Positions 1 to 64,000 of a stretch of 64,000 nt of DNA are shown here, one piece after another. The DNA is from Ferrovibrio sp. (GTDB lineage: Bacteria > Pseudomonadota > Alphaproteobacteria > Ferrovibrionales > Ferrovibrionaceae), in contig NZ_JAHBYG010000020.1 of NCBI RefSeq assembly GCF_019636075.1, positions 1-64,000 of the forward strand, read 5' to 3'. Under the pieces are notes generated by a model that worked only from the letters and a program-made list of their open reading frames with translations, made no database searches and was not told the DNA's origin. The number at the start of each line of letters is the position of its first letter. Position 1 is the first letter of the stretch. The translations under genes were made by a program, and so were the position numbers.

Positions 1-1
1 G

Positions 2-82
2 CTCAGCGCCCGTTTCGGCATTGCACGCGCCGATTGGCGGCAGGCCGTGGAAGCCTGCTGCGCGGCAAGGGCTGCCGGCTGA
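2..82 (+). CDS. rmlD: 3' end of an RmlD-like dTDP-4-dehydrorhamnose reductase (partial)
   Basis: An open frame enters from the left edge and stops with TGA at 80-82. The visible 26 residues contain FGIARADWRQAVEAC, which resembles the C-terminus of RmlD-type NADPH-dependent dTDP-4-dehydrorhamnose reductases (typically FGI.LPDWREAL). That enzyme makes dTDP-L-rhamnose for surface polysaccharide. It is convergent with the adjacent GDP-fucose synthase, with no bases between the two stop codons, which fits a sugar-nucleotide cluster. Only the tail is visible, so another short-chain reductase cannot be excluded. Confidence 0.5.
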   Translation, partial: LSARFGIARADWRQAVEACCAARAAG

Positions 83-1057
83 TTACTTGAGATTGGACTG
101 GCGCACCGCCGCGATGTTGCGGCGATACCAGTCGAAGGCTTCGGCAAAGCCTGCTTCCAGCGCGATCCGCGCCCGCCAGCCCATGGCATGCAAGCGGCTG
201 CTATCCATCATCTTGCGCGGGCTGCCATCGGGCTTGCTGGCATCCAGCCGCAACTCACCCTGCCAGCCGGAAATCCGCGCGATCATGCGGGCCAGATCGG
301 CAATCGAAATCTCCTGCCCGCTGCCGACATTGATATGCTCGTAGCCGGAATAATGCTGGGTGAGGAAGATCAGCGCATCGGCCAGATCGTCCACATGCAT
401 GAATTCGCGCAGCGGTTTGCCGCTGCCCCAGATATCCACCACCGGCCTGTTCTCCAGCGCCGCAGCATGGAAGCGTGCGATCAGCGCGGCAGCCACATGG
501 CTATGCTCGGGGTGGAAATTGTCGCCCGGGCCATAAAGATTGGTGGGCATGGCAGAGATGAAATCGCGGCCATGCTGCTTGCGATAGGCCTGGCATAATT
601 TGATGCCGGCGATCTTGGCCACGGCATACCATTCGTTGGTCGGCTCCAGCGGCCCGGTCAGCAGCGCATCCTCGCGCATCGGCTGTTCGGCCAGGCGCGG
701 ATAGATGCAGGATGAGCCCAGGAAAATCAGCTTCTTCACATCGCATTGATGCGCGGCCTGGATGATATTGGTTTCCAGCACCAGGTTGTCGTAGAGAAAA
801 TTCACCGGGAAGCTGTTATTGGCATTGATACCGCCCACGGTGGCCGCCGCCACGAACACCACATCCGGCTTGTTGGCGGCCATCCAGGCTTCCACATCGG
901 CCTGCCGGCGCAGATCCAGCGTGGCGCGATCGACGGTGAGGATATCGCAGCCTTCGCTGCCCAGCCGCCGCACGATGGCAGAGCCCACCATGCCGCGATG
1001 CCCCGCCACCCAGACCCGACGGCCAGATAAACTGAAAGCCTGCTGCGCTGTATTCAT
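83..1057 (-). CDS. fcl: GDP-L-fucose synthase
   Basis: A 324-residue extended SDR enzyme that would convert GDP-4-keto-6-deoxymannose to GDP-L-fucose with NADPH in the cytoplasm. Visible signatures are the N-terminal dinucleotide loop GHRGMVGSAIVR, the GSSCIYP serine segment and the YAVAK (Tyr-x3-Lys) catalytic pair, followed by the NLYGPGDNFHPEHSHV segment typical of the family. The length matches the usual 310-325 residues. I start at ATG 1055-1057 (MNTAQQ); an in-frame ATG 18 bases upstream gives only a non-conserved extension. Neighbours are an RmlD-like tail and a glycosyltransferase, pointing to polysaccharide synthesis. Confidence 0.93.
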   Translation of the reverse strand: MNTAQQAFSLSGRRVWVAGHRGMVGSAIVRRLGSEGCDILTVDRATLDLRRQADVEAWMAANKPDVVFVAAATVGGINANNSFPVNFLYDNLVLETNIIQAAHQCDVKKLIFLGSSCIYPRLAEQPMREDALLTGPLEPTNEWYAVAKIAGIKLCQAYRKQHGRDFISAMPTNLYGPGDNFHPEHSHVAAALIARFHAAALENRPVVDIWGSGKPLREFMHVDDLADALIFLTQHYSGYEHINVGSGQEISIADLARMIARISGWQGELRLDASKPDGSPRKMMDSSRLHAMGWRARIALEAGFAEAFDWYRRNIAAVRQSNLK

Positions 1058-1174
1058 CTGACCCTCGCCGCCCATCGCCGGAACCGATACTCCGGCCTTG
1101 CTTACCCGTATGAACCCGCTTCGACAAGGCCGATCAATGCTATCCTAGGGCCAGCGCCGCGCTATAATGCCGCC

Positions 1175-1660
1175 ATGAGCCATTCGCCCGCCGACCGCAC
1201 TTTGATCGATTTGAGCCCGGGCGAGGCCATGCATCCGAATATCAAGCGGCTCTATGAGCATTGGCGCGCTCTGGCGCCGGATCGGCCACTGCCCGGCCGG
1301 CAGCATATCGATCCGCTGAATTTCCCCGATCTACTGCCTGGAATCTGGCTGCTGCAAGTAGAGCGCGATCCGTTGCGTTTCCGCTATCGACTGGCCGGCA
1401 CCAATATCGTTGAGGTTGCCGGTCACGAGGTGACCGGGCTTTATATGGAAGAAGCACATCCGCAGATCAAAAACCAACCCAACGCCCTGGCCCGCTATAT
1501 CAACGCCGCGAAAAATGGCCGGCCGAGCCGACGCAAAGGCAAGGCCACGCTCTGGCAGCATAAGGATTTCCACCTGATCGAGAACCTGCTGCTGCCGCTG
1601 GCCAAGGATGGCGAGACCGTGGACATGATCCTGGTCTATACGCAGCTCTATACTGAGTAA
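1175..1660 (+). CDS. PAS_5-type PAS domain protein
   Basis: A 161-residue soluble protein. Residues about 15-140 look like the PAS_5 family common in alphaproteobacteria: an HPNIKRLYEHWRAL helix, then PLNFPDLLPGIWLLQVERDPLRFRYRLAGT, a PAS-like beta scaffold (positions 1317-1410). There is no output domain, transmembrane segment or signal peptide. It lies divergent from fcl across about 117 bases and only 6 bases upstream of the glycosyltransferase, so the two are likely co-transcribed. The ligand and partner are unknown, and the annotation does not go beyond a single-domain PAS sensor or adaptor. Confidence 0.75.
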   Translation: MSHSPADRTLIDLSPGEAMHPNIKRLYEHWRALAPDRPLPGRQHIDPLNFPDLLPGIWLLQVERDPLRFRYRLAGTNIVEVAGHEVTGLYMEEAHPQIKNQPNALARYINAAKNGRPSRRKGKATLWQHKDFHLIENLLLPLAKDGETVDMILVYTQLYTE

Positions 1661-1666
1661 CACCCC

Positions 1667-2656
1667 ATGCCGGCCGTAAGCGTGCTGATCGTGAACTACA
1701 ATGCCGGACCGTATCTGGCGGCCTGCCTGTCTGCCTTGGCGCGCCAGAGCCTGACGGATTTCGAAGCCATTGTGCTGGATAACGGCTCGACCGACGATTC
1801 CTTTGCCCAGGCCCAGGCCGCCATTGCAGGGGATGCGCGTTTCCGCCTTCAGGCAATGGGCCGCAATCTGGGTTTCGCCGCCGGCAACAACCATGCCGCC
1901 AGCCTGGCCCAGGCGCCCTGGCTGGCCCTGCTGAATCCCGACGCTTTTGCCGAACCCGACTGGCTGGCCGAGTTGCTGGCCGCCACGCAACGCCATCCCG
2001 ATGTGGCGATGTTCGGCTCGCAGCAGATCGATGCCCGCGATCCAGCCAGGCTCGATGGCGCCGGCGACCGTTATTTCGCCCCCGGCTTTGCCTGGCGCGG
2101 CGGCTATGGCTGGCCGGCGGATACGGCATTGCGCGAGGGCGAGGTATTCTCGCCTTGCGCGGCAGCGGCATTGTATCGCGCCGATGCCTTTCGGGCCGCT
2201 GGCGGTTTCGACGAAGATTTCTTCTGCTACGTGGAAGACGTGGACTTGGCTTTCCGCCTGCGCCTGATGGGCCAGCGGACGATCCAGCTCGTCTCCGCCA
2301 AGGTGCGGCATCTCGGCAGCGCCACATCCGGCGGCAAAGACTCGCCCTTCGCGCGCTATCACGGCATGCGCAATTCGCTATGGTGTTTCACCAAGAACAT
2401 GCCCGGCCCGTTATTTTGGCCTTTGCTGCCGCTCTGCTGCTGCGCACTGTTATATCTTTGGCTGCGCAACATTCAGAAAGGCACCGCCTTGCCATTCTGG
2501 CAAGGTATTCGCGATGCCCTGCGCGGCCTGCCCGGGGCCTGGGCGAAGCGCCGCCGGATCCAGGCGACCCGCACCGCCTCTGCAAGTGCGATAGCCGTCA
2601 CACTCACGTGGAATCCCTTCGAATATATGCGTCGCGCACCCGCCAACCGGCATTAG
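1667..2656 (+). CDS. Family 2 glycosyltransferase (rhamnosyltransferase-like)
   Basis: A 329-residue GT-A fold glycosyltransferase. The N-terminus VSVLIVNYNAG and VLDNGSTDDS form the nucleotide-sugar site; GRNLGFAAGNN and ALLNPDAF (the DXD-equivalent region) follow. The FDEDFFCYVEDVDLAFR segment near residue 185 is typical of WbbL/rhamnosyltransferase-like members. A hydrophobic stretch near residues 247-266 could anchor it to the inner membrane. With RmlD-like and GDP-fucose genes beside it, it probably adds deoxysugars to a surface glycan. The acceptor cannot be told. Confidence 0.88.
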   Translation: MPAVSVLIVNYNAGPYLAACLSALARQSLTDFEAIVLDNGSTDDSFAQAQAAIAGDARFRLQAMGRNLGFAAGNNHAASLAQAPWLALLNPDAFAEPDWLAELLAATQRHPDVAMFGSQQIDARDPARLDGAGDRYFAPGFAWRGGYGWPADTALREGEVFSPCAAAALYRADAFRAAGGFDEDFFCYVEDVDLAFRLRLMGQRTIQLVSAKVRHLGSATSGGKDSPFARYHGMRNSLWCFTKNMPGPLFWPLLPLCCCALLYLWLRNIQKGTALPFWQGIRDALRGLPGAWAKRRRIQATRTASASAIAVTLTWNPFEYMRRAPANRH

Positions 2657-2693
2657 CGCCCTGGACTGAAACGCGCCTGCCGCTTTAGCATCG

Positions 2694-2728
2694 CTCCACC
2701 CGCAAAAGCAGTTTTTGGCCGGGTGGAG
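2694..2728 (+). promoter_or_regulatory. Hairpin covering the ribosome binding site of the TPR-CHAT gene
   Basis: CTCCACCCG (2694-2702) is perfectly complementary to CGGGTGGAG (2720-2728). Inside it CAAAA (2703-2707) pairs with TTTTG (2713-2717), leaving a five-base loop and a two-base bulge. The 3' arm contains the GGAGG that lies five bases before ATG 2735. Folding would therefore hide the Shine-Dalgarno of the CHAT gene. It lacks a U-tract, so it is a poor intrinsic terminator. Regulatory use is inferred. Confidence 0.5.
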
Positions 2729-2734
2729 GTTTGC

Positions 2735-5700
2735 ATGTCTGTGTCGCGACTGGGTGGCTATAAGGCGATGATCCGGCCCATTCTGCTGGCCTCCGCCCTT
2801 ATCGGACTGAGCGTACCGGCCTTGATTACATCCGCCGAAGCGCAGCGGCGCCAGGTCATCGGCGATGCTCCCGGCGGCTATAAAGGCGGCGGCCCGCAGC
2901 GGCCAGCACAGGAAACCGCTGTACCGCCAGATGGCCAGACTCAAACAAATCAAAATCAGCCTGCGAATCAAAATCAGGGCCCGAGCGATACCAGCGTGGA
3001 GCGCCTGCTGGATGGCAGTCTGGGCGATCCAGCCAAACTGGCCGAGGCTCAGCGCAAGAGCGAGGAACAACCACCGGCCAGCACCGATCCCAGCAGGCTG
3101 AGCACATTCTATTTCGAACGCGGCCTGGCTCGCATGGTGATCGGACAATACACCAACGCGATTGCCGATTTCAGGCAGGCGGCCGAACAGGCCGAGCAGG
3201 GCCGCAACCTGGAAGCCGGCTATATCTGGACCGAGTTGGCTATCGCCTACAAAATGGCGGCCCGCCCGGCCTCGGCCTTCCTGGCCGGGCAGAAAGCCAT
3301 CGAAACCGCACGCTCGCCCACGCCACCCCGCCTGTCGGTGCTGAACGCGCATCTGGTCACCTATGCCAGTGCCATCGGCGAGCTGGCCGTCGCCGAAAAG
3401 GCGCTGGCGGCCGTGAAGGACGCCGCCGCCTCGCCGCGCCAGGGCGGCGGCCAGGGCCAGGTGGTGATCCAGATGTCGCTGTTGCGCGCCGAAGCGGATC
3501 TGCTGGAGGCGCGTGGCAAATATACCGAGGCGGAACCGCTGCGACGGCAGGCCATCGGCATGACGATGCGCTTTCCGCATCTCAAGGGCATGCCTGAAAT
3601 CAGCCGCTTGATGGCCCTGAGCCAGAATCTGATGATGCAGGGCCGCATGGGCGATGCCGAAGTGGTCACGCGCCGGGCGCTGATCAGCGTGCAGCAGCAA
3701 TTCGGGCAGAACAGCTTCTACGTAGCGCATGTGTTGCAGCGCCTGGCCAATATCCTGATCGAACAGGGACGCCTGGCCGATGCCGAAGCCTTGGCCAACC
3801 GCTCCCAGCAAATCGCCCAGAGCAACAGCACGCAAAGCACCGGCGGCCTGTTTGCCAATCTCTATGCCGCCCAAGGCCGCTGGCGGGAAGCCGCCGAACG
3901 ATACGATGCCGTGCGCAAGCTGCGGTCGGCTGAGGATTTCGAGGCCTTCGCCAGCAACAACCCGAATTACGCCCTGGTGATGGTGAAGGCCGGCCGCGCC
4001 GCCGAGGTGCTGCGGCGGCTTGAACATCTGCTGGATACGAACCGGCAATTGCTGGGCGACAAGCATGCCGAAACCGCCGAAACCCGCGGCCTGCTGGCCA
4101 TGGCATTGGTGGAAGCCGGCCAGACCGACCGTGCCTTGAGCGAATTCGCCGCCGCTATTCCGATCCTCACCCAGGCCTCGCGCGCCGCCGAAAGCGATGA
4201 TGGGCAATCCGCGCGCGACATGCGCCAGCGCGCCATCATCGAGGCCTATATCGATCTGCTGATGCGCCGCCATGGCGCCGGTCAGCCGTTGCCTTCCGGC
4301 ATCGACGCCGTGGCGGAAAGCTTCCGGTTGGCGGAAGCGGCACGCGGCCGCGATGTGCAACGCGCGCTTGCCGCCTCGGCCACCCGCGCTGCGGCCGGCA
4401 ATCCGGCCCTGGCCGATCTGGTGCGCAATCTGCAGGATGCTGAAAAGCAGATTGCGGCATTGAATGCCGCGCTGGCGAATGCCATCAGTGCCCGAGCGGA
4501 TGGTCAGAATCCCAATACCACCGCCGATCTGCGCCGACGCATCGATGGCCTGCGCGACATGCGTGGCGGGTTGGCCGCGCGGCTTGAACGCGAGTTCCCG
4601 GATTTCGCCGCGCTGCTCAATCCGAAACCGGCGGATGTTGCCGCCATGCGCAAGGCATTGCGGCCGGGCGAAACCCTGGTTTCGTTTTATGTCGGCGACA
4701 AAGCCACCTATATATGGGCGATCGGTAGCAATGGCAGTACCAGCTTCCACATGAGCCCGCTGGGCCGCATCGAATTGGCCAGCCTTGTGAGCAAGCTGCG
4801 CACCAGCCTGGAGCCCAATGCGGATAGCGTGGCCGGCATACCTGCTTTCGACACGGCCATCGCCCACCGCCTGTATGCCGAGTTGTTGGCGCCGCTGGGC
4901 GCTCCGGTCAGCACGGCGCAACACTTGCTCACCGTGCCGCATGGCCCGCTGGGGCAATTGCCGCTGGGCCTGCTGATAACCGAAGCCACGCCCATGCCAT
5001 CGTCATCGCCGGGCAACCAGGCCTTCACCGGCTATCGCGGCCTGCCCTGGCTGATCCGCAAGATGGCGGTTACGCAATTACCCGCCGCCGCCTCGCTCGG
5101 CACGCTGCGCGCCCTGCCGCCCGGCGCTCCTGATCGCCAGGCCTTCATCGGCTATGGCGATCCCTGGTTCAACAACCAGCAAGCCAGCGAGGCCGCAAGC
5201 AGCCAACTGGCCATGCGCGGCGCCAAGTTGAAGCTGCGCAGCGCGCCCAGCAATGTGAAGGCAACCGATGCGAATGCGGTCAGCCTGAATGCCGGCATCA
5301 GCCTGAAGGATCTGCCGCGCCTGCCTGAAACCGCCGACGAAGTGCGCAACATCGCCGGCGTGCTGCTGGCCGATGCCGGCAGCGGCAGCCGCCTGGGCAA
5401 ACAGGCTTCGCGCAGCGCGGTGAAAGCCGCCGACCTGTCGCATCAGCGCGTCATCATGTTCGCCACCCATGGCCTGATCCCCGGCGAGTTGGAGGGCCTG
5501 GACCAGCCCGCGCTGGCGCTGAGCGCGCCGGATGTAACTGGCCAGCCGGATGACGGCCTGCTCACGGCGGCGGATATTCTGGGCCTGAAGCTGAATGCCG
5601 ATTGGGTGGTGCTGTCGGCCTGCAACACGGCAGCCGGATCGGGCGCGGGCAGCGAAGCCATATCTGGCCTGGGCCGCGCTTTCTTCTATGCCGGCACGCG

Positions 5701-5917
5701 GGCGCTGCTGGTATCGAACTGGCCGGTGGAAACCACGTCGGCCGCCGCGCTGACCACCGAATTGTTCCGCCGCCAAGCAGGTGAGCCAGGTCTGAGCCGC
5801 GCCGAAGCCCTGCGCCAAGCCATGCTGAACCTGATCGACAAAGGCGGCAATGCGGATTTCAGCTATGCACACCCGATCTTCTGGGCGCCCTTCTCGCTGG
5901 TGGGCGACGGCGCCTGA
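2735..5917 (+). CDS. Exported TPR-CHAT domain protein (putative caspase-like protease)
   Basis: A protein of about 1060 residues. The N-terminus carries a signal peptide ending AEA-Q, then a Q/N/P-rich linker, tetratricopeptide-like helical repeats over roughly residues 110-480, and a C-terminal CHAT domain over about 640-1058. The CHAT cysteine-protease dyad is intact: His in FATHGL (about residue 912) and Cys in VLSACNTAAGSG (about residue 963). CHAT domains are clan CD, caspase/separase-like peptidases, and TPRs usually bind a partner or substrate. The signal peptide places this one outside the cytoplasm. ATG 2735 has GGAGG at five-base spacing; ATG 2768 is an alternative. It converges on a CHASE2 cyclase 17 bases away. 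Substrate unknown. Confidence 0.88.
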   Translation: MSVSRLGGYKAMIRPILLASALIGLSVPALITSAEAQRRQVIGDAPGGYKGGGPQRPAQETAVPPDGQTQTNQNQPANQNQGPSDTSVERLLDGSLGDPAKLAEAQRKSEEQPPASTDPSRLSTFYFERGLARMVIGQYTNAIADFRQAAEQAEQGRNLEAGYIWTELAIAYKMAARPASAFLAGQKAIETARSPTPPRLSVLNAHLVTYASAIGELAVAEKALAAVKDAAASPRQGGGQGQVVIQMSLLRAEADLLEARGKYTEAEPLRRQAIGMTMRFPHLKGMPEISRLMALSQNLMMQGRMGDAEVVTRRALISVQQQFGQNSFYVAHVLQRLANILIEQGRLADAEALANRSQQIAQSNSTQSTGGLFANLYAAQGRWREAAERYDAVRKLRSAEDFEAFASNNPNYALVMVKAGRAAEVLRRLEHLLDTNRQLLGDKHAETAETRGLLAMALVEAGQTDRALSEFAAAIPILTQASRAAESDDGQSARDMRQRAIIEAYIDLLMRRHGAGQPLPSGIDAVAESFRLAEAARGRDVQRALAASATRAAAGNPALADLVRNLQDAEKQIAALNAALANAISARADGQNPNTTADLRRRIDGLRDMRGGLAARLEREFPDFAALLNPKPADVAAMRKALRPGETLVSFYVGDKATYIWAIGSNGSTSFHMSPLGRIELASLVSKLRTSLEPNADSVAGIPAFDTAIAHRLYAELLAPLGAPVSTAQHLLTVPHGPLGQLPLGLLITEATPMPSSSPGNQAFTGYRGLPWLIRKMAVTQLPAAASLGTLRALPPGAPDRQAFIGYGDPWFNNQQASEAASSQLAMRGAKLKLRSAPSNVKATDANAVSLNAGISLKDLPRLPETADEVRNIAGVLLADAGSGSRLGKQASRSAVKAADLSHQRVIMFATHGLIPGELEGLDQPALALSAPDVTGQPDDGLLTAADILGLKLNADWVVLSACNTAAGSGAGSEAISGLGRAFFYAGTRALLVSNWPVETTSAAALTTELFRRQAGEPGLSRAEALRQAMLNLIDKGGNADFSYAHPIFWAPFSLVGDGA

Positions 5918-5934
5918 ACATCGTTCTGCGCGGG

Positions 5935-8010
5935 TTACTTCTCGGTCAGGTCGCTCACGCCATCCCAACCGAGCGGCGGTTTCGCCGCGCACCGTTTGGC
6001 GAAGGCAACAGCCGCCGGATCGTTGGGTAAGGCCAGAAAGCCGCGTTCGGCCGCTGCGAAATCGCCTTGACGCCACAGCGCCAGCGCCGCGGCAAAGGCG
6101 GCTGCATTGCGCGGATCGTCTGCCCGCAACCGGCCGGCGCGCGCCAGCGGCTCATACAGGGAAACCGGAGCATCGCGGCCCAGCACGCGCACACGATCGA
6201 TCTCGCGGAACAGGATCGCATCGCCGCAAGCCGCGCGCGTGCTGTCGCTCACCAATATTCGGGTGCCGAACATCTTGTTGGCGCCCTCCAGCCTCGACGC
6301 CAGATTCACCGCATCGCCCATGGCTGTGTAATTGAAGCGGCGCGGCGAACCGATATTGCCGATCAGTACCGGCCCGGTATTCAACCCGATACGGATATGG
6401 ATCGGCGCATTCTGGCCCAGGCGGAAGCCTTTCTGTTCGCGCAGCACCCGATCCATATGCAGGGCGGCGCGCACCGCATGCTGGGCATGCTTGCCATCAT
6501 TCAACGGCGCGCCGAACACCGCCACCACGGCATCGCCGACGAATTTATCGACAAAGCCGCCATGCTCTTCGACGATGGCGGTCATGGCCGCGAAATACTC
6601 ATTCAGCGCCGCCACCAGTTCCGCCGGGCTCAGCGCTTCGGAAGCCTTGGTGAAACCGGCAATGTCGGAAAACAGCACCGTCACCGCGCGCTGTTCGCCG
6701 CCGAGCGCCGGCGGCTTACCCTCGTCGATCATGCGGTCGATCACCGGGCGCGGCAGGTAAAGCGCAAAGGCCTGGCGCAATGCGCGCTTGTCGCGGTCTG
6801 CCAGGGTAAAGCGATAAGCCACCAGCAACACATAGCCCAGCAGCATTGCCGCCAGGCCATTGAGCAACGGCAGCACCCAGCCGGCGTTGAAGGCAACCAG
6901 CGCAATCGCCGCCCAGAGCAGCGCCGCAACAAGGCTTGCCAGCGCGGCCCGCAGCGGCGGCAACAACAGGATGGCCAACGCCGCCGCCAGCACGGCCAGC
7001 AGGATCGCGGCAAACGCCATCGGCAGGGATGGCTGGCGCAGGGCATCGCCGCGCAACAGGTTGTTCACCGCCGTGGCATGGATGAAAACACCGGGGATGC
7101 TGTCGCGCCGCAGATCGCTGCGGATCAGTTCGGGCATCGGCGGCAAGGTACAGCGCGGCGCGGCACCCGCAGCTTCCGGCTGGGTGGCCCAGCGCATGGA
7201 TGTGAGCTTGCGATCCTCCACATCCGCCGCCACGCCGATCAACACCACCTTGTCCTTGAAGTGGCGGGCGAAATATTCGGCATGATTGCCATCCGCGCAG
7301 GCCAGCAGATCGGCCAGCGAATAAGCCGGTATGGCACCGGGCCGGGTATCGAAACGCAGCAGAATGGATTCGCCGCCCGACAGCGCCGGCGCACCTTTTC
7401 GCGCGGCCAGTTCCGCAGCCATGGCGGGCTGCGGCGCCAATGTGCCGTCAGCATTGCGCCAGAGAAAATGCAACGGATGGCGGCGGATCACACCGTCATC
7501 GTCTTCCAGCGCATTGAGCAGGCGGATATTGCGATCCTGGCCCACGGCGATGCGCTGACCGGCATGGGGCTCGATCGGCTTGGCCTGATGCTGCACCCGG
7601 CCCAGCACCACGCGGCCCTGGCGCGCGGCATCGCGCAGGGTCAGCAGGAAAGGCCGCTCCATGCCGGGCACGAAATTTTCCATCGAACTGGGTAGCACGA
7701 TGTCGAAGCCCACCACGCTGGCGCCGCCATCCAGCACGGCCTTCATCACCTGCGCCAGTTCGGGTGTCCACAACACTGTGGGCTTGTCGGCGAAAGGTGG
7801 CCGGCGATGGGTTTCCTCATCCAGCGCGATCACCACGGCAGGGCTTTCAGGAGCCCGATCAGACAGCAGCGGCCGCTGCAATGCATAAAGCACATCGATG
7901 CCCAAATCCTGCAGGCCATTCAGGGCCGGGCTGGCAAACAGCAAAGCCGCCAGCATGCTGGCGGCCAGGCCGGACAGCCAATCCCGGCGCCAATTCCGGG
8001 CGCTGAGCAT
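5935..8010 (-). CDS. CHASE2 domain class III adenylate cyclase (paralogue 1)
   Basis: A 691-residue inner-membrane receptor. An N-terminal transmembrane helix is followed by a periplasmic CHASE2 sensor (VVIALDEETHRR, GFDIVLP), then three helices at about residues 327-393 and a cytoplasmic class III cyclase. The metal aspartates are present in FSDIAGFT (about 447) and in VGDAVVAVFG, and the adenine-selective Lys lies in DKFVGD; TAMGDAVNLASRLEG closes the active site. It should make cAMP in response to an envelope signal. Its start lies two bases after the stop of an exported 217-residue protein, so the pair is an operon. It converges with the CHAT gene. Ligand unknown. Confidence 0.92.
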   Translation of the reverse strand: MLSARNWRRDWLSGLAASMLAALLFASPALNGLQDLGIDVLYALQRPLLSDRAPESPAVVIALDEETHRRPPFADKPTVLWTPELAQVMKAVLDGGASVVGFDIVLPSSMENFVPGMERPFLLTLRDAARQGRVVLGRVQHQAKPIEPHAGQRIAVGQDRNIRLLNALEDDDGVIRRHPLHFLWRNADGTLAPQPAMAAELAARKGAPALSGGESILLRFDTRPGAIPAYSLADLLACADGNHAEYFARHFKDKVVLIGVAADVEDRKLTSMRWATQPEAAGAAPRCTLPPMPELIRSDLRRDSIPGVFIHATAVNNLLRGDALRQPSLPMAFAAILLAVLAAALAILLLPPLRAALASLVAALLWAAIALVAFNAGWVLPLLNGLAAMLLGYVLLVAYRFTLADRDKRALRQAFALYLPRPVIDRMIDEGKPPALGGEQRAVTVLFSDIAGFTKASEALSPAELVAALNEYFAAMTAIVEEHGGFVDKFVGDAVVAVFGAPLNDGKHAQHAVRAALHMDRVLREQKGFRLGQNAPIHIRIGLNTGPVLIGNIGSPRRFNYTAMGDAVNLASRLEGANKMFGTRILVSDSTRAACGDAILFREIDRVRVLGRDAPVSLYEPLARAGRLRADDPRNAAAFAAALALWRQGDFAAAERGFLALPNDPAAVAFAKRCAAKPPLGWDGVSDLTEK

Positions 8011-8012
8011 GT

Positions 8013-8666
8013 TCAGAAGCGGACCAGACGGCTGAGCGGCGGCAGGCTATCCGCCTTGGCGGCGGGATCGATGCGGAACACCACGGCCTGTTGGCCGGCT
8101 TCGGCGCGATACAATCCACCGGCGGCCAACTGGATGCCCAGTTTCTGCAAATCGGCGGCACGGCCTGCCGGCAGGTCGCGCGGCGCCTCGGCGGCATCCA
8201 GGCGGGTCAGCCGGATCGGCCCGGCGGCCTCCGGACGCAGCAGCGGCGACAGACTGGTCAAGGTGAGCGCGGCTTCAGGCAGGTTGCTGGCAGCGCCCTT
8301 GGCCGGGGATTTGCGAAACACCATGGCGGCACTCTTGCCGGCCTGGGCCTGGCTGAGCTGCGCGCTGCCCTGGCAGGGCACCTTGCTGCGTTTCAGCTTG
8401 GTTTCGTCGGCGGTGGAACGCTCGGTGCCGATCACCACACGACCGCCGCGAATTTCTTCCTGCACGCAACTGGCCATGTAACCGATCACCAGCCATTGCC
8501 CGGGCTTGAGTTCGATCACGCGGCCGGGTTCGAGATAATCCATCGCGCCGGGATCGCTGAGATCGGGCGAAGCATCCTCCACCAAAGCCGCAGGTGCAGC
8601 CCAGGCGGCGGATATGTTGAGAGACAGAATCAAAGCGAATGCGGCAATCTGGATTCGGCTGTACAT
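8013..8666 (-). CDS. Exported hypothetical protein upstream of the CHASE2 cyclase
   Basis: A 217-residue protein with a clear signal peptide (hydrophobic run then AWA-AP near residue 24). The mature part begins with a beta-rich segment, PGRVIELKPGQWLVIGYM, and two cysteines in ASCVQEEIRGG and KVPCQGS that could form a disulfide. This pattern loosely recalls FecR-like beta-roll modules, but I do not recognise a named family. It is translated immediately before the CHASE2 cyclase and should be periplasmic, where it could contact the sensor domain. Function is not assigned. Confidence 0.75.
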   Translation of the reverse strand: MYSRIQIAAFALILSLNISAAWAAPAALVEDASPDLSDPGAMDYLEPGRVIELKPGQWLVIGYMASCVQEEIRGGRVVIGTERSTADETKLKRSKVPCQGSAQLSQAQAGKSAAMVFRKSPAKGAASNLPEAALTLTSLSPLLRPEAAGPIRLTRLDAAEAPRDLPAGRAADLQKLGIQLAAGGLYRAEAGQQAVVFRIDPAAKADSLPPLSRLVRF

Positions 8667-8765
8667 CGTGTCCTCACTGCGATGAAGACAGCATACACCC
8701 GGCGCGGGGTTTTGCCATTGCCGCCCAGCTCTTGTCCGGTAGTGGCCGTCACGTTTAATGCAGGA

Positions 8766-10634
8766 TCAGGCCAGAAAGGCGCTTTCCGCGAAAGCCGCCA
8801 GGCGCTCGGCGGCCTGGGCCACGCTCAACTTGCCGGTATTGAGCTCCAACTCCGGCTGCTCGGGCGCTTCGTAAGCCGCCGACACGCCGGTGAAATTGGC
8901 GATCTCGCCGGCGAAAGCGCGTTTATACAGCCCTTTCGGGTCGCGCTGCCGGCAGGTATCGAGGTCGGCGCTGACGTAAATCTCCTTGAACCCCTCGCCG
9001 ACGATGCCGCGCACCCGGGCGCGTTCGGCACGCATCGGCGAAATCGCCGCCACCAGCACGATCAGCCCGGCATCGGCCATCAGCTTGGCCACCTCGGCCA
9101 ACCGGCGCATATTCTCGGCGCGGGCCTCCGGCGTGAACCCGAGGTCGCTGTTCAGGCCATGGCGCACATTGTCGCCATCCAGCACATAAACCTGCCGGCC
9201 GCGCGCGAAAAGCTGCTGCATCGCGGCCATCGCCACGGTGGATTTTCCGGCTGCCGACAGGCCGGTGAGCCACAGCACGCCGCCCCGATGGCCATTCAAC
9301 CGTGCGCGATCGGCAAAGGTAACGCTGGTATCCACCTTGGTGATATCGGCCAGCGCACCGCCCTCGGCGGATTCCACCACGAAGCCGGCCACGATATGGA
9401 AATTGCGCGTCAGCACCCCGCGCCCGGTGCGCGGCAGGGTTTCGTAGATATCCAGCGCCAACGGCTTGCGGGCGCGCAGCACCACGCGGGCCACACCGTT
9501 GCGCTCCACATGGTCGGCTGCGGCAGGCCGCAAGGTTTCCACGTCGATCACTTCTTCGATGGTTTCCACCAGCGCATCCACCTCGGCGGTGCCGAGTTTG
9601 AGCGTCAGGCGCTGGCCGGCCTTGAGCGGTTCCTTATCGAGCCAGAACAGCCGCGCCAGAATGCGGCTGCCTTCCTGCGGCGGTTGATCGGTGCCGCTGG
9701 CCAAGCTGCCGCGTTCCACGAACACATCTTCGTCCATGGTGAAAGCGATGCTTTCGCCGGCATTCGCCTCCAGCGGCGGCTGCGCACCCTTCCAGGCTTC
9801 CAGGCTGGCTACCCGGGCCTCGCGGCCGCCAGGCGTGAAGCGCAGCCGGTCGCCCAGCTTGAGGCTGCCGCTTTCGATACGGCCGACGATCACCCGCTTG
9901 TCGTCGATGCGATACAGATCCTGGATCGGCAGCCGCAGCGGCTGATCGCCCAGGGCGGCGCGGGCCGGGAAGGCGTCCAGCGCCTCAAGCAAAGTTAGGC
10001 CCTGATACCACGGCAGAAGCTGGCCGCGCTCGGCGATATTGTCGCCCTGCTTGGCCGAGACCGGCACGATGGCGGCGGCCTGGATGCCGATGCCGGCGAG
10101 ATAGCCGCGCACATCCTCGGCCACCGCCTTGAAGCGCGCGGCGTCGTAGCCGATCAGGTCGATCTTGTTCACCGCTACCGCCACCTGGCGCAACCCCAGT
10201 AGATGCAGCAGATAGGCATGGCGGCGGGTCTGCTCGGCCAGCCCTTGGGCGGCATCCACCACCAGGATCGCGGCATCGGCCTGGGCCGCGCCGGTGACCA
10301 TATTTTTCAGGAATTCCTTATGCCCGGGCGCGTCGATGATCACATAGCGGCGCTGAGCGGTGTGGAACCAGATTTGCGTGGTATCCACCGTGATGCCCTG
10401 ATCGCGCTCTACCTGCAAAGCATCCAGCAGGAAGGACCATTCGAATTCCAGCCCGCGCTTTTCCGATACCGCACGCAGTTGCTCCACCTTGCCATTGGGC
10501 AAAGCGCCAGTTTCATGCAGCAAACGCCCCACCAGCGTCGACTTGCCATGGTCTACATGGCCGACGATCACGATGGGAAAGGCGCGGCTGCGCTGGGTGG
10601 CGGCGGCGGCCTTGATGCGGTCTGTCAGGTTCAC
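8766..10634 (-). CDS. cysNC: Bifunctional sulfate adenylyltransferase subunit 1 / APS kinase
   Basis: A 622-residue NodQ/CysNC-type fusion. The CysN GTPase part has [10 protein letters not shown] (Walker A/G1), DAPGHKEF (G3) and NKIDL (G4), and drives APS formation together with CysD. After about residue 450 the CysC APS kinase follows, with P-loop GLSAAGKST and the [10 protein letters not shown] substrate motif, so it should make PAPS. The start is GTG at 10632-10634, 13 bases after cysD. It is the last gene of the cys operon. Both active sites look intact. Confidence 0.96.
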
Positions 10635-10647
10635 GGAAGCGATGCTT

Positions 10648-11445
10648 TCACATATACCCGGCTACGCGCAACCGCTCGAAGGCATCTTCGCTGTCGTGGT
10701 CCATGGCGCGGCCGGCCCGTTCCGGCTCGCGGGTCACTTCCAGCTCGGCGATCACCTGCTCGATATCGCCGGCCTGGCTGTCGATCGGAAAAGTGATACC
10801 GATCTCGCCCAGCGACCGGAACCGCTTGCCCTCGCGGGCGAAATACAGCGGCACCACCGGGATATTCTCGCGCTGGATATAGCGCCACACATCCAGCTCG
10901 GTCCAATGCAGCAGCGGATGGATGCGCATATGCACGCCGGGCGGCAATTCCGATGAGAAATGATCCCACAGCTCCGGCGGCTGGTCGCGGAAATCCCAGG
11001 CGCCGTCTTCCGAACGCGGGCTGAATACGCGCTCCTTGGCGCGGGTGGCCTGCTCGTCGCGGCGGATACCGGCGATCACGCCATTGAGCTGGTATTTCTC
11101 GATGGCTTCCTTCAGGCCCAGCGTCTTGCGCGCGGCGATGCGGGAATTATGCGGCAAAGTGGGATCGGTAGCCTCCAGCGGCGGGCAGGCATCCTTGATC
11201 AGCTCCAGGCCCCATTCATCGGCATAGCGGTCGCGGAAGGCATAGGTCTCGGGAAATTCCAGCCCGGTATCCAGATGCATCACCGGAAACGGCACCCGGC
11301 CCAGAAAGGCCTTCTTGGCCAGCCAGATCATCACATTGGAATCCTTGCCCAGCGACCACAGCATCGCCAGAGGCTTAATGCGGCTGTAAGCCTCGCGCAG
11401 GATGTAGATGCTCTGGGCTTCCAGCCAATCGAGATCGTCGCTCAT
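10648..11445 (-). CDS. cysD: Sulfate adenylyltransferase subunit 2
   Basis: A 265-residue PP-loop ATP pyrophosphatase family protein that forms adenosine-5'-phosphosulfate from sulfate and ATP with CysN. The N-terminus has SLGKDSNVM (PP-loop SGGKDS variant), then [11 protein letters not shown] and the long RSLGEIG region. The length is slightly shorter than many CysD proteins (about 300) but complete. It lies between cysH and cysNC, 22 and 13 bases away, in one operon. Confidence 0.96.
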
Positions 11446-11467
11446 GATACCACACTAATCCAACGTC

Positions 11468-12223
11468 TTATTCTTCTTTAAAGCCAGGGAAAGGTAAAGA
11501 CTCGCCTAACCCGGGCCTGCCTAAATTGGTGTGAATGCCGCATTCGGTCTTATCCCGGCCCTGCCAACGGCCCGAACGAGCATCTCTACCGGGAACGGCC
11601 GGGGTCGAACAGGGCGCGCAACCGATCGAGGCATAGCCCTCCGCCACCAACGGATGGGCGGGCAGATCATGGCGGGCCATATAACCGGCCAGATACTGCG
11701 GCCCCCAACCGGCCAGCGGATTGAACTTCACCCGGCCCTCGGCATCCGCTTCACGCAAGGCGATACCGGCGCGTTCTGCGGTCTGGAACCGTTTGCGGCC
11801 ATTGATCCAGGCTGCGAAGGGCGCCAGGCCGCGCCGCAGCGGCTCGACTTTGCGCAGGAAGCAGCAGGCATCGGCATCGCGGAACCACAGCGTGCCATCG
11901 CCATCGTGATTGTTCAGCACGGCCGGATCGGGCCGCAGCACACGCAGATCGCTCAGGCGCAAACGCTTCGCCAGCGCATCGCGATAGGCCAGCGTCTGGT
12001 CGAACAGCTTACCGGTATCCAGGAACAGCACCGGCGTTGCCGGATCGATGGCCGCCACCATATGCAGCAGCACGGCAGCCTCGGCCCCGAAAGACGATAC
12101 CAACGCGATACGGCCCTTGAATTCGCCGCGTATGGCCTGCTCAAGCAGAGCCTGGGCAGATTCTTCCAGGGCGATTTCCTCTGCGCCGACTGCAATCTCG
12201 ATATCGGCCAGAGCTATGCTCAC
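11468..12223 (-). CDS. cysH: Assimilatory APS reductase (CysH family, iron-sulfur type)
   Basis: A 251-residue thioredoxin-dependent reductase that reduces adenylyl sulfate to sulfite. It carries the paired cysteines DACCFLRK and CAPC that bind a [4Fe-4S] cluster, which mark APS reductases rather than the cluster-free PAPS reductases. It also has the catalytic ECGIH motif near the C-terminus. The PP-loop is SSFGAEAAVLLHM. It starts with GTG at 12221-12223, overlapping the TGA of the DUF934 gene as GTGA, which suggests translational coupling. Confidence 0.94.
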   Translation of the reverse strand: MSIALADIEIAVGAEEIALEESAQALLEQAIRGEFKGRIALVSSFGAEAAVLLHMVAAIDPATPVLFLDTGKLFDQTLAYRDALAKRLRLSDLRVLRPDPAVLNNHDGDGTLWFRDADACCFLRKVEPLRRGLAPFAAWINGRKRFQTAERAGIALREADAEGRVKFNPLAGWGPQYLAGYMARHDLPAHPLVAEGYASIGCAPCSTPAVPGRDARSGRWQGRDKTECGIHTNLGRPGLGESLPFPGFKEE

Positions 12224-12735
12224 GCAGCGCTCCGATTATCCAGCCGGCGGGCCAGGCGCTGCTGCAGGATGGTGGCGCGGCCATCGCCAGTGGGCTGATG
12301 GAACAGCGTCATCTCGGCCAGTGCGGCGCGAAATACCTCGGCGGCATCAGGGCGCGCTATCTCATAGGCATCGAAGCCGCTGCGATGCATGAACAGCAAT
12401 TGATCGCGCAGCACATTGCCGGTGGCACGCAACTGGCCGGAAAAACCATAACGCTCGCGCAGCAGGCGGGCCTGGCTATAGGCGCGGCCATCGGTGTATT
12501 TCGGGAAGACCAGCGCGATGGCCGATAGATGCGGCAGGTCATCGGCGATGGCTTTCGGATCGGCATCGTTGGGCAGCACCACGCCGATGGGCTGATTGCG
12601 GCCGCGCAACGTGTCGCGTTCCGCCTGCCAGCGCGCCAGGCTGACGAAGACCGCGCCGGTGGAGGGCAGCGGCGCCTCGTCGCTCAGATAGCCCCAATCC
12701 TCGGGCACCACCTCGCCGTTTTTAATGAGCGGCAT
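12220..12735 (-). CDS. DUF934 protein of the sulfite reduction operon
   Basis: A 171-residue protein with a typical DUF934 pattern: RWQAERDTLRGRNQPIGVVL near the middle, then FPKYTDGRAYSQARLLRERYGF and GNVLRDQLLFMHRSGFDAYE. DUF934 genes regularly accompany assimilatory sulfite or nitrite reductases in proteobacteria; the biochemical role is not established. ATG 12733-12735 (MPLIKNG) overlaps the end of cysI by 14 bases and the end couples to cysH through GTGA. Confidence 0.9.
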   Translation of the reverse strand: MPLIKNGEVVPEDWGYLSDEAPLPSTGAVFVSLARWQAERDTLRGRNQPIGVVLPNDADPKAIADDLPHLSAIALVFPKYTDGRAYSQARLLRERYGFSGQLRATGNVLRDQLLFMHRSGFDAYEIARPDAAEVFRAALAEMTLFHQPTGDGRATILQQRLARRLDNRSAA

Positions 12736-14377
12736 AGACCTTCTCCTTGAACGGCGCCAAACCGACGCGGCGATAGGTATCGAGGAAGCGTTCTTCCGGC
12801 TGGCGCAGGCTGAGATAGGTTTCCACCAGCGTATCCACCGCATCCACGGTGGCTTCGGTATCCAGCGACGGGCCGAGCAGATCGCCCAGGGCGGCATCGT
12901 CGGAAGCCGATCCGCCCAGGGTGAGCTGATAGAATTCCTGCCCGGCCTTATCCACGCCAAGGATGCCGATATGCCCCACATGGTGATGACCGCAGGCATT
13001 GATGCAGCCGGAAATCTTGATCTTCAATTCGCCGATCCTCTCGGCGCGCTGCCAGTTGTTGAAACGCAGCGCGATGGATTGCGCCAGCGGGATCGAGCGC
13101 GCATTGGCCAGCGCGCAATAATCCAGCCCCGGGCAGGCGATGATATCGGAGATCAGGCCGATATTCGCACTGGCCAGGCCATGGGCGGCCAGGCCACGCC
13201 AGACCTCCGGCAGGTCTGCCACCGCCACATGGGGCAGCACCAGATTCTGCTCATGCGTCACGCGGATTTCGCCCAAGGAAAACCGCTCGGCCAGGTCGGC
13301 CACGGCATCCATCTGTTCGGCGGTGGCATCGCCCGGCGGCTGGCCTTCGCTTTTCAACGAGATGGTGACGATGGCATAGCCCGGCTGCTTATGCTTGGCC
13401 ACATTGCGCGCATGCCAGCGCGCGAAATCGATATTGCCGCGCAAAGCCTCAAGAAAAGCCGCTGGCCGCGTTGGGCGCTCCGGGTAATGCGGCGGTGCGA
13501 AGTGTGCGGCGATTTGCGCAATCGCCTCAGCCGGCAGACGCAGATCGCCATCCTTGATCGCAGCCCATTCTTCCTCCACCTCGCGCCGATACGCCTCGAT
13601 GCCCAGTTCCTGCACCAGGATCTTGATCCGCGCCTTGTAGATGTTGTCGCGCCGGCCATAGCGGTTATAGACCCGCAGGGCGGCTTCCAGATAGCTGAGC
13701 AGATGCTGCTTGGGCAGGAATTTGCGCAGGGTCTTGCCGATGATGGGCGTGCGGCCCATGCCGCCGCCCACGATCACCTCGAAACCCACCTCGTCTTGTG
13801 CATTCTTCACCATGCGCAGGCCGATATCATGCACGCGCACGGCGGCACGGTCGTTCGGCGAGCCGGTGACGGCGATCTTGAACTTGCGCGGCAGGAAAGC
13901 GAATTCCGGGTGGAAGGTGGACCATTGCCGGATGATCTCGCACCATACGCGCGGATCCTCGATCTCATCGGCAGCCACGCCAGCGAATTGATCCGACGTG
14001 GTGTTGCGAATGCAATTGCCCGAAGTCTGGTTGGCATGCAGGCCCACTTCCGCCAGCACCGCCAGGGCATCGGGGGCCTGTTCCAGCTTGATCCAGTTGA
14101 ACTGGATATTCTGCCGCGTGGTGAAATGCCCCCAGCCGCGATCGAAGCGGCGCGCAATCACACCGAGCTGGCGCATCTGCGTGGATGACACCGTGCCGTA
14201 GGGAATCGCCACCCGCAGCATATAGGCATGCAATTGCAGATACAGGCCGTTCTGCAAACGCAGCGGCTTGAATTCGTCCTCACTCAACTCACCGCTGATG
14301 CGGCGCGCCACCTGGCCGCGGAATTGCGCCACGCGTTCGGCCACCAACTGAGTATCGAAATCATCATAGGCATACAT
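12722..14377 (-). CDS. cysI: Nitrite/sulfite reductase hemoprotein
   Basis: A 551-residue siroheme/[4Fe-4S] reductase catalysing six-electron reduction of sulfite to sulfide. The four cluster cysteines lie in CPGLDYC and CINAC (the latter followed by GHHHVGHIG), and the siroheme-pocket segment TRQNIQFNW is present. Both ferredoxin-like half domains are complete. There is no flavoprotein CysJ in the operon, so electrons probably come from ferredoxin or another donor. The operon with cysG (siroheme supply), DUF934 and cysH indicates sulfite as substrate, since a separate nirB handles nitrite at 33.6 kb. Confidence 0.94.
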   Translation of the reverse strand: MYAYDDFDTQLVAERVAQFRGQVARRISGELSEDEFKPLRLQNGLYLQLHAYMLRVAIPYGTVSSTQMRQLGVIARRFDRGWGHFTTRQNIQFNWIKLEQAPDALAVLAEVGLHANQTSGNCIRNTTSDQFAGVAADEIEDPRVWCEIIRQWSTFHPEFAFLPRKFKIAVTGSPNDRAAVRVHDIGLRMVKNAQDEVGFEVIVGGGMGRTPIIGKTLRKFLPKQHLLSYLEAALRVYNRYGRRDNIYKARIKILVQELGIEAYRREVEEEWAAIKDGDLRLPAEAIAQIAAHFAPPHYPERPTRPAAFLEALRGNIDFARWHARNVAKHKQPGYAIVTISLKSEGQPPGDATAEQMDAVADLAERFSLGEIRVTHEQNLVLPHVAVADLPEVWRGLAAHGLASANIGLISDIIACPGLDYCALANARSIPLAQSIALRFNNWQRAERIGELKIKISGCINACGHHHVGHIGILGVDKAGQEFYQLTLGGSASDDAALGDLLGPSLDTEATVDAVDTLVETYLSLRQPEERFLDTYRRVGLAPFKEKVYAAH

Positions 14378-14382
14378 GGCGA

Positions 14383-14697
14383 TTACTCCCCGGGTCCCGC
14401 ACCGATGCCGGCTGTCGGTCCGGCGGCGCGGATGCGCTCGCGGAACTGCACCGGCAGCGGGTTGCCGGTTTCCAAGGTGACCGGCACGGCATAAGGCGCC
14501 ACAACGATATTGCGCCTGGCCTGCGCTTCTGCCTCGGCCAGCAAGGCGGCGCTATGCTCCAGGCTGGGCGCGATGGCGGCCTGCTCGATGGCGCGGGTCC
14601 AGCTATTCACCTTGGTGAGATAGACCACATCGCCGCTGGCGAGATCGTTGGCGGTGACGATTTGCGGATTGCTGACCAGTTTGGGGGCTTTGGCCAT
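14383..14697 (-). CDS. DUF2849 protein
   Basis: A 104-residue soluble protein. Motifs QIVTANDLASGDVVYLT, WTRAIEQA and NIVVAPYAVPV fit the DUF2849 family found in alphaproteobacterial cys operons between cysG and the sulfite reductase. Five bases separate its stop from the cysI start. No enzymatic function is known to me; a small accessory or regulatory role in sulfite reduction is an inference from gene order. Confidence 0.88.
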   Translation of the reverse strand: MAKAPKLVSNPQIVTANDLASGDVVYLTKVNSWTRAIEQAAIAPSLEHSAALLAEAEAQARRNIVVAPYAVPVTLETGNPLPVQFRERIRAAGPTAGIGAGPGE

Positions 14698-14709
14698 GGG
14701 GGCTGTTCC

Positions 14710-16107
14710 TTAAGCGATACGCCGCTGGTTTTGCGGAATTTCTGTGGCACGGGCTTTCGCCGCCACCTCGCCGATGATCAACAAGGTGGGGCCATCGCCA
14801 TGGCGCAAGGCCATTGCCGGCAATTCGGCCAGCGCGCCCACCGACACGACCTGATCGGGGCGCGAACCGTTTTCGATCAGCGCTACCGGCAAAGCCGGCG
14901 ACACACCGCGCCCCAACAGGCGCTGGCGGATGCTTTCGGCCTGGCTGAGGCCCATATACACCGCCACCGTATGGCCGGGGCCGACGCGCTGGGTCCAATC
15001 CAGTTCGCCGGCCTCGCTGCCCGGTTTGTTATGACCGGTAACGAGCGTGAGGGACGACGACAGGTCGCGGTGCGTCAGCGGAATGCCGGCGGCAGCCGCG
15101 CAACCGAGTGCGGCCGTGATGCCAGGCACCACCGTTACGCTGATGCCATGGGCTTGCAGATAGTCCGCTTCCTCGCCGCCGCGACCGAACACGAAGGGAT
15201 CGCCGGCCTTCAGCCGCACCACGCGCTTGCCTTCGCGCGCTGCCTGCAACAGCAGGGCGTTGATATCGTCCTGCTTCATCGAATGGCGGCCCATGCGCTT
15301 GCCCACCGGCACCCGATCGGCATCGCGGCGGGCGCGCTCCAGCAGCGCGGGGGCCACCAGATCGTCGTGGAAGATCACATCGGCATTCAGCAAAGCCTGC
15401 TGGGCCGCGATGGTGAGCAGGTCCGGATCGCCCGGCCCTGCACCCACCAGATGCACCACACCCTCTGCCGCCTGCTGCGCGCCATTCAACTGCCGAAGCA
15501 TGGTTTCGCGCGCGGCCGCACCATCGCCGGCCAAGGCCTGTTGCGCGGCGGGGCCGTCGAATACCCGGCGCCAGAAACGCCGGCGCGAATCCGCGTCAGG
15601 CAGCACGCGCTTCACGGCAAAGCGAAAATCCCCGGCCAGTTTCGCCAGGTCGCCCAGGCGGGCCGGCAGCATGGCCTCGATCTGCAGGCGGATACGGCTG
15701 GCCAGCATGGGGGCCGCGCCATGGCTGGCGATGCCGATGGTGATGTCGCCACGCTCCACGATGGCCGGCACGGTGAAATCCGACAGGTCGGCGCGGTCCA
15801 CCACATTGATCAGCACGCCGCGCACCCGGGCGGCCACGGCTGCCGCCTCGGCCAGGCCGGGTTCCTCGGCGGCGACGATGGCGAAGCGGACATTATCCAT
15901 ATGCTCGGGGCGGAACGCCTCGCGCCGCCAGCAGATCGTGCCGGCCTGGGCATGGCCCTCGATCTCGGCCACCGCATCGGCGGCCACCAGGGTGACCGCA
16001 GCCTCGGATTTCAGCAGCAGGCGCAGCTTGCGGGCGGCCTGCTCGCCGCCGCCCACCAGCAGCACCGGGCGGCTGCGAAAATCGATAAAAGCTGGAAAAA
16101 ACGACAT
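14710..16107 (-). CDS. cysG: Siroheme synthase (paralogue in the cys operon)
   Basis: A 465-residue trifunctional enzyme turning uroporphyrinogen III into siroheme. The N-terminal dehydrogenase/ferrochelatase half has the NAD site VLLVGGGEQAARK. The C-terminal SAM uroporphyrinogen methyltransferase half begins VHLVGAGPGDPDLLT and has RLKAGDPFVFGRGGEE. ATG 16105-16107 (MSFFPAF) is preferred over an upstream ATG because homology begins there. First gene of the minus-strand cys operon, and it supplies cofactor to CysI. A second cysG lies at 39.1 kb in the nitrate operon. Confidence 0.94.
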   Translation of the reverse strand: MSFFPAFIDFRSRPVLLVGGGEQAARKLRLLLKSEAAVTLVAADAVAEIEGHAQAGTICWRREAFRPEHMDNVRFAIVAAEEPGLAEAAAVAARVRGVLINVVDRADLSDFTVPAIVERGDITIGIASHGAAPMLASRIRLQIEAMLPARLGDLAKLAGDFRFAVKRVLPDADSRRRFWRRVFDGPAAQQALAGDGAAARETMLRQLNGAQQAAEGVVHLVGAGPGDPDLLTIAAQQALLNADVIFHDDLVAPALLERARRDADRVPVGKRMGRHSMKQDDINALLLQAAREGKRVVRLKAGDPFVFGRGGEEADYLQAHGISVTVVPGITAALGCAAAAGIPLTHRDLSSSLTLVTGHNKPGSEAGELDWTQRVGPGHTVAVYMGLSQAESIRQRLLGRGVSPALPVALIENGSRPDQVVSVGALAELPAMALRHGDGPTLLIIGEVAAKARATEIPQNQRRIA

Positions 16108-16164
16108 TTTTGGGGCTCCAACGGTAGCTGGCGACCGCGTAAGCGACCGCCCCACCGTGGACGT

Positions 16165-16199
16165 AATATTTTACACTCAATGACCATAGTCAATTGAGT
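16165..16199 (-). promoter_or_regulatory. Promoter and inverted-repeat operator of the cys operon
   Basis: In an unusually AT-rich patch (about 16160-16275) the minus strand reads TTGACT (16188-16193), 17 bases, then AATATT (16165-16170), a plausible sigma70 promoter for cysG. ACTCAATGAC (16175-16184) and GTCAATTGAGT (16189-16199) form an inverted repeat around CATA with one extra base in the right arm, overlapping the -35. This is a likely repressor or activator site for sulfur control. The regulator is not identifiable here. Confidence 0.5.
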
Positions 16200-16279
16200 T
16201 TTACATAAAATCATAAATAAATATATTTTTATACTTTATTTAAATGTGAATATAAAATTCTCCTGTTTTTCAGCACTAA

Positions 16280-18523
16280 TCACTTAGATGTGGCAACGAA
16301 TACCCCATCCCAGCTCTCGCCCGGCGGCTCGGCGCGGAAGAATTCCACCCGTTCCTGATAGAGATCGTAAAGCCCGTCCAGGTCCGGCCGGATGCCACGC
16401 AGGTCCGGCAGCGCGGCCGCCACCCCGTCCCAATCCTGGGCCCGGTAGGCGGCCAGCATGGCGTCGTGGCGGACCGTGAAATCCTTGAATGGCTGGCTCT
16501 CGGCCTCGGTGGCATCACCCAGCAGGGCGAAGATGCGCACGGCCTCCTTCTTGCCCTTCACGGCTATCAGGTCGAGTTCCAGGGCGGCCCAGCCGGGCGC
16601 CGCCCTGCGGGTGAGTTCGCCGATCACCACGCCCACGCCATAGGTTTTGGACTGGCCTTCCAGGCGCGAGGCCAGGTTCACCGCATCGCCCAACACCGAA
16701 TAATCGAAGCGCTGCTCGGAGCCCATATTGCCCACCACGCATTCGCCGGTATTCAGCCCGATGCCGATATTGATGCCGATGAAGGGGCGCTGTTCGGCCT
16801 CGGCTTCAGCCTTCAATTCGGCATTCAGCAGCTTGAGACGGGCGAACATGGTGAGCGCGGATTCGCAGGCATGCTCGGCATGGCGGGGATCGTCCAGCGG
16901 CGCATTCCAGAACGCCATGATGCAATCGCCCATGTATTTGTCGATGGTGCCCTGGCGCGCCAGGATCACATCGGTCATCGGCGTGAGGAAGCGGTTGATC
17001 AGCTTGGTGAGCCCCTGCGGATTGCCCTTGAACTGCTCGGATACCGCAGTGAAACCACGGATATCGCAGAACAGGAAGGTCATGTCGCGGGTTTCGCCGC
17101 CCAACCGCAGGCGGGTGGGATCGGCGGCCAATTGCTCGACCAGCGCGGGCGAGAGATATTGCGCGAATGCGCCGCGCACCTGCTTCTTTTCGGCCTCTGT
17201 GCGCAGATAGCCGGTGAGCGACCCGGACAGATAGACCGCGAACCCGATCAGGCTGGGCGTGACCGGATCGACCAGCAGCAGATGCTGGCGATAGCCATAC
17301 CAGGACAGCCCGATCGCCAGCACGATGGCACTGGCGCCGATCACCGCCGACCACATCGCACCGCTGCGCGCCAACAGCAGGATCAACCCCAGGCCGAGCG
17401 CCACGGTGAACAGCCATTCCGCCCCGGCAGCCCAATCCGGCCGTTGCAGAAAATGCCCCAGCAGAATCTGCTCGGTTGCCTGGGCATGGGCCTCCACGCC
17501 GGGCATCACCGGATTGATCGGCGACGGCCGAATATCGCGCAGACCCGAGGCAGAGGTGCCGATCAGCACGATATGGCCATCCAGCAATTGCGGATCGACT
17601 TCATCGGCCAGCAATTTCCACACCGGCACATAGCGTTCCGGCACCGGCAGGGTGAAATGCACCGGCAATTCGCCCGTGGCATTGGTGGGCACCTCGAAAT
17701 TGCCGATGCGGATGGTGTTGATGCCCGAGGCCGCACCGAGCGCGGTTTCGCCGCTGGCGCCGGAGGATTTCACCACATAGGAGCGCGCCCGCTGCGCCAC
17801 CCGCAGCCCCTCGGCGGCGATGCTGGGATAGAGCTGGTCGCCCATCTTGAACAGCAGCGGCACCGAGCGGATGACCAGATCGCGGCCGGGATGGAAGTTG
17901 AACGAGCCATTGCCGGCCGAGGCGTCTTCCAGAATTTTCAGAGTGGGCACCGCCCCCATGAAATCGCCGGACAGGAACTGGCGCGGATTGTCGCCGGCAG
18001 CGGCAAAGCCGGCCCGGGCGCGCGGCTTGGCGCCGTTATTTTCGCTGACCAGCACGAAGCCGGTAACCACATTTTCCGCCTGGCCAATAATCTGCGCCAG
18101 CATGGCGTCATGATCGGGCAGGCCCGCCAGTTTCTCGGCCAGATCGTCGGCCCGATCCTCGACCTGGGAAAACCGCTGCCAGATTTTGCTTACTTCGCTG
18201 GGCGAGGTGCGGTCCGGCTCGGAAAACACCACGTCGAAAACCGTGGCGGCCGCACCGGCATTGGCCAGCCGGGCGATGATTTCGGCCACCAATGTGCGCG
18301 GCCAGGGCCATTGCAGGCCCAGTTTTTCGATGCTTTCGTCGTCGATATCGAGAATGCGCACCGGCACCGGCTGGTATTCGCGGGGCGCCAGGCGCTGATA
18401 ATAGTCAAACACCGTGGTACGGAAATCGACAATCAGACCGGCCGGATCGAAAGCACGCCAGAACAACGCCAGCACCAGCAACATTGCAGGAATAATGCTG
18501 ACCAAATGTTTCGAAAAACGCAT
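16280..18523 (-). CDS. CHASE2 domain class III adenylate cyclase (paralogue 2)
   Basis: A 747-residue receptor with the same layout as the cyclase at 5.9-8.0 kb: an N-terminal helix, a large periplasmic CHASE2 domain (RILDIDDESIEKLG, TVFDVVFSEPD), helices at about residues 358-444 and a cyclase domain. Catalytic signatures are FCDIRGFT (metal Asp), DKYMGDCIMAFWNAP (Lys plus second Asp) and SVLGDAVNLASRLEG. ATG 18521-18523 has a GGGGGA Shine-Dalgarno; the ATG 27 bases upstream does not. It is divergent from the Slam-like and FecR genes, so a shared promoter region may coordinate them. Confidence 0.92.
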   Translation of the reverse strand: MRFSKHLVSIIPAMLLVLALFWRAFDPAGLIVDFRTTVFDYYQRLAPREYQPVPVRILDIDDESIEKLGLQWPWPRTLVAEIIARLANAGAAATVFDVVFSEPDRTSPSEVSKIWQRFSQVEDRADDLAEKLAGLPDHDAMLAQIIGQAENVVTGFVLVSENNGAKPRARAGFAAAGDNPRQFLSGDFMGAVPTLKILEDASAGNGSFNFHPGRDLVIRSVPLLFKMGDQLYPSIAAEGLRVAQRARSYVVKSSGASGETALGAASGINTIRIGNFEVPTNATGELPVHFTLPVPERYVPVWKLLADEVDPQLLDGHIVLIGTSASGLRDIRPSPINPVMPGVEAHAQATEQILLGHFLQRPDWAAGAEWLFTVALGLGLILLLARSGAMWSAVIGASAIVLAIGLSWYGYRQHLLLVDPVTPSLIGFAVYLSGSLTGYLRTEAEKKQVRGAFAQYLSPALVEQLAADPTRLRLGGETRDMTFLFCDIRGFTAVSEQFKGNPQGLTKLINRFLTPMTDVILARQGTIDKYMGDCIMAFWNAPLDDPRHAEHACESALTMFARLKLLNAELKAEAEAEQRPFIGINIGIGLNTGECVVGNMGSEQRFDYSVLGDAVNLASRLEGQSKTYGVGVVIGELTRRAAPGWAALELDLIAVKGKKEAVRIFALLGDATEAESQPFKDFTVRHDAMLAAYRAQDWDGVAAALPDLRGIRPDLDGLYDLYQERVEFFRAEPPGESWDGVFVATSK

Positions 18524-18571
18524 GCCGTTCCCCCAAAAATACCGCCTCATCCCCCAGGCGAGGTATTCTTA

Positions 18572-18614
18572 TAATCCGCGGATTAGGCTATGCGATAGGC
18601 ATCGTTTTGCCTAT
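18572..18614. promoter_or_regulatory. Palindromes in the CHASE2 cyclase / Slam-like divergent intergenic region
   Basis: TAATCCGCGGATTA (18572-18585) is a perfect 14-base palindrome. Ten bases on, ATAGGCA (18595-18601) and TGCCTAT (18608-18614) form a seven-base inverted repeat around TCGTTT. Both lie between the divergent starts of the cyclase and the exporter gene, where an operator for co-regulation would be expected. A -10-like TATACT overlaps the second repeat on the plus strand. No factor can be named. Confidence 0.4.
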
Positions 18615-18748
18615 ACTGGCTTTGGGGGACTCATTCTACTTCGGCGAGAACCTTCCTCAGCGACTGCTGCCTAAGCGGCGACGGGCCTGTGGTCGCCATA
18701 AGCACATCAGGCAGTCAAAAGCACATTAATTCGGGCACGACCAAGCTC

Positions 18749-20125
18749 ATGCAGATTTTCCGCCAAGCGCCAGCCGATACTGCCTTCCATCGCATCCGCC
18801 CATTGCTTGCCGCTATGCTGCTGCTGCTATGCGGCCTTACGTTGCAGCCCGCGCCTGCCGCGGCGCAGGAGATTCAGGCCAGCGAGGAATACGACAAGGC
18901 CTTTCAGGCCATGCTGGCCGATCCCGGCAATCTGGACAAAACCTTTGCCTATGCCGAACAGGCGATCAAGGCAGGCGATCTAGAAGGCGCGGTCGCGGCG
19001 CTGGAGCGCATGCTGTTCGTCAACCCGAACCTGCCGCGCATCCGGCTGGAACTCGGCGTGCTGTATTTCCGCCTGGGTTCGTATGAAGCCGCGCGGTCTT
19101 ATCTGATGAGCGCGGTGGAATCACCCAACACGCCGCCGGAAGTGCGCTCCAAGGTGGATGCCTTCATGGCGGAAATCGAAAAGCGCAAATCGCCGCATAA
19201 ATGGTCGGGTTCGCTATTCGGCGGCCTGCGCTGGCAATCCAATGCCAACACCGCCTCGGCCACCGGCAATGTGCTGGTGGGCGGCTTCAGCGCCGTGCTG
19301 GATTCGCAATTCACCCAGAAGCGCGACTGGAACAGCTTTGCCGCGCTGAACGTGAAGCATAGCTACGAAATGTCGGAAGCCAGCACCGACACCTGGGACA
19401 CCACGCTGACCAATTACATCGCGCGCCAGTTCCGCCAGGAAACCGTGGATGTGTCGCTGGTCGAAATCACCTCCGGGCCGAATTACAAATTGTTCCCGGG
19501 CAGCGACATGGATCCGACCTTCCGGCCTTATGCGCTGCTAAGCTATGTGGCCATCGACGACGTGCGCGATTTCTTCGCGCCGGGCCTGGGCGCCAGCCTG
19601 GGCCTGACCTTGACGCCGCAATTGCTGTTCGAGGTGAGCGCCGAATTGCGCGACCGCCGTTTCCGCGACAGCTTCAAGAGCCCGAACAAAAGCGACCGCG
19701 ACGGACTGGAGCGCAGCCTGCGCTCGCGCCTGCTCTATGCCGTGAACCAGGATTTCAGCCTGAATGCCGGCATCAGCCTGGTGAAGCAGGAAACCGAAGC
19801 CGACCCGCAGACCAATCTGGAATATGCCTTCACGGCGGGCGCCAGCTATAATTTCGATGCGCCCTTCGGCCTGACCAGCCAGCGCTGGACCGCGATTGCC
19901 AGCGCCACCCGCGCCTTCACTGCCTATCAGGAACCCGATAACACCATCGATCCATTCATCACGCGTTTCGACAAGGATTGGCGCTTCTCGCTGACCCAGG
20001 CGATTCCGCTCAACCAATCCTGGACCTTTGTGGGCGTGCTGTCGCGCACCTTGCGCGGCTCGTCGCTGCCCAACAACCAATACACCAACGACAGCGTCAT
20101 GTTCGGCGCCAGCGTTCGGTTCTGA
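18749..20125 (+). CDS. Slam-like outer membrane protein (TPR plus beta-barrel)
   Basis: A 458-residue protein with a signal peptide (hydrophobic run, then AAA-QEI). An N-terminal TPR-type region of about 110 residues follows (EEYDKAFQAML, GDLEGAVAALERML, PRIRLELGVLYFRLGSYEAA). From about residue 150, alternating amphipathic strands beginning KWSGSLFGGLRWQSNANTAS end in SVMFGASVRF with terminal Phe, the outer-membrane assembly signature. TPR plus a 14-strand-like barrel (DUF560) is the architecture of Slam, which moves TbpB-type proteins to the cell surface. The next gene, 13 bases on, encodes such a protein, supporting the assignment. ATG 18749 is chosen for the signal peptide; no strong Shine-Dalgarno. 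Confidence 0.72.
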   Translation: MQIFRQAPADTAFHRIRPLLAAMLLLLCGLTLQPAPAAAQEIQASEEYDKAFQAMLADPGNLDKTFAYAEQAIKAGDLEGAVAALERMLFVNPNLPRIRLELGVLYFRLGSYEAARSYLMSAVESPNTPPEVRSKVDAFMAEIEKRKSPHKWSGSLFGGLRWQSNANTASATGNVLVGGFSAVLDSQFTQKRDWNSFAALNVKHSYEMSEASTDTWDTTLTNYIARQFRQETVDVSLVEITSGPNYKLFPGSDMDPTFRPYALLSYVAIDDVRDFFAPGLGASLGLTLTPQLLFEVSAELRDRRFRDSFKSPNKSDRDGLERSLRSRLLYAVNQDFSLNAGISLVKQETEADPQTNLEYAFTAGASYNFDAPFGLTSQRWTAIASATRAFTAYQEPDNTIDPFITRFDKDWRFSLTQAIPLNQSWTFVGVLSRTLRGSSLPNNQYTNDSVMFGASVRF

Positions 20126-20138
20126 ACGGAGGGAAGCC

Positions 20139-23100
20139 ATGCAGATCTTCCGCGCGCAAGTTGACCGCAAATCTTCGGCCGCATCGCAGCCGCGTTCGCT
20201 GATGCGCCATCTGGCCCTGGCGGCACTGCCTGCCTTCGCCCTGCTGCATCCTGCTTTGGCACCCGCACCGGCGCTGGCCGCCGGCGAAAGCATCGGCGTG
20301 GCCGCCGCCGTGAACCCGGATGCCACCGGCCAGCCGCCGGCGATGGACAAGCGCATCATCGAAGTCGGCACCAATATGCTGGTGGATGAAAAAGTGGTGA
20401 CTGGCCCGAATGGCCAGGCCCAGTTGATCTTCCGCGACGGCAGCGCTTTTTCCATCGGCCCCAACAGCGAATTGACGCTGGATAAATTCGTTTACGACCC
20501 CGCAAAGGGCAGCGGCGAAATCGCGCTGTCGGTCACCAAGGGCGTATTCCGTTTCGTGGGCGGCAAGATTTCCAAAGACAATCCGGTGCAGATCAAGGCC
20601 GGCAGCGCCACCATGGGCATTCGCGGCGGCATTGCCACCTTGAACATCAATCCGGGCCAGCCGGTGGTGGCGCGCTTCCTGTTCGGCCGCGAAATGTCGA
20701 TGACGCAGAATGGCGTGACCCAGGTGACCACACGGCCGGGCACCGCCATCGATGTGCTGCCAGGCGCGCCGCCCAGCCCGCCGCGCACCGTATCGGCGCA
20801 GGAAATGCGCGAATCCTCCAGCCAACTGGAATCCAGCGGCGGCGGACAACAACAGCAGCAACAAGGCGGGGGACAGCAAGGCGGCGGACAGCAAGGCGGC
20901 CCGCCGCCGGGCGGCGCTATCGAATCGCGGCTGGACAGCAGCGGCGTCAGCAACTCCAATTCCGCACCGCCGCCCGCCGGCATCGCACCCGTTGGGCCGC
21001 CGCCGCCGCCGGCCCAGCGCGCCGCCAATCCGCCGGCCGGGTTGAACCCGCAGACCCAAAGCGCCACGCAAAGCGCCAACCAGTCGGTGAGCAACAATCA
21101 GGCCAGCACCAGCAATCAGGCGGCGCAGAATACCGTATCCACGCCCACCTTCTCGCAGCAATTGGGGCGTCTTGGCCGCTTCATCTTCGGCAATGGCAGC
21201 ACGGCCGAACCCTATACCGGATTCAATGCCGGCACGCTGTCGGTTTCGATCAATGACGAATACAGCCAGACGCCGTCGCAATATGCCGGACTGAGCAATG
21301 GCGCCCAATGGCGCGTCACTGTAGACGGCACCTCGCTGGTGCCTGAAACCACCACCCTGACTCTGCCGAGCCAGAGCGGCTTTTTCAGCCTGTCGAGCAT
21401 CACCAATCCCTATGGCACCTTCAGCGGCATCGGCTATGCCAGCCCGGCGCGCGATTTCTATTTCTACGGCCTGCAATCCGGCGCGGATACGAAGATGCTG
21501 CTGACCGCCGGCGTGCCCACCACGCCGACCAACTTCACCAAGACCGGCCTGGCCGCCTATACCATGCTGGGCGGGCTGAACGCGATTCCCCTGATCGGCG
21601 AAGTGGTGCCCAATGCGGATACCGCCTTGCGCAATTCCGCCGTCTATTCGCCGCTCTATGCAGCCTATAACGAACATCTGACGCCCACCGAAATCGCCGG
21701 CAGCGACCAACGCTCGGTGCTGTTGCAGGCCTCCATCGGCATTTCCGGCCAAGGCGCCAGCCAAACCTCTTTCCTTGCCGGCACCACCGGTCAGTTCGGC
21801 GTGGATGGGCAAAGCGGCGAAGTGGTCGCGCTGGGCGGCGTGGCGGGTTCTTATATGCGCAGCGGAAGCGGCAACAACGCCACCGCGCTGCGCGGCGATC
21901 TTTCCACTCTCGCGGTGAATGGAGACCATTCGGCGGCGTTCGGCAGCAGTGGGCAATACCTGGTGCTGTCCACCGACAAGCTGACGCCCAATACCGGCAC
22001 CAACAGTTACGACCGCACCTCGCAACTGGGCATTGCCACGCCGCAAGAAGCCACCGCGCCGTATGATGTGGCCTTCGTGGACGTTGCGGTGCGCAGCACC
22101 ACCACGCCCAGCATCGTTACCGCCACGCCGCGCAGCTCGCAAACCCTGCAGGGCTATGCCTCGGGCATGATACAGCGCATGGACGCCAATAACATTCCGT
22201 TTCCCAACGACAGGCTTTTGCAAGCGCAAGGCATCGGCGCGATGGGCCTGACGGTGATCACCGACGCCACCACGAACCGCGCCCAGGCCACGATGAATCT
22301 GGAGGGCGACAGCAATCCCTATTCTCTCGAATTCGGCGGCGTAACCGGCGCATTGGATGCGCGCTCGGCCTTCGTGAACGATAAGCTCTACGCCCTGCGT
22401 GAATCGGCAACCACCAACAGCACGGCGGCTTCAGACCCGGTGACGAATCAAACCAGCCTGATGGTTTCGTCGTCGGTGGCCAATGTGGATGCCGGCTTCC
22501 TGCCCAATGGCGTGAATTTCTGTTCCGATTGCGATGGCGTCACCTGGGGCTGGTGGTTCAGCAATTTCAAGGAAAGCGACGGCACTGGCAACAACATCCA
22601 TCTCGGCACCTACATGACCGGCCTGTTGCCCTCGCTGCCCTCGATCCCGCAAACCGGCACCGCGCGTTTCGGCGGCCACGCCATCGGCAACGTGCAGAAT
22701 ACAGGCAACCGCTATATCGCGGTGGGCAATTTCGATGCCTCTTGGAATTTCGGCAGCCGCGTCGGCATGTTCAAGATCAGCGATTTCGACAGCCTGAGCC
22801 TTTATGGCAATGGCAACTCCGCCAATGGCCGGGATTTTTACGGCTCGCTTTCTGGCAGCAACATGAGCGGCGGTTTCGAGGGATCGTTCTTCGAGGGAGG
22901 CGGCAATGCCGCCCGCTATATGGGCGGACAATTCGACATCAGCGGCCCGGATTATACTGCCGGCGGCACGTTCGTTGCCGGCAGCAATGCTTCGGCTGCG
23001 GTGAACAACCTTTATGCCCAGGGCTGGCGCGGCCATTACTACCGCTACAATCTCGACACCGACACGCCGAGCAAAAGCCAATACCCCTATAGCGGCTTCA

Positions 23101-24890
23101 ACAACATGAATTTGGGGATCACCCCGACCGCGCTTTACAATTCACCGGTTTCCGGCGTCAGCCGCATCGGCGATTCCTGGTTCCGCATCACCACTGCAGC
23201 CGGCGATTTCTTCTTCAATTCCCAAACCAATTCATCCCCGACATCCGTCGGCTATTCCAACACCTATTCGCCGTTCGACGACTACACCACCAGCACCACC
23301 CAGGAAGGCACGATGTATTATCCCGATTCGGGGATTTTCTTCTTCGCCTCGCTGGCCGACAGCACCAATCCCAACAACAGCCGCACCGTGGTTTATGCCG
23401 GCCAGCCCACCACCATGGCGCAATTCCCCACCACCGGCATGGCCGCGCATAACCTGCTGTTCCCCGGCACCGCGCTGCCCTTCGTGCCCGGCCAATATGC
23501 CAGCCAGATGCTTACGCTGGCCGCCAACACCGAGATATCGCCGATCTATTCGGTTTATAATCCGAACATCACCGGCGCCAGCCTGGCCAGTTCGCCGCAG
23601 CGCAGCGTTTTCCTGCAGGCCTCAATCGGCATTTACGGCCAGGGCAGCAGCCAGCAGAGCCTGTTGATTGGCAGCACCGGCATCTACAGCCAGGAAGGCA
23701 GCCAGCAGAGCGTGATGCTGACCGGCGGCGTGCGCGGATCGGTGCGCGACGATGCCAACGACACCACCGTGCGCGTGGCAGGCGGCGTGGCCTCGGCCAG
23801 CACCGGCAACGGCAACGCGATCTATGGCAGCAATGCCGACCATATCGTGCTGGCACCCGACAGCTCGTCTTACAATAGCAGCACGCAGACCACCAACCGC
23901 ATCGATCAAACCGGTTTCCTGCAGCCGCATGACCAACTGAGCGGCGAGGATTATTACTACAATATCGTGGCCAACCGGCAGGCTACGCTGCCCGCCACGC
24001 TCACCGATCCGACGCGCACCACCCGCACCCTGCACGGCTACGCCGCCGCGATGGTGGAAGGCCGCACCAGCGCCAATGTGGCGCTGCCGCAGGATTACGC
24101 GCTCACCAGCGCTGCCTCGGCGGGAGGCTTCACTCTCACCACCAATGCCACCACCAACCGCGCCGATGCCATCATGGTTCTAACCGGTAGCGGGCAGAAT
24201 TACGGGCTGCATTTCGGCTCGCAAGGCAGTGAGAGCGGCTCTTCCGCCTTCATCAACGACGAGGTGTTCGGCCTGCGTGAAGCCACCTCCACATCCAGCC
24301 AGGTGAATGGCGTGGACGTGACCGCCCGCAGCCTCATGGTGACCCACGCCCTGGGCACGGTCAGCAACAGCGCGTTGGGCAGCGTTACGCTATGCTCTTG
24401 CGAATATCTGCAATGGGGCTGGTGGATCACCGATATCACCCATAATGGCGCGGGCAGCGCCACGCCCGGCCAGCGCGACCGCGTGCATATGGCCAGTTGG
24501 GTGGCCGGCGATTTGCCAGGGCTGGCGGAAATTCCGGTCACAGGCACCGCCAGTTTCAGCGGCCACGCGACCGCCAACGTAAACAACAATGGCAGTCGCT
24601 ATGTCGCCTTCGGCAGCTTCAGCCAAAGCTGGAATTTCGCCACCCAGGCCGGCAACGTCACCATTTCCAATTTCGATGGCATCGCACCGATCACCGGCGC
24701 GGTGACCGCCGGCAATGGCCGCGACTTCTCCGGCACGCTGAGCGCCACCGGCGGCTATACCGGCAGCCTGAACGGATCGTTCTTCAAGGGCGGCGGCGAT
24801 CCAACGAAATCTTCAGGCGGCAATTTCAGCCTGAACAATACCAGCTATAGCGCGGCAGGCACCTTCGCCGCGCAGAAACTGCCGCCATGA
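20139..24890 (+). CDS. Giant FecR-domain protein with two TbpB-like barrel units
   Basis: A 1583-residue exported protein. The start ATG 20139 follows GGAGGG. A signal peptide (ALA-AGES, no lipobox Cys) leads to a FecR domain (about residues 60-150; GPNGQAQLIFRDGSAFSIGP, GIRGGIATLNI) and a Q/G/P-rich linker (about 225-345). Two homologous units follow, about 355-960 and 1000-1583, each with a C-x(1-2)-C motif then WGWW (near 803 and 1426). Each ends in a barrel like the TbpB/Slam-substrate handle: GTARFGGHA...GGTFVAGS and GTASFSGHA...AAGTFAAQK. Probably carried to the surface by the Slam-like neighbour as a non-lipidated effector or sensor. Role unknown. Confidence 0.8.
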   Translation: MQIFRAQVDRKSSAASQPRSLMRHLALAALPAFALLHPALAPAPALAAGESIGVAAAVNPDATGQPPAMDKRIIEVGTNMLVDEKVVTGPNGQAQLIFRDGSAFSIGPNSELTLDKFVYDPAKGSGEIALSVTKGVFRFVGGKISKDNPVQIKAGSATMGIRGGIATLNINPGQPVVARFLFGREMSMTQNGVTQVTTRPGTAIDVLPGAPPSPPRTVSAQEMRESSSQLESSGGGQQQQQQGGGQQGGGQQGGPPPGGAIESRLDSSGVSNSNSAPPPAGIAPVGPPPPPAQRAANPPAGLNPQTQSATQSANQSVSNNQASTSNQAAQNTVSTPTFSQQLGRLGRFIFGNGSTAEPYTGFNAGTLSVSINDEYSQTPSQYAGLSNGAQWRVTVDGTSLVPETTTLTLPSQSGFFSLSSITNPYGTFSGIGYASPARDFYFYGLQSGADTKMLLTAGVPTTPTNFTKTGLAAYTMLGGLNAIPLIGEVVPNADTALRNSAVYSPLYAAYNEHLTPTEIAGSDQRSVLLQASIGISGQGASQTSFLAGTTGQFGVDGQSGEVVALGGVAGSYMRSGSGNNATALRGDLSTLAVNGDHSAAFGSSGQYLVLSTDKLTPNTGTNSYDRTSQLGIATPQEATAPYDVAFVDVAVRSTTTPSIVTATPRSSQTLQGYASGMIQRMDANNIPFPNDRLLQAQGIGAMGLTVITDATTNRAQATMNLEGDSNPYSLEFGGVTGALDARSAFVNDKLYALRESATTNSTAASDPVTNQTSLMVSSSVANVDAGFLPNGVNFCSDCDGVTWGWWFSNFKESDGTGNNIHLGTYMTGLLPSLPSIPQTGTARFGGHAIGNVQNTGNRYIAVGNFDASWNFGSRVGMFKISDFDSLSLYGNGNSANGRDFYGSLSGSNMSGGFEGSFFEGGGNAARYMGGQFDISGPDYTAGGTFVAGSNASAAVNNLYAQGWRGHYYRYNLDTDTPSKSQYPYSGFNNMNLGITPTALYNSPVSGVSRIGDSWFRITTAAGDFFFNSQTNSSPTSVGYSNTYSPFDDYTTSTTQEGTMYYPDSGIFFFASLADSTNPNNSRTVVYAGQPTTMAQFPTTGMAAHNLLFPGTALPFVPGQYASQMLTLAANTEISPIYSVYNPNITGASLASSPQRSVFLQASIGIYGQGSSQQSLLIGSTGIYSQEGSQQSVMLTGGVRGSVRDDANDTTVRVAGGVASASTGNGNAIYGSNADHIVLAPDSSSYNSSTQTTNRIDQTGFLQPHDQLSGEDYYYNIVANRQATLPATLTDPTRTTRTLHGYAAAMVEGRTSANVALPQDYALTSAASAGGFTLTTNATTNRADAIMVLTGSGQNYGLHFGSQGSESGSSAFINDEVFGLREATSTSSQVNGVDVTARSLMVTHALGTVSNSALGSVTLCSCEYLQWGWWITDITHNGAGSATPGQRDRVHMASWVAGDLPGLAEIPVTGTASFSGHATANVNNNGSRYVAFGSFSQSWNFATQAGNVTISNFDGIAPITGAVTAGNGRDFSGTLSATGGYTGSLNGSFFKGGGDPTKSSGGNFSLNNTSYSAAGTFAAQKLPP

Positions 24891-24960
24891 TGGCCGGGAT
24901 GGTTTGAAGCTTTAGGGCTTTACGCGCTTCACCTCGGGCCTTCATGCGGCCCACTGCACG

Positions 24961-25029
24961 CCGCTCAAACGGGCCGCTGCCCACCGCTCAAACGGGCCGC
25001 TGCCCACCGCTCAAACGGGCCGCTGCCCG
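24961..25029. repeat. Three tandem 23-bp repeats
   Basis: The unit CCGCTCAAACGGGCCGCTGC plus CCA occurs at 24961-24983 and 24984-25006, with a third, nearly complete copy at 25007-25029. The unit is not a multiple of three and overlaps the 3' end of the GlxA-like gene, whose stop codon lies in the middle copy. The repeat has thus reshaped the C-terminus of that protein. Confidence 0.85.
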
Positions 25030-25680
25030 CTGGCTAGCAGCCAATCTTTTTTCCAGCATCGGCGCCATCACCACTTTGAGGGTGGACACCACGTCCTCGC
25101 CCGCGCCCTTGGGCGAACCGGCCGCAAAGGGCGGCGCCGGATCGTATTCGATGCTGAGCTGAATCGCCTTGGCCATGGTTTCGCCATGGATCTGCGCGGC
25201 CAGCGCCAACGCGAAATCGATGCCTGCGGTAACGCCGCCGCCAGTGGCGCGGTTACGGTCGATCACATACCGCGCATCCACCGGCTCGGCCCCGAACAGC
25301 GCCAGCTGGTCGCGCGAGGCCCAATGGCAGGCCGCCTTGTAACCATCCAGCAAGCCGGCAGCGGCCAGCACCAACGAGCCGGTGCAGACCGACGTGACCC
25401 ATTTGGCGCCGGCCGCCTGCTTGCGCAGGAAATCCAGCACCTCATCATCCTCCATCAGGTCGATCTGGCCGGGGCCGCCGGGAACGCAGATCACATCCAG
25501 TTGCGGCGCCTCGCTCAACGCCATGCTGGGCAGGATGTTCATGCCGCGATCGCAGGTGATCGGCTGGGTATCCTTCCACAGCAGATAGGTGCGCGCGCCC
25601 GGCATGCGGGCGAAAACCTCGAACGGGCCAGTGAGATCAAGCTGCGTCAGACGCGGAAACAGCAGCAAACCGATATGCAT
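24988..25680 (-). CDS. DJ-1/PfpI family protein (GlxA / isonitrile hydratase-like)
   Basis: A 230-residue glutamine-amidotransferase-like protein without an HTH domain. It opens MHIGLLLFPRLTQLDLTGP, has CVPGGPGQIDLMED, the nucleophile elbow SVCTGSLVLAAAG (Cys) and a CHWASRD segment typical of the isonitrile hydratase (InhA)/GlxA branch. GGGAGAG before ATG 25680 is a good ribosome binding site. The last residues (AARLSGGQRPV) come from the 23-bp tandem repeat and are not conserved. The substrate cannot be inferred; it is divergent from the nitronate monooxygenase gene. Confidence 0.85.
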   Translation of the reverse strand: MHIGLLLFPRLTQLDLTGPFEVFARMPGARTYLLWKDTQPITCDRGMNILPSMALSEAPQLDVICVPGGPGQIDLMEDDEVLDFLRKQAAGAKWVTSVCTGSLVLAAAGLLDGYKAACHWASRDQLALFGAEPVDARYVIDRNRATGGGVTAGIDFALALAAQIHGETMAKAIQLSIEYDPAPPFAAGSPKGAGEDVVSTLKVVMAPMLEKRLAASQRAAARLSGGQRPV

Positions 25681-25801
25681 AAGGTGACTCTCCCGGCGTT
25701 GTTGTTTTGTCTAGTGTAAAACAAACGCTTCCGATCCTGCCAGGGCTTTGCCGGCGGAGATTTCAGGCGCAAACTACGGGCAAAATCGCAGGAGCGCCCG
25801 C

Positions 25802-26875
25802 ATGTCTCGCTTCGAAACGCCGTTCGTGCAACGCCTGAGGTTGCTGCATCCGCTGGTGCAGGCCCCGATGGCCGGCGAAACCGCTACCGTGGAACTCACC
25901 CTGGCCGCCAGCCGCGCCGGTGCGCTGGGCAGCCTGGGCGCGGCCTATTTCACCCCGCAGCGGCTGCGCGATTCGATTCGCGCGCTGAAGGCAGGCACCG
26001 AACGGGCCTTTGCCGTGAACCTGTTCATCCCGGTGCCATGGAGCCGCGATCCGATGCGCGAGGCCGCCTATGCTGCCGAAATCGCCAAAGCCCATGCCAC
26101 GCTGAAATTGCCGCCGCCGGAACCGCCCCAGGCGTTCGAGGAAAATTTCGATGCGCAGATCGCCGTGGTGCTGGAAGAGGCACCGCCGGTTTTCAGTTGC
26201 ACCTTCGGCGCGCCGGATGCCGCATTGGTGAAGGCGCTGCAGGCGCGGGATATATATGTGATCGGCACCGCCACCCATCCGGCGGAAGCGCGCGAACTGG
26301 AACGCCGCGGCGTGGATGCGATCCTGGCGCAAGGCGCGGAAGCCGGCGGCCATCGCGGCACATTCCTCAAGCCCTTCGAGCAGGCGATGATCGGCAGCAT
26401 GGCCCTGGTGCCGCTGCTGGTGGATGCCGTGCGCCTGCCGGTGATCGCCGCCGGCGGCATCGGCGATGGCCGAGGCGTGGCTGCCGCGCTTTGCCTGGGC
26501 GCCCAGGCGGCGGCACTCGGCAGCAGCTTTCTGCTGGCCGAGGAATGCGGCACCAGCGCCGCCTATCGCGCCGCGCTGCAAAGCGTAAATAACACCGGAG
26601 GCGACCTTGAGACCGCCATCACCCGTGCCTTCTCCGGCCGGCCGGCACGTGGCCTGCGCAACCGCTTTTTGGAGCAGATCGAAGGCCGCGAAAACCTGCT
26701 GCCGGATTATCCGATCCCCAATGCCTGGAGCCGGCCGATGCGCCAGGCCGCCGCTAAGCAGAGCGACGCGGAATATCTTTCGCTCTGGGCCGGACAGGCC
26801 GCCAAACTGGCGCGGCCGGAAAAAGCAGCCGAGATCATCGCGCGGGTGATGCAGCAGGCCCATACCTGCTTCTGA
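25802..26875 (+). CDS. Nitronate monooxygenase
   Basis: A 357-residue FMN-dependent TIM-barrel enzyme of the NMO/2-nitropropane dioxygenase family, oxidising nitronates to carbonyl compounds and nitrite. Typical segments: HPLVQAPMAGE at the N-terminus, GAEAGGHRGTF (FMN phosphate/active-site region), PVIAAGGIGDGRG and GSSFLLAEECGTS. ATG 25802 follows AGGAG; an upstream in-frame ATG lacks one. It is divergent from the GlxA-like gene and followed after 20 bases by zapE. Confidence 0.9.
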   Translation: MSRFETPFVQRLRLLHPLVQAPMAGETATVELTLAASRAGALGSLGAAYFTPQRLRDSIRALKAGTERAFAVNLFIPVPWSRDPMREAAYAAEIAKAHATLKLPPPEPPQAFEENFDAQIAVVLEEAPPVFSCTFGAPDAALVKALQARDIYVIGTATHPAEARELERRGVDAILAQGAEAGGHRGTFLKPFEQAMIGSMALVPLLVDAVRLPVIAAGGIGDGRGVAAALCLGAQAAALGSSFLLAEECGTSAAYRAALQSVNNTGGDLETAITRAFSGRPARGLRNRFLEQIEGRENLLPDYPIPNAWSRPMRQAAAKQSDAEYLSLWAGQAAKLARPEKAAEIIARVMQQAHTCF

Positions 26876-26895
26876 CCCTTGATCTGGCGGCGCGA

Positions 26896-28047
26896 ATGCC
26901 GCATCACAGCCCGATGGGACCGCTTGAAACCTATCGCGCCCGCCTGCAGGCAGGCAGTTTGCACGACGACCCGGCGCAGGAATTGGCCGCCGAGAAGCTG
27001 GAATTGCTGGCGCGCCGCCTGGCGCATTATCAGCCCGGCGCCGGCGATGCCGGCTGGCTGCAACGGCTGAGCCTGGGCCGCAAACGCGAACCGGCGCCGC
27101 AAGGCCTCTATATCTATGGCGAAGTGGGCCGGGGCAAATCCATGCTGATGGATCTGTTCTTCGATGCAGCGCCGGTGGCCCGCAAACGCCGGGTGTATTT
27201 CCATGCCTTCATGCAGGAGGTGCACGGGGCGATTTTCCGCTATCGCAACCTGCCGCCGGACTCCGACGAGAAGAAGCGCGGCGGCGACGACCCGATCAAG
27301 CCGGTGGCCAAGCAGATCGCCGAATCCGCCTGGCTGCTCTGCTTCGACGAATTCCAGGTATCCGATGTGGCCGATGCGATGATCCTTGGCCGATTGTTCG
27401 AGAAACTGTTCGACCGCGGCGTGGTGGTGGTGGCCACCTCCAACCGCGCACCCGACGATCTCTATATCAACGGCCTGAACCGGCCGCTTTTTCTGCCCTT
27501 CATCGCGCTGTTCAAGGAAAAGCTGGATGTGCTGCATCTGGCGGCCGAACGCGATTACCGCTTGCAGCGGCTGTCTGGCAGCCCGGTCTGGCATGCGCCG
27601 CTGGGCATGGCCGCCACCGAAGCCCTGCAACGCGCCTTCGATCTGCTGACCGATGCCGATCCCGGCATGCCGGAAGAATTGCCGGTGCTGGGCCGTGTGC
27701 TGAAAGTGCCCAAGCAGGCGCGCGGCGTGGCCTGGTTTCGCTTTGCCGATCTATGCGAAACCGCTTTGGGCCCGGCGGATTATCTGGCTTTGGCCAAGCG
27801 CTACCACACGCTGATCCTGCAGGATATTCCGCGCCTGAGCGCCGACAAGCGCAACGAAGCCAAGCGTTTCGTGACATTGATCGACACATTGTACGAAGCC
27901 CATGCCAAGCTGATCGCAGCCGCCGAGGCAAAGCCGGAAAGCCTTTACCTGGAAGGCGATGGTGCATTTGAATTTCAGCGCTGCGTCAGCCGCCTGAACG
28001 AAATGCAAAGCGATGAATATCGCGCCCTGCCGCATCGCGGCGCGTGA
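26896..28047 (+). CDS. zapE: Cell division protein ZapE (AFG1-like ATPase)
   Basis: A 383-residue AAA+ ATPase that in enterobacteria associates with the Z-ring under low-oxygen or stress conditions. It has Walker A GEVGRGKSMLMDLFF, Walker B LLCFDEFQVSDV, sensor VVVATSNRAPDDLY and the GLNRPLFLPFI motif characteristic of AFG1/ZapE. Length is normal. Either ATG 26896 or ATG 26914 could start it; neither has a clear Shine-Dalgarno. It is the last gene before the nasT sigma54-type promoter. Confidence 0.93.
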   Translation: MPHHSPMGPLETYRARLQAGSLHDDPAQELAAEKLELLARRLAHYQPGAGDAGWLQRLSLGRKREPAPQGLYIYGEVGRGKSMLMDLFFDAAPVARKRRVYFHAFMQEVHGAIFRYRNLPPDSDEKKRGGDDPIKPVAKQIAESAWLLCFDEFQVSDVADAMILGRLFEKLFDRGVVVVATSNRAPDDLYINGLNRPLFLPFIALFKEKLDVLHLAAERDYRLQRLSGSPVWHAPLGMAATEALQRAFDLLTDADPGMPEELPVLGRVLKVPKQARGVAWFRFADLCETALGPADYLALAKRYHTLILQDIPRLSADKRNEAKRFVTLIDTLYEAHAKLIAAAEAKPESLYLEGDGAFEFQRCVSRLNEMQSDEYRALPHRGA

Positions 28048-28083
28048 ATGCTGCCATATCGCGCAGGTTGATCCGGCCATTGA

Positions 28084-28099
28084 TGGCACGGAGTTTGCG
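28084..28099 (+). promoter_or_regulatory. Sigma54 promoter of nasT
   Basis: TGGCACG (28084-28090), four bases, then TTGC (28095-28098) gives GG and GC separated by exactly ten bases and matches the -24/-12 consensus TGGCACG-N4-TTGCW at all but the final W. Transcription would start near 28110, leaving about 35 bases before the TTG start of nasT. Sigma54 control implies nitrogen (NtrC-type) regulation; no enhancer site was recognised. Confidence 0.72.
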
Positions 28100-28144
28100 T
28101 AGCCCATCGCCTGCTATGATGCGGCGAGACGAAACAGGATCAAG

Positions 28145-28732
28145 TTGAGCGGTTTGCGCATTCTTCTGATCGATGAGGACCCCGAACGCGCTGCGTTGCT
28201 GGACGAAACCCTGCGCGCCCAGGGCTATGAACTGGTGGCCCGACTGCCACCTGATGAATTGAGCGCCAAACGCGTCAATGAAATCGGACCCGACATCATC
28301 CTGGTGGATATGGGTTCGCCGAGCCGCGACACCATCGAAAGCATGCGCCAGATCAACGAGGAACAACCGCGCCCGGTGGTGATGTTCGTCGATCAATCCG
28401 ACGACAGCATGGTGGCCGAAGCCGTACAGGCCGGCGTGTCGGCCTACATCATCGACGGCCTGAATGTAAAACGCGTGAAGCCCATTCTAGACGTGGCAAT
28501 CGCGCGTTTTCGCGAGTTTCAGGCGCTGCGCGACGAGTTGAAAAAGACCAAGGCAACCCTTGCCGAACGCAAGCTGATCGAACGCGCCAAGGGCCTGCTG
28601 ATGCGCGAGCGCGGGCTGAATGAAAGCGAGGCCTATGCCGCCTTGCGCCGGCTGGCCATGGACCGCCAACAGCGCCTGGCCGATGTGGCCGAGGCCCTGC
28701 TGGCCTTCGCCGATGTGCTGAAAAACAAATAG
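28145..28732 (+). CDS. nasT: NasT-type ANTAR antiterminator response regulator
   Basis: A 195-residue protein: receiver-like domain (RILLIDEDPER; phosphoacceptor-region VDMGSP; C-terminal Lys in LNVKRVKP) followed by a coiled coil and an ANTAR RNA-binding domain at about 130-190 (ERKLIERAKGLLMRERGLNE, with the LRRLAMDRQQRLADVAE helix). ANTAR proteins prevent termination by binding a two-hairpin leader, and exactly such a leader precedes nrtA downstream. TTG at 28145 is preceded by ACAGGA. It would be held by NasS until nitrate or nitrite is present. Confidence 0.92.
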   Translation: MSGLRILLIDEDPERAALLDETLRAQGYELVARLPPDELSAKRVNEIGPDIILVDMGSPSRDTIESMRQINEEQPRPVVMFVDQSDDSMVAEAVQAGVSAYIIDGLNVKRVKPILDVAIARFREFQALRDELKKTKATLAERKLIERAKGLLMRERGLNESEAYAALRRLAMDRQQRLADVAEALLAFADVLKNK

Positions 28733-28870
28733 CCCGCTGCATAGCTGGGCAGCACAGCCGCTTATTTTTTGTGCGATGCAACAGAAAGCTTCTGGCTGCC
28801 CGACTCGCCTGCGGCATACGCGGGACTGCGGCATGGAGAAATTTTTCCGCATACGGCACGATTTCATTTT

Positions 28871-28893
28871 AGCCTTATAAATAAAGGCTTTTT
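28871..28893 (+). terminator. Possible intrinsic terminator after nasT
   Basis: AGCCTT (28871-28876) and AAGGCT (28884-28889) form a six-base-pair stem with loop ATAAATA, followed by TTTT. The stem is short with three GC pairs, so termination may be partial. Its position separates nasT from the sigma54-type promoter of the nitrate operon. Confidence 0.45.
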
Positions 28894-28957
28894 CAGCGCT
28901 CCGCCGAACCCGCGAAGTCGTTTGGACGGCCACCGGAAACCGGCATGGGCGGGCAGC

Positions 28958-28973
28958 TGGCATGCTTCCTGCT
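28958..28973 (+). promoter_or_regulatory. Sigma54 promoter of the nrtA-cysG2 nitrate operon
   Basis: TGGCATG (28958-28964) and TGCT (28970-28973) place GG and GC ten bases apart, matching TGGCACG-N4-TTGCW at 10 of 12 positions. A start near 28984 would give a 180-base leader before nrtA containing the NasT-type hairpins and terminator. The stretch between nasT and here (28733-28957) otherwise holds only a weak terminator. Confidence 0.6.
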
Positions 28974-29025
28974 AATCAGACTGCGAACACCCACCGCAAC
29001 GGCGCGGAGGGTTCTAGCGCCGGCC

Positions 29026-29121
29026 CCGGGCGATGCAGCCTGGATAAACCGGACCCAGAGGGACAATGGCGTCCCGCGATCACGACCCATGGATTGGGTG
29101 GTGGCGCGGACGCCTTTTTTT
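29026..29121 (+). promoter_or_regulatory. ANTAR (NasT) attenuator leader of the nitrate operon
   Basis: Hairpin P1: CCGGGC (29026-29031), hexaloop GATGCA, GCCTGG (29038-29043). Hairpin P2: GGGAC (29060-29064), hexaloop AATGGC, GTCCC (29071-29075). P2 has the A1 and G4 loop bases of ANTAR targets; P1 has only G4. The 3' arm of P2 is also the 5' arm of the terminator at 29068-29121, so P2 and terminator are mutually exclusive, the known logic of NasT/NasR antitermination. Confidence 0.75.
29068..29121 (+). terminator. Rho-independent attenuator terminator in the nrtA leader
   Basis: GGCGTC (29068-29073) pairs with GACGCC (29109-29114), CGCG (29075-29078) with CGCG (29105-29108), and CACGACCC (29081-29088) with GGGTGGTG (29096-29103) apart from one mismatch, closing a seven-base loop. 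Seven T residues (29115-29121) follow. It is a strong terminator 42 bases before the nrtA start, expected to stop transcription when NasT is inactive. Confidence 0.85.
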
Positions 29122-29163
29122 ATGTCTTCAGCCTGGCTGAAGGCCGCAACGAGGGGGAATTCG

Positions 29164-30489
29164 ATGCGTAAGGACGTGAACAAGCAATCCCGCAAGCTCG
29201 CCGTTAATCGCCGCGACCTGCTGAAAACCGGCGCCGGCGTGGCCGGCCTGCTGGCCGCCGCCAAGCTGGCCTTTCCATCCGGTGCTTTCGCCCAGGCCGC
29301 TGGCCCCGAGGTGAAAGGCGCGCGGCTGGGCTATATCGCGCTCACCGACGCTTCGCCGCTGATCATCGCCAAGGAAAAGGGCCTGTTCGCCAAATACGGC
29401 CTGCCCGACATGAGCATCGAGAAGCAGGCATCCTGGGGCGCCACGCGCGACAATCTGGAGCTTGGCGAGGCCGGCGGCGGCATCACCGGCGCGCATATCC
29501 TCACCCCCATGCCGTATCTGATTTCCAGCGGCAAGGTGACCAAGAATAACGTGAAGCTGCCGATGTATATCCTGGCGCGGCTGAACACCAACGGCCAGGC
29601 AATCTCGGTCTCCAAGAATTACGCCGGCATGGGCGTGACCACCGATGCCAAGACGCTGGCCGCAGCCTTCAAGAAAGGCAAGGCGGAAGGCAAGGATCTG
29701 AAGGCTGCCATGACCTTCCCGGGCGGCACCCACGATATGTGGATCCGCTATTGGCTGTCGGCCTCCGGCATCGATCCCGACAAGGATATCGCCACCATCG
29801 TTGTGCCGCCGCCGCAAATGGTGGCGAACATGAAGGTGAACGCGATGGAAGCCTTCTGCGTCTGCGAGCCGTGGAACCTGCAGCTGATCCACCAGAAAAT
29901 CGGCTTCACCGCGCTGATGACCGGCGAATTGTGGAAGGACCATCCGGAGAAATCGCTGGGTCTGCGCGCCGATTGGGTGGACAAGAATCCGAAGGCGGCC
30001 AAGGCGATCCTGATGGCCACCCAGGAAGCCCAGATGTGGTGCGACAAGATGGAAAACAAGGAAGAGATGTGCAACATCGTCGGCGGCCGCGACTGGTTCA
30101 AGGTGCCGGTGAAGGACATCCTCGACCGCACCCAGGGCACCATCGATTACGGCGATGGCAACCGCACCGCCAAGGTGGGCGTGGAAAGCCCACTGATGAT
30201 GAAATTCTGGCGCGATCATGCCTCCTATCCGTTCCAGAGCCATGAATTGTGGTTCCTGATCGAAAACATCCGCTGGGGCTATCAGCCGGCCGATCTGGAT
30301 ACCGCCGCGCTGGTGAAACAGGTGAACCGCGAAGACCTCTGGCGCGAAGCCGCCAAGGGCCTGGGCGTTTCCGATGCCGATCTGCCGAAATCCACCTCGC
30401 GCGGCAAGGAAACCTTCTTCGACGGCAAGGTGTTCGATCCGGCCGATCCCTCGGCCTATCTGAAATCCCTGGCAATCGCCCGGGTTTAA
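29164..30489 (+). CDS. nrtA: Nitrate ABC transporter periplasmic substrate-binding protein
   Basis: A 441-residue NrtA/CmpA-family binding protein with a twin-arginine signal (NRRDLLKTG, then a hydrophobic run and AFA-QA). Body signatures: RLGYIALTDASPLIIAKEKG, ASWGATRDNLELG, THDMWIRYWL and VCEPWN. It should bind nitrate in the periplasm and hand it to NrtB. ATG 29164 has GAGGGGG upstream. First gene after the ANTAR attenuator. CmpA-type bicarbonate binding is the family alternative, but the NirB/NasA context argues for nitrate. Confidence 0.93.
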   Translation: MRKDVNKQSRKLAVNRRDLLKTGAGVAGLLAAAKLAFPSGAFAQAAGPEVKGARLGYIALTDASPLIIAKEKGLFAKYGLPDMSIEKQASWGATRDNLELGEAGGGITGAHILTPMPYLISSGKVTKNNVKLPMYILARLNTNGQAISVSKNYAGMGVTTDAKTLAAAFKKGKAEGKDLKAAMTFPGGTHDMWIRYWLSASGIDPDKDIATIVVPPPQMVANMKVNAMEAFCVCEPWNLQLIHQKIGFTALMTGELWKDHPEKSLGLRADWVDKNPKAAKAILMATQEAQMWCDKMENKEEMCNIVGGRDWFKVPVKDILDRTQGTIDYGDGNRTAKVGVESPLMMKFWRDHASYPFQSHELWFLIENIRWGYQPADLDTAALVKQVNREDLWREAAKGLGVSDADLPKSTSRGKETFFDGKVFDPADPSAYLKSLAIARV

Positions 30490-30536
30490 TCGAAACCCGG
30501 CCTGATCAAGCGATCCTGAAAGAAAGCGGCGGAGAC

Positions 30537-31406
30537 ATGGCGATGAAAATGGAAACCATCGACAAGACGGCACTCGGTTTGGGTGCGGCGCGGAATTCCG
30601 CGCCGCTGCTGCCGAAACTGAAAAATGCCGCCCGTGCGATAGCCTCGCGCGTGTTGCCGCCGCTGCTCTTTCTGGCCCTGTTGATCGGCATCTGGGAAAT
30701 CGCCTGTTCGCAGCCCAATGCCTCGCTGCCGCCGCCTTCCACGGTGGTGCAGGATACCTGGATGCTGATCAGCGATCCGTTTTTCGACAAAGGCAATCTC
30801 GACAAAGGCCTGTTCTGGCATCTCGCCTCCAGCCTGAAGCGCGTTGCCATCGGCTTCTCGCTGGCTGCCGTGATCGGCATCGGCTTGGGTGTGCTGATCG
30901 GCCAATCCACCCTGGCGTTCCGCGGCCTGGATCCGATCTTCCAGGTGTTGCGCACCGTGCCGCCGCTGGCCTGGCTGCCGCTTTCGCTGGCGGCCTTCCG
31001 CGCCGCCGATCCTTCGGCGATCTTCGTGATCACCATCACCGCGATCTGGCCGATCATCCTCAACACCGCCGTGGGCATCCGCAACATCCCCGCAGATTAC
31101 CGCAATGTGGCGCGTGTGCTGCAGCTCAACGGCTTTGAATATTTCTTCAAGATCATGCTGCCGGCCACTGTGCCTTTCATGTTCACTGGCCTGAAGATCG
31201 GCATCGGCCTGAGCTGGCTGGCCATCGTGGCCGCTGAAATGCTGATCGGCGGCGTGGGCATCGGCTTCTTCATCTGGGATGCCTGGAACAGCTCGCTGAT
31301 CAGCGAGATCATCCTGGCGCTGATCTATGTGGGCCTGGTGGGCTTCATGCTGGATCGGCTGATCGCCTTCATCGGCAGCCGCGTGGGCGGCGGTGCCGCT
31401 CAATAG
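30537..31406 (+). CDS. nrtB: Nitrate ABC transporter permease
   Basis: A 289-residue inner-membrane permease of the NrtB/SsuC type. A first helix near residues 38-58 (LPPLLFLALLIGIWEIA) is followed by five to six more. The cytoplasmic EAA loop is visible as RNVARVLQLNGFEYFFKIMLP-like sequence (31100-31160), and the NSSLISEIILALIYVG segment is conserved. ATG 30537 follows GGAG. Works with NrtA and NrtD. Confidence 0.93.
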   Translation: MAMKMETIDKTALGLGAARNSAPLLPKLKNAARAIASRVLPPLLFLALLIGIWEIACSQPNASLPPPSTVVQDTWMLISDPFFDKGNLDKGLFWHLASSLKRVAIGFSLAAVIGIGLGVLIGQSTLAFRGLDPIFQVLRTVPPLAWLPLSLAAFRAADPSAIFVITITAIWPIILNTAVGIRNIPADYRNVARVLQLNGFEYFFKIMLPATVPFMFTGLKIGIGLSWLAIVAAEMLIGGVGIGFFIWDAWNSSLISEIILALIYVGLVGFMLDRLIAFIGSRVGGGAAQ

Positions 31407-31419
31407 GAGGGCGCCGACC

Positions 31420-32736
31420 ATGCCACGCCGCACCGGCAAACCCCGCGCACAGCGCCCCGCCAAGGCGATTTCCGCCAGCGTGAAGATCGGCTTCATCCCG
31501 CTTACCGATTGCGTGGTGCTGATCGCTGCCCAGGAAAAAGGCTTTTTCCGCCGCCATGGGCTGGATGTGGAATTGTCGCGCGAACCATCCTGGGCCAACG
31601 TACGCGACAAGGTGGCGCTAGGCGCACTGGATGCGGCGCATATGCTGGCGCCGATGCCGCTGGCTGCCACCTTGGGTGCCGGCGGCTGGCGCAAACAGCA
31701 GATCGTCAGCTTTGTGCTGGCGCTGAACGGCAATGCCATCACCATTTCCACCGCGCTGTGGCAGCGCCTGCTGGAGATCGAGCCCAATCTGGCCAACAAG
31801 CGCGCCGATGGCGCCAGCGTGATGCGCAAGCTGATCGCCAAGGATCGCAAGGAAGGCAAGCCGAAACTGACGCTGGCCACGGTGTTCAATTATTCATCGC
31901 ACCAGATTCAGTTGCGCTACTGGCTGGCAGCCGCCGGTATCGATCCGGACCATGATGTGGATCTGGTGGTGGTGCCGCCGCCGCAGATGACCGACCGGCT
32001 GGCCGCCGGCGAGATCGATGGCTTCTGCGTGGGCGATCCATGGAATTCGCTGGCGGTGCTGCGCGGCGTGGGACGCATTCTGATTTCCGGACAGGAAATC
32101 TGGAACAACCGCATGGAAAAGGTGATCGGCGTGAACCGCGACTGGGCGGAACGCAATCCGCTGGTTGTGAAAGCCATGACCATGGCGCTGATCGAAGCCG
32201 CCGAATGGCTCGACAAGCCGGAAAACCGCCTGGAAGGCGTGGAGATCATGGCCAAGCCTGAATATATCGGGCCCTACGCCGCCGATGCGATCCGCTTAGG
32301 CATGCTGGGTGTGGTGCGCTACGGGCTGGACGAACCGCCCGAGCATATGCCGGATTTCCATGTGTTCAGCCGTTATACCGCCAATTTCCCCTGGCGCAGC
32401 CAGGCCGAATGGTATCTCGGCGAAATGCGGCGCTGGCACTTGATCGATCCTGCCACCGATATCTCGGCATTGGCCGATGTGGTGTATCGCCCCGATATCT
32501 ACCGCGAGGCAGCGGCCGCGCTGGACAAGCCGTTTCCGCTGATCGACCGCAAGCCGGAAGGCCTGCATGCCGGCCATTGGATTCTGGGCCAGGCCACCGC
32601 GCCCATCGAGATGGGGCCGGATCTGTTTTTCGATGGCTCGTATTTCTCTTCGGCCCGCATGGGCGCACAACCTGTGCGCAGCGTTGCCGCCGAGCCCGTG
32701 CTTCCCACCCTGCGCCGCAATCCGGCAAACCGATAG
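31420..32736 (+). CDS. nasS: NasS-like cytoplasmic nitrate sensor (NrtA-type domain without signal peptide)
   Basis: A 438-residue NrtA/CmpA-fold protein beginning MPRRTGKPRAQRPAKAIS, basic and without any export signal. Shared signatures with NrtA are KIGFIPLTDCVVLIAAQEKG, REPSWANVRDKVALG, AAHMLAPMPLA and CVGDPWN. A cytosolic NrtA-like protein next to nitrate genes matches NasS, which holds the ANTAR protein NasT until nitrate or nitrite binds. An alternative is a free-standing version of the NrtC C-terminal regulatory domain. ATG 31420 follows AGGAGGG. Here nasS lies inside the operon it would control, 2.7 kb from nasT. Confidence 0.8.
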   Translation: MPRRTGKPRAQRPAKAISASVKIGFIPLTDCVVLIAAQEKGFFRRHGLDVELSREPSWANVRDKVALGALDAAHMLAPMPLAATLGAGGWRKQQIVSFVLALNGNAITISTALWQRLLEIEPNLANKRADGASVMRKLIAKDRKEGKPKLTLATVFNYSSHQIQLRYWLAAAGIDPDHDVDLVVVPPPQMTDRLAAGEIDGFCVGDPWNSLAVLRGVGRILISGQEIWNNRMEKVIGVNRDWAERNPLVVKAMTMALIEAAEWLDKPENRLEGVEIMAKPEYIGPYAADAIRLGMLGVVRYGLDEPPEHMPDFHVFSRYTANFPWRSQAEWYLGEMRRWHLIDPATDISALADVVYRPDIYREAAAALDKPFPLIDRKPEGLHAGHWILGQATAPIEMGPDLFFDGSYFSSARMGAQPVRSVAAEPVLPTLRRNPANR

Positions 32737-32745
32737 GAGCCCATC

Positions 32746-33546
32746 ATGAGCGCATATCTCAGCATCGACGATGTGGGCATGACCTTCGCCTCCGCCCAGG
32801 GCGCCAATTTCGTGGCCCTGCGCGATATCGACCTGAAGATCGCGGCCGGCGAATTCGTGGCGCTGATCGGCCATTCGGGCTGCGGCAAATCGACCTTGCT
32901 CAACATCATTGCCGGGCTGTTGCGCGCCAGCAAGGGCGGCGTGCTGCTGCAGGGTAAGGAAGTGAACGATCCCGGCCCGGATCGCGCCGTGGTGTTTCAG
33001 AACCATTCGCTGCTGCCCTGGCTGAGCGTTTACGACAATGTGAAGCTGGCGGTGGACAAGGTGCATGGCAAGACCAAGAGCGCCAAGGAGCGCGATGACT
33101 GGACACGCCACAACCTGGCCCTGGTGGGCATGGACCAGGCCCTGACCAAGCGGCCCAACGAAATTTCCGGCGGCATGAAACAGCGCGTTGGCATTGCCCG
33201 CGCCCTGGCCATGGAACCGAAAGTGCTGCTGCTGGACGAACCGTTCGGCGCGCTGGACGCCCTGACCCGCGCCACACTGCAAGACACCGTGATGGAGCTG
33301 CATGCCAAGCTGAATAACACGGTGATCATGATTACCCATGATGTGGATGAGGCGGTGCTGCTGTCTGATCGCGTGGTGATGATGACCAATGGCCCGGCGG
33401 CCACGATCGGCGAAATCCTGGATGTGAAACTGCCGCGCCCGCGCAATCGCCTGGAGCTGGTGACCGATGCCGAATATGGCCGCTACCGCCAGGCGATTCT
33501 GGAATTCCTGTATGCGCGCCATCGCGCGCCTGCCCATGCGGCGTAA
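32746..33546 (+). CDS. nrtD: Nitrate ABC transporter ATP-binding protein
   Basis: A 266-residue ABC ATPase. Walker A GHSGCGKST, Q-loop VFQNHSLLPWLSV (the LLPW motif of nitrate/sulfonate/taurine importers), signature ISGGMKQRVGIARAL, Walker B LLLDEPFGALD and switch His in MITHDVDEAV are all present. ATG 32746 follows TAGGAG, nine bases after nasS. It lacks the NrtA-like C-terminal domain of cyanobacterial NrtC; the separate NasS-like protein may fill that place. Confidence 0.94.
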   Translation: MSAYLSIDDVGMTFASAQGANFVALRDIDLKIAAGEFVALIGHSGCGKSTLLNIIAGLLRASKGGVLLQGKEVNDPGPDRAVVFQNHSLLPWLSVYDNVKLAVDKVHGKTKSAKERDDWTRHNLALVGMDQALTKRPNEISGGMKQRVGIARALAMEPKVLLLDEPFGALDALTRATLQDTVMELHAKLNNTVIMITHDVDEAVLLSDRVVMMTNGPAATIGEILDVKLPRPRNRLELVTDAEYGRYRQAILEFLYARHRAPAHAA

Positions 33547-33579
33547 ACAGCCAAGATAAGGCTGAGGAGGAAACGCGCC

Positions 33580-36042
33580 ATGAAACAAAGATTGGTCGTT
33601 GTCGGCAATGGTATGGCGGCCGGCCGCGTGTTGGAGGAAATGCTCGAGAAGGCGCCCGATGCCTATCAGATTACGATCCTGGGCGCCGAACCGCGGGTGA
33701 ATTACAACCGCATCATGCTATCGCCGGTTCTATCCGGCGAAAAAACCTATGAGGATATCCTGATCCACGATCAGGATTGGTATGCCCGCCATGGCATCGC
33801 GCTGCTGCCGAGGCGCAAAGCCGTGAAGATCGACCGCGCGGCTCGCCAGGTGCACGCGGAAGACGGCACCATCCTGCCTTACGACAAGCTGCTGATCGCC
33901 ACCGGATCGAACCCGATCATGCTGCCGGTGCCCGGCGCCGATCTGCCCGGTGTGCTGGGCTATCGGGATCTGGACGATGTGAATGCCATGCTGAAAGCTG
34001 CCGAAGCCGGCGGCGCGGCCGTGGTGATCGGCGGCGGCCTGCTGGGTCTGGAAGCGGCTGCCGGCCTGAAGGCGCGCGGCATGGATGTGACCGTGCTGCA
34101 TCTGATGCCCACATTGATGGAACGCCAGCTCGATCCGGCCGCAGGCTATCTGCTGCAAAAAGCCATCGAGGCGCGCGGCATCCGCGTCATCACCCGGGCC
34201 AACACCCATGCCATCCTGGGCGAAGATAAAGTGCGCGCCGTGCGCCTGGATGACGGCAGCGAATTGCCCGCCGATATCGTGGTGATGGCGGTGGGCATCC
34301 GGCCCAATGCCCAGCTTGCCAAGGAGGCCGGCCTGGATGTGGGCCGCGGCCTGAAGGTGGACGACACCACGCGCACCAGCGACCCCGATATCTTCGCGGT
34401 GGGCGAATGCGTGGAGCATCGCGGCATTTGCTATGGCCTGGTGGCGCCGCTTTATGAGATGGCGAAGGTGACCGCCGCGCATCTGATCAATCCCTGCGAC
34501 GATGCCTATACCGGCTCGGTCACCTCCACCAAGCTGAAGGTGACCGGCATCGACCTGTTCTCGGCTGGCGATTTCAATGAGGCCAAGGACAGGGAAGAGA
34601 TCGTGCTGCGCGATGCCGCGCGCGGGGTTTACAAACGCCTGGTGATCAAGGACGACCGGATCATCGGCTGCGTGCTGTATGGCGACACAGAAGATGGCAG
34701 CTGGTTCTTCCAGTTGCTGCGCGAGGGCACGCCGATCAACGATCTGCGCGAAACCCTGATATTCGGCCGTGGCTATGCGGGAGGCGCCCCGCTGGACCCT
34801 ATGGCGGCCGTTGCAGCCTTGCCGGATGATGCGGAAATCTGCGGCTGCAACGGCGTATGCAAGAGCAAGATCGTTTCGGCCATCGCCGAAAAGGGCCTGA
34901 CCGACCTGGACCAGGTGCGCGCCCATACCAAGGCGTCTGCCTCTTGCGGCTCCTGCACCGGGCTGGTGGAGAAACTGCTCACCCTCACGCTCGGCGACGG
35001 CTACAAACCGGCAACCGTGAAGGCGATGTGCGGCTGCACGGATCTGGGGCATGACGACGTGCGCCGGCTTATCGTGGCGAAAAACCTGCGCAGCATTCCC
35101 GCCGTGATGCAGGAACTGGAATGGAAGACCTCCTGCGGCTGCGCCAAATGCCGGCCGGCGCTGAATTATTATCTGATCGCCACCTGGCCCGGCGAATATG
35201 TGGACGACATGCAGTCGCGTTTCATCAATGAGCGCGTGCATGCCAATATCCAGAAAGACGGCACATACTCCGTGGTGCCGCGCATGTGGGGCGGCGTGAC
35301 CACGGCGGCCGAATTGCGCGCGATTGCCGATGTGGCCGACAAATTCAATATTCCCACCGTGAAGGTGACCGGCGGCCAGCGCATCGACCTGCTGGGCGTG
35401 AAGAAGGAAGACCTGCCGGCCGTTTGGGCCGACCTGAACGCCGCCGGCATGGTATCCGGCCATGCCTATGGCAAGGCCCTGCGCACGGTGAAAACCTGTG
35501 TGGGCACCGAATGGTGCCGCTTCGGCACCCAGGATTCCACCGGGCTTGGCATCAAGCTGGAAAAATTCTCCTGGGGCAGTTGGACGCCGGCCAAGGTGAA
35601 GTTGGGCGTATCGGGTTGCCCGCGCAATTGCGCCGAAGCCACGGTGAAGGATTTCGGCGTGATCTGCGTCGAGTCCGGCTACGAGCTGCATGTGGCGGGT
35701 GCCGCCGGCCTGCATGTGAAAGCCACGCAATTGCTGTGCAAGGTGGAGACCGAGGCCGAGGTGCTGGAATATTTCGGCGCCCTGATGCAGGCCTACCGCG
35801 AGCAGGCGCGCTACCTGGACCGCATCCATAGCTGGGTCGACCGCGTGGGCCTGGCCAATGTGCAGGCGCAGATCGTGACCGATGCCGAAAAGCGCCAGGC
35901 GCTGTATCTGCGCTTCCTGAAGGCGCAAAGCTTCGCCCAGAGCGATCCTTGGGCCGAGCGCGTGAATGGTGCCGAGGCGCATGAATTCACCGCCATGGCC
36001 GATCTGCGCATGCCGAAAATGGATGTGAAGGAGATGGCGTGA
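33580..36042 (+). CDS. nirB: Assimilatory nitrite reductase large subunit
   Basis: An 820-residue NADH-dependent siroheme nitrite reductase. N-terminal FAD/NAD domains (VVVGNGMAAGRVLE, VNYNRIMLSPVL, ATGSNP, VVIGGGLLGLEAA) run to about residue 400. Two BFD-like [2Fe-2S] segments follow (CGCNGVCKSK with CGSC; CGCTDLGHDD with CGCAKC), then the siroheme/[4Fe-4S] half with CVGTEWC (C640, C646) and CPRNC (C680, C684). It reduces nitrite to ammonium in the cytoplasm. The stop overlaps the nirD start as TGATG. Confidence 0.96.
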   Translation: MKQRLVVVGNGMAAGRVLEEMLEKAPDAYQITILGAEPRVNYNRIMLSPVLSGEKTYEDILIHDQDWYARHGIALLPRRKAVKIDRAARQVHAEDGTILPYDKLLIATGSNPIMLPVPGADLPGVLGYRDLDDVNAMLKAAEAGGAAVVIGGGLLGLEAAAGLKARGMDVTVLHLMPTLMERQLDPAAGYLLQKAIEARGIRVITRANTHAILGEDKVRAVRLDDGSELPADIVVMAVGIRPNAQLAKEAGLDVGRGLKVDDTTRTSDPDIFAVGECVEHRGICYGLVAPLYEMAKVTAAHLINPCDDAYTGSVTSTKLKVTGIDLFSAGDFNEAKDREEIVLRDAARGVYKRLVIKDDRIIGCVLYGDTEDGSWFFQLLREGTPINDLRETLIFGRGYAGGAPLDPMAAVAALPDDAEICGCNGVCKSKIVSAIAEKGLTDLDQVRAHTKASASCGSCTGLVEKLLTLTLGDGYKPATVKAMCGCTDLGHDDVRRLIVAKNLRSIPAVMQELEWKTSCGCAKCRPALNYYLIATWPGEYVDDMQSRFINERVHANIQKDGTYSVVPRMWGGVTTAAELRAIADVADKFNIPTVKVTGGQRIDLLGVKKEDLPAVWADLNAAGMVSGHAYGKALRTVKTCVGTEWCRFGTQDSTGLGIKLEKFSWGSWTPAKVKLGVSGCPRNCAEATVKDFGVICVESGYELHVAGAAGLHVKATQLLCKVETEAEVLEYFGALMQAYREQARYLDRIHSWVDRVGLANVQAQIVTDAEKRQALYLRFLKAQSFAQSDPWAERVNGAEAHEFTAMADLRMPKMDVKEMA

Positions 36043-36410
36043 TGAACATGCTGCCTCTCACATCAAGCGAATGGGCACCCGGAGAATGGGTGGAAATCGG
36101 CGAGTTGGAGGCGATTCCGCGCCGGGGTTCGCGGGTGGTGAAAACCGCGCGCGGCGATATCGCGGTGTTCCGCACGCAGGACGACAAGGTGTTCGCCCTG
36201 GAAGACCGTTGCCCGCATCGCGGCGGGCCGCTTTCGCAAGGCATCGTGCAAGGCGACAGTGTGACCTGCCCGCTGCATAACTGGGAGATCGGCCTGGCCG
36301 ATGGCCGCGCGCGCGGGGCCGATCATGGCTGCGCCCGGCGCATCATGGTGAAACTGGAACATGGCCGCGTCTCGCTGGCCTGGGCCGACCTGATGGAAAC
36401 CGCCTCTTGA
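36042..36410 (+). CDS. nirD: Nitrite reductase small subunit (Rieske type)
   Basis: A 122-residue NirD with a Rieske-like [2Fe-2S] fold: CPHRGGPLSQG and CPLHNWEI supply the Cys-His pairs. ATG 36042 overlaps the nirB TGA; an in-frame GTG lies directly before it. Its TGA (36408-36410) overlaps the TTG start of nasA, so nirB, nirD and nasA are tightly coupled. Confidence 0.95.
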   Translation: MNMLPLTSSEWAPGEWVEIGELEAIPRRGSRVVKTARGDIAVFRTQDDKVFALEDRCPHRGGPLSQGIVQGDSVTCPLHNWEIGLADGRARGADHGCARRIMVKLEHGRVSLAWADLMETAS

Positions 36411-39073
36411 ACGAAACGCGCTCCACCTGCCCCTATTGCGGCGTGGGCTGCGGCGTATTGCTGCGGCCCACAAGCGAAGGCGGGTTGGATGTGCGCGGCG
36501 ATCCTGAGCATCCGGCCAATCGCGGGCGGCTCTGTTCCAAGGGCGCGGCCCTGGGCGAAACCATCGGCCTGCAAGATCGCCTGCTGCATCCGCAAATCCA
36601 TGGCCGCCGTGCCGGCTGGGATGAAGCGCTGAACCTGGTGGCACGGCGCTTTGCCGCCACCATCGCCGCGCATGGGCCGGACAGCGTGGCCTTCTATCTC
36701 TCCGGCCAGTTGCTGACCGAGGATTATTACGTGGCCAACAAGCTGATGAAGGGTTTCATCGGCAGCGGCAATATCGACACCAATTCGCGGCTCTGCATGG
36801 CATCCGCCGTGGCCGGCCATCGCCGCGCCTTCGGCAGCGATACCGTGCCGGGCGTGTATGAGGATATCGAACTGGCCGATCTTGTGGTGCTGGTGGGATC
36901 GAATCTCGCCTGGTGCCATCCGGTGCTGTTTCAGCGTTTGCAGGCGGCCAAGACGGCAAGGCCGGAATTGCGCGTGGTGGTGATCGATCCGCGCCGCACG
37001 CAAACCGCGCGCTTCGCCGATCTGCATCTGCCGTTGCTGCCGGGCAGCGATGTGGCTTTGTTCAATGGCTTGCTGCATTACCTGGCCGGCCATTGCGCAA
37101 CGGACGATGCCTTCGTGGCTGCCCATGTGCAGGGCGCGGAAGCCGCACTGGCGGAAGCTGCCGGCTTCGACATCTCGCAGGTGGCCCGCCTCACCGGCCT
37201 GGCGCCCGATCTGCTGCGGCAATTCTACGCCTGGTTCGCCGAAACGCCCCGCGTGGTCACCGGCTTTTCCATGGGCGTGAATCAATCCAGCAGCGGCACC
37301 GACAAGGTGAACGCGATCATCAATTGCCATCTGCTGACCGGCCGTATCGGCAAGCCTGGCGCTTCGCCGTTTTCCATCACCGGCCAACCCAATGCCATGG
37401 GCGGACGCGAAGTGGGCGGCCTGGCCAATCTGCTGGCAGCCCATATGGAGATCGAAAACCCCGCGCATCGCGCGCTGGTGCGGGATTTCTGGCAAGCACG
37501 GCAATTGACCGAAAAACCCGGCCTGAAAGCCGTGGAAATGTTTGCCGCCTTGCGCGAGGGCCGCATCAAGGCGATCTGGATCGGCGCCACCAATCCGGTG
37601 GACAGCCTGCCGGAAGCCGATCTGGTACGCGCAGCCCTGCAGGCCTGCCCCTTCGTGGTGGTTTCGGATGTGACAATGGCCTCCGACAGCGTGGCCATGG
37701 GCCATGTGCTGTTGCCCGCCGCCGCCTGGGGCGAAAAGGATGGCACGGTGACCAATTCCGAGCGCCGAATTTCGCGCCAGCGCGCCGCCTTGCCGCTGCC
37801 CGGCCAGGCTAGGCCGGATTGGTGGATCTTCGCCCAGGTGGCGCAGCGCATGGGCTTTGCCGATGCGTTCGATTATCCCGATGCGGCAACGATCTTCCGT
37901 GAGCATGCGGCGCTGTCTGGCCTGGGCAACGATGGTAGCCGCGATTTCGATATTTCGGCGCTCACCGAGCTTTCGAGCTGGGCCTACGATGCATTGCCGC
38001 CGCTGCAATGGCCGCTGCCGCGCGGCGCTGAGCTGAGCGATACACCGAAACGTTTTTTCGGCGATGGCGGTTTTTATACGCCGGATCGCCGCGCCCGCAT
38101 GCTGGCCCTGCCCTATCGCATGCCAGCCAGCGGCGCTGATGCGGATTATCCCCTGGTGCTGAATACCGGCCGCCTGCGCGACCAATGGCATACCATGACG
38201 CGCACCGGAAAGGCCGCCCGGCTGATGGCCCATATCGCCGAACCTTTCGCCGAACTGCATCCCGAAGATGCGGCGCAGCTTGGCATCGTTCCGGCCGGCC
38301 TGGTGATGGTGGAAAGTCCGCGCGGCCATGTGCTGGTGCGGGCATTGTTGAGCGAGGACCAGCAGCGCGGCAGCGTTTTCGTGCCGCTGCATTGGACCGA
38401 TCAACTGGCATCGCGCGCTCGCGTGGATGCCTTGATTGCGCCGCATCGAGATCCCTTCTCGGGCCAGCCGGAATTGAAATTCACCCCGGTGCGCGCAAGG
38501 CCCTATAAAGCCGCCTGGTATGGCTTTGCCGTTCTGGCGCAAAAGCCCATGATGCCGGATTGCGACTATTGGGCGCTGGCGCCGGCCCAGGCGGGTTGGC
38601 GGCTGGAATTGGCACATGATGCCATGCCGGCGGATTGGGATAGCTTCGCCCGCATATTGTTCGGCCTTAACAGCGACGATGCCATGTTGGCCTATCACGA
38701 CCGTGCATCCGGTCGCGTGCGGCTGGCGGCGTTTCGCGATGGGCGCCTGCTGGGCGCATTGTTCGTGGCGCCGGAGCCGGTGGAGGTGTCGCGCGCCTGG
38801 GCCGCCGCGCAATTGGAACGCTGCGATGTCAGCCCAGCCGAATGCCTGCGCCTGCTGGCCGGCCGCGCCGGTAATGATCGACCCGATCAGGGTGCCATCC
38901 TCTGCGCCTGCCATGGCGTGGGCGTGAATCCCATTCTGCGTGCCATCACCGAGGCCGGTTGCAACAGCGTGGCGGCCGTGGGCGCCGCCACCAAAGCCGG
39001 CACCAATTGCGGCTCCTGCCAGGGCGAGATACGGAAACTGCTCGATGCGAATGCCATCCAGAAAGCCGGCTGA
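36407..39073 (+). CDS. nasA: Assimilatory nitrate reductase catalytic subunit
   Basis: An 888-residue molybdopterin oxidoreductase. The N-terminal [4Fe-4S] motif is CPYCGVGC (C8, C11, C15) with a fourth Cys in RLCSKG. Mo-bis-MGD signatures include SGQLLTEDYYVANKLMKG, NTGRLRDQWHTMTRTG and GQPNAMGGREVGG. The C-terminus adds a BFD-like [2Fe-2S] module (CACHGVG and NCGSCQGE). The start is TTG 36407 inside the end of nirD. It reduces nitrate to nitrite for NirBD. No separate NasC-type reductase is visible nearby, so the electron donor is unclear. Confidence 0.95.
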   Translation: MNETRSTCPYCGVGCGVLLRPTSEGGLDVRGDPEHPANRGRLCSKGAALGETIGLQDRLLHPQIHGRRAGWDEALNLVARRFAATIAAHGPDSVAFYLSGQLLTEDYYVANKLMKGFIGSGNIDTNSRLCMASAVAGHRRAFGSDTVPGVYEDIELADLVVLVGSNLAWCHPVLFQRLQAAKTARPELRVVVIDPRRTQTARFADLHLPLLPGSDVALFNGLLHYLAGHCATDDAFVAAHVQGAEAALAEAAGFDISQVARLTGLAPDLLRQFYAWFAETPRVVTGFSMGVNQSSSGTDKVNAIINCHLLTGRIGKPGASPFSITGQPNAMGGREVGGLANLLAAHMEIENPAHRALVRDFWQARQLTEKPGLKAVEMFAALREGRIKAIWIGATNPVDSLPEADLVRAALQACPFVVVSDVTMASDSVAMGHVLLPAAAWGEKDGTVTNSERRISRQRAALPLPGQARPDWWIFAQVAQRMGFADAFDYPDAATIFREHAALSGLGNDGSRDFDISALTELSSWAYDALPPLQWPLPRGAELSDTPKRFFGDGGFYTPDRRARMLALPYRMPASGADADYPLVLNTGRLRDQWHTMTRTGKAARLMAHIAEPFAELHPEDAAQLGIVPAGLVMVESPRGHVLVRALLSEDQQRGSVFVPLHWTDQLASRARVDALIAPHRDPFSGQPELKFTPVRARPYKAAWYGFAVLAQKPMMPDCDYWALAPAQAGWRLELAHDAMPADWDSFARILFGLNSDDAMLAYHDRASGRVRLAAFRDGRLLGALFVAPEPVEVSRAWAAAQLERCDVSPAECLRLLAGRAGNDRPDQGAILCACHGVGVNPILRAITEAGCNSVAAVGAATKAGTNCGSCQGEIRKLLDANAIQKAG

Positions 39074-39089
39074 AGCGCCGCCACACCGC

Positions 39090-40511
39090 ATGCAAAAGCT
39101 GGCCAAGCTGCCGCTGTTCATGGATCTGCATGGCCGCCGCGTGCTGGTGGCCGGCAATGGCGGGCCCGCCGCCTGGAAAGCCGAATTGCTGGCGGCCAGC
39201 GGCGCCGATGTTGTTGTGCTGGCCGATGCGCCGGGCGAGGAAATGCAAAGCCTGCTGCACAACGGCGCCGCCGATGGGCAAGTGCTGCATCAGCCGCGAT
39301 GCTGGCAGGATGATGATTTCGCCGGCATGGCACTGGCCGTGATCGAAGCGCAGGACGATGCGGAAGCAGAGCGCTTCCGCATGGCCGCGCATCGCCATGG
39401 CGTGCTGGCCTGCGCTATCGACCGGCCGATGCAGAGCGATGTGCAATTCGGCAGCATCGTGAATCGTTCGCCGATCGTGATCGGAATTTCCACCGATGGC
39501 GCGGCCCCTGTGCTAGGCCAGGCGATCCGTCGCCGTATCGAAATGCTGCTGCCGCCGGCTTTGGCCGATTGGGCAGCCGCGGCGAAAACCCTGCGCAGCC
39601 GCCTGAAGACCATGCTGCCCGATGCCGATGCGCGCCGTGCCTATTGGCGGCGCTGGGCCGAACTGGCTTTCGCGGCTCCAGCCGCCGAGGCCAAAGCCCG
39701 CAGCCTGGCCCTGGCCCATGAGTATCAGGCAACCGGCTGCGCGAGCGGCGGATCGGTAACCCTGGTGGGTGCCGGGCCGGGCGATGCGGAATTGCTGACC
39801 ATCAAGGCGATGCGCGCGCTGCAATCCGCCGATGTGATCCTGTTCGACGACCTTGTGTCGCAGGATGTGCTGGAGCTTGCGCGCCGCGAGGCCAAGCGCA
39901 TGCTGGTGGGCAAACGCGGCCGCCGCGCCAGTTGCAAACAGGACGACATCAACGACCTGATGCTACGCCTGGCAAACCAGGGCAAACATGTTGTGCGGCT
40001 GAAATCCGGCGACCCGATGATTTTCGGCCGCGCCGGCGAGGAGATCGAACGCCTGCGCGCCGCCGGCATTCCGGTGCGCGTGGTGCCGGGCATCACGGCG
40101 GCTTTGGCGGCAGCCGCCAGTCTGGGGGTTTCGCTGACCCATCGCCAGGCGGCGCATTCGGTGCGTTTCGTCACCGGCCATGCGCGCGATGGCAGCATGC
40201 CGGCCGGGCTGGATTGGCGCGGCATGGCCGATCCCGATTGCACACTCATGCTGTATATGGGCGGCGGCACCGCCCCGGCGATTGCCGCGCGGCTGATTGC
40301 CGAAGGCGCATCGCCCGACCTGCCGGTGAGCGCAATGGCCGCCATCTCGCGGCCCGATGAAATGCGCTGGCATGGCTGCTTGCGGGATTTGCTGGAAGGC
40401 TGCCCGCTGAATGCGGGCGAGAGTACCGCCGGTGCGCCGCTGTTGATCGGCATCGGCCAGGTCTTCCGCCAGGCCGCGGCGCAAAGCCGCGACCTGGCGA
40501 TATCGGCGTAA
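39090..40511 (+). CDS. cysG: Siroheme synthase (paralogue in the nitrate operon)
   Basis: A 473-residue CysG with both halves: a dehydrogenase/ferrochelatase N-terminus (VLVAGNGGPAAWKAELL) and a uroporphyrinogen III methyltransferase (VTLVGAGPGDAELLT, RLKSGDPMIFGRAGEE, VVPGITAALAAAASLG). It is clearly divergent from the cys-operon copy at 14.7 kb, so this is not a recent duplication. As last gene of the nitrate operon it supplies siroheme to NirB. ATG 39090 is chosen; ATG 39051, inside nasA, is possible. Two bases separate it from the convergent rho. Confidence 0.93.
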   Translation: MQKLAKLPLFMDLHGRRVLVAGNGGPAAWKAELLAASGADVVVLADAPGEEMQSLLHNGAADGQVLHQPRCWQDDDFAGMALAVIEAQDDAEAERFRMAAHRHGVLACAIDRPMQSDVQFGSIVNRSPIVIGISTDGAAPVLGQAIRRRIEMLLPPALADWAAAAKTLRSRLKTMLPDADARRAYWRRWAELAFAAPAAEAKARSLALAHEYQATGCASGGSVTLVGAGPGDAELLTIKAMRALQSADVILFDDLVSQDVLELARREAKRMLVGKRGRRASCKQDDINDLMLRLANQGKHVVRLKSGDPMIFGRAGEEIERLRAAGIPVRVVPGITAALAAAASLGVSLTHRQAAHSVRFVTGHARDGSMPAGLDWRGMADPDCTLMLYMGGGTAPAIAARLIAEGASPDLPVSAMAAISRPDEMRWHGCLRDLLEGCPLNAGESTAGAPLLIGIGQVFRQAAAQSRDLAISA

Positions 40512-40513
40512 GC

Positions 40514-41842
40514 TCAGGTATTCATCGAGTCGAAGAAATCCGCGTTGGTGCGGCTGTGCTTCAGCTTGTCGAGCAGGAATTCCATGGCATCCTGGCCGCC
40601 CATGGGCATGAGGATACGGCGCAGCACCCACATCTTGGCGAGGATGCCCTTGTCGACCAGCAGTTCTTCCTTGCGGGTGCCGGACTTGGTGATGTCGATG
40701 GCCGGGAAGGTGCGCTTGTCGGCCAGCTTGCGATCCAGGATGATTTCCGAATTGCCGGTGCCCTTGAATTCTTCGAAGATCACTTCGTCCATGCGCGAGC
40801 CGGTATCGATCAGCGCGGTGGCGATGATGGTGAGCGAGCCACCCTCTTCGATATTGCGCGCGGCGCCGAAGAAACGCTTCGGCCGCTGCAACGCATTGGC
40901 ATCCACACCGCCAGTCAGCACCTTGCCGGACGACGGCACCACGGTGTTGTAGGCGCGGGCCAGGCGAGTGATGGAATCCAGCAGGATCACCACATCGCGC
41001 TTATGCTCGACCAGGCGCTTGGCCTTTTCCAACACCATTTCCGTTACCTGCACATGGCGGGTGGCGGGCTCGTCGAAGGTGGAGGAAATCACCTCGCCCT
41101 TCACGGTGCGCTGCATGTCGGTCACTTCTTCCGGGCGCTCGTCGATCAGCAGCACGATCAGATAGACTTCCGGATGATTGGCACTGATGGCATGGGCGAT
41201 ATTCTGCAGCAGCATGGTTTTGCCGGTGCGCGGCGGCGCCACGATCAATGCGCGCTGGCCCTTGCCCTGCGGCGAGATCAGGTCGATCACCCGCGAAGAG
41301 ATGTCTTTCTTAGGCAGCGAGATCAGCTTTTCGCGCTTGGCCGCTTCGCCGCGCGTCTTGGTCGGCGCGATCACGGCCGGGTCTTCCACGAAGGGCAGTT
41401 CCATCTTCAGCCGCTCGTTGGGATAGAGCGGGGTGAGATTGTCGAAATGCACCTTGTGGCGGGTGTTTTCCGGATCTTCGTAATTGATGGTGTTGACCTT
41501 CAGCAGCGCGAAATAGCGCTCGCCATCCTTGGGCGCACGGATGCTGCCTTCGATGGTGTCGCCAGTGCGCAGGCCGAAGCGGCGGATCTGGTTGGGGCTG
41601 ACATAGATATCATCGGGGCCCGGCAGGTAATTGGCTTCCGGCGAGCGCAGGAAGCCGAAGCCATCCTGCAGCACTTCGAGCACGCCCTGGCCGGTGATCT
41701 CGACCTCGCGCTCGGCAAGCTGCTTGAGGATGGCGAACATCATGTCCTGCTTGCGCAGGGTGGATGCGTTCTCGATCTGCAATTCCTCGGCGAAGGCCAG
41801 CAGATCGGTGGGGGATTTGGATTTCAGTTCTTGCAGATTCAT
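40514..41842 (-). CDS. rho: Transcription termination factor Rho
   Basis: A 442-residue hexameric RNA helicase. The N-terminus [21 protein letters not shown] is the Rho helical domain, followed by the cold-shock-like RNA-binding domain ([23 protein letters not shown] across 41560-41640) and the ATPase core with [42 protein letters not shown] and [19 protein letters not shown] 41840-41842 matches the conserved start. The frame stays open upstream for 82 codons but that part is not conserved and precedes the likely transcription start. Confidence 0.97.
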
Positions 41843-42078
41843 GTGGCGCTCGGGAGAAGAGGGGTCGCTCGAAAAGGAGGGTACCGCGAAGGGAGCCGCA
41901 ACGATGGCGGCAGGAGGGGGAGATTTGGGATGCGACAGCCGCGCTGGGCGTGAGGCCCAATAGGCTGGCGACCGGGTGGCCGGGCCGGAGGGGGTGTTCA
42001 ACACCGGCAGCTTAGTGCCAGCCCGAAACCCATCCACAGAAGCCGGAAGGATGCCCGACCGTATGATCGGACGCCCAG

Positions 42079-42107
42079 GAAATAACAATCGGCCTGGGCG
42101 GTGTCAA
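42079..42107 (-). promoter_or_regulatory. Likely rho promoter with a long leader
   Basis: On the minus strand TTGACA (42102-42107) is followed after 16-17 bases by TTATTT/TATTTC (42079-42085). Transcription would begin near 42072, about 230 bases before the rho start, and this 279-base gap holds no other gene. A long untranslated leader fits the known autoregulation of rho by attenuation; the -10 is only a partial match. Confidence 0.4.
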
Positions 42108-42121
42108 GTGCGGGGTGCTTT

Positions 42122-42775
42122 TCAGCCGATAACGGCAAGAATCAGGAATATGCCGCCAACCGCCCCCACGGCCCAGCCAGCCGGGCCCCAGCCAACCTGC
42201 CCGCCGGCTTTCTGTTCGGCGCGGCCTGGCAGCCAATAGCGCACCAACCGGCGATACAGCAGGATGCTGCCCGCGCATAGGCCATATTGCACCAGGGCCA
42301 AGCCGGCGAAATAGCCCAGCAGCGGTGTGGATTCGGCGCCAACGATGCTTTCGCCGAAGGCATAGCCATGCAGCAGGCCGGCCAACATCAGCAGGGGCAA
42401 AAACAGCATTGCCTGATCGGCACGGCGCCAAACCAGCATCAAACCCAGGATGACCAGGCTGGCCGCCACCAGGATTTCCGAGACCGGCAGATCGAAACCG
42501 GCCACATGCCAGGCCGCCGCCAGCAGGCCCGGCAGAATGAAATACCAGGGCAGCCGAAAGGCATTCGGCCGGGACGCCATGGCCACCGCCGCAGCCAGCA
42601 GGAAGGCCAGATGATCGAGCCCGATCACCGGATGCGCCAGCCCGGAAATCAGGCCGGAAAACAACGTATTAGGCACTTGCCCATCCATCCCGTGATGGGC
42701 CAAGGCAGTCTGGCTGATAAACGCGCCGGCCAATGGCGGCAGGGCGGCGAAAAGCATATGGCGGCGGGTTTTCAT
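42122..42775 (-). CDS. HupE/UreJ family membrane protein (paralogue 1)
   Basis: A 217-residue protein with a cleavable-looking signal (ALA-HHGMDG, exposing histidines) and about six transmembrane helices. GLAHPVIGLDHLAFLLAAA is the HupE/UreJ hallmark, and LAGLLHGYAFGESIVGAE is the second conserved block. Members are linked to nickel/cobalt uptake or metal handling. It is divergent from a DUF2946 / YcnI / PCu(A)C set, so a role in copper or other metal homeostasis is possible but unproven. Confidence 0.85.
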   Translation of the reverse strand: MKTRRHMLFAALPPLAGAFISQTALAHHGMDGQVPNTLFSGLISGLAHPVIGLDHLAFLLAAAVAMASRPNAFRLPWYFILPGLLAAAWHVAGFDLPVSEILVAASLVILGLMLVWRRADQAMLFLPLLMLAGLLHGYAFGESIVGAESTPLLGYFAGLALVQYGLCAGSILLYRRLVRYWLPGRAEQKAGGQVGWGPAGWAVGAVGGIFLILAVIG

Positions 42776-42877
42776 GGCGCGAAGCCTATGCCTGGCGCGG
42801 CCCGGTCGTCAATTGGACTGCCGGGCTGCGACCGCGTGTCGCTTGCCGGGCCGGCGGGGCGCTGCTAGGTGTTGGGC

Positions 42878-43384
42878 ATGCTCGCCACGACATCGAAACC
42901 GGGAATCGCTGTCTTGAGCCGCCCTGATGTCAGCAAATGGGCGGCCAAGGCTGCGTTGTGGTTTGCGCTTGTCTCGCTGGTTTTCCATAGCCTGCTGCCG
43001 CTGGCCTACCAGGCCGCCATGCGCCGCGCCGATACCGGCGGCTACGACAGCATCGTGATCTGCAGCGCGATGGGCATGCGCATGGTGCTGGTGGGGGCCG
43101 ACGGCCTGCCGCTGGCCAACCAATCCGGCAAAAAAGCCGCTGGCACCAGCACGGAAGGCGCCAGCACGGATGGCGACACGTCCGATGACGGCAAGGTCAA
43201 GCATTACGTGCCGCTCTGCCTGGGCCCACCCATGCTGCCCGGCATGCTGCCTTCGGCCGATCTGAGCATTGCCCTGCCGCTGCTGGCCAGCGGCATTGCC
43301 TACATGATGTGGATGGCCGCGCCGCCCCATGGCGTGGATCAAGCCCCTGCCCGCGCACGCGGACCACCGAACGCCCTCGACTGA
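42878..43384 (+). CDS. DUF2946-like small membrane protein
   Basis: A 168-residue protein with a transmembrane helix near residue 30 (LWFALVSLVFHSLLPLAY), a Thr/Ser/Asp-rich loop and KHYVPLCLGPP before a second hydrophobic helix. This resembles DUF2946, small proteins often found with copper-handling genes, although the usual CPLC is reduced to VPLC. ATG 42878 has AGGTG at six-base spacing. It precedes the YcnI-PCu(A)C gene by 56 bases and is probably co-transcribed. Confidence 0.6.
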   Translation: MLATTSKPGIAVLSRPDVSKWAAKAALWFALVSLVFHSLLPLAYQAAMRRADTGGYDSIVICSAMGMRMVLVGADGLPLANQSGKKAAGTSTEGASTDGDTSDDGKVKHYVPLCLGPPMLPGMLPSADLSIALPLLASGIAYMMWMAAPPHGVDQAPARARGPPNALD

Positions 43385-43440
43385 CCTTGCATCGCGCGGC
43401 CCTGCCGTGCGCATTTTCCGTCATTCGAGGGGGTAAACCC

Positions 43441-44406
43441 ATGTTGAAATCCATGCTTTTCTGCTGCGTCGCGGGCGCTGCGCTGTTTTCAGTTCATGCC
43501 GCTCCGGTCTTCGTTTCCCCGGCCTTCGCCCATGTTGTGGCCGATCCATCCGAGGGCAAAGCCGGCAGCTATTTCCGCACCGCCTTGCGCGTTGGCCATG
43601 GCTGCGGCCAATCGCCCACCATTGCCGTGAAGGTGCTGCTGCCCGAAGGCCTGACCAGCGTGCGGCCCCAGGCCAAGCCGGGCTGGGACATCAAGATCGA
43701 AACCGCCAAGCTGGCCAAGCCGGTGGATGCCGGCCATGGCGCCATGACCGATACCGCGATCAGCGCCGTATCGTGGACCGGCGGCAAATTGCCGAATGAG
43801 CATTTCGATGAATTCGGCCTCAGCCTGAAACTGCCCGAACAGAATGGGCCGCTTTACCTGAAGGTGATCCAGAGCTGCGCCGAGGGCGAGTTGCGCTGGG
43901 AGCAGATCGCCACCCCCGGCCAGCGCGTGGAACGCCCGGCCGCGGTGATCCGCGTGAGCGGCGGCAAGGATGCCGCACCCACGGCCAGTATTGGGCCGAT
44001 TCAGATCCAGCAACCTTTCGCCCGCGCCACGCCGGCGAAGATGGGCGGCGCCTTCATGACCCTGGTGAATACCGGCATGGCAGGCGACAAGCTGGTGAAG
44101 GCTGCCTCTCCGGTGGCCGAGAACGTGGAATTACACACCCATGTGAAGGAAGGCGAAGTGATGCGGATGCGTCCGGTGCCGGCGATCGAAATCGCAGGCC
44201 ATGGCCGCACAGCGCTGGAGCCCGGCAGCTATCATGTGATGCTGATCGGGCTGAAGCAGCCGTTGAAGGAAGGGGCAAGCTTTCCGCTGACCCTGACCTT
44301 CGAGAAGGCTGGCAGCGTGACGCTGAACGTGCCTGTGGTGAAGCCTGGCGGTACTGCCGGGTCCGAAATGGATCATGGCAGCCATGGCGGCGCCCACAAG
44401 CACTGA
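43441..44406 (+). CDS. Fused YcnI (DUF1775) - PCu(A)C copper chaperone
   Basis: A 321-residue exported protein. After the signal peptide (AFA-HVV) the mature N-terminal His begins a DUF1775/YcnI domain (HVVADPSEGKAGSYFRTALR, VGHGCGQSPT, with the W of GWDIKIE) to about residue 175. A linker leads to a PCu(A)C domain (QPFARATPAKMGGAFMTL, ELHTHVKEGEVMRMRPV, GSYHVMLIGL) with the His/Met copper ligands, and a His-rich tail (MDHGSHGGAHKH). Both domains bind copper in the periplasm and PCu(A)C often delivers it to cytochrome oxidase. GAGGGGG lies upstream; a TonB receptor follows. Confidence 0.92.
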   Translation: MLKSMLFCCVAGAALFSVHAAPVFVSPAFAHVVADPSEGKAGSYFRTALRVGHGCGQSPTIAVKVLLPEGLTSVRPQAKPGWDIKIETAKLAKPVDAGHGAMTDTAISAVSWTGGKLPNEHFDEFGLSLKLPEQNGPLYLKVIQSCAEGELRWEQIATPGQRVERPAAVIRVSGGKDAAPTASIGPIQIQQPFARATPAKMGGAFMTLVNTGMAGDKLVKAASPVAENVELHTHVKEGEVMRMRPVPAIEIAGHGRTALEPGSYHVMLIGLKQPLKEGASFPLTLTFEKAGSVTLNVPVVKPGGTAGSEMDHGSHGGAHKH

Positions 44407-44443
44407 TCACCCGCATTTTTTCTTTCCATAGGGAAACGACACC

Positions 44444-46573
44444 ATGAATCCGTCCATCATGCGTCGGCGCGTCGAGAAGACGCTGCCGAAAATCGCGCTC
44501 GGCTTGTATGCCGGCGCCAGCCTGCTCGCGCTGTTCAGCGGCAATGCCCATGGGCAATCCGGCAGCCCCGCCACCACCCCCACGCTCAACGTGCAGGGTG
44601 GTTCGGTCGGCGGCAATGTCGAGAAGGAAGCCATCACCATCCCCTCGCCGGAAGAGGCCCGCAAGGCGCTGGAAAAAATTCCCGGCGGCGTGAGCCTGGT
44701 CAGTGAGCAGGAATTGCGCGAGGGCCGCGCCAGCACGGTCAAGGAAGTGCTGGATTATGTGCCCGGCGTTTTCGCGCAGCCGAAATACGGCCAGGAAGAT
44801 GCCCGCCTGGCGATCCGTGGCTCCGGCCTGTCGCGCAACTTCCATCTGCGCGGCGTGCGGCTACTGCTGGATGGCGTGCCGATCAACCAAGCCGATGGCG
44901 GCGGCGATTTCCAGGAAATCGATCCGCTGGCTTTCCGCTATGTGGAAGTGTATCGCGGCGCCAATGCGTTGCAATTCGGTGCAGCCAGCCTGGGCGGCGC
45001 GGTGAATTACGTGTCGCCCACCGGCCGCAGCCATGGCGGCTACCTGGTGCGGCAGGAATTCGGCAGCTACCAGACCTCACGCAGCCAGTTCGCCGCCGGC
45101 GGCGTGCTGGGCGCCTTCGATTATTACATCACCCCTACCTACAGCCACTCGCTGGGCTATCGTGATCACTCGGATCAGGATTACTACCGGCTGAACGGCA
45201 ATGTCGGCTATCGCTTCGGCGATGGCGCGGAAACCCGCTTCTACATCACCGCCAATAACATCAATCAGGCGATCCCCGGCTCGCTGACGCGCGACATTGC
45301 CTTCAGGCAGCCCAATTCAACGGTGGATACCAGCTTCAGCCGCAACACCAAGCGAGACATCGATTCCGTGCGGCTGAACAACAAAACCACCTTCCTCACT
45401 GCCGGCGGCGAGGCCACGCTGGGGGTGTTCTATGCCGACAAGGCATTGTTCCACCCGCTGTCTTTTGCGGTCATCGACAACCAGGAGAATAATTACGGCG
45501 GCTATGCCCGCATCACCGAAGAAACCAACCTGTTCGGCCAGCGTCTCGATCTCATCGGCGGGCTGAATTATTTCGGCGGCAAGAACCACGCCAAGCAATA
45601 TGCGAATGTGGGCGGCAATCGCGGCGCCTTGAGCAACAATGTGGAGGAGAAATCCAACACGTTCGAACTCTATGGCGAAGCGGCCTATTACCTGCGGCCC
45701 GATATCGCTGCGATTGCCGGCGCCCAGGCCACCTATGCCGAGCGCAATCTGGTGGACCTGTTCCCCGCCAATGGCATCGACAGCGGCAGCCGCGAATACC
45801 AAAGCCTCAACCCCAAGCTGGGCCTGCGCTGGGATGTGGCGCAGGACTGGCAGGTTTTCACCAACCTGAGCTGGGCTTCGGAACCGCCGGCATTTTCGGA
45901 ACTCAATCCGACCGCCACACCGGGCTTTGCACCGCTGGCACCGCAGAAATCCCGCACGCTGGAAATCGGTACGCGCTGGCGCACAGCGGATTACGCGCTG
46001 GAACTGGCGGCCTACCGGGCCAATGTGGAGGATGAACTGCAATTGCTGGATGTGGGCGGCGGCCAGACCCAGGCGCGCAACATCAACAAGACGATCCACC
46101 AGGGCATCGAACTGGGCGGCGAAGCCACCCTGCTGCGCGGCGCCTGGATGGAGGGCGATCGCATAAGCCTGCGCAGCGCCTATACCTTCAGCAATTTCCG
46201 CTTCGACAACGATCCGGTATTCCGCGACAACGCTTTGCCCGGCGCGCCCAGGCATTACCTGCGCGCCGAATTGCGTTACGGCGCGATGGAAGGCCAGGCG
46301 AATGGCTGGTTCATCGCCCCGAATGTGGAATGGGTGCCCGAGGCCTATCACGTGGACAACGCCAACACGTCGAAAACCGCAGCCTATGCGCTGTGGGGCT
46401 TGCGTGGCGGCTATACCATCCGCGAAGGCGGCCGCATCTTCCTGGAAGGTCGCAATCTGCTGGACAAGACCTACATCGCCTCCACCAGCGCCGCCACCAC
46501 GGCGGGCAATCAGGCGCTGTTCAATCCTGGCGATGGCCGTGCGGTCTATGCCGGTATCGAGTGGCGCTTCTAG
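44444..46573 (+). CDS. TonB-dependent outer membrane receptor
   Basis: A 709-residue receptor with a signal peptide (AHG-QSG), a plug domain (EVLDYVPGVFAQPKYGQEDA region, IRGSGLSRNFHLRGVRLLLDG, VEVYRGANALQFGAASLGGAVNY) and a 22-strand type barrel ending VYAGIEWRF with terminal Phe. The plug resembles FecA-like siderophore receptors, but the gene sits 37 bases after the YcnI-PCu(A)C gene, so copper or a metallophore is a fair guess for the substrate. The stop codon overlaps that of the convergent PIN gene by three bases. Confidence 0.92.
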   Translation: MNPSIMRRRVEKTLPKIALGLYAGASLLALFSGNAHGQSGSPATTPTLNVQGGSVGGNVEKEAITIPSPEEARKALEKIPGGVSLVSEQELREGRASTVKEVLDYVPGVFAQPKYGQEDARLAIRGSGLSRNFHLRGVRLLLDGVPINQADGGGDFQEIDPLAFRYVEVYRGANALQFGAASLGGAVNYVSPTGRSHGGYLVRQEFGSYQTSRSQFAAGGVLGAFDYYITPTYSHSLGYRDHSDQDYYRLNGNVGYRFGDGAETRFYITANNINQAIPGSLTRDIAFRQPNSTVDTSFSRNTKRDIDSVRLNNKTTFLTAGGEATLGVFYADKALFHPLSFAVIDNQENNYGGYARITEETNLFGQRLDLIGGLNYFGGKNHAKQYANVGGNRGALSNNVEEKSNTFELYGEAAYYLRPDIAAIAGAQATYAERNLVDLFPANGIDSGSREYQSLNPKLGLRWDVAQDWQVFTNLSWASEPPAFSELNPTATPGFAPLAPQKSRTLEIGTRWRTADYALELAAYRANVEDELQLLDVGGGQTQARNINKTIHQGIELGGEATLLRGAWMEGDRISLRSAYTFSNFRFDNDPVFRDNALPGAPRHYLRAELRYGAMEGQANGWFIAPNVEWVPEAYHVDNANTSKTAAYALWGLRGGYTIREGGRIFLEGRNLLDKTYIASTSAATTAGNQALFNPGDGRAVYAGIEWRF

Positions 46574-46941
46574 GCCAGCAGGCAGGCGCGGAAAGCGGCG
46601 TAATCCATCGCCCTTTCCGCGCGTTTTGCCAACGCCCTGTCGTCGCTGACCAGCCAGGCGCCATGCCGGACGGCCAGCAGCAGCAGGGCATCATCGGCGG
46701 CCAGCATCGGATCGAGTTCCGTGCTGGCCGTTTTGCCATCCAGATCATCGTATAATGCCAGCAGGCGCGTGCGGCGCTGTGCATCGGGCACACGGTGCAA
46801 TTCGCGGCGCTGGCAGGCATGGCGCAACAGGCACAGGCGACCGGCGGCAATTGCCTGGCGGATCAAAGCCGCCGCTTCGGCATCGGCCAGAATGCGATCA
46901 TGGATATTGCTATCCAGCAATGCCAGCAGCGGTTCAGGCAT
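46570..46941 (-). CDS. PIN-like domain protein without a visible antitoxin
   Basis: A 123-residue protein beginning MPEPLLALLDSNIHDRILAD. Acidic residues in LLDSN, LDPMLAADDALLLLAV and LVSDDRAL match the metal-binding pattern of PIN nucleases. Its ATG overlaps the end of nth by eight bases, and no antitoxin-sized gene adjoins it. It may be a chromosomal PIN protein co-expressed with nth rather than a toxin. Confidence 0.75.
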   Translation of the reverse strand: MPEPLLALLDSNIHDRILADAEAAALIRQAIAAGRLCLLRHACQRRELHRVPDAQRRTRLLALYDDLDGKTASTELDPMLAADDALLLLAVRHGAWLVSDDRALAKRAERAMDYAAFRACLLA

Positions 46942-47614
46942 CCGGATCGGGCGTTTTCGGCTCGAAGAGGCAGAGATCGCGGATGATGCAGCGCGGACAG
47001 GCCGGGCTGCGCGCCTTGCAGATATAGCGCCCATGCAGGATCAGCCAGTGATGGGCGTGGCGCAGATAATGCGACGGGATCGCCTTGAGCAATCCCTGTT
47101 CCACTTCCAGCGGCGTCTTGCCCGGCGCCAGGCCCAGCCGGTTGCCGAGCCGGAAGATATGCGTATCCACCGCCATGGTGGGCTCGCCCCACAGCACGTT
47201 CAGCACCACATTGGCGGTTTTGCGGCCCACACCGGGCAGGGCCTGCAACGCATCGCGGTCGCGCGGCACTTCGCCGCCATGCTCGCGTACCAGGATTTCA
47301 GACAGCGCGATCACGTTCTTGGCCTTGGCGTTGAACAGGCCGATGGTCTTGATATGCTCTTTCAGGCCGGCCTCGCCGAGTTTCAGCATCGCCGCCGGAT
47401 CCCGCACTTTCTTGAACAGATCCTTGGTGGCGCGGTTCACCCCGGCATCGGTGGCCTGGGCCGACAGCACCACCGCCACCAGCAAAGTATAGCCGTTCAC
47501 GTAATTCAGCTCGGTGCGCGGCTCGGGATCGGCGGCCGACAGGCGGGCGAAGATTTCCGCGATGGCGGCAGGCGAAAGCCTGGCTGGTTTCTTCTTGGGC
47601 TTCGGCATGGTCAC
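46934..47614 (-). CDS. nth: Endonuclease III
   Basis: A 226-residue DNA glycosylase/AP lyase for oxidised pyrimidines. The helix-hairpin-helix LQALPGVGRKTANVVLN carries the catalytic Lys, VDTHIFRLGNRLGL the catalytic Asp, and the C-terminal cluster loop is C-x6-C-x2-C-x5-C (CKARSPACPRCIIRDLC). Complete and normal in length. Divergent from the RNase T2 gene; overlaps the downstream PIN gene. Confidence 0.96.
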   Translation of the reverse strand: MTMPKPKKKPARLSPAAIAEIFARLSAADPEPRTELNYVNGYTLLVAVVLSAQATDAGVNRATKDLFKKVRDPAAMLKLGEAGLKEHIKTIGLFNAKAKNVIALSEILVREHGGEVPRDRDALQALPGVGRKTANVVLNVLWGEPTMAVDTHIFRLGNRLGLAPGKTPLEVEQGLLKAIPSHYLRHAHHWLILHGRYICKARSPACPRCIIRDLCLFEPKTPDPDA

Positions 47615-47672
47615 GATCGGGGCTTGGCTGCTATTCTGTTGCGGCGATATCTTCCCTTAGCACAGGCCGACG

Positions 47673-48395
47673 ATGCTGCGCTATTTTCTGTTTCCACTGC
47701 TGCTGTTCCTGGCATTGCCCCAGCCGGCAATAGGCCAGGCGCAACAGCAATGCCGCCTGCCCGAGCGGATCGAAAGCCAGGCCTGCCCGCAAACCGGGCC
47801 ACGCCGCGGCATGCCAGGGGATTTCGATTATTATGTGCTGGCCCTGAGCTGGTCGCCGCATTATTGCGCCAGCACCAAACGGCCTGATCCGCTGCAATGC
47901 CAGGATAACCGCTTCGGCTTCGTGGCCCATGGCCTGTGGCCGCAATATCGCAGCGGGCATACGCGCGCGGTGGAAGGCGGCTGGCCGCAATATTGCGCCC
48001 CTACCCGGCCGCCGCCAATGGATTTGCAACGCCAGTATCTTTGCCGCATGCCGAGCAGCCGGCTGATCGCCTGCCAATGGGCCAAACATGGCAGTTGCGC
48101 CGATTTCGGCAGCGATGAAACCGGCGGCGCAGAGCGCTATCTGCAGGCCATCGCCGGCGCCATGGACAAAATCGCCCTGCCGGCCCTTACGCCCGGCGAG
48201 GTGCGGGTGGGCGACCTGCTGGCGGCCTTGCGCCGGACCAATCCGGCTTTGCAGCCAGGCCAGGCGGCGGTGGTTCTGCGCGACGGCCAATTGCAGGAAG
48301 TGCGCTTTTGCCTGAAACGGGATTTGAGCGGCTTTACCGCCTGCGACAAGAATGCGGGCGGGGCGAGGGAAAATCAGAAGCTGCAAATCCGCTGA
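47673..48395 (+). CDS. Ribonuclease T2 family protein
   Basis: A 240-residue exported RNase. A signal peptide ends near AIG-QAQ. The two family active-site motifs are intact: FVAHGLWPQ (CAS1) and WAKHGSC (CAS2), with several cysteines for disulfides. It would degrade RNA in the periplasm or outside, giving 2',3'-cyclic phosphate ends. It is divergent from nth with a 58-base gap. RNase T2 proteins are patchily distributed in bacteria. Confidence 0.93.
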   Translation: MLRYFLFPLLLFLALPQPAIGQAQQQCRLPERIESQACPQTGPRRGMPGDFDYYVLALSWSPHYCASTKRPDPLQCQDNRFGFVAHGLWPQYRSGHTRAVEGGWPQYCAPTRPPPMDLQRQYLCRMPSSRLIACQWAKHGSCADFGSDETGGAERYLQAIAGAMDKIALPALTPGEVRVGDLLAALRRTNPALQPGQAAVVLRDGQLQEVRFCLKRDLSGFTACDKNAGGARENQKLQIR

Positions 48396-48523
48396 TACAC
48401 CGCGTTGCCTGATCGGGTGACGTTAGCCATTGCGCCACCCGCAATGCCGCAACCGGTGCTTCCAAGCACCCTTCCTGGTGAAGGATTGCCCGCAGATCAA
48501 AGGCATCGATAACATCCTGGATG

Positions 48524-49753
48524 TTACAGCCGACGGATGAAATCCAGGAACTCGCTGACCCGGCGCGCCAGTTCATCGGCCCGGCCATTCATCGCCGCAG
48601 CGGTTTCGCGCATGCCGGCGGCCATCTCGCCACTTTCGGCGGCCGCGCCCGATATGCTCTCGATATTCGCCGTCACGCTTTCGGTGCGGGTGGCTGCGGC
48701 CTGAATATTGTTTGAGATATCGGCCGTGGCACTGGCCTGCTCGCTGACCGCCTCGGTAATGCCCACCATACGCTCGTTCAACTCGGCCGCCTGGCCGCGT
48801 ATGGTGCCGATAGACGTGACCGTGCGATCGGAGGCCTGCTGGATGGCGCTGATCTGCTCGGCAATCGATTTCGCCGCCTCGGCGGTCTTCTGCGCAAGAT
48901 TGCGCACCTCCTGCGCCACCACGGCAAAGCCCTTGCCGGCCTCGCCGGCCCGCGCGGCTTCCACGCTGGCATTCAACGCCAGCAGGTTGGTTTGGAAAGC
49001 CACCGATTTGATGAATTCCACCACTTCATCGATGCGCTGATTGGCTTCCACCAGATCCTGCACGGCAGCCGCGGCGCGGTTCGCCTCGTCATTCACCGCC
49101 TTGCTGGCCATGTTGCCTTCGCGCAACTGGCGGCTGATCTCGGTAACGGTGGCGGCCATCTGCTCCGACGCGGCAGCCACCGCCTGGGTGTTCTGTGTGG
49201 CCTGCTGCGCCGCCTCGGCCACCGAATAGGATTGCGTGCCGGCCTGGGCCAGGCGCTCGGCCATGGTATCGGCATCGGCAGCCACTTCCTGGCTTGAGAC
49301 CGTCACCTGCTCCACGATGGCGGTAACGCCGGCTTCGAATTCATCGGCCAGCTTGGCGCGTTCGGCCTTGGCCTGCGCCGCCATGGCAACGCGCTGGGTT
49401 TCGATCTCGCCGGCCAGCTTGGCGGCCTCGCCGGCCTTGTCGCGCATCGCCAGGCGGGCGCGATTGATGATGCCCGCACCGCGCCGGAAATCGCCATGCA
49501 GGCCGCGTTCGAGAAACGGCCGATAGAACTTGCCCTCGGCCGCAAAATTGAGCGAAGCGCCGGATTCGCGGATATAGGCGTCGGTCTGGTCCAGCATATG
49601 GTTGAGCGCGCGCAACGGCGGCGCCAGGTCGCCATAGGGATCGGTATGCACCACACGGGCATTCAGATCGCCATGGGCAACGCGCTCGCAAACCTCGCCG
49701 ATCTCCTTCAATGCCTGCACATGCAGGCGCGCAGTGCGGCCGATCAAAAACAT
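48524..49753 (-). CDS. Soluble methyl-accepting chemotaxis protein
   Basis: A 409-residue receptor with no periplasmic domain. The N-terminus ([17 protein letters not shown]) is HAMP-like, and the C-terminal signalling hairpin is canonical ([21 protein letters not shown] and [20 protein letters not shown]). Only a short N-terminal hydrophobic stretch exists, so it is probably cytoplasmic. ATG 49753 is favoured by GAGGGG six bases upstream. It is the last gene after hemerythrin and PAS genes, 27 bases after the PAS stop, and likely reads oxygen or redox state through them. Confidence 0.93.
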
Positions 49754-49780
49754 CCTCATCCCCTCTGAAATCAATCAGGC

Positions 49781-50311
49781 CTAAGCCAGGCCGGCAATCT
49801 CGAAAACGAAGGCATCGTATTCCATGCCGATGCGCTGCAATTCCGCCTGCAACAAGGCAACGCCGGCCTGCATGCCCTGTTTGCGGTCGGCGTGGCGCGC
49901 TTCCTCAGCCAGCAAAGCGGCATAGATCGGCGCAATGGTTTCCACCGCCCGGCGCTCCGGCACCCGGCGGTTTGAATGATAGCCATCGATGCCGCCCTGG
50001 GGATCGAAGCTCGGCGTGACATGGGCGAACACCCAGTAGAAATCACCGTTCTTGGCCAGGTTTTTCACATAGGCGAAGATTTCCTGGCCGGTTTCTATCC
50101 GCTGCCAGAGCAGATGAAACACGCAGCGCGGCATATCCGGATGGCGCAGGATGCTATGCGGCTGGCCGATCAGTTCGGTTTCCGAATAGAGCCCCACCTT
50201 GCAGAACACATCATTGGCATAGGTGATGCGGCCGCGCGTATCGGTTTTGGAAACGATGATCTCGGTCGGCTCGAAGAAGCGCTCGTTCTGGGTTGGCTCC
50301 GGCCGCCGCAT
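49781..50311 (-). CDS. Aer-type PAS sensor protein
   Basis: A 176-residue protein with a PAS domain like that of the aerotaxis receptor Aer: ETEIIVSKT-like start (TEIIVSKTDTRGRITYAND), FCKVGLYSETELIGQPHSIL, RHPDMPRCVFHLLW and VKNLAKNGDFYWVFAHVTP. Such PAS domains usually bind FAD or heme. The C-terminal helix could dock to the MCP encoded next. ATG 50309-50311 overlaps the hemerythrin stop (TAATG), showing coupling. Aer is normally one polypeptide; here its parts are separate. Confidence 0.9.
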   Translation of the reverse strand: MRRPEPTQNERFFEPTEIIVSKTDTRGRITYANDVFCKVGLYSETELIGQPHSILRHPDMPRCVFHLLWQRIETGQEIFAYVKNLAKNGDFYWVFAHVTPSFDPQGGIDGYHSNRRVPERRAVETIAPIYAALLAEEARHADRKQGMQAGVALLQAELQRIGMEYDAFVFEIAGLA

Positions 50312-50724
50312 TACAATATCCCCCTGACATGCAGGAAAGTCTTGAATTGCAGATCGGCCCGCAGCACATCGTCGATCACCTGCGAGAAACAATCGTTGAT
50401 ATCATCGATATCGATATAGCCCTTGTCGATGCACTGGCTGCGCAGGCTCTGCAGCCGCGCCATGCTTTCGCGGTGATGCCCGATATGCCAATCCAGGCCA
50501 TGGTAGCGCAGGCCAGCCATGATCTCTTCCTCATGCAGGAAATGGCTGTGCATCTTGTCGGAAAGCCGGTCGAAGCATTGATCGGCAGGCAAGCGGCCCG
50601 CATTGCCGCGCAGCATATCGAGGTAATCGTTCAATTCGTCGAGCAACGATTCATGCTGCTCGTCCAAAGCGTTGTATTGTATCCGTGCCGCTTCCGGCAG
50701 CGCGAAATGCCGTGAATATCCCAT
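50311..50724 (-). CDS. Bacteriohemerythrin-like oxygen-binding protein
   Basis: A 137-residue four-helix di-iron protein. Ligand-type residues appear in order: DEQHESLLDEL, HSHFLHEEEIM and WHIGHHRESM, fitting the hemerythrin H...H-x3-E...H-x3-H pattern. ATG 50722-50724 (MGYSRHF) is used. First gene of a three-gene operon with PAS and MCP genes, preceded by a perfect FNR box. It probably senses or buffers oxygen for the receptor. Confidence 0.9.
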   Translation of the reverse strand: MGYSRHFALPEAARIQYNALDEQHESLLDELNDYLDMLRGNAGRLPADQCFDRLSDKMHSHFLHEEEIMAGLRYHGLDWHIGHHRESMARLQSLRSQCIDKGYIDIDDINDCFSQVIDDVLRADLQFKTFLHVRGIL

Positions 50725-50757
50725 AGCCAGCCGCACCCCAGTTGGTCCAAGCACGGC

Positions 50758-50799
50758 ATGCTATGGGGCGCCTCAAAGGCTGTAATTGATTTCGATCAA
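50758..50799 (-). promoter_or_regulatory. FNR/FixK box and promoter of the hemerythrin-PAS-MCP operon
   Basis: TTGAT (50786-50790), TTCG, ATCAA (50795-50799) is a perfect FNR-type palindrome. On the minus strand a -10-like TAGCAT lies at 50758-50763, which puts the box centre at about -41.5 relative to a start near 50751, the class II activator position. The ATG of the hemerythrin gene is 27 bases further on. This predicts induction at low oxygen. Confidence 0.75.
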
Positions 50800-50913
50800 C
50801 GCGCGTCATGGCTGATATTATTGCCCCACACTACACGCCACCCATAGTGTCGCTCAGTGCAATTTCAGCATGTATTTTTATATTGTTTTTACCAGAAAAA
50901 CTTCGGCGTACGC

Positions 50914-53259
50914 TTACACTGGCGTGCCACCGCCGTGGCTTTGCGCCGGCTTTGCCCAGCTGGAAGCCGGCAAAGCCATCACTGCGCCCAGAATCAGCCA
51001 CAGGATTCGCTGATAGAAAATTTCATGAAACTGGCTGAATACCGCGAAGGCCAGAAACAGAAAAATCAATCCCGCACGATGCGGCGCCGCCATACGGATC
51101 GGGCGCTGCATGGCATGCAGATACAGTTTCGCCGATATCCAGAGGATAATACCGAAACCGATCAGGCCGAATTCGGCCAGGATCCATAGCGGCGTGCTAT
51201 GCACCACCTGCTGGCGGCCCAGCCATTCCTCGCTGCGCACCAGAAACACGCCCAGGCCGGCGCCCCAGATCGGCGATTCAAGCCACAACTTGATGGCATG
51301 AAACCAGGTGGCCCAGCGCTCCACATTGCTTTCATCCCACGAAAGCAGGCTTTGTACGGCCAGGCCCCGGAAGGCATCGCCTGTACCGAAATCGATCTTC
51401 TGCACCAGCCAGAACAAGCCCCAGATCGATGCCGCCACCACAGCGCCCCGCAGCACCTTCTGCCAACCGACCATCCGCGCAGCCATACCCACCAGCAGCA
51501 CGATGCCGGCAGCCACCATGCCGGCGCGCGAGCCGGTCCACACCATACCCACCATGAGCACGCCGAGGCAGATGGTTTCAAAGCGCCCCCATTGCACCGG
51601 GTGGAACCAGGGCAGGCGCTGTAGTTTCAGCGCGTTTTCGCCAAACACCCGGGCATAAGCCAGCAGCAGCGCCATCACCGACAGCAACTGAAATACGAAG
51701 GCGTTGCGGTTGCCTGAATAAGCTTCGAAATTCAACGGCGGCGGCACATTCAGGCCAAAGCCGAAATGATAAGCCAGTCGGCTCAGCGCATGCCACAGCA
51801 CAACGCAACAGGCGACCAGAACCAAGGTCTGCATCAGGCGCCGCAATGCGATATTGCCCACAAAGGCCACCAGAAGATAACCCGCCGAAAGATACCCCAG
51901 CACCACCAGCCAGCCCAGCAGACGCCCGGCCAGCGCCCATTGCGTGATGCCGATCTTAAGCGCACCGATGGCAAATCCGAATAACAGCATCAGGCTCAGT
52001 GCCATCAGGATGGCGTTGAATCCCCGTATCCGCCAATGCGGCAATTGGCGCTGTATCACACAATGCAAAGCCACTGCCGCCAGCGACAGGATGGCGAACG
52101 GATCCGCCAGATTTATGTTCAATGGGCCGGAAGTGAGTTCCACATGGAGCTGGAAAAACACCGTCAGCGCCACCGCCATGCCGAGCAACCAGGCCGCTGC
52201 TTTTTCCAGATCCGGCACCGCGCTTGCCGTGAAGGCATCTGTGCTGCGGTTTGCGTCATCGCTACGCATTATGGCGGTGCGTTTGATTTTCTTACGGAAA
52301 GCCAATGGCGCGGCCAGCAGGATCACCAAGGTTGCGCTGGCGCCGATCAGTATCGACACAGTGATGGCATCGGCGGCCGCAATGCCCAATTGCTGCAGCA
52401 CGAACACCGCCGCCACCTCGCGCACGCCCCATCCGTTGACGGTGATCGGCAGGCTGGCGGCAAAGCTGATCAGCGCGGCAGCGGCAAACACACTGAGCGG
52501 CTGCGCATCGGGCTGCAAGGTGAGGATGGCAACCACGAAACTGCTGAGCACCAGGCATTGGCTGCAAAGGGTGAGCGCTGCGATCTGCAACACCTGGCCC
52601 AGATTTCGGCCGGTCAATACGCGCCGCAGAATCCGCGATTCGAAACGAGAGCGCCCGATCATCAGGCTGAGCAGCAAGCTGACCGCGATCAAGCCGGCGA
52701 TCTCGATCAGCGGAATGCCCCGGAAAAAAGCCGCGACCAGATGCTGGCCGAACAGATAACCCGCCGAAAAAATCGCCAGCAGACCGCTGATCACCACCAG
52801 CAGAGCGCGTTCGTAGGCCGCCAGGCTGGAATTCACCAATGGCGAGATGCCCACTTCGCGCAGCACGGCCTGCCGGCCCGCCACCTGGCCAAACAGCGAG
52901 AATACCAACAGGCCCGCCACATGACCGGCCAAAGCCGCGCGTGTGGCCACCGCCAACGGCACCCGATAGGAAAATTGCATCAGCACGCGCCAGAAGCGGA
53001 AACCCACCAGCCACAGATTGGCGCCCAGCAGCATCAGGATGGCAAACAGGCTGCCGAGCGGAAACGCGACCAGCCGCGCGAAAACATCCTCCAGCCCGGC
53101 CACCCAGATTATGAGCAGCAGCAAAAAGACGGCGAGGATGGACTTGGTTGTGCGCTTGCGAAACAGACGCAAAATACCAGCAAGGCTAGCGATACCCCGC
53201 TTTACCGGCGCAGACGATATTGCGCTGCGTAAACTCAGCACGACCCTGCCAATCAACAC
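50914..53259 (-). CDS. Fused UPF0104 (LPG synthase TM-like) / O-antigen ligase-like membrane protein
   Basis: A 781-residue polytopic protein made of two membrane modules. Residues about 40-330 resemble the UPF0104/LPG synthase transmembrane family (GRQAVLREVGISPL, LISFAASLPITVNGWGVRE). Residues about 345-775 resemble Wzy/WaaL O-antigen ligases: many helices, the GNRNAFVFQL region, VWTGSRAGM and a large loop with ESPIWGAGLGVFLV. The two are usually separate proteins. Its codon GC is lower than that of neighbours, and AT-rich DNA flanks both ends, so transfer is possible. Likely role: polymerising or ligating a surface glycan or lipid-linked product. Confidence 0.82.
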   Translation of the reverse strand: MLIGRVVLSLRSAISSAPVKRGIASLAGILRLFRKRTTKSILAVFLLLLIIWVAGLEDVFARLVAFPLGSLFAILMLLGANLWLVGFRFWRVLMQFSYRVPLAVATRAALAGHVAGLLVFSLFGQVAGRQAVLREVGISPLVNSSLAAYERALLVVISGLLAIFSAGYLFGQHLVAAFFRGIPLIEIAGLIAVSLLLSLMIGRSRFESRILRRVLTGRNLGQVLQIAALTLCSQCLVLSSFVVAILTLQPDAQPLSVFAAAALISFAASLPITVNGWGVREVAAVFVLQQLGIAAADAITVSILIGASATLVILLAAPLAFRKKIKRTAIMRSDDANRSTDAFTASAVPDLEKAAAWLLGMAVALTVFFQLHVELTSGPLNINLADPFAILSLAAVALHCVIQRQLPHWRIRGFNAILMALSLMLLFGFAIGALKIGITQWALAGRLLGWLVVLGYLSAGYLLVAFVGNIALRRLMQTLVLVACCVVLWHALSRLAYHFGFGLNVPPPLNFEAYSGNRNAFVFQLLSVMALLLAYARVFGENALKLQRLPWFHPVQWGRFETICLGVLMVGMVWTGSRAGMVAAGIVLLVGMAARMVGWQKVLRGAVVAASIWGLFWLVQKIDFGTGDAFRGLAVQSLLSWDESNVERWATWFHAIKLWLESPIWGAGLGVFLVRSEEWLGRQQVVHSTPLWILAEFGLIGFGIILWISAKLYLHAMQRPIRMAAPHRAGLIFLFLAFAVFSQFHEIFYQRILWLILGAVMALPASSWAKPAQSHGGGTPV

Positions 53260-53515
53260 AGCCTGGAGAATCCCTTGCTACCTGCTATCGGAAGCCCGGC
53301 TAGGAATAAGGCCCGCGAGCATTCAGCGCCTCTCTATATACTTTTTCCAATAAGTGTCGAACGAAAAGCGATTAAACAGTCACATTCGCACATTCAATTT
53401 AAAATATATTAATTCACTATATTGATCAATTATAAATTGCCGCCCCTCTCAGACAAAGAATGCCCCAACTGCAGGCTTGAATCCGGTCGGATTTTCGTAG
53501 ATCGCGCGCTGGAAT

Positions 53516-53591
53516 TGGTGGAGCCGAGGGGAATCGAACCCCTGACCTCCTCATTGCGAACGAGGCGCTCTCCCATCTGAGCTACGGCCCC
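53516..53591 (-). tRNA. tRNA-Ala (anticodon CGC)
   Basis: The minus strand folds as a full cloverleaf: acceptor GGGGCCG/CGGCTCC, D stem GCTC/GAGC, anticodon stem CCTCG/TGAGG with loop TTCGCAA (anticodon CGC, reading GCG), T arm AGGGG TTCGATT CCCCT and an encoded 3' ACCA. All helices pair with ordinary wobbles. Confidence 0.97.
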
Positions 53592-53692
53592 AGCGCTATT
53601 CATGCTGCCAGACGGCGGAAGCAGGTTCCGGGCCGGCGAGCGGCATGCTTGTAGCCAAGCCCGGGCGCTTTGTCCATCCCCCCATCCCGGCC

Positions 53693-53740
53693 GGGCTCGG
53701 GATTCTGGCCCTACCCGGGCTGGGCTTGGGATTCTGGCCC
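53693..53740. repeat. Imperfect 19-bp direct repeat between tRNA-Ala and yggT
   Basis: GGGCTCGGGATTCTGGCCC (53693-53711) recurs as GGGCTTGGGATTCTGGCCC (53722-53740) with one change, at a 29-base period. The 248-base gap between tRNA-Ala and the YggT gene holds nothing else I can identify. Confidence 0.7.
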
Positions 53741-53839
53741 CGCAGTTGCCTTTCACGGGCACAGCCGGTATGTCAAAGGACCGGTTGCGGCCACCATCCA
53801 TGCGCGGCAGGCCGGGGTTCATGGGCGAAAGGGTTGGCA

Positions 53840-54139
53840 ATGTTTGCGTTGATCTGGCTGATCGACACCCTGATCGGGCTGTATATCTGGCTGCTGATCG
53901 GCTCGGCCATCCTGAGCTGGCTGGTCGCCTTCAACGTGGTGAATACCAGCAACCGCTTCGTTTATATCATCGGCGATTTCCTCTACCGGGTGACCGAGCC
54001 GGCCCTGCGGCCGATCCGTCGCGTGCTGCCCAACCTGGGCGGACTGGACATCTCGCCGGTGCTGCTGATCCTGCTGCTGCTGTTCCTGCAAAATCTGCTG
54101 CTGCGCGACCTGGCGCCGGCTCTGCTGCGAGGCGCCTGA
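53840..54139 (+). CDS. YggT family membrane protein
   Basis: A 99-residue protein with two hydrophobic helices (WLIDTLIGLYIWLLIGSAIL and SPVLLILLLLFLQNLLL) joined by the conserved loop FLYRVTEPALRPIRRVLP with LGGLDISP, which defines YggT/YlmG. Members act in envelope or division-related processes. ATG 53840 follows AAGGG. The stop overlaps the probable start of the DUF167 gene, its usual partner. Confidence 0.92.
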   Translation: MFALIWLIDTLIGLYIWLLIGSAILSWLVAFNVVNTSNRFVYIIGDFLYRVTEPALRPIRRVLPNLGGLDISPVLLILLLLFLQNLLLRDLAPALLRGA

Positions 54140-54471
54140 TTTCACCGCCCTGGTTCCTGGCAGGCGACGGCCTGCGGCTGCGGGTGCGGCTCACCCCGAA
54201 AGCCGGCCGCGATGCCGTGGAAGGCATCAAGCCCACCGCCGATGGCGGTTGCGAACTGGCCGTGAAAGTGACCGCCGTGCCCGAGAAAGGCCGCGCCAAC
54301 GAGGCTTTGCTGCGATTGCTGGCCAAACAGCTGCATGTGGGCCCCAACCGCCTGAGCCTGGTGGCCGGCGCCACCGACCGCCACAAGCAGGTGGCATTTA
54401 CCGGTGCGCCGGAAGACTGGTTGCCCACCCTGCGCGCCTGGTTGGCGCCGCATGGCCTGGCCGAGACCTGA
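54139..54471 (+). CDS. DUF167 (YggU) family protein with a non-standard start
   Basis: About 110 residues. LRVRLTPKAGRDAVEGI, ELAVKVTAVPEKGRANEALL and LVAGATDRHKQVAF match DUF167/YggU throughout. No ATG, GTG or TTG exists between the yggT end and the conserved region; the best coupling position is ATT 54139 (overlapping the yggT TGA) or CTG 54136. GTG in LRVRL would cut the domain. Either a rare start codon or a base difference from ATG is implied. Confidence 0.82.
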   Translation: MSPPWFLAGDGLRLRVRLTPKAGRDAVEGIKPTADGGCELAVKVTAVPEKGRANEALLRLLAKQLHVGPNRLSLVAGATDRHKQVAFTGAPEDWLPTLRAWLAPHGLAET

Positions 54472-54526
54472 TCCGGGCCGAGACTGATCCGGGCCGGGCT
54501 GGCATGAGTGAAAGAGGAGCGAACCG

Positions 54527-55417
54527 ATGACCGCAACCCTGATCGAAGGCAAACCCATCGCGCTGGATATCCGCGCCGAGGTGGCCGCCAAGGTGGCGCT
54601 GTTCCAGGCCAAGCTGGGCCGCGCCCCGGGATTGACCGTGGTGTTGGTGGGCGAGGATCCGGCCAGCCAGGTTTATGTGCGCAACAAGGGCGTCCTCACC
54701 CGCGAAGCCGGCATGGTGTCGGATGAAATCAAGCTGCCGGCGGATACCGCGCAATCCGATCTGCTGGCCCTGCTGGGCAAATTGAATGCCGATCCGCTGG
54801 TGGATGGCATCCTGGTGCAGATGCCGTTGCCGCCGCATATCGACAGCCAGGCCGTGGTGGCCGCCATCGATCCGGCCAAGGATGTGGATGGCCTGCATCC
54901 GGTGAATGCCGGCTATCTGGCGCAAGGCATCGAAGCGCTGGTGCCTTGCACGCCGAAAGGCTGCATGATCATGCTGGAGCGCATCAAGGCCCAGGTGCCC
55001 AAGGCGGAGGTAGCGGGCGCCAGCGCGCTGGTGATCGGGCGTTCGATCCTGGTGGGCCGGCCGATGGGCGCATTGCTGCTCAGCGCCAATGCCACCGTCA
55101 CCATGGCGCATTCGCGCAGCCGCGACCTGCCCGCGCTTTGCGCCGAAGCCGATATCGTGGTGGCCGCCGTGGGCAAGCCGGAAATGGTGCGCGGCGAATG
55201 GCTGAAGCGCGGCGCCGTGGTGATCGATGTGGGCATCAACCGCATTGCGAAAGAAGATGGCAAGACCAAGCTGGTGGGCGATGTGCATTTCGCATCCGCC
55301 GTGGAAGTGGCCAGCGCCATCACCCCGGTGCCGGGCGGCGTGGGCCTGATGACCACCGCCTGCCTGCTGCAGAATACGCTGGATGCAGCCTGCGCCCGCG
55401 CCCGAATCAAACTTTAG
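54527..55417 (+). CDS. folD: Methylenetetrahydrofolate dehydrogenase / cyclohydrolase
   Basis: A 296-residue bifunctional enzyme interconverting 5,10-methylene- and 10-formyl-tetrahydrofolate with NADP. Signatures: [14 protein letters not shown] (catalytic Tyr and Lys), [27 protein letters not shown] and [17 protein letters not shown] precedes ATG 54527. Six bases separate it from the convergent XRE regulator. Confidence 0.97.
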
Positions 55418-55423
55418 CGTATC

Positions 55424-55867
55424 TCAAACTTTCGGTGTGTCGGTATCGGCCAGCCGCATCACCGTTTCGAGCAGGCGCTGGCGCAGGTCATCGCCTTCCA
55501 CGGCATTGAAATAGCGCATCAGCATTTGCAGCTCTTCGCGCGCCACGGCCTCTTCTTCCGGGCTGAAATCCGGCAGGGCGGTGGCGGCATCCTTGATCAG
55601 CAAGTGCATGGGCAGCGCCAATGGCTGGGCAATGCGCGCAAGCTGCCCGCGCGAAATTTCCAGCAGCCCGGCTTCCACCGCGCGCATCTGATGTTCCGAC
55701 AGGCCGACCCGCGCGGCCAAAACCTGGCAGGTCATTCCGGCATATTCACGAAACACCCGGATGCGGGCGCCAATGACCTGACGCCAGCGCAGATCCGCTT
55801 CGCGCGCATCGGCGCCTGATGCATCCGAAGCGGATACGGCGGCATTACAGGTTTCCGGAATCGCCAT
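55424..55867 (-). CDS. XRE-family HTH transcriptional regulator
   Basis: A 147-residue protein with an XRE helix-turn-helix at about residues 35-90 (IGARIRVFREYAGMTCQVLA, RVGLSEHQMRAVEAGLLEIS) and a C-terminal acidic helical part containing EEEAVAREELQMLMRYF. It resembles alphaproteobacterial repressors with a short dimerising tail. ATG 55865-55867 is preceded by GGGAAGAG; the longer upstream frame is not conserved. Targets unknown. Confidence 0.85.
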   Translation of the reverse strand: MAIPETCNAAVSASDASGADAREADLRWRQVIGARIRVFREYAGMTCQVLAARVGLSEHQMRAVEAGLLEISRGQLARIAQPLALPMHLLIKDAATALPDFSPEEEAVAREELQMLMRYFNAVEGDDLRQRLLETVMRLADTDTPKV

Positions 55868-56026
55868 GGCTGCGCTCTCTTCCCTACGGATTCGAATACT
55901 GCCAAGAGCCCGCGGCTTTCTCAATGCCGACCAAAGCATGAGCGCGGATGTCGGATGGGAAAATATTTCCGCCCGCAACCAATCCGGCATTCGCTGCTGC
56001 GAAAGCGTATGATTACGATGGGAATC

Positions 56027-56356
56027 TTAGGGCGCCGTGCTGTGCGACAGCAGATTGATCACCAGCACCCCGGCAATGATCAGGGCAATGCCGATCATCG
56101 CCGGCAGATCCAGCCGCTGGCCGTAAATCGCAAATCCCGCAATCGCCACCAGCACGATGCCGATGCCAGACCAGAGCGCATAGACCACGCCGATCGGCAT
56201 CACCCGCAAAGTGAGGCTGAGGCAATAAAACGCCACGGCATACCCGGCTATGACACCGAGGCTGGGCCAGAAACGGCTGAATTCCTCGGATGCCTTCAGC
56301 AGGCTGGTGGCTGCTACTTCGCTGCAAATGGCAATGGCGAGATAAAGATAATGCAC
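56027..56356 (-). CDS. Small multidrug resistance (SMR) family transporter
   Basis: A 109-residue four-helix EmrE/SugE-like protein. The essential membrane Glu lies in IAICSEVAAT (residue 13), and AYAVAFYCLSLTL-like and GVVYALWSGIGIVLVAIAG segments are standard (YALWSG is typical of EmrE drug exporters). Proton-coupled efflux of cationic compounds is the family role; guanidinium export is an alternative. Confidence 0.92.
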   Translation of the reverse strand: MHYLYLAIAICSEVAATSLLKASEEFSRFWPSLGVIAGYAVAFYCLSLTLRVMPIGVVYALWSGIGIVLVAIAGFAIYGQRLDLPAMIGIALIIAGVLVINLLSHSTAP

Positions 56357-56420
56357 GATATCCCCGCTGAGGCTGCTTGGCCGCCTGCAGTATAACCGCC
56401 AGACCGGATAAAATGCAGGC

Positions 56421-56447
56421 TGTCACAAAAAGCCAAGCTGCCGCGTC
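56421..56447 (+). promoter_or_regulatory. ECF41-type autoregulated promoter
   Basis: TGTCACA (56421-56427), 16 bases, CGTC (56444-56447) fits the consensus described for ECF41 sigma factors (TGTCACA then CGTC). It lies upstream of a small ORF and the ECF41 gene itself, so autoregulation is expected. Confidence 0.75.
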
Positions 56448-56478
56448 TTTGCTGCATCACAGACGATCAGGAACTGTC

Positions 56479-56589
56479 ATGCATCCGTTATACCGCCTGC
56501 TGGAAGCTTTTATCGAACGGCGCATCCGCGCGGCTGAGGCAGGCTTTGGCTATGCCAAGAGCTGTAGTCTGGTTAAGGTGGCGGCATGA
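56479..56589 (+). CDS. Small 36-residue ORF coupled to the ECF41 gene
   Basis: ATG 56479 has AGGAA at five-base spacing and opens a 36-codon frame whose TGA overlaps the ECF41 ATG as ATGA. The peptide is basic and helical (YRLLEAFIERRIRAAEAG) with no recognised family. It is about 25-30 bases downstream of the predicted ECF41 promoter start. It could be a leader peptide that couples translation of the sigma factor, or simply chance. Confidence 0.45.
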   Translation: MHPLYRLLEAFIERRIRAAEAGFGYAKSCSLVKVAA

Positions 56590-57542
56590 TCGAAAATGTT
56601 GCGCTGTTTGAAAAGCATCGCCGCCGGCTGTTTGGCCTGGCCTATCGCATGCTGGGCAGTGTGAGCGCGGCGGAAGATGCCGTGCAGGATACCTATCTGC
56701 GCTGGCACCGCGCCCGACCGGAGGATTTGCGCAATGCCGAAGCCTGGCTGGTGACCGCCTGCACGCGGCTCTGCATAGACCGGCTGCGCGCCATGAAAGC
56801 CGAACGCCAAGCCTATACCGGCGAATGGCTGCCGGAGCCGCTGGTTGCGCATCCCACCGCCGAAGCCGATTTCGCAACCGAACTGGCCGACAGCCTGCAA
56901 ATCGCTTTCCTGGTGGTGCTGGAAACCTTGCGGCCGGCGGAACGCGCCGCCTATCTGCTGCGCCAGGCCTTTGATTACGAATATGCCGAAATCGCCGGCA
57001 TCCTGGGCAAGAGCGAGGCTGCCTGCCGGCAATTGATCAGTCGCGCCCAGCGCCGGCTTGCCGAAGCTCGCCCGCAATTCGATCATCCGCAGCAAGACGA
57101 TGGCATCACAGAACGGCCGGCGCACGCCAAGCAGCAGCAGGCACGCGATCTCGCCCGGCGCTTCATCCAGGCGGCAGCCTCCGGTGAACCGACCGCTTTC
57201 GCCGGACTGCTGATGCAGGATGCGACCATCCATTCCGATGGCGGCGGCAAGGTATCGGCGGCCCGCAACGTGATCCATGGCGCGGACCGCTGCCTGCGCT
57301 TTTTCATCGGCATCACCCGCAAACAGCCAACCGGCATCCAGTTGCACGAATGCTTGATCAACGGCCAGCCTGGCTTCATCACCCATCTGGACGGCCAGGC
57401 GCTCAGCGCCATTTCGTTTGCCATCGCCCCCAATGGCGATGCGGATGGCAATGGGGGGGCCATCCAGGCCATCTACATTATCCGTAACCCCGACAAACTG
57501 CGCCATCTGGCTCCGCTGCTGGGGCGTGCATTGCAGCATTGA
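56586..57542 (+). CDS. ECF41-family sigma factor with SnoaL-like C-terminal domain
   Basis: A 318-residue extracytoplasmic-function sigma factor. Region 2 (RLFGLAYRMLGSVSAAEDAV) and region 4 (YLLRQAFDYEYAEIAGILGK) are complete. The long C-terminal extension and the motifs WLPEPLV, DGGGK and NPDKL are diagnostic of ECF41, where the extension replaces a separate anti-sigma factor. The usual ECF41 partner genes (carboxymuconolactone decarboxylase, oxidoreductase or epimerase) are absent; a HupE/UreJ gene follows after 69 bases. Confidence 0.94.
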   Translation: MIENVALFEKHRRRLFGLAYRMLGSVSAAEDAVQDTYLRWHRARPEDLRNAEAWLVTACTRLCIDRLRAMKAERQAYTGEWLPEPLVAHPTAEADFATELADSLQIAFLVVLETLRPAERAAYLLRQAFDYEYAEIAGILGKSEAACRQLISRAQRRLAEARPQFDHPQQDDGITERPAHAKQQQARDLARRFIQAAASGEPTAFAGLLMQDATIHSDGGGKVSAARNVIHGADRCLRFFIGITRKQPTGIQLHECLINGQPGFITHLDGQALSAISFAIAPNGDADGNGGAIQAIYIIRNPDKLRHLAPLLGRALQH

Positions 57543-57611
57543 CCTGAACCGGGCGCCCCGGCAAACTCACCGCAGGTGGGTTGGCTTATCGTGTTTCAAG
57601 GGGGAAGTTCC

Positions 57612-58277
57612 ATGTCCTGGCTCGTTTACCGCCGTGCCGCCACCGGCGCGGCCACGTTTGCCATGCTTGCCGCCATCATTTCTGTCGCCGCCATGCTTGC
57701 CGCGCCGGCATTTGCCCATGTGGATGGCGTGCCGGGGCATGATCATGGCCTGATGGGCAACCCTTTCATGAGCGGTCTGGGCCACCCCTTCGGCGGGCTG
57801 GACCATCTGCTGGCCATGCTGGCCGTGGGCATCTGGGCCATGCAACAGGGTGGCCGCGCCTTATTTGCCGTACCCGGGGCCTTCGTGATCGGGATGGCCG
57901 CCGGCTTCGCCCTCGGCCAAGCCGGCTTTGCCTTGCCGCTGGTGGAAACCGGTATCGCCCTGTCTGTGCTGGCCTTCGGCCTGGCCCTGGCCCTGGCGCT
58001 GCGACCGCCGCTATCCCTGGCTGTGGCCGCCACCCTGGTCTTTGCGCTGTTCCATGGCCATGCCCATGGCGCCGAAATGCCCGCCGAGGCCTCGGCCCTG
58101 CTTTATGCCGGCGGCATGCTGATCGGCACCGCTTTGCTGCATGGCCTGGGCCTGGCGCTTGGCCGTTTGGCGGCCCGCACAAATACCGCGAACCCCCAGG
58201 CCAAGCTGGCCGGCCTGCTGCCGCGCGCGGCCGGCATCATGCTGGCGGTGACCGGCGGCGTGTTGCTGCTGGCCTAG
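57612..58277 (+). CDS. HupE/UreJ family membrane protein (paralogue 2)
   Basis: A 221-residue protein with a signal peptide (AFA-HVDGVPGHDHG), exposing a His-rich segment, then GLGHPFGGLDHLLAMLAVG, the HupE/UreJ signature, and a second His-rich block FALFHGHAHGAEMP. About six helices. Probably nickel/cobalt or other metal handling. AGGGGG precedes ATG 57612. It lies in the same direction after the ECF41 gene, but no urease or hydrogenase genes are nearby. Confidence 0.88.
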   Translation: MSWLVYRRAATGAATFAMLAAIISVAAMLAAPAFAHVDGVPGHDHGLMGNPFMSGLGHPFGGLDHLLAMLAVGIWAMQQGGRALFAVPGAFVIGMAAGFALGQAGFALPLVETGIALSVLAFGLALALALRPPLSLAVAATLVFALFHGHAHGAEMPAEASALLYAGGMLIGTALLHGLGLALGRLAARTNTANPQAKLAGLLPRAAGIMLAVTGGVLLLA

Positions 58278-58286
58278 AGGCCAGCT

Positions 58287-58775
58287 TCAATCCTTGTATT
58301 TGCGGGCAGCGACGGCGAGCGCATCGAGCAATTGCGATTCGGTCTTGCCGCCGCCGCCCTGGATGCGATTGGCCATCACCACATAAAGCGCATCGATCTG
58401 CGCGGCGATGATATCGAGCTGGATATCCGTGGGATCATCCATGCCCTGCACGAAATCGTTGAGCGATTTGGCGAAAGCGGTGAGCAGGGGAAACTTGAAC
58501 ATCGCCCCCATGCCCTTGATCTCGAGCGACGTGGAACGGATTTCCCGCATATAGCGCTTGGCTTCGGCGCCGCCGCCGATTTCGCCCAGCGCAACACGCA
58601 GCTGCTTCAGCTTCTCGGCCACCTCGACGGTGAAATTGTCGGTCGCCTTCTCCACCACCTGCTCAAGCTTCTGCACCACCTCGGGCTCGAGCTGCAGGGA
58701 AAATCCGCGTTTGAAATTGACGGCTTTACGCTTCAACTCCTGAGGCGGCGGAATAAAGGTGGGGCGCTTTGCCAA
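58287..58775 (-). CDS. HPt-like helical protein lacking the phospho-histidine
   Basis: A 162-residue all-helical protein. The segment SLEIKGMGAMFKFPLLTAFA aligns with the HPt core (AHDLKG.G..FGFPLL..IA), but the phosphoacceptor His is replaced, by Leu 84 in my alignment. The following SLNDFVQG helix fits too. A companion response regulator with an altered acceptor lies upstream, so both could work without phosphotransfer. It may instead be an uncharacterised family; the alignment is by eye. Confidence 0.6.
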   Translation of the reverse strand: MAKRPTFIPPPQELKRKAVNFKRGFSLQLEPEVVQKLEQVVEKATDNFTVEVAEKLKQLRVALGEIGGGAEAKRYMREIRSTSLEIKGMGAMFKFPLLTAFAKSLNDFVQGMDDPTDIQLDIIAAQIDALYVVMANRIQGGGGKTESQLLDALAVAARKYKD

Positions 58776-58926
58776 GCCGGGAACTCCTTGCCAATCAAGC
58801 CCAGCCGGGCATGATCGGGTCTAATCAGGGCTGAATAAGATTATCCATTCAAAACAAGGTGGCCAGCTTAACAAAAAACCCGCCGGGCTTGCACCCTTTC
58901 AAATGAATCAGAAATCAACGCCGCGC

Positions 58927-59445
58927 TTAACGGCGGCCATTATCATCGGGATCGGCGCGGCGTTCGGGGCCGGCATAATTGCTGTCGCGCCGGCGACGGC
59001 GGTCGGGGCCGAAATAGCCGTCCACACGCACGAATTGCCGGGGCCGCGCAATGGCGGTGGCCAGGCGTGAATAGAAGCTCTGCACTGTGTAAGGCTTGGC
59101 AACGAATTCGTTCACGCCGGCATCGCGGGCGCGCACCACGTATTCCTCTTCGGAATTGGCGGTCATCATGATCACCGGCAGCATGCGGTTGGACGAAGCC
59201 GGATCGTTGCGAATCCAATAAACCAGATCCATGCCGGTATGCTCGGCCTGCAGATCCCATTCGGTGATCAGCACGTCGGTGCGGTTCTGACGGATGATGG
59301 CAATGGCGCTGTCCATGGTCCGCGCCCGGTCGATATGATGCGCATCAAGCGTTACCAGCACGTCGCGAATCATCGACCCCATCAGACGATTGGGATCGAC
59401 AACCAGAAAATTGACTTTGGAAAAGTCGATCTTTTCCATGCTCAT
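58927..59445 (-). CDS. Receiver-domain protein with a Glu at the phosphorylation site
   Basis: A 172-residue single receiver plus a basic tail (GPDRRRRRDSNYAGPERRA). Strand 1 reads FLVVDPNRLMG, strand 3 DVLITEWDLQ, then VIMMTANSEEE and FVAKPYT with the conserved Thr and Lys. Relatives usually have a TDW motif in strand 3; here it is TEWD, placing Glu (about residue 62) where the phosphorylated Asp should be. AAGGG precedes ATG 59445. It is followed by the HPt-like gene after a 151-base gap. Confidence 0.85.
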   Translation of the reverse strand: MSMEKIDFSKVNFLVVDPNRLMGSMIRDVLVTLDAHHIDRARTMDSAIAIIRQNRTDVLITEWDLQAEHTGMDLVYWIRNDPASSNRMLPVIMMTANSEEEYVVRARDAGVNEFVAKPYTVQSFYSRLATAIARPRQFVRVDGYFGPDRRRRRDSNYAGPERRADPDDNGRR

Positions 59446-59567
59446 GGTACGCACCCTTCTTTCATACCGTCCGCGGGGTATACAAATCGCCCGGGACGAC
59501 AGAAATGCATCGCTTCGGCAGGCAGACGGTTCGATCCGTTACGCGCCGCAGTTGCTTTCTATCTTTG

Positions 59568-59595
59568 CATTAAACGGCCCTCTGACAAGGGTCAA
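59568..59595 (-). promoter_or_regulatory. Likely promoter of the receiver-domain gene
   Basis: Minus-strand TTGACC (59590-59595), 16 bases, TTAATG (59568-59573). TGACAAGGGTCA overlaps the -35 as an inverted repeat. A CtrA-like half site (TTAACCAT on the minus strand, 59611-59618) lies just upstream, but a single half site is weak evidence. Confidence 0.4.
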
Positions 59596-59672
59596 GCAGA
59601 TGTTTTGCAAATGGTTAACGCCTCCGACGACAAAGCCGTGAGCGATGCACCGATACAAGGTTAACGAGAGGG

Positions 59673-61328
59673 TTAATTCACCGGCGGGTTGAAACCGCTG
59701 GGGGCGGGATCGATCACCCGCATGCCCCGGCGCTGGATTTCCAGGATGGCCAGACCACGTTCCACCACGCCATCCGGGCGAAACCGGAAAATACCATCAT
59801 ATCCGGCAAACCCATCGGGGTTGTTGAGGGCCGCATCGGCAAAGACCTGGCTGGATTGGGTGGCCGGGCCGGACTGGGCAGCCGGGCCGGACTGGGCAGC
59901 CGGACCGGGCTGCTGGCGGGCCAGAATGCCGGCCAGCGCGGTGGCATCATAGGCCAGGCTGGCCAGGCGCGGCGGCCGGCGGCCATAGCTTTGCTCGAAT
60001 CTTTTGCGGAATTCCTCGAATCCCTCCGGCTGCGGGGCGGCAAACCAGCCCCCCAGCAGCGCGGGTTCGTTGCCTAGCGAGGGATCGTCCCACAACCCGG
60101 TGCCAAGCAGGCGGATATGGCGCGGATCGATATCGAAATACGGCAGCAGCGGCGCCAATGCACGCAGGCGGGCACCGCCTTCCGGTAGCAGGATAGCATC
60201 CACGGGAGGATGCATCACGGTTTCAGATGCCTGGGGCGCTGCCTGGCCCCCTGTCTGGCCCGCTGTCTGCCCCCCTGTCTGAACGGGGTTCGGTTGCGGC
60301 CCCTGGTTGCCGAGCGCGCCGGCAATCGCTGGGCGGGCGCTGGCATCCTCGGGGGAGCCGGGACGCGGCGGCAGGGCGCGCAAGGCGGCGGCAAATCGCC
60401 GCACACTGGGGGTAAGGTCCGGGCTGTCGGCCGGATAACGCTCCTGCACCATCAGCGAACCGGTAAGGCTGCTGACCGCTTCCTGGGCCACAGCCTCGCC
60501 ATAAGGCGAGTTTGGCGCCAACAGGGCATAGCGCACATAGCCGCGCGAACGGCCATAGGCCAACACGCGGGCCACCTGCTGATCGGGGGTGAAGCCCAGG
60601 GTGTAAACCCCATTGCCGGCCACATTGCGATCGGTGGAGAAGGTGAGCACCTTCACGCCGCGCTCACGCGCCAATGGCGCCACGGCTGCGGCCGAAGCGG
60701 AAAATAATGGCCCGATCAGAATATCCACGCCTTCGCTGAGCAAGGCCTGCGCGGCACGCATAGCGGCTTCGGGCTGGCCTTCGGTATCGCGCGGCAGCAA
60801 CAGCACACGTTCGTCGTTGAGATCGAACAGCGCCATTTGCGCCGCATCCAGCAAGGCGCGACCCAAGGCGGCGCTGGGGCCGGAAAGCGGCGCCAGGAAT
60901 CCCACACGCACAGCCTCGGCCTGGCTAGGCGGCACCAGGCCAGGAGCCAGCCCGGGAGCCATGCCAGACCCGGGCATCATGCCAGACCCAGGGACCGCGC
61001 CAGAACCGGGCGCCATCACCACGGGCGGCTCGAGCGGCCTGGCCTCTACGGGCGCCGTGGCGGGCGCGGGCAACGGCGCTGCGCCCTGCTGCGGCTGCGT
61101 CGATTGCTGATGGGGTTGCTGTTGGGCTTGCTGCTGCGACGGTTGCGCCGGCTGCTGCGGCCCCACCACCGAGGTGGGGCGGCGGCTGGAAAATTGTTCG
61201 CTGATGGTGTCTATCAGGCCAGGCAAAGACGCGCGGCCATCCTGACAGCCGGTCAGAGCCGTGATTGCCAGCAAGCCGAGGCTGACCGTAAGGTAGGCTT
61301 TCATCGACACGACTTTCATCGACACCAC
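59673..61328 (-). CDS. LpoA-like penicillin-binding protein activator lipoprotein
   Basis: A 551-residue lipoprotein. A signal with lipobox LTGC (Cys about residue 28) leads to a Q/P/A-rich linker with PGSG repeats and then a periplasmic-binding-protein fold (VGFLAPLSGPSAALGRALLD, DILIGPLFSASAAAVAPLA, LLAPNSPYGEA). It matches the LppC/LpoA family, which in enterobacteria activates PBP1A. The gene order lpoA/rsmI/yraN/dolP supports this. A 13-base duplication at the 5' end gives several possible starts; GTG 61328 has GAGGG at six-base spacing. A short AAQSGP repeat lies near the C-terminus. Confidence 0.85.
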   Translation of the reverse strand: MVSMKVVSMKAYLTVSLGLLAITALTGCQDGRASLPGLIDTISEQFSSRRPTSVVGPQQPAQPSQQQAQQQPHQQSTQPQQGAAPLPAPATAPVEARPLEPPVVMAPGSGAVPGSGMMPGSGMAPGLAPGLVPPSQAEAVRVGFLAPLSGPSAALGRALLDAAQMALFDLNDERVLLLPRDTEGQPEAAMRAAQALLSEGVDILIGPLFSASAAAVAPLARERGVKVLTFSTDRNVAGNGVYTLGFTPDQQVARVLAYGRSRGYVRYALLAPNSPYGEAVAQEAVSSLTGSLMVQERYPADSPDLTPSVRRFAAALRALPPRPGSPEDASARPAIAGALGNQGPQPNPVQTGGQTAGQTGGQAAPQASETVMHPPVDAILLPEGGARLRALAPLLPYFDIDPRHIRLLGTGLWDDPSLGNEPALLGGWFAAPQPEGFEEFRKRFEQSYGRRPPRLASLAYDATALAGILARQQPGPAAQSGPAAQSGPATQSSQVFADAALNNPDGFAGYDGIFRFRPDGVVERGLAILEIQRRGMRVIDPAPSGFNPPVN

Positions 61329-61353
61329 GCTTTACCCTCGGAACCGCACCGCT

Positions 61354-62427
61354 TTGACCGAACCTGTCGCACCGTATTCTCCTGCCGCTCCTGGCAATTC
61401 TCCTGCCGCTGCCGGCAATTCTCCTGTCGCCGCCAGCTGTGCCGCTGCCGATAACCCGGCTGCCGACACCCAGGCTTCGGGCCGCAGCGGCCTGGCGGCT
61501 CAGGTGCGGGCTGCCATGGCCGGCCAGGGCCTGCAGGATCGCTTCACCCCAGGTTTATATCTGGTGGCGACACCCATCGGCAACGCCGCCGACATCACGC
61601 TGCGCGCCCTTTCCCTGCTGGATCAGGCCGATTTGATTGCCTGCGAGGATACCCGCACCAGCGGAAGCCTGCTGCGCCGCTATGGCATCGAGGCCAGACT
61701 GACCCCCTATCATGACCATAATGCGGCAGAGGCCCGGCCGCTGCTGCTGCGCCGGCTGGCCGAGGGCGCGGTGGTGGCGCTGATCTCGGATGCCGGTACG
61801 CCGCTGATTTCCGATCCCGGCTATAAATTGGTGCGCGAAGTGGTGGCCGCCGGTCTGCCGGTGACCGCCCTGCCCGGCGCCTCCTCGCCGCTGGCCGCGC
61901 TCTGCCTGGCCGGTTTGCCCAGCGACCGCTTCCTGTTTGCCGGTTTTCCGCCAGCAAAAGCCGGCGCCGCCGAAACCTGGCTGGCTGGCCTGGCACAGAC
62001 CGAAGCCACCCTGGTGCTGCTGGAAAGCCCGCATCGCCTGCCCGAGGCGCTGGAACGCGCCGCCCGCATCCTGGGCGGCAGCCGCGAAGCCGCCGTGGCC
62101 CGCGAATTGACCAAGAAATTCGAGGAAGTGCGGCGCGGCAGCCTGGATGAACTGGCGGCCCATTATGCCGCGGCCGGGTCGCCCAAGGGCGAGGTTGTGG
62201 TGGTGATCGGCCCGCCGCCGGAAGGCAGCGCGGCGGCCGGCGCCCAGGATCTGGACAGCATGCTGCGCCAGGCCCTGCAACATGCCTCGGTGCGCGAGGC
62301 AGCCGCCAGCGTTACCGCAGCCACCGGCCGGCGCAAACGCGAGGTTTATGCCCGCGCCCTGGAACTGGCGGCGGAGCTGGCCCCCGAGGGCAAGCCCGAG
62401 AGCAAGTCCGAAAACAAGCATGACTGA
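61354..62427 (+). CDS. rsmI: 16S rRNA (cytidine1402-2'-O)-methyltransferase
   Basis: A SAM-dependent tetrapyrrole-methylase-fold enzyme modifying C1402 of 16S rRNA. Core motifs: GLYLVATPIGNAADITLRAL, CEDTRTSGSLLRRYGI, ALISDAGTPLISDPGYKLV, LPGASSPLAALCLAGLPSDR and ELTKKFEEV. The first 50 or so codons from TTG 61354 are a low-complexity Ala/Pro/Asn repeat; homology begins near residue 60 and ATG 61516 is an alternative start giving about 303 residues. Divergent from the LpoA-like gene and overlapping yraN by eight bases. Confidence 0.94.
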   Translation: MTEPVAPYSPAAPGNSPAAAGNSPVAASCAAADNPAADTQASGRSGLAAQVRAAMAGQGLQDRFTPGLYLVATPIGNAADITLRALSLLDQADLIACEDTRTSGSLLRRYGIEARLTPYHDHNAAEARPLLLRRLAEGAVVALISDAGTPLISDPGYKLVREVVAAGLPVTALPGASSPLAALCLAGLPSDRFLFAGFPPAKAGAAETWLAGLAQTEATLVLLESPHRLPEALERAARILGGSREAAVARELTKKFEEVRRGSLDELAAHYAAAGSPKGEVVVVIGPPPEGSAAAGAQDLDSMLRQALQHASVREAAASVTAATGRRKREVYARALELAAELAPEGKPESKSENKHD

Positions 62428-62794
62428 CAGCGCCGGCCGCCGCTTTCAACATTGGCAAGCCGGCCGCCGGGCCGAGGCTTTTGCCGCCTGGTGGTTGCGC
62501 CTGCATGGCTACCGCATCCTGGCGCGCAATTTCCGCCATGCCGGCGGCGAAGTGGACCTGCTGGCGCGGCGCGGGGCTATTCTTGCTGCGGTTGAAGTGA
62601 AATGGCGGCCCGATCTGGGCCAGGCGGCGGAAGCGATCTCGGCACGGCAAAAGCATCGCATCGGCCGGGCCGCTTCGGTATTCTGGGCCGGACAGCCCGA
62701 TGCCGCATCCCTGAGCCTGCGCTTCGATGCCCTGTTGCTTGCGCCCTGGCGCTGGCCACACCATATCCGGGATGCTTGGCGGCCCGAAAGCTGA
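62420..62794 (+). CDS. yraN: UPF0102 (YraN) family nuclease-fold protein
   Basis: A 124-residue protein. AEAFAAWWLRLHGYRILARN, then GGEVDLLARRG and AAVEVKWR form the E...GEVDL...EVK pattern of a restriction-endonuclease-like fold, as in YraN. ATG 62420 overlaps the end of rsmI. The cellular role of the family is not well defined. Confidence 0.93.
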   Translation: MTDSAGRRFQHWQAGRRAEAFAAWWLRLHGYRILARNFRHAGGEVDLLARRGAILAAVEVKWRPDLGQAAEAISARQKHRIGRAASVFWAGQPDAASLSLRFDALLLAPWRWPHHIRDAWRPES

Positions 62795-62833
62795 GCCAGG
62801 AAGAGTTAAGCCATTCCACAAGGAGTTCGTTCC

Positions 62834-63466
62834 GTGATTACGCATCGCCGCTTTTCCGCCTCTGCACTCCGCCCTTCCACATTCGCGCTGCTGGCATTGT
62901 TGGCCGCCGTACCGCTGCTGCAAGGCTGCGTGGGCGTGGCGGTGGGCGCCGGCGCCGCTGTGGGCGTGGCCGCCGCCGAGGAGCGTGGCGCCAAGAATGC
63001 CGGCACCGACAAGGGCATTCAGCTCGCCATCAACGAACGCCTATTGCAGAAGGATCTGGGGCTGTTCGGCAAGGTTTCGGTCACCGTCTATGAAGGCCGC
63101 GCGCTGCTCACCGGCGTGGTGCAGAAACAGGAAGACAGCGACGAGGCGGCGAAGATCGCCTGGAGCAACGACCGCGTGGTGGAAGTGCTGAACGAATTGC
63201 AGATCGCGCCCAGCGGCAACCTGATCGATTCCGCCAGCGATACCTGGATCACCAGCCAGCTGCGCGTGAAGCTGACCGGCGACGGCAATATCGTGGACAT
63301 CAACTATTCCATCACCACGGTGAACGGCATCATCTATCTGATCGGCCTGGCGCAGAACGAAGAGGAATTGCAGCGCGTGACCGATCATGCCCGTACCATC
63401 AAGGGCGTGCGCCGCGTGGTCAGCCATGTCTGGCTGAAGACCGACAGCCGCCGGCGGCCGGTTTGA
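62834..63466 (+). CDS. dolP: DolP-like double BON-domain lipoprotein
   Basis: A 210-residue protein beginning at GTG 62834 after AGGAG. The signal ends in the lipobox LLQGC (Cys about residue 32), followed by VGVAVGAGAAVGVAAAEERG. Two BON domains follow (INERLLQKDLGLFGKVSVTV, GRALLTGVVQ; ITSQLRVKLTGDG, IIYLIGLAQNEEEL). In enterobacteria DolP (YraP) follows lpoA-rsmI-yraN and protects outer membrane integrity; the same order here supports the call. Confidence 0.88.
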   Translation: MITHRRFSASALRPSTFALLALLAAVPLLQGCVGVAVGAGAAVGVAAAEERGAKNAGTDKGIQLAINERLLQKDLGLFGKVSVTVYEGRALLTGVVQKQEDSDEAAKIAWSNDRVVEVLNELQIAPSGNLIDSASDTWITSQLRVKLTGDGNIVDINYSITTVNGIIYLIGLAQNEEELQRVTDHARTIKGVRRVVSHVWLKTDSRRRPV

Positions 63467-63468
63467 AC

Positions 63469-64000
63469 ATGAATGCCGGGGCAGGCACCGTAACTGCCCT
63501 ACGCGCGTTGGGCGCCGTGCCCGACGACCAGCTTGATATCGCCGAAGCCGCCCTGCTGATGGCAGCCCTGGACCGCCCGATGGTGGATATCGCGCCCTAT
63601 CGACGGCATCTCAACGACATCATCGCGGCCATCGCCCAGGAGCAGGCCGGCGGCGAATGCATGGCGCGCGCCCTGGCGCTGTCTGGCACCATTGCCGGAC
63701 GCTTCGATTATCGCGGCGACAACGAGACCTACGACGATCCCGCCAATGCCGATCTGATGCGGGTGATCGACCGCCGCATGGGCCTGCCGGTGGCTTTGGG
63801 GATTCTGTATATCCATGCCGGGCGCGCCCAGGGCTGGGCGGTGGACGGGCTGGATTTTCCCGGGCATTTCCTCATTCGCGTGGGCGGCGAGGATGGCAAT
63901 CTGGTGCTGGACCCTTTCCATGCCGGCCGCATCGCCGATCCGCCGGTGATGAACGATCTGCTGCGGCGGATCAGCGGCGAGCGCGAATTGCGGCCCGAAC
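63469..64000 (+). CDS. SirB1/transglutaminase-like protein (partial, runs off the right edge)
   Basis: An open frame of 177 codons from ATG 63469 to the window end. LDIAEAALLMAALDRP, YRGDNETYDDPANADLMRVI, RRMGLPVALGILYIHAGRA and FPGHFLIRVGG match the SirB1 family, which contains a transglutaminase-like core often followed by TPRs. The C-terminus is missing. It starts two bases after the dolP-like stop and is probably co-transcribed. Confidence 0.82.
   Translation, partial: MNAGAGTVTALRALGAVPDDQLDIAEAALLMAALDRPMVDIAPYRRHLNDIIAAIAQEQAGGECMARALALSGTIAGRFDYRGDNETYDDPANADLMRVIDRRMGLPVALGILYIHAGRAQGWAVDGLDFPGHFLIRVGGEDGNLVLDPFHAGRIADPPVMNDLLRRISGERELRPE

Follow-up and report, generated by a model that had tools for sequence, protein, structure and literature searches.

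The operon described here, which lies in a 64-kb stretch of DNA that was analysed as a whole (the window), is probably an FNR-controlled cetBA operon in which a solo hemerythrin gene is located between the promoter and cetB, and in which the hemerythrin acts alongside the receptor, as a diiron protein for low-oxygen conditions. The bipartite CetB/CetA receptor type is already known and is widespread in Alphaproteobacteria, and what is special in this case is the hemerythrin gene between the FNR box and cetB.

Gene arrangement

Three tightly packed genes lie on the minus strand. The first encodes a hemerythrin of 137 aa, the second a PAS protein of the Aer type with 176 aa, and the third a soluble MCP with 411 aa. 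The original prediction had correctly recognized these three overlapping or closely spaced genes and their positions, and the domain matches agree with it. The features of the locus are:

50786-50799, no strand assigned: FNR box TTGATTTCGATCAA (TTGATCGAAATCAA on the coding strand) with perfect palindromic half-sites, the sole perfect site in the window
50758-50763, minus strand: predicted -10-like hexamer TAGCAT, with class II FNR spacing and 4/6 matches to TATAAT
50311-50724 including the stop codon, minus strand: solo hemerythrin gene, based on Pfam, NCBIfam, the DcrH alignment and relatives
50320-50325, minus strand: Shine-Dalgarno-like AGGGGG within the hemerythrin gene, 8 nt 5' of the PAS ATG, from the sequence
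49781-50311, minus strand: stand-alone Aer-type (CetB-like) PAS gene, 176 aa, predicted FAD binder, based on the 8DIK match and FAD-pocket residues
48524-49759 (start at 49759 or 49753), minus strand: soluble CetA-like MCP gene, 411 aa, based on MCPsignal, conserved positions and the lack of a TM-like stretch

The hemerythrin stop codon and the PAS start codon share one nucleotide at position 50311 (TAATG), and the MCP gene begins 21 nt after the PAS stop. The one-base overlap suggests coordinated amounts of hemerythrin and CetB, which would also fit a receptor subunit, and all three proteins are probably co-produced at low oxygen. A terminator-like hairpin (49778-49792, minus strand) spans the PAS stop codon ahead of the MCP gene and could make the amounts of CetB and CetA unequal; such matches are common in shuffled sequences (6 found versus 2.4 expected).

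The FNR box and its promoter

The perfect pattern TTGAT-N4-ATCAA occurs once in the window and nine times in the 4.0-Mb genome, while the control pattern, read backwards, has no match in the entire 4.0 Mb. By simple proportion, about 3 in 10,000 promoters of 150 bp would be expected to contain a perfect box by chance. Some of the nine boxes sit within genes and are probably chance matches, and further perfect boxes precede ccoN, hemN, a P-type ATPase gene and an OmpW-like gene (names assigned from sequence). As is generally known, FNR-type regulators classically target ccoN, hemN and ompW. Two FNR-type regulators are encoded in the genome (C27:22997 and C5:32536). In both, the cysteines for the cluster (CX2CX7C and a further, distal Cys) are present, as is the E..SR recognition helix. 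The other HHE-domain protein of the genome (L001, L089; G000 contig C5, about 29.4-32.8 kb) adjoins an FNR-type regulator gene and lies some 2 kb from the ccoN box, an arrangement that suggests a low-oxygen respiration cluster.

The first base of TAGCAT is the 30th base past the centre of the FNR box, which results in the exact -41.5 (class II) geometry, with a predicted transcription start near 50751 and a predicted leader of about 27 nt. The claim of the original prediction that a perfect FNR box is positioned at about -41.5 of a credible promoter is thereby borne out. A sigma-70 consensus scan reported no promoter at the FNR box, which is what a promoter that needs an activator and has a poor -35 region should give. 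The 300 nt directly 5' of the PAS gene contain no FNR box with up to two mismatches, and the PAS gene thus would rely on the promoter that precedes the hemerythrin gene. FNR sites may also repress, an example being the two aerotaxis receptors of R. capsulatus that are repressed by FnrL (PMC4634722), but a box at -41.5 is in the activating position.

The box is kept at related loci. PAS-MCP pairs whose PAS proteins are 61-71% identical to that of the window exist in most congeners, and when the best-matching PAS gene of each of seven congeners was considered, an FNR-like box was found in 7/7 cases, centred 71-102 nt before the PAS start. Four of these boxes are perfect, two have one mismatch and one has two mismatches, whereas dinucleotide shuffles predict 0.0005 perfect boxes, 0.02 with at most one mismatch and 0.28 with at most two, and the observed counts were reached in 0 of 2000 shuffles; as G004 and G007 are nearly identical at the locus, the seven congeners are not fully independent. 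Second PAS-MCP copies in some of the congeners lack a good box. At the other 57 PAS loci, two perfect boxes and eight with at most one mismatch were detected, compared with 0.02 and 0.5 expected. The mean -10 score of the same-genus promoters together with that of the window peaks at the class II offset, with the offset two bases earlier being a close second. Comparative support for FNR control of the PAS-MCP pair can therefore be considered strong, and the pair seems to form a separate unit under FNR control. As the genes that flank the pair differ among congeners, it is the PAS-MCP pair itself that has moved, and in the window the hemerythrin gene is placed between the FNR-type promoter and the PAS gene. 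These comparisons refer to sampled genomes. Their best loci were inspected along with flanking sequence of between about 1.5 and 5 kb, and some loci stop at contig edges. The postulated induction when oxygen drops is supported by the box kept at orthologous pairs, the two FNR-like regulators and the class II geometry. Text searches of the M. gryphiswaldense CetBA2 study (PMC12442639) and of a 2026 aerotaxis review (PMC13401364) gave no mention of FNR.

The PAS-MCP pair

The best PDB match of the PAS protein is the PAS domain of E. coli Aer (8DIK, E 1e-26), and Pfam and NCBIfam also confirm a PAS domain. FAD binding is predicted, with H53, R57, H58, F66, W70, N85, V99 and R117 present in the FAD pocket (reference residues His54, Asn55, Arg58, Phe67, Trp71, Asn86, Val100 and Arg117 of CetB2; window numbering from our alignment); Ser54 stands where CetB2 has Asn, and 59% of the relatives have Ser at this position. 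The MCP has a clear MCPsignal match (Pfam, E 3e-32) and a sub-threshold HAMP match. No TM-like stretch was found in it, the largest 19-residue mean hydropathy being 1.06, nor in five same-genus orthologues. Elliott et al. in 2009 reportedly described nine conserved residues of the CetA-type HAMP region. Using as a proxy for these a set of 21 positions that are conserved among 55 CetA-like partners, the N-terminal region of the MCP matches at 20 of the 21.

Relatives share with the window the layout in which the gene of a stand-alone Aer-type PAS protein adjoins that of an MCP without a sensory domain of its own, and the two-gene arrangement occurs at the majority of the alphaproteobacterial loci that were examined. 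As layout, FAD-pocket residues and the MCP N-terminal region agree, the pair is assigned to the wider family of CetB/CetA-type bipartite energy-taxis receptors, and not to the exact CetA type of C. jejuni. Among the closest described systems is CetB2/CetA2 of the alphaproteobacterium Magnetospirillum gryphiswaldense, an FAD-dependent two-protein receptor that drives an oxygen-repellent response (PMC12442639). There, too, a small FAD-binding PAS protein and a separate MCP are encoded in one operon with the PAS gene first, but no hemerythrin gene is reported in it, cetB2 and cetA2 overlap, and CetA2 is described as linked to the inner membrane, whereas the window MCP looks soluble (PMC12442639). 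In Campylobacter jejuni, the Aer domains are likewise divided between a PAS protein, CetB, and a HAMP-MCP, CetA, which unlike the window MCP has two transmembrane helices (PMC2628428). The membrane anchor of CetA is here treated as a variable trait. At two other MCP loci (L022 and L060, from G307 and G086), two CetB-like PAS genes lie in tandem.

The hemerythrin

A four-helix hemerythrin domain is present according to Pfam (Hemerythrin, E 1e-7), NCBIfam (TIGR02481 above cut-off) and the alignment with DcrH, the best PDB match. A single-sequence structure model also has DcrH as best match, with a mean pLDDT of 63.6, a low confidence that gives weak fold support. The canonical ligand pattern of O2-binding hemerythrins is H-HxxxE-HxxxH-HxxxxD, and six of the seven ligands are kept (H24, H61, E65, H80, H84, D124), while Asp119 replaces the His of HxxxxD, as aligned with DcrH and nine relatives. 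The protein has previously been taken as oxygen-binding, which with one ligand changed is not borne out; it may be called hemerythrin-like, and its O2 binding is at most putative. As the ligand is substituted and the additional gene is limited to this locus, the receptor is likewise no more than a putative direct sensor of O2. For single-domain hemerythrins, altered ligands have been described earlier, and they may affect oxygen binding (PMC4919030).

The Asp-for-His form was found in 17 solo and in no fused proteins (open frames of at least 230 residues) among the sampled hemerythrins, and 24 of 25 scorable fused hemerythrins have His at this position, the remaining one (L213, 257 residues) having Thr; as the sample had been collected with a profile enriched in the Asp form and consists of related proteins, these proportions are not population frequencies. 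On comparative grounds, D119 is regarded as a subfamily feature rather than as decay. Another solo hemerythrin with an altered ligand, Ala for the HxxxxD His, lies directly 3' of an MCP gene (L203:3867-6905, from G054), so that an altered hemerythrin of the solo kind adjoins an MCP in a second case.

The nearest relative of the window hemerythrin has about 37% identity, and none higher was found among relatives, 385 genomes of the class, genome contigs and plasmids. This relative (L196, G382, another family) is encoded by a solo gene that is preceded by a perfect FNR box and does not adjoin a chemotaxis gene; G382 has three PAS genes elsewhere, unlinked to this hemerythrin gene. The G382 gene lies just before yggT and folD (L196:7188-10111), and the window hemerythrin is about 3 kb away from its own yggT-folD in opposite orientation, with a tRNA-Ala (53516-53591) in between (window 50311-55417). 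This proximity may reflect a shared ancestral position or a coincidence.

Within the searches made, a hemerythrin between an FNR switch and receptor genes appears in this species alone. None of the 68 other stand-alone cetB-like PAS genes examined adjoins a hemerythrin gene, and no triad was found elsewhere, either with the hemerythrin query (relatives, 385 class genomes, genome contigs, plasmids) or with a ten-sequence hemerythrin alignment (order, class, phylum). Other hemerythrin loci that were read have no CetB-like neighbour, the few PAS matches being generic PAS proteins with 27-31% identity, and a single hemerythrin-PAS-MCP protein was not found.

Hemerythrins have been connected to chemotaxis or to low oxygen in other arrangements. 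DcrH of Desulfovibrio vulgaris also associates a hemerythrin with an MCP, but as a fusion that has the canonical ligands and no CetB partner, whereas the genes of the window are separate (PMC9388753). The 2026 aerotaxis review mentions hemerythrin only as an MCP-fused domain (PMC13401364). Mhr of Pseudomonas aeruginosa resembles the window protein in being a solo hemerythrin that is regulated by a member of the FNR family, Anr, but it is described in connection with cbb3 oxidases in microoxia instead of a chemoreceptor operon, and it binds O2 tightly, whereas O2 binding by the window protein is putative (as described for Mhr in PMC12403760). In C. jejuni, research on the hemerythrins HerA and HerB is separate from that on CetA/CetB and concerns their protection of Fe-S enzymes (PMC4257069). 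A further candidate for a soluble hemerythrin in chemotaxis, CheO of C. jejuni, was dropped because, according to its paper, it has no known sensory domain.

What could the hemerythrin do in a cetBA operon?

When oxygen falls, [4Fe-4S]-FNR would bind at -41.5 and switch on all three genes, as sequence and comparison suggest. CetB would read the redox or respiratory state through its FAD and signal via the soluble CetA to the chemotaxis kinase, as expected from family membership. The hemerythrin would be translated from the same message just before cetB and, which is the least certain step, is probably a low-oxygen diiron protein that handles O2, peroxide or NO rather than an oxygen-sensing module of the receptor. 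We favour such a captured, co-induced diiron protein beside the receptor because the linkage is seen in a single species, the nearest relative is a solo gene linked to FNR, and one ligand is changed.

The overlap of the hemerythrin and cetB genes nevertheless leaves room for a role as third subunit. The hemerythrin could dock on CetB or CetA and add a direct O2 (or peroxide or NO) input to the FAD redox input, as proposed for the fused hemerythrin domain in DcrH. The shared operon and the one-base stop/start overlap would agree with such a three-part receptor, and the existence of hemerythrin-MCP fusions (DcrH, L007 and many others) points to a natural functional pairing. We consider it a tentative and rather unlikely explanation, as the linkage is confined to this genome among all stand-alone PAS genes compared, nearly all scorable fused hemerythrins of the sample have His where Asp stands here, and the nearest hemerythrin relative is a solo protein unlinked to the cetBA pairs of its genome. 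That the Asp variant is a detachable third CetBA subunit, bringing FAD redox and diiron inputs together in one chemoreceptor that is supplied only at low oxygen via FNR, is unlikely as well.

It is improbable that the hemerythrin is a chance neighbour that landed 3' of the FNR promoter by a rearrangement, with a purely transcriptional link and little or no function left. Its occurrence in a single species and the substituted ligand would be compatible with this, but the frame is intact, six ligands are in place, D119 is shared by a subfamily, and the coupling to cetB is tight. The original prediction saw a single-protein oxygen receptor that appeared to have been separated into three modules, and of this it holds that the PAS domain is encoded apart from the MCP. 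The split is, however, the known CetB/CetA arrangement and not peculiar to this genome, and the hemerythrin is probably no module of Aer or CetBA but an extra gene seen at this locus only. A newly split Aer was rejected, as the two-gene form is widespread. Although the PAS domain is most similar to that of Aer, three broken-off modules are hardly credible, since the CetA-like N-terminal region has its own set of conserved residues and no protein combining all three parts turned up.

If alphaproteobacterial cetBA pairs are indeed FNR-controlled, the receptor would be built only once oxygen is already low. The Asp-for-His hemerythrin subfamily, solo only in our sample and accompanied by perfect FNR boxes in two genomes, offers a clear target for studying the function of an altered diiron site, and the operon of the window joins both topics.
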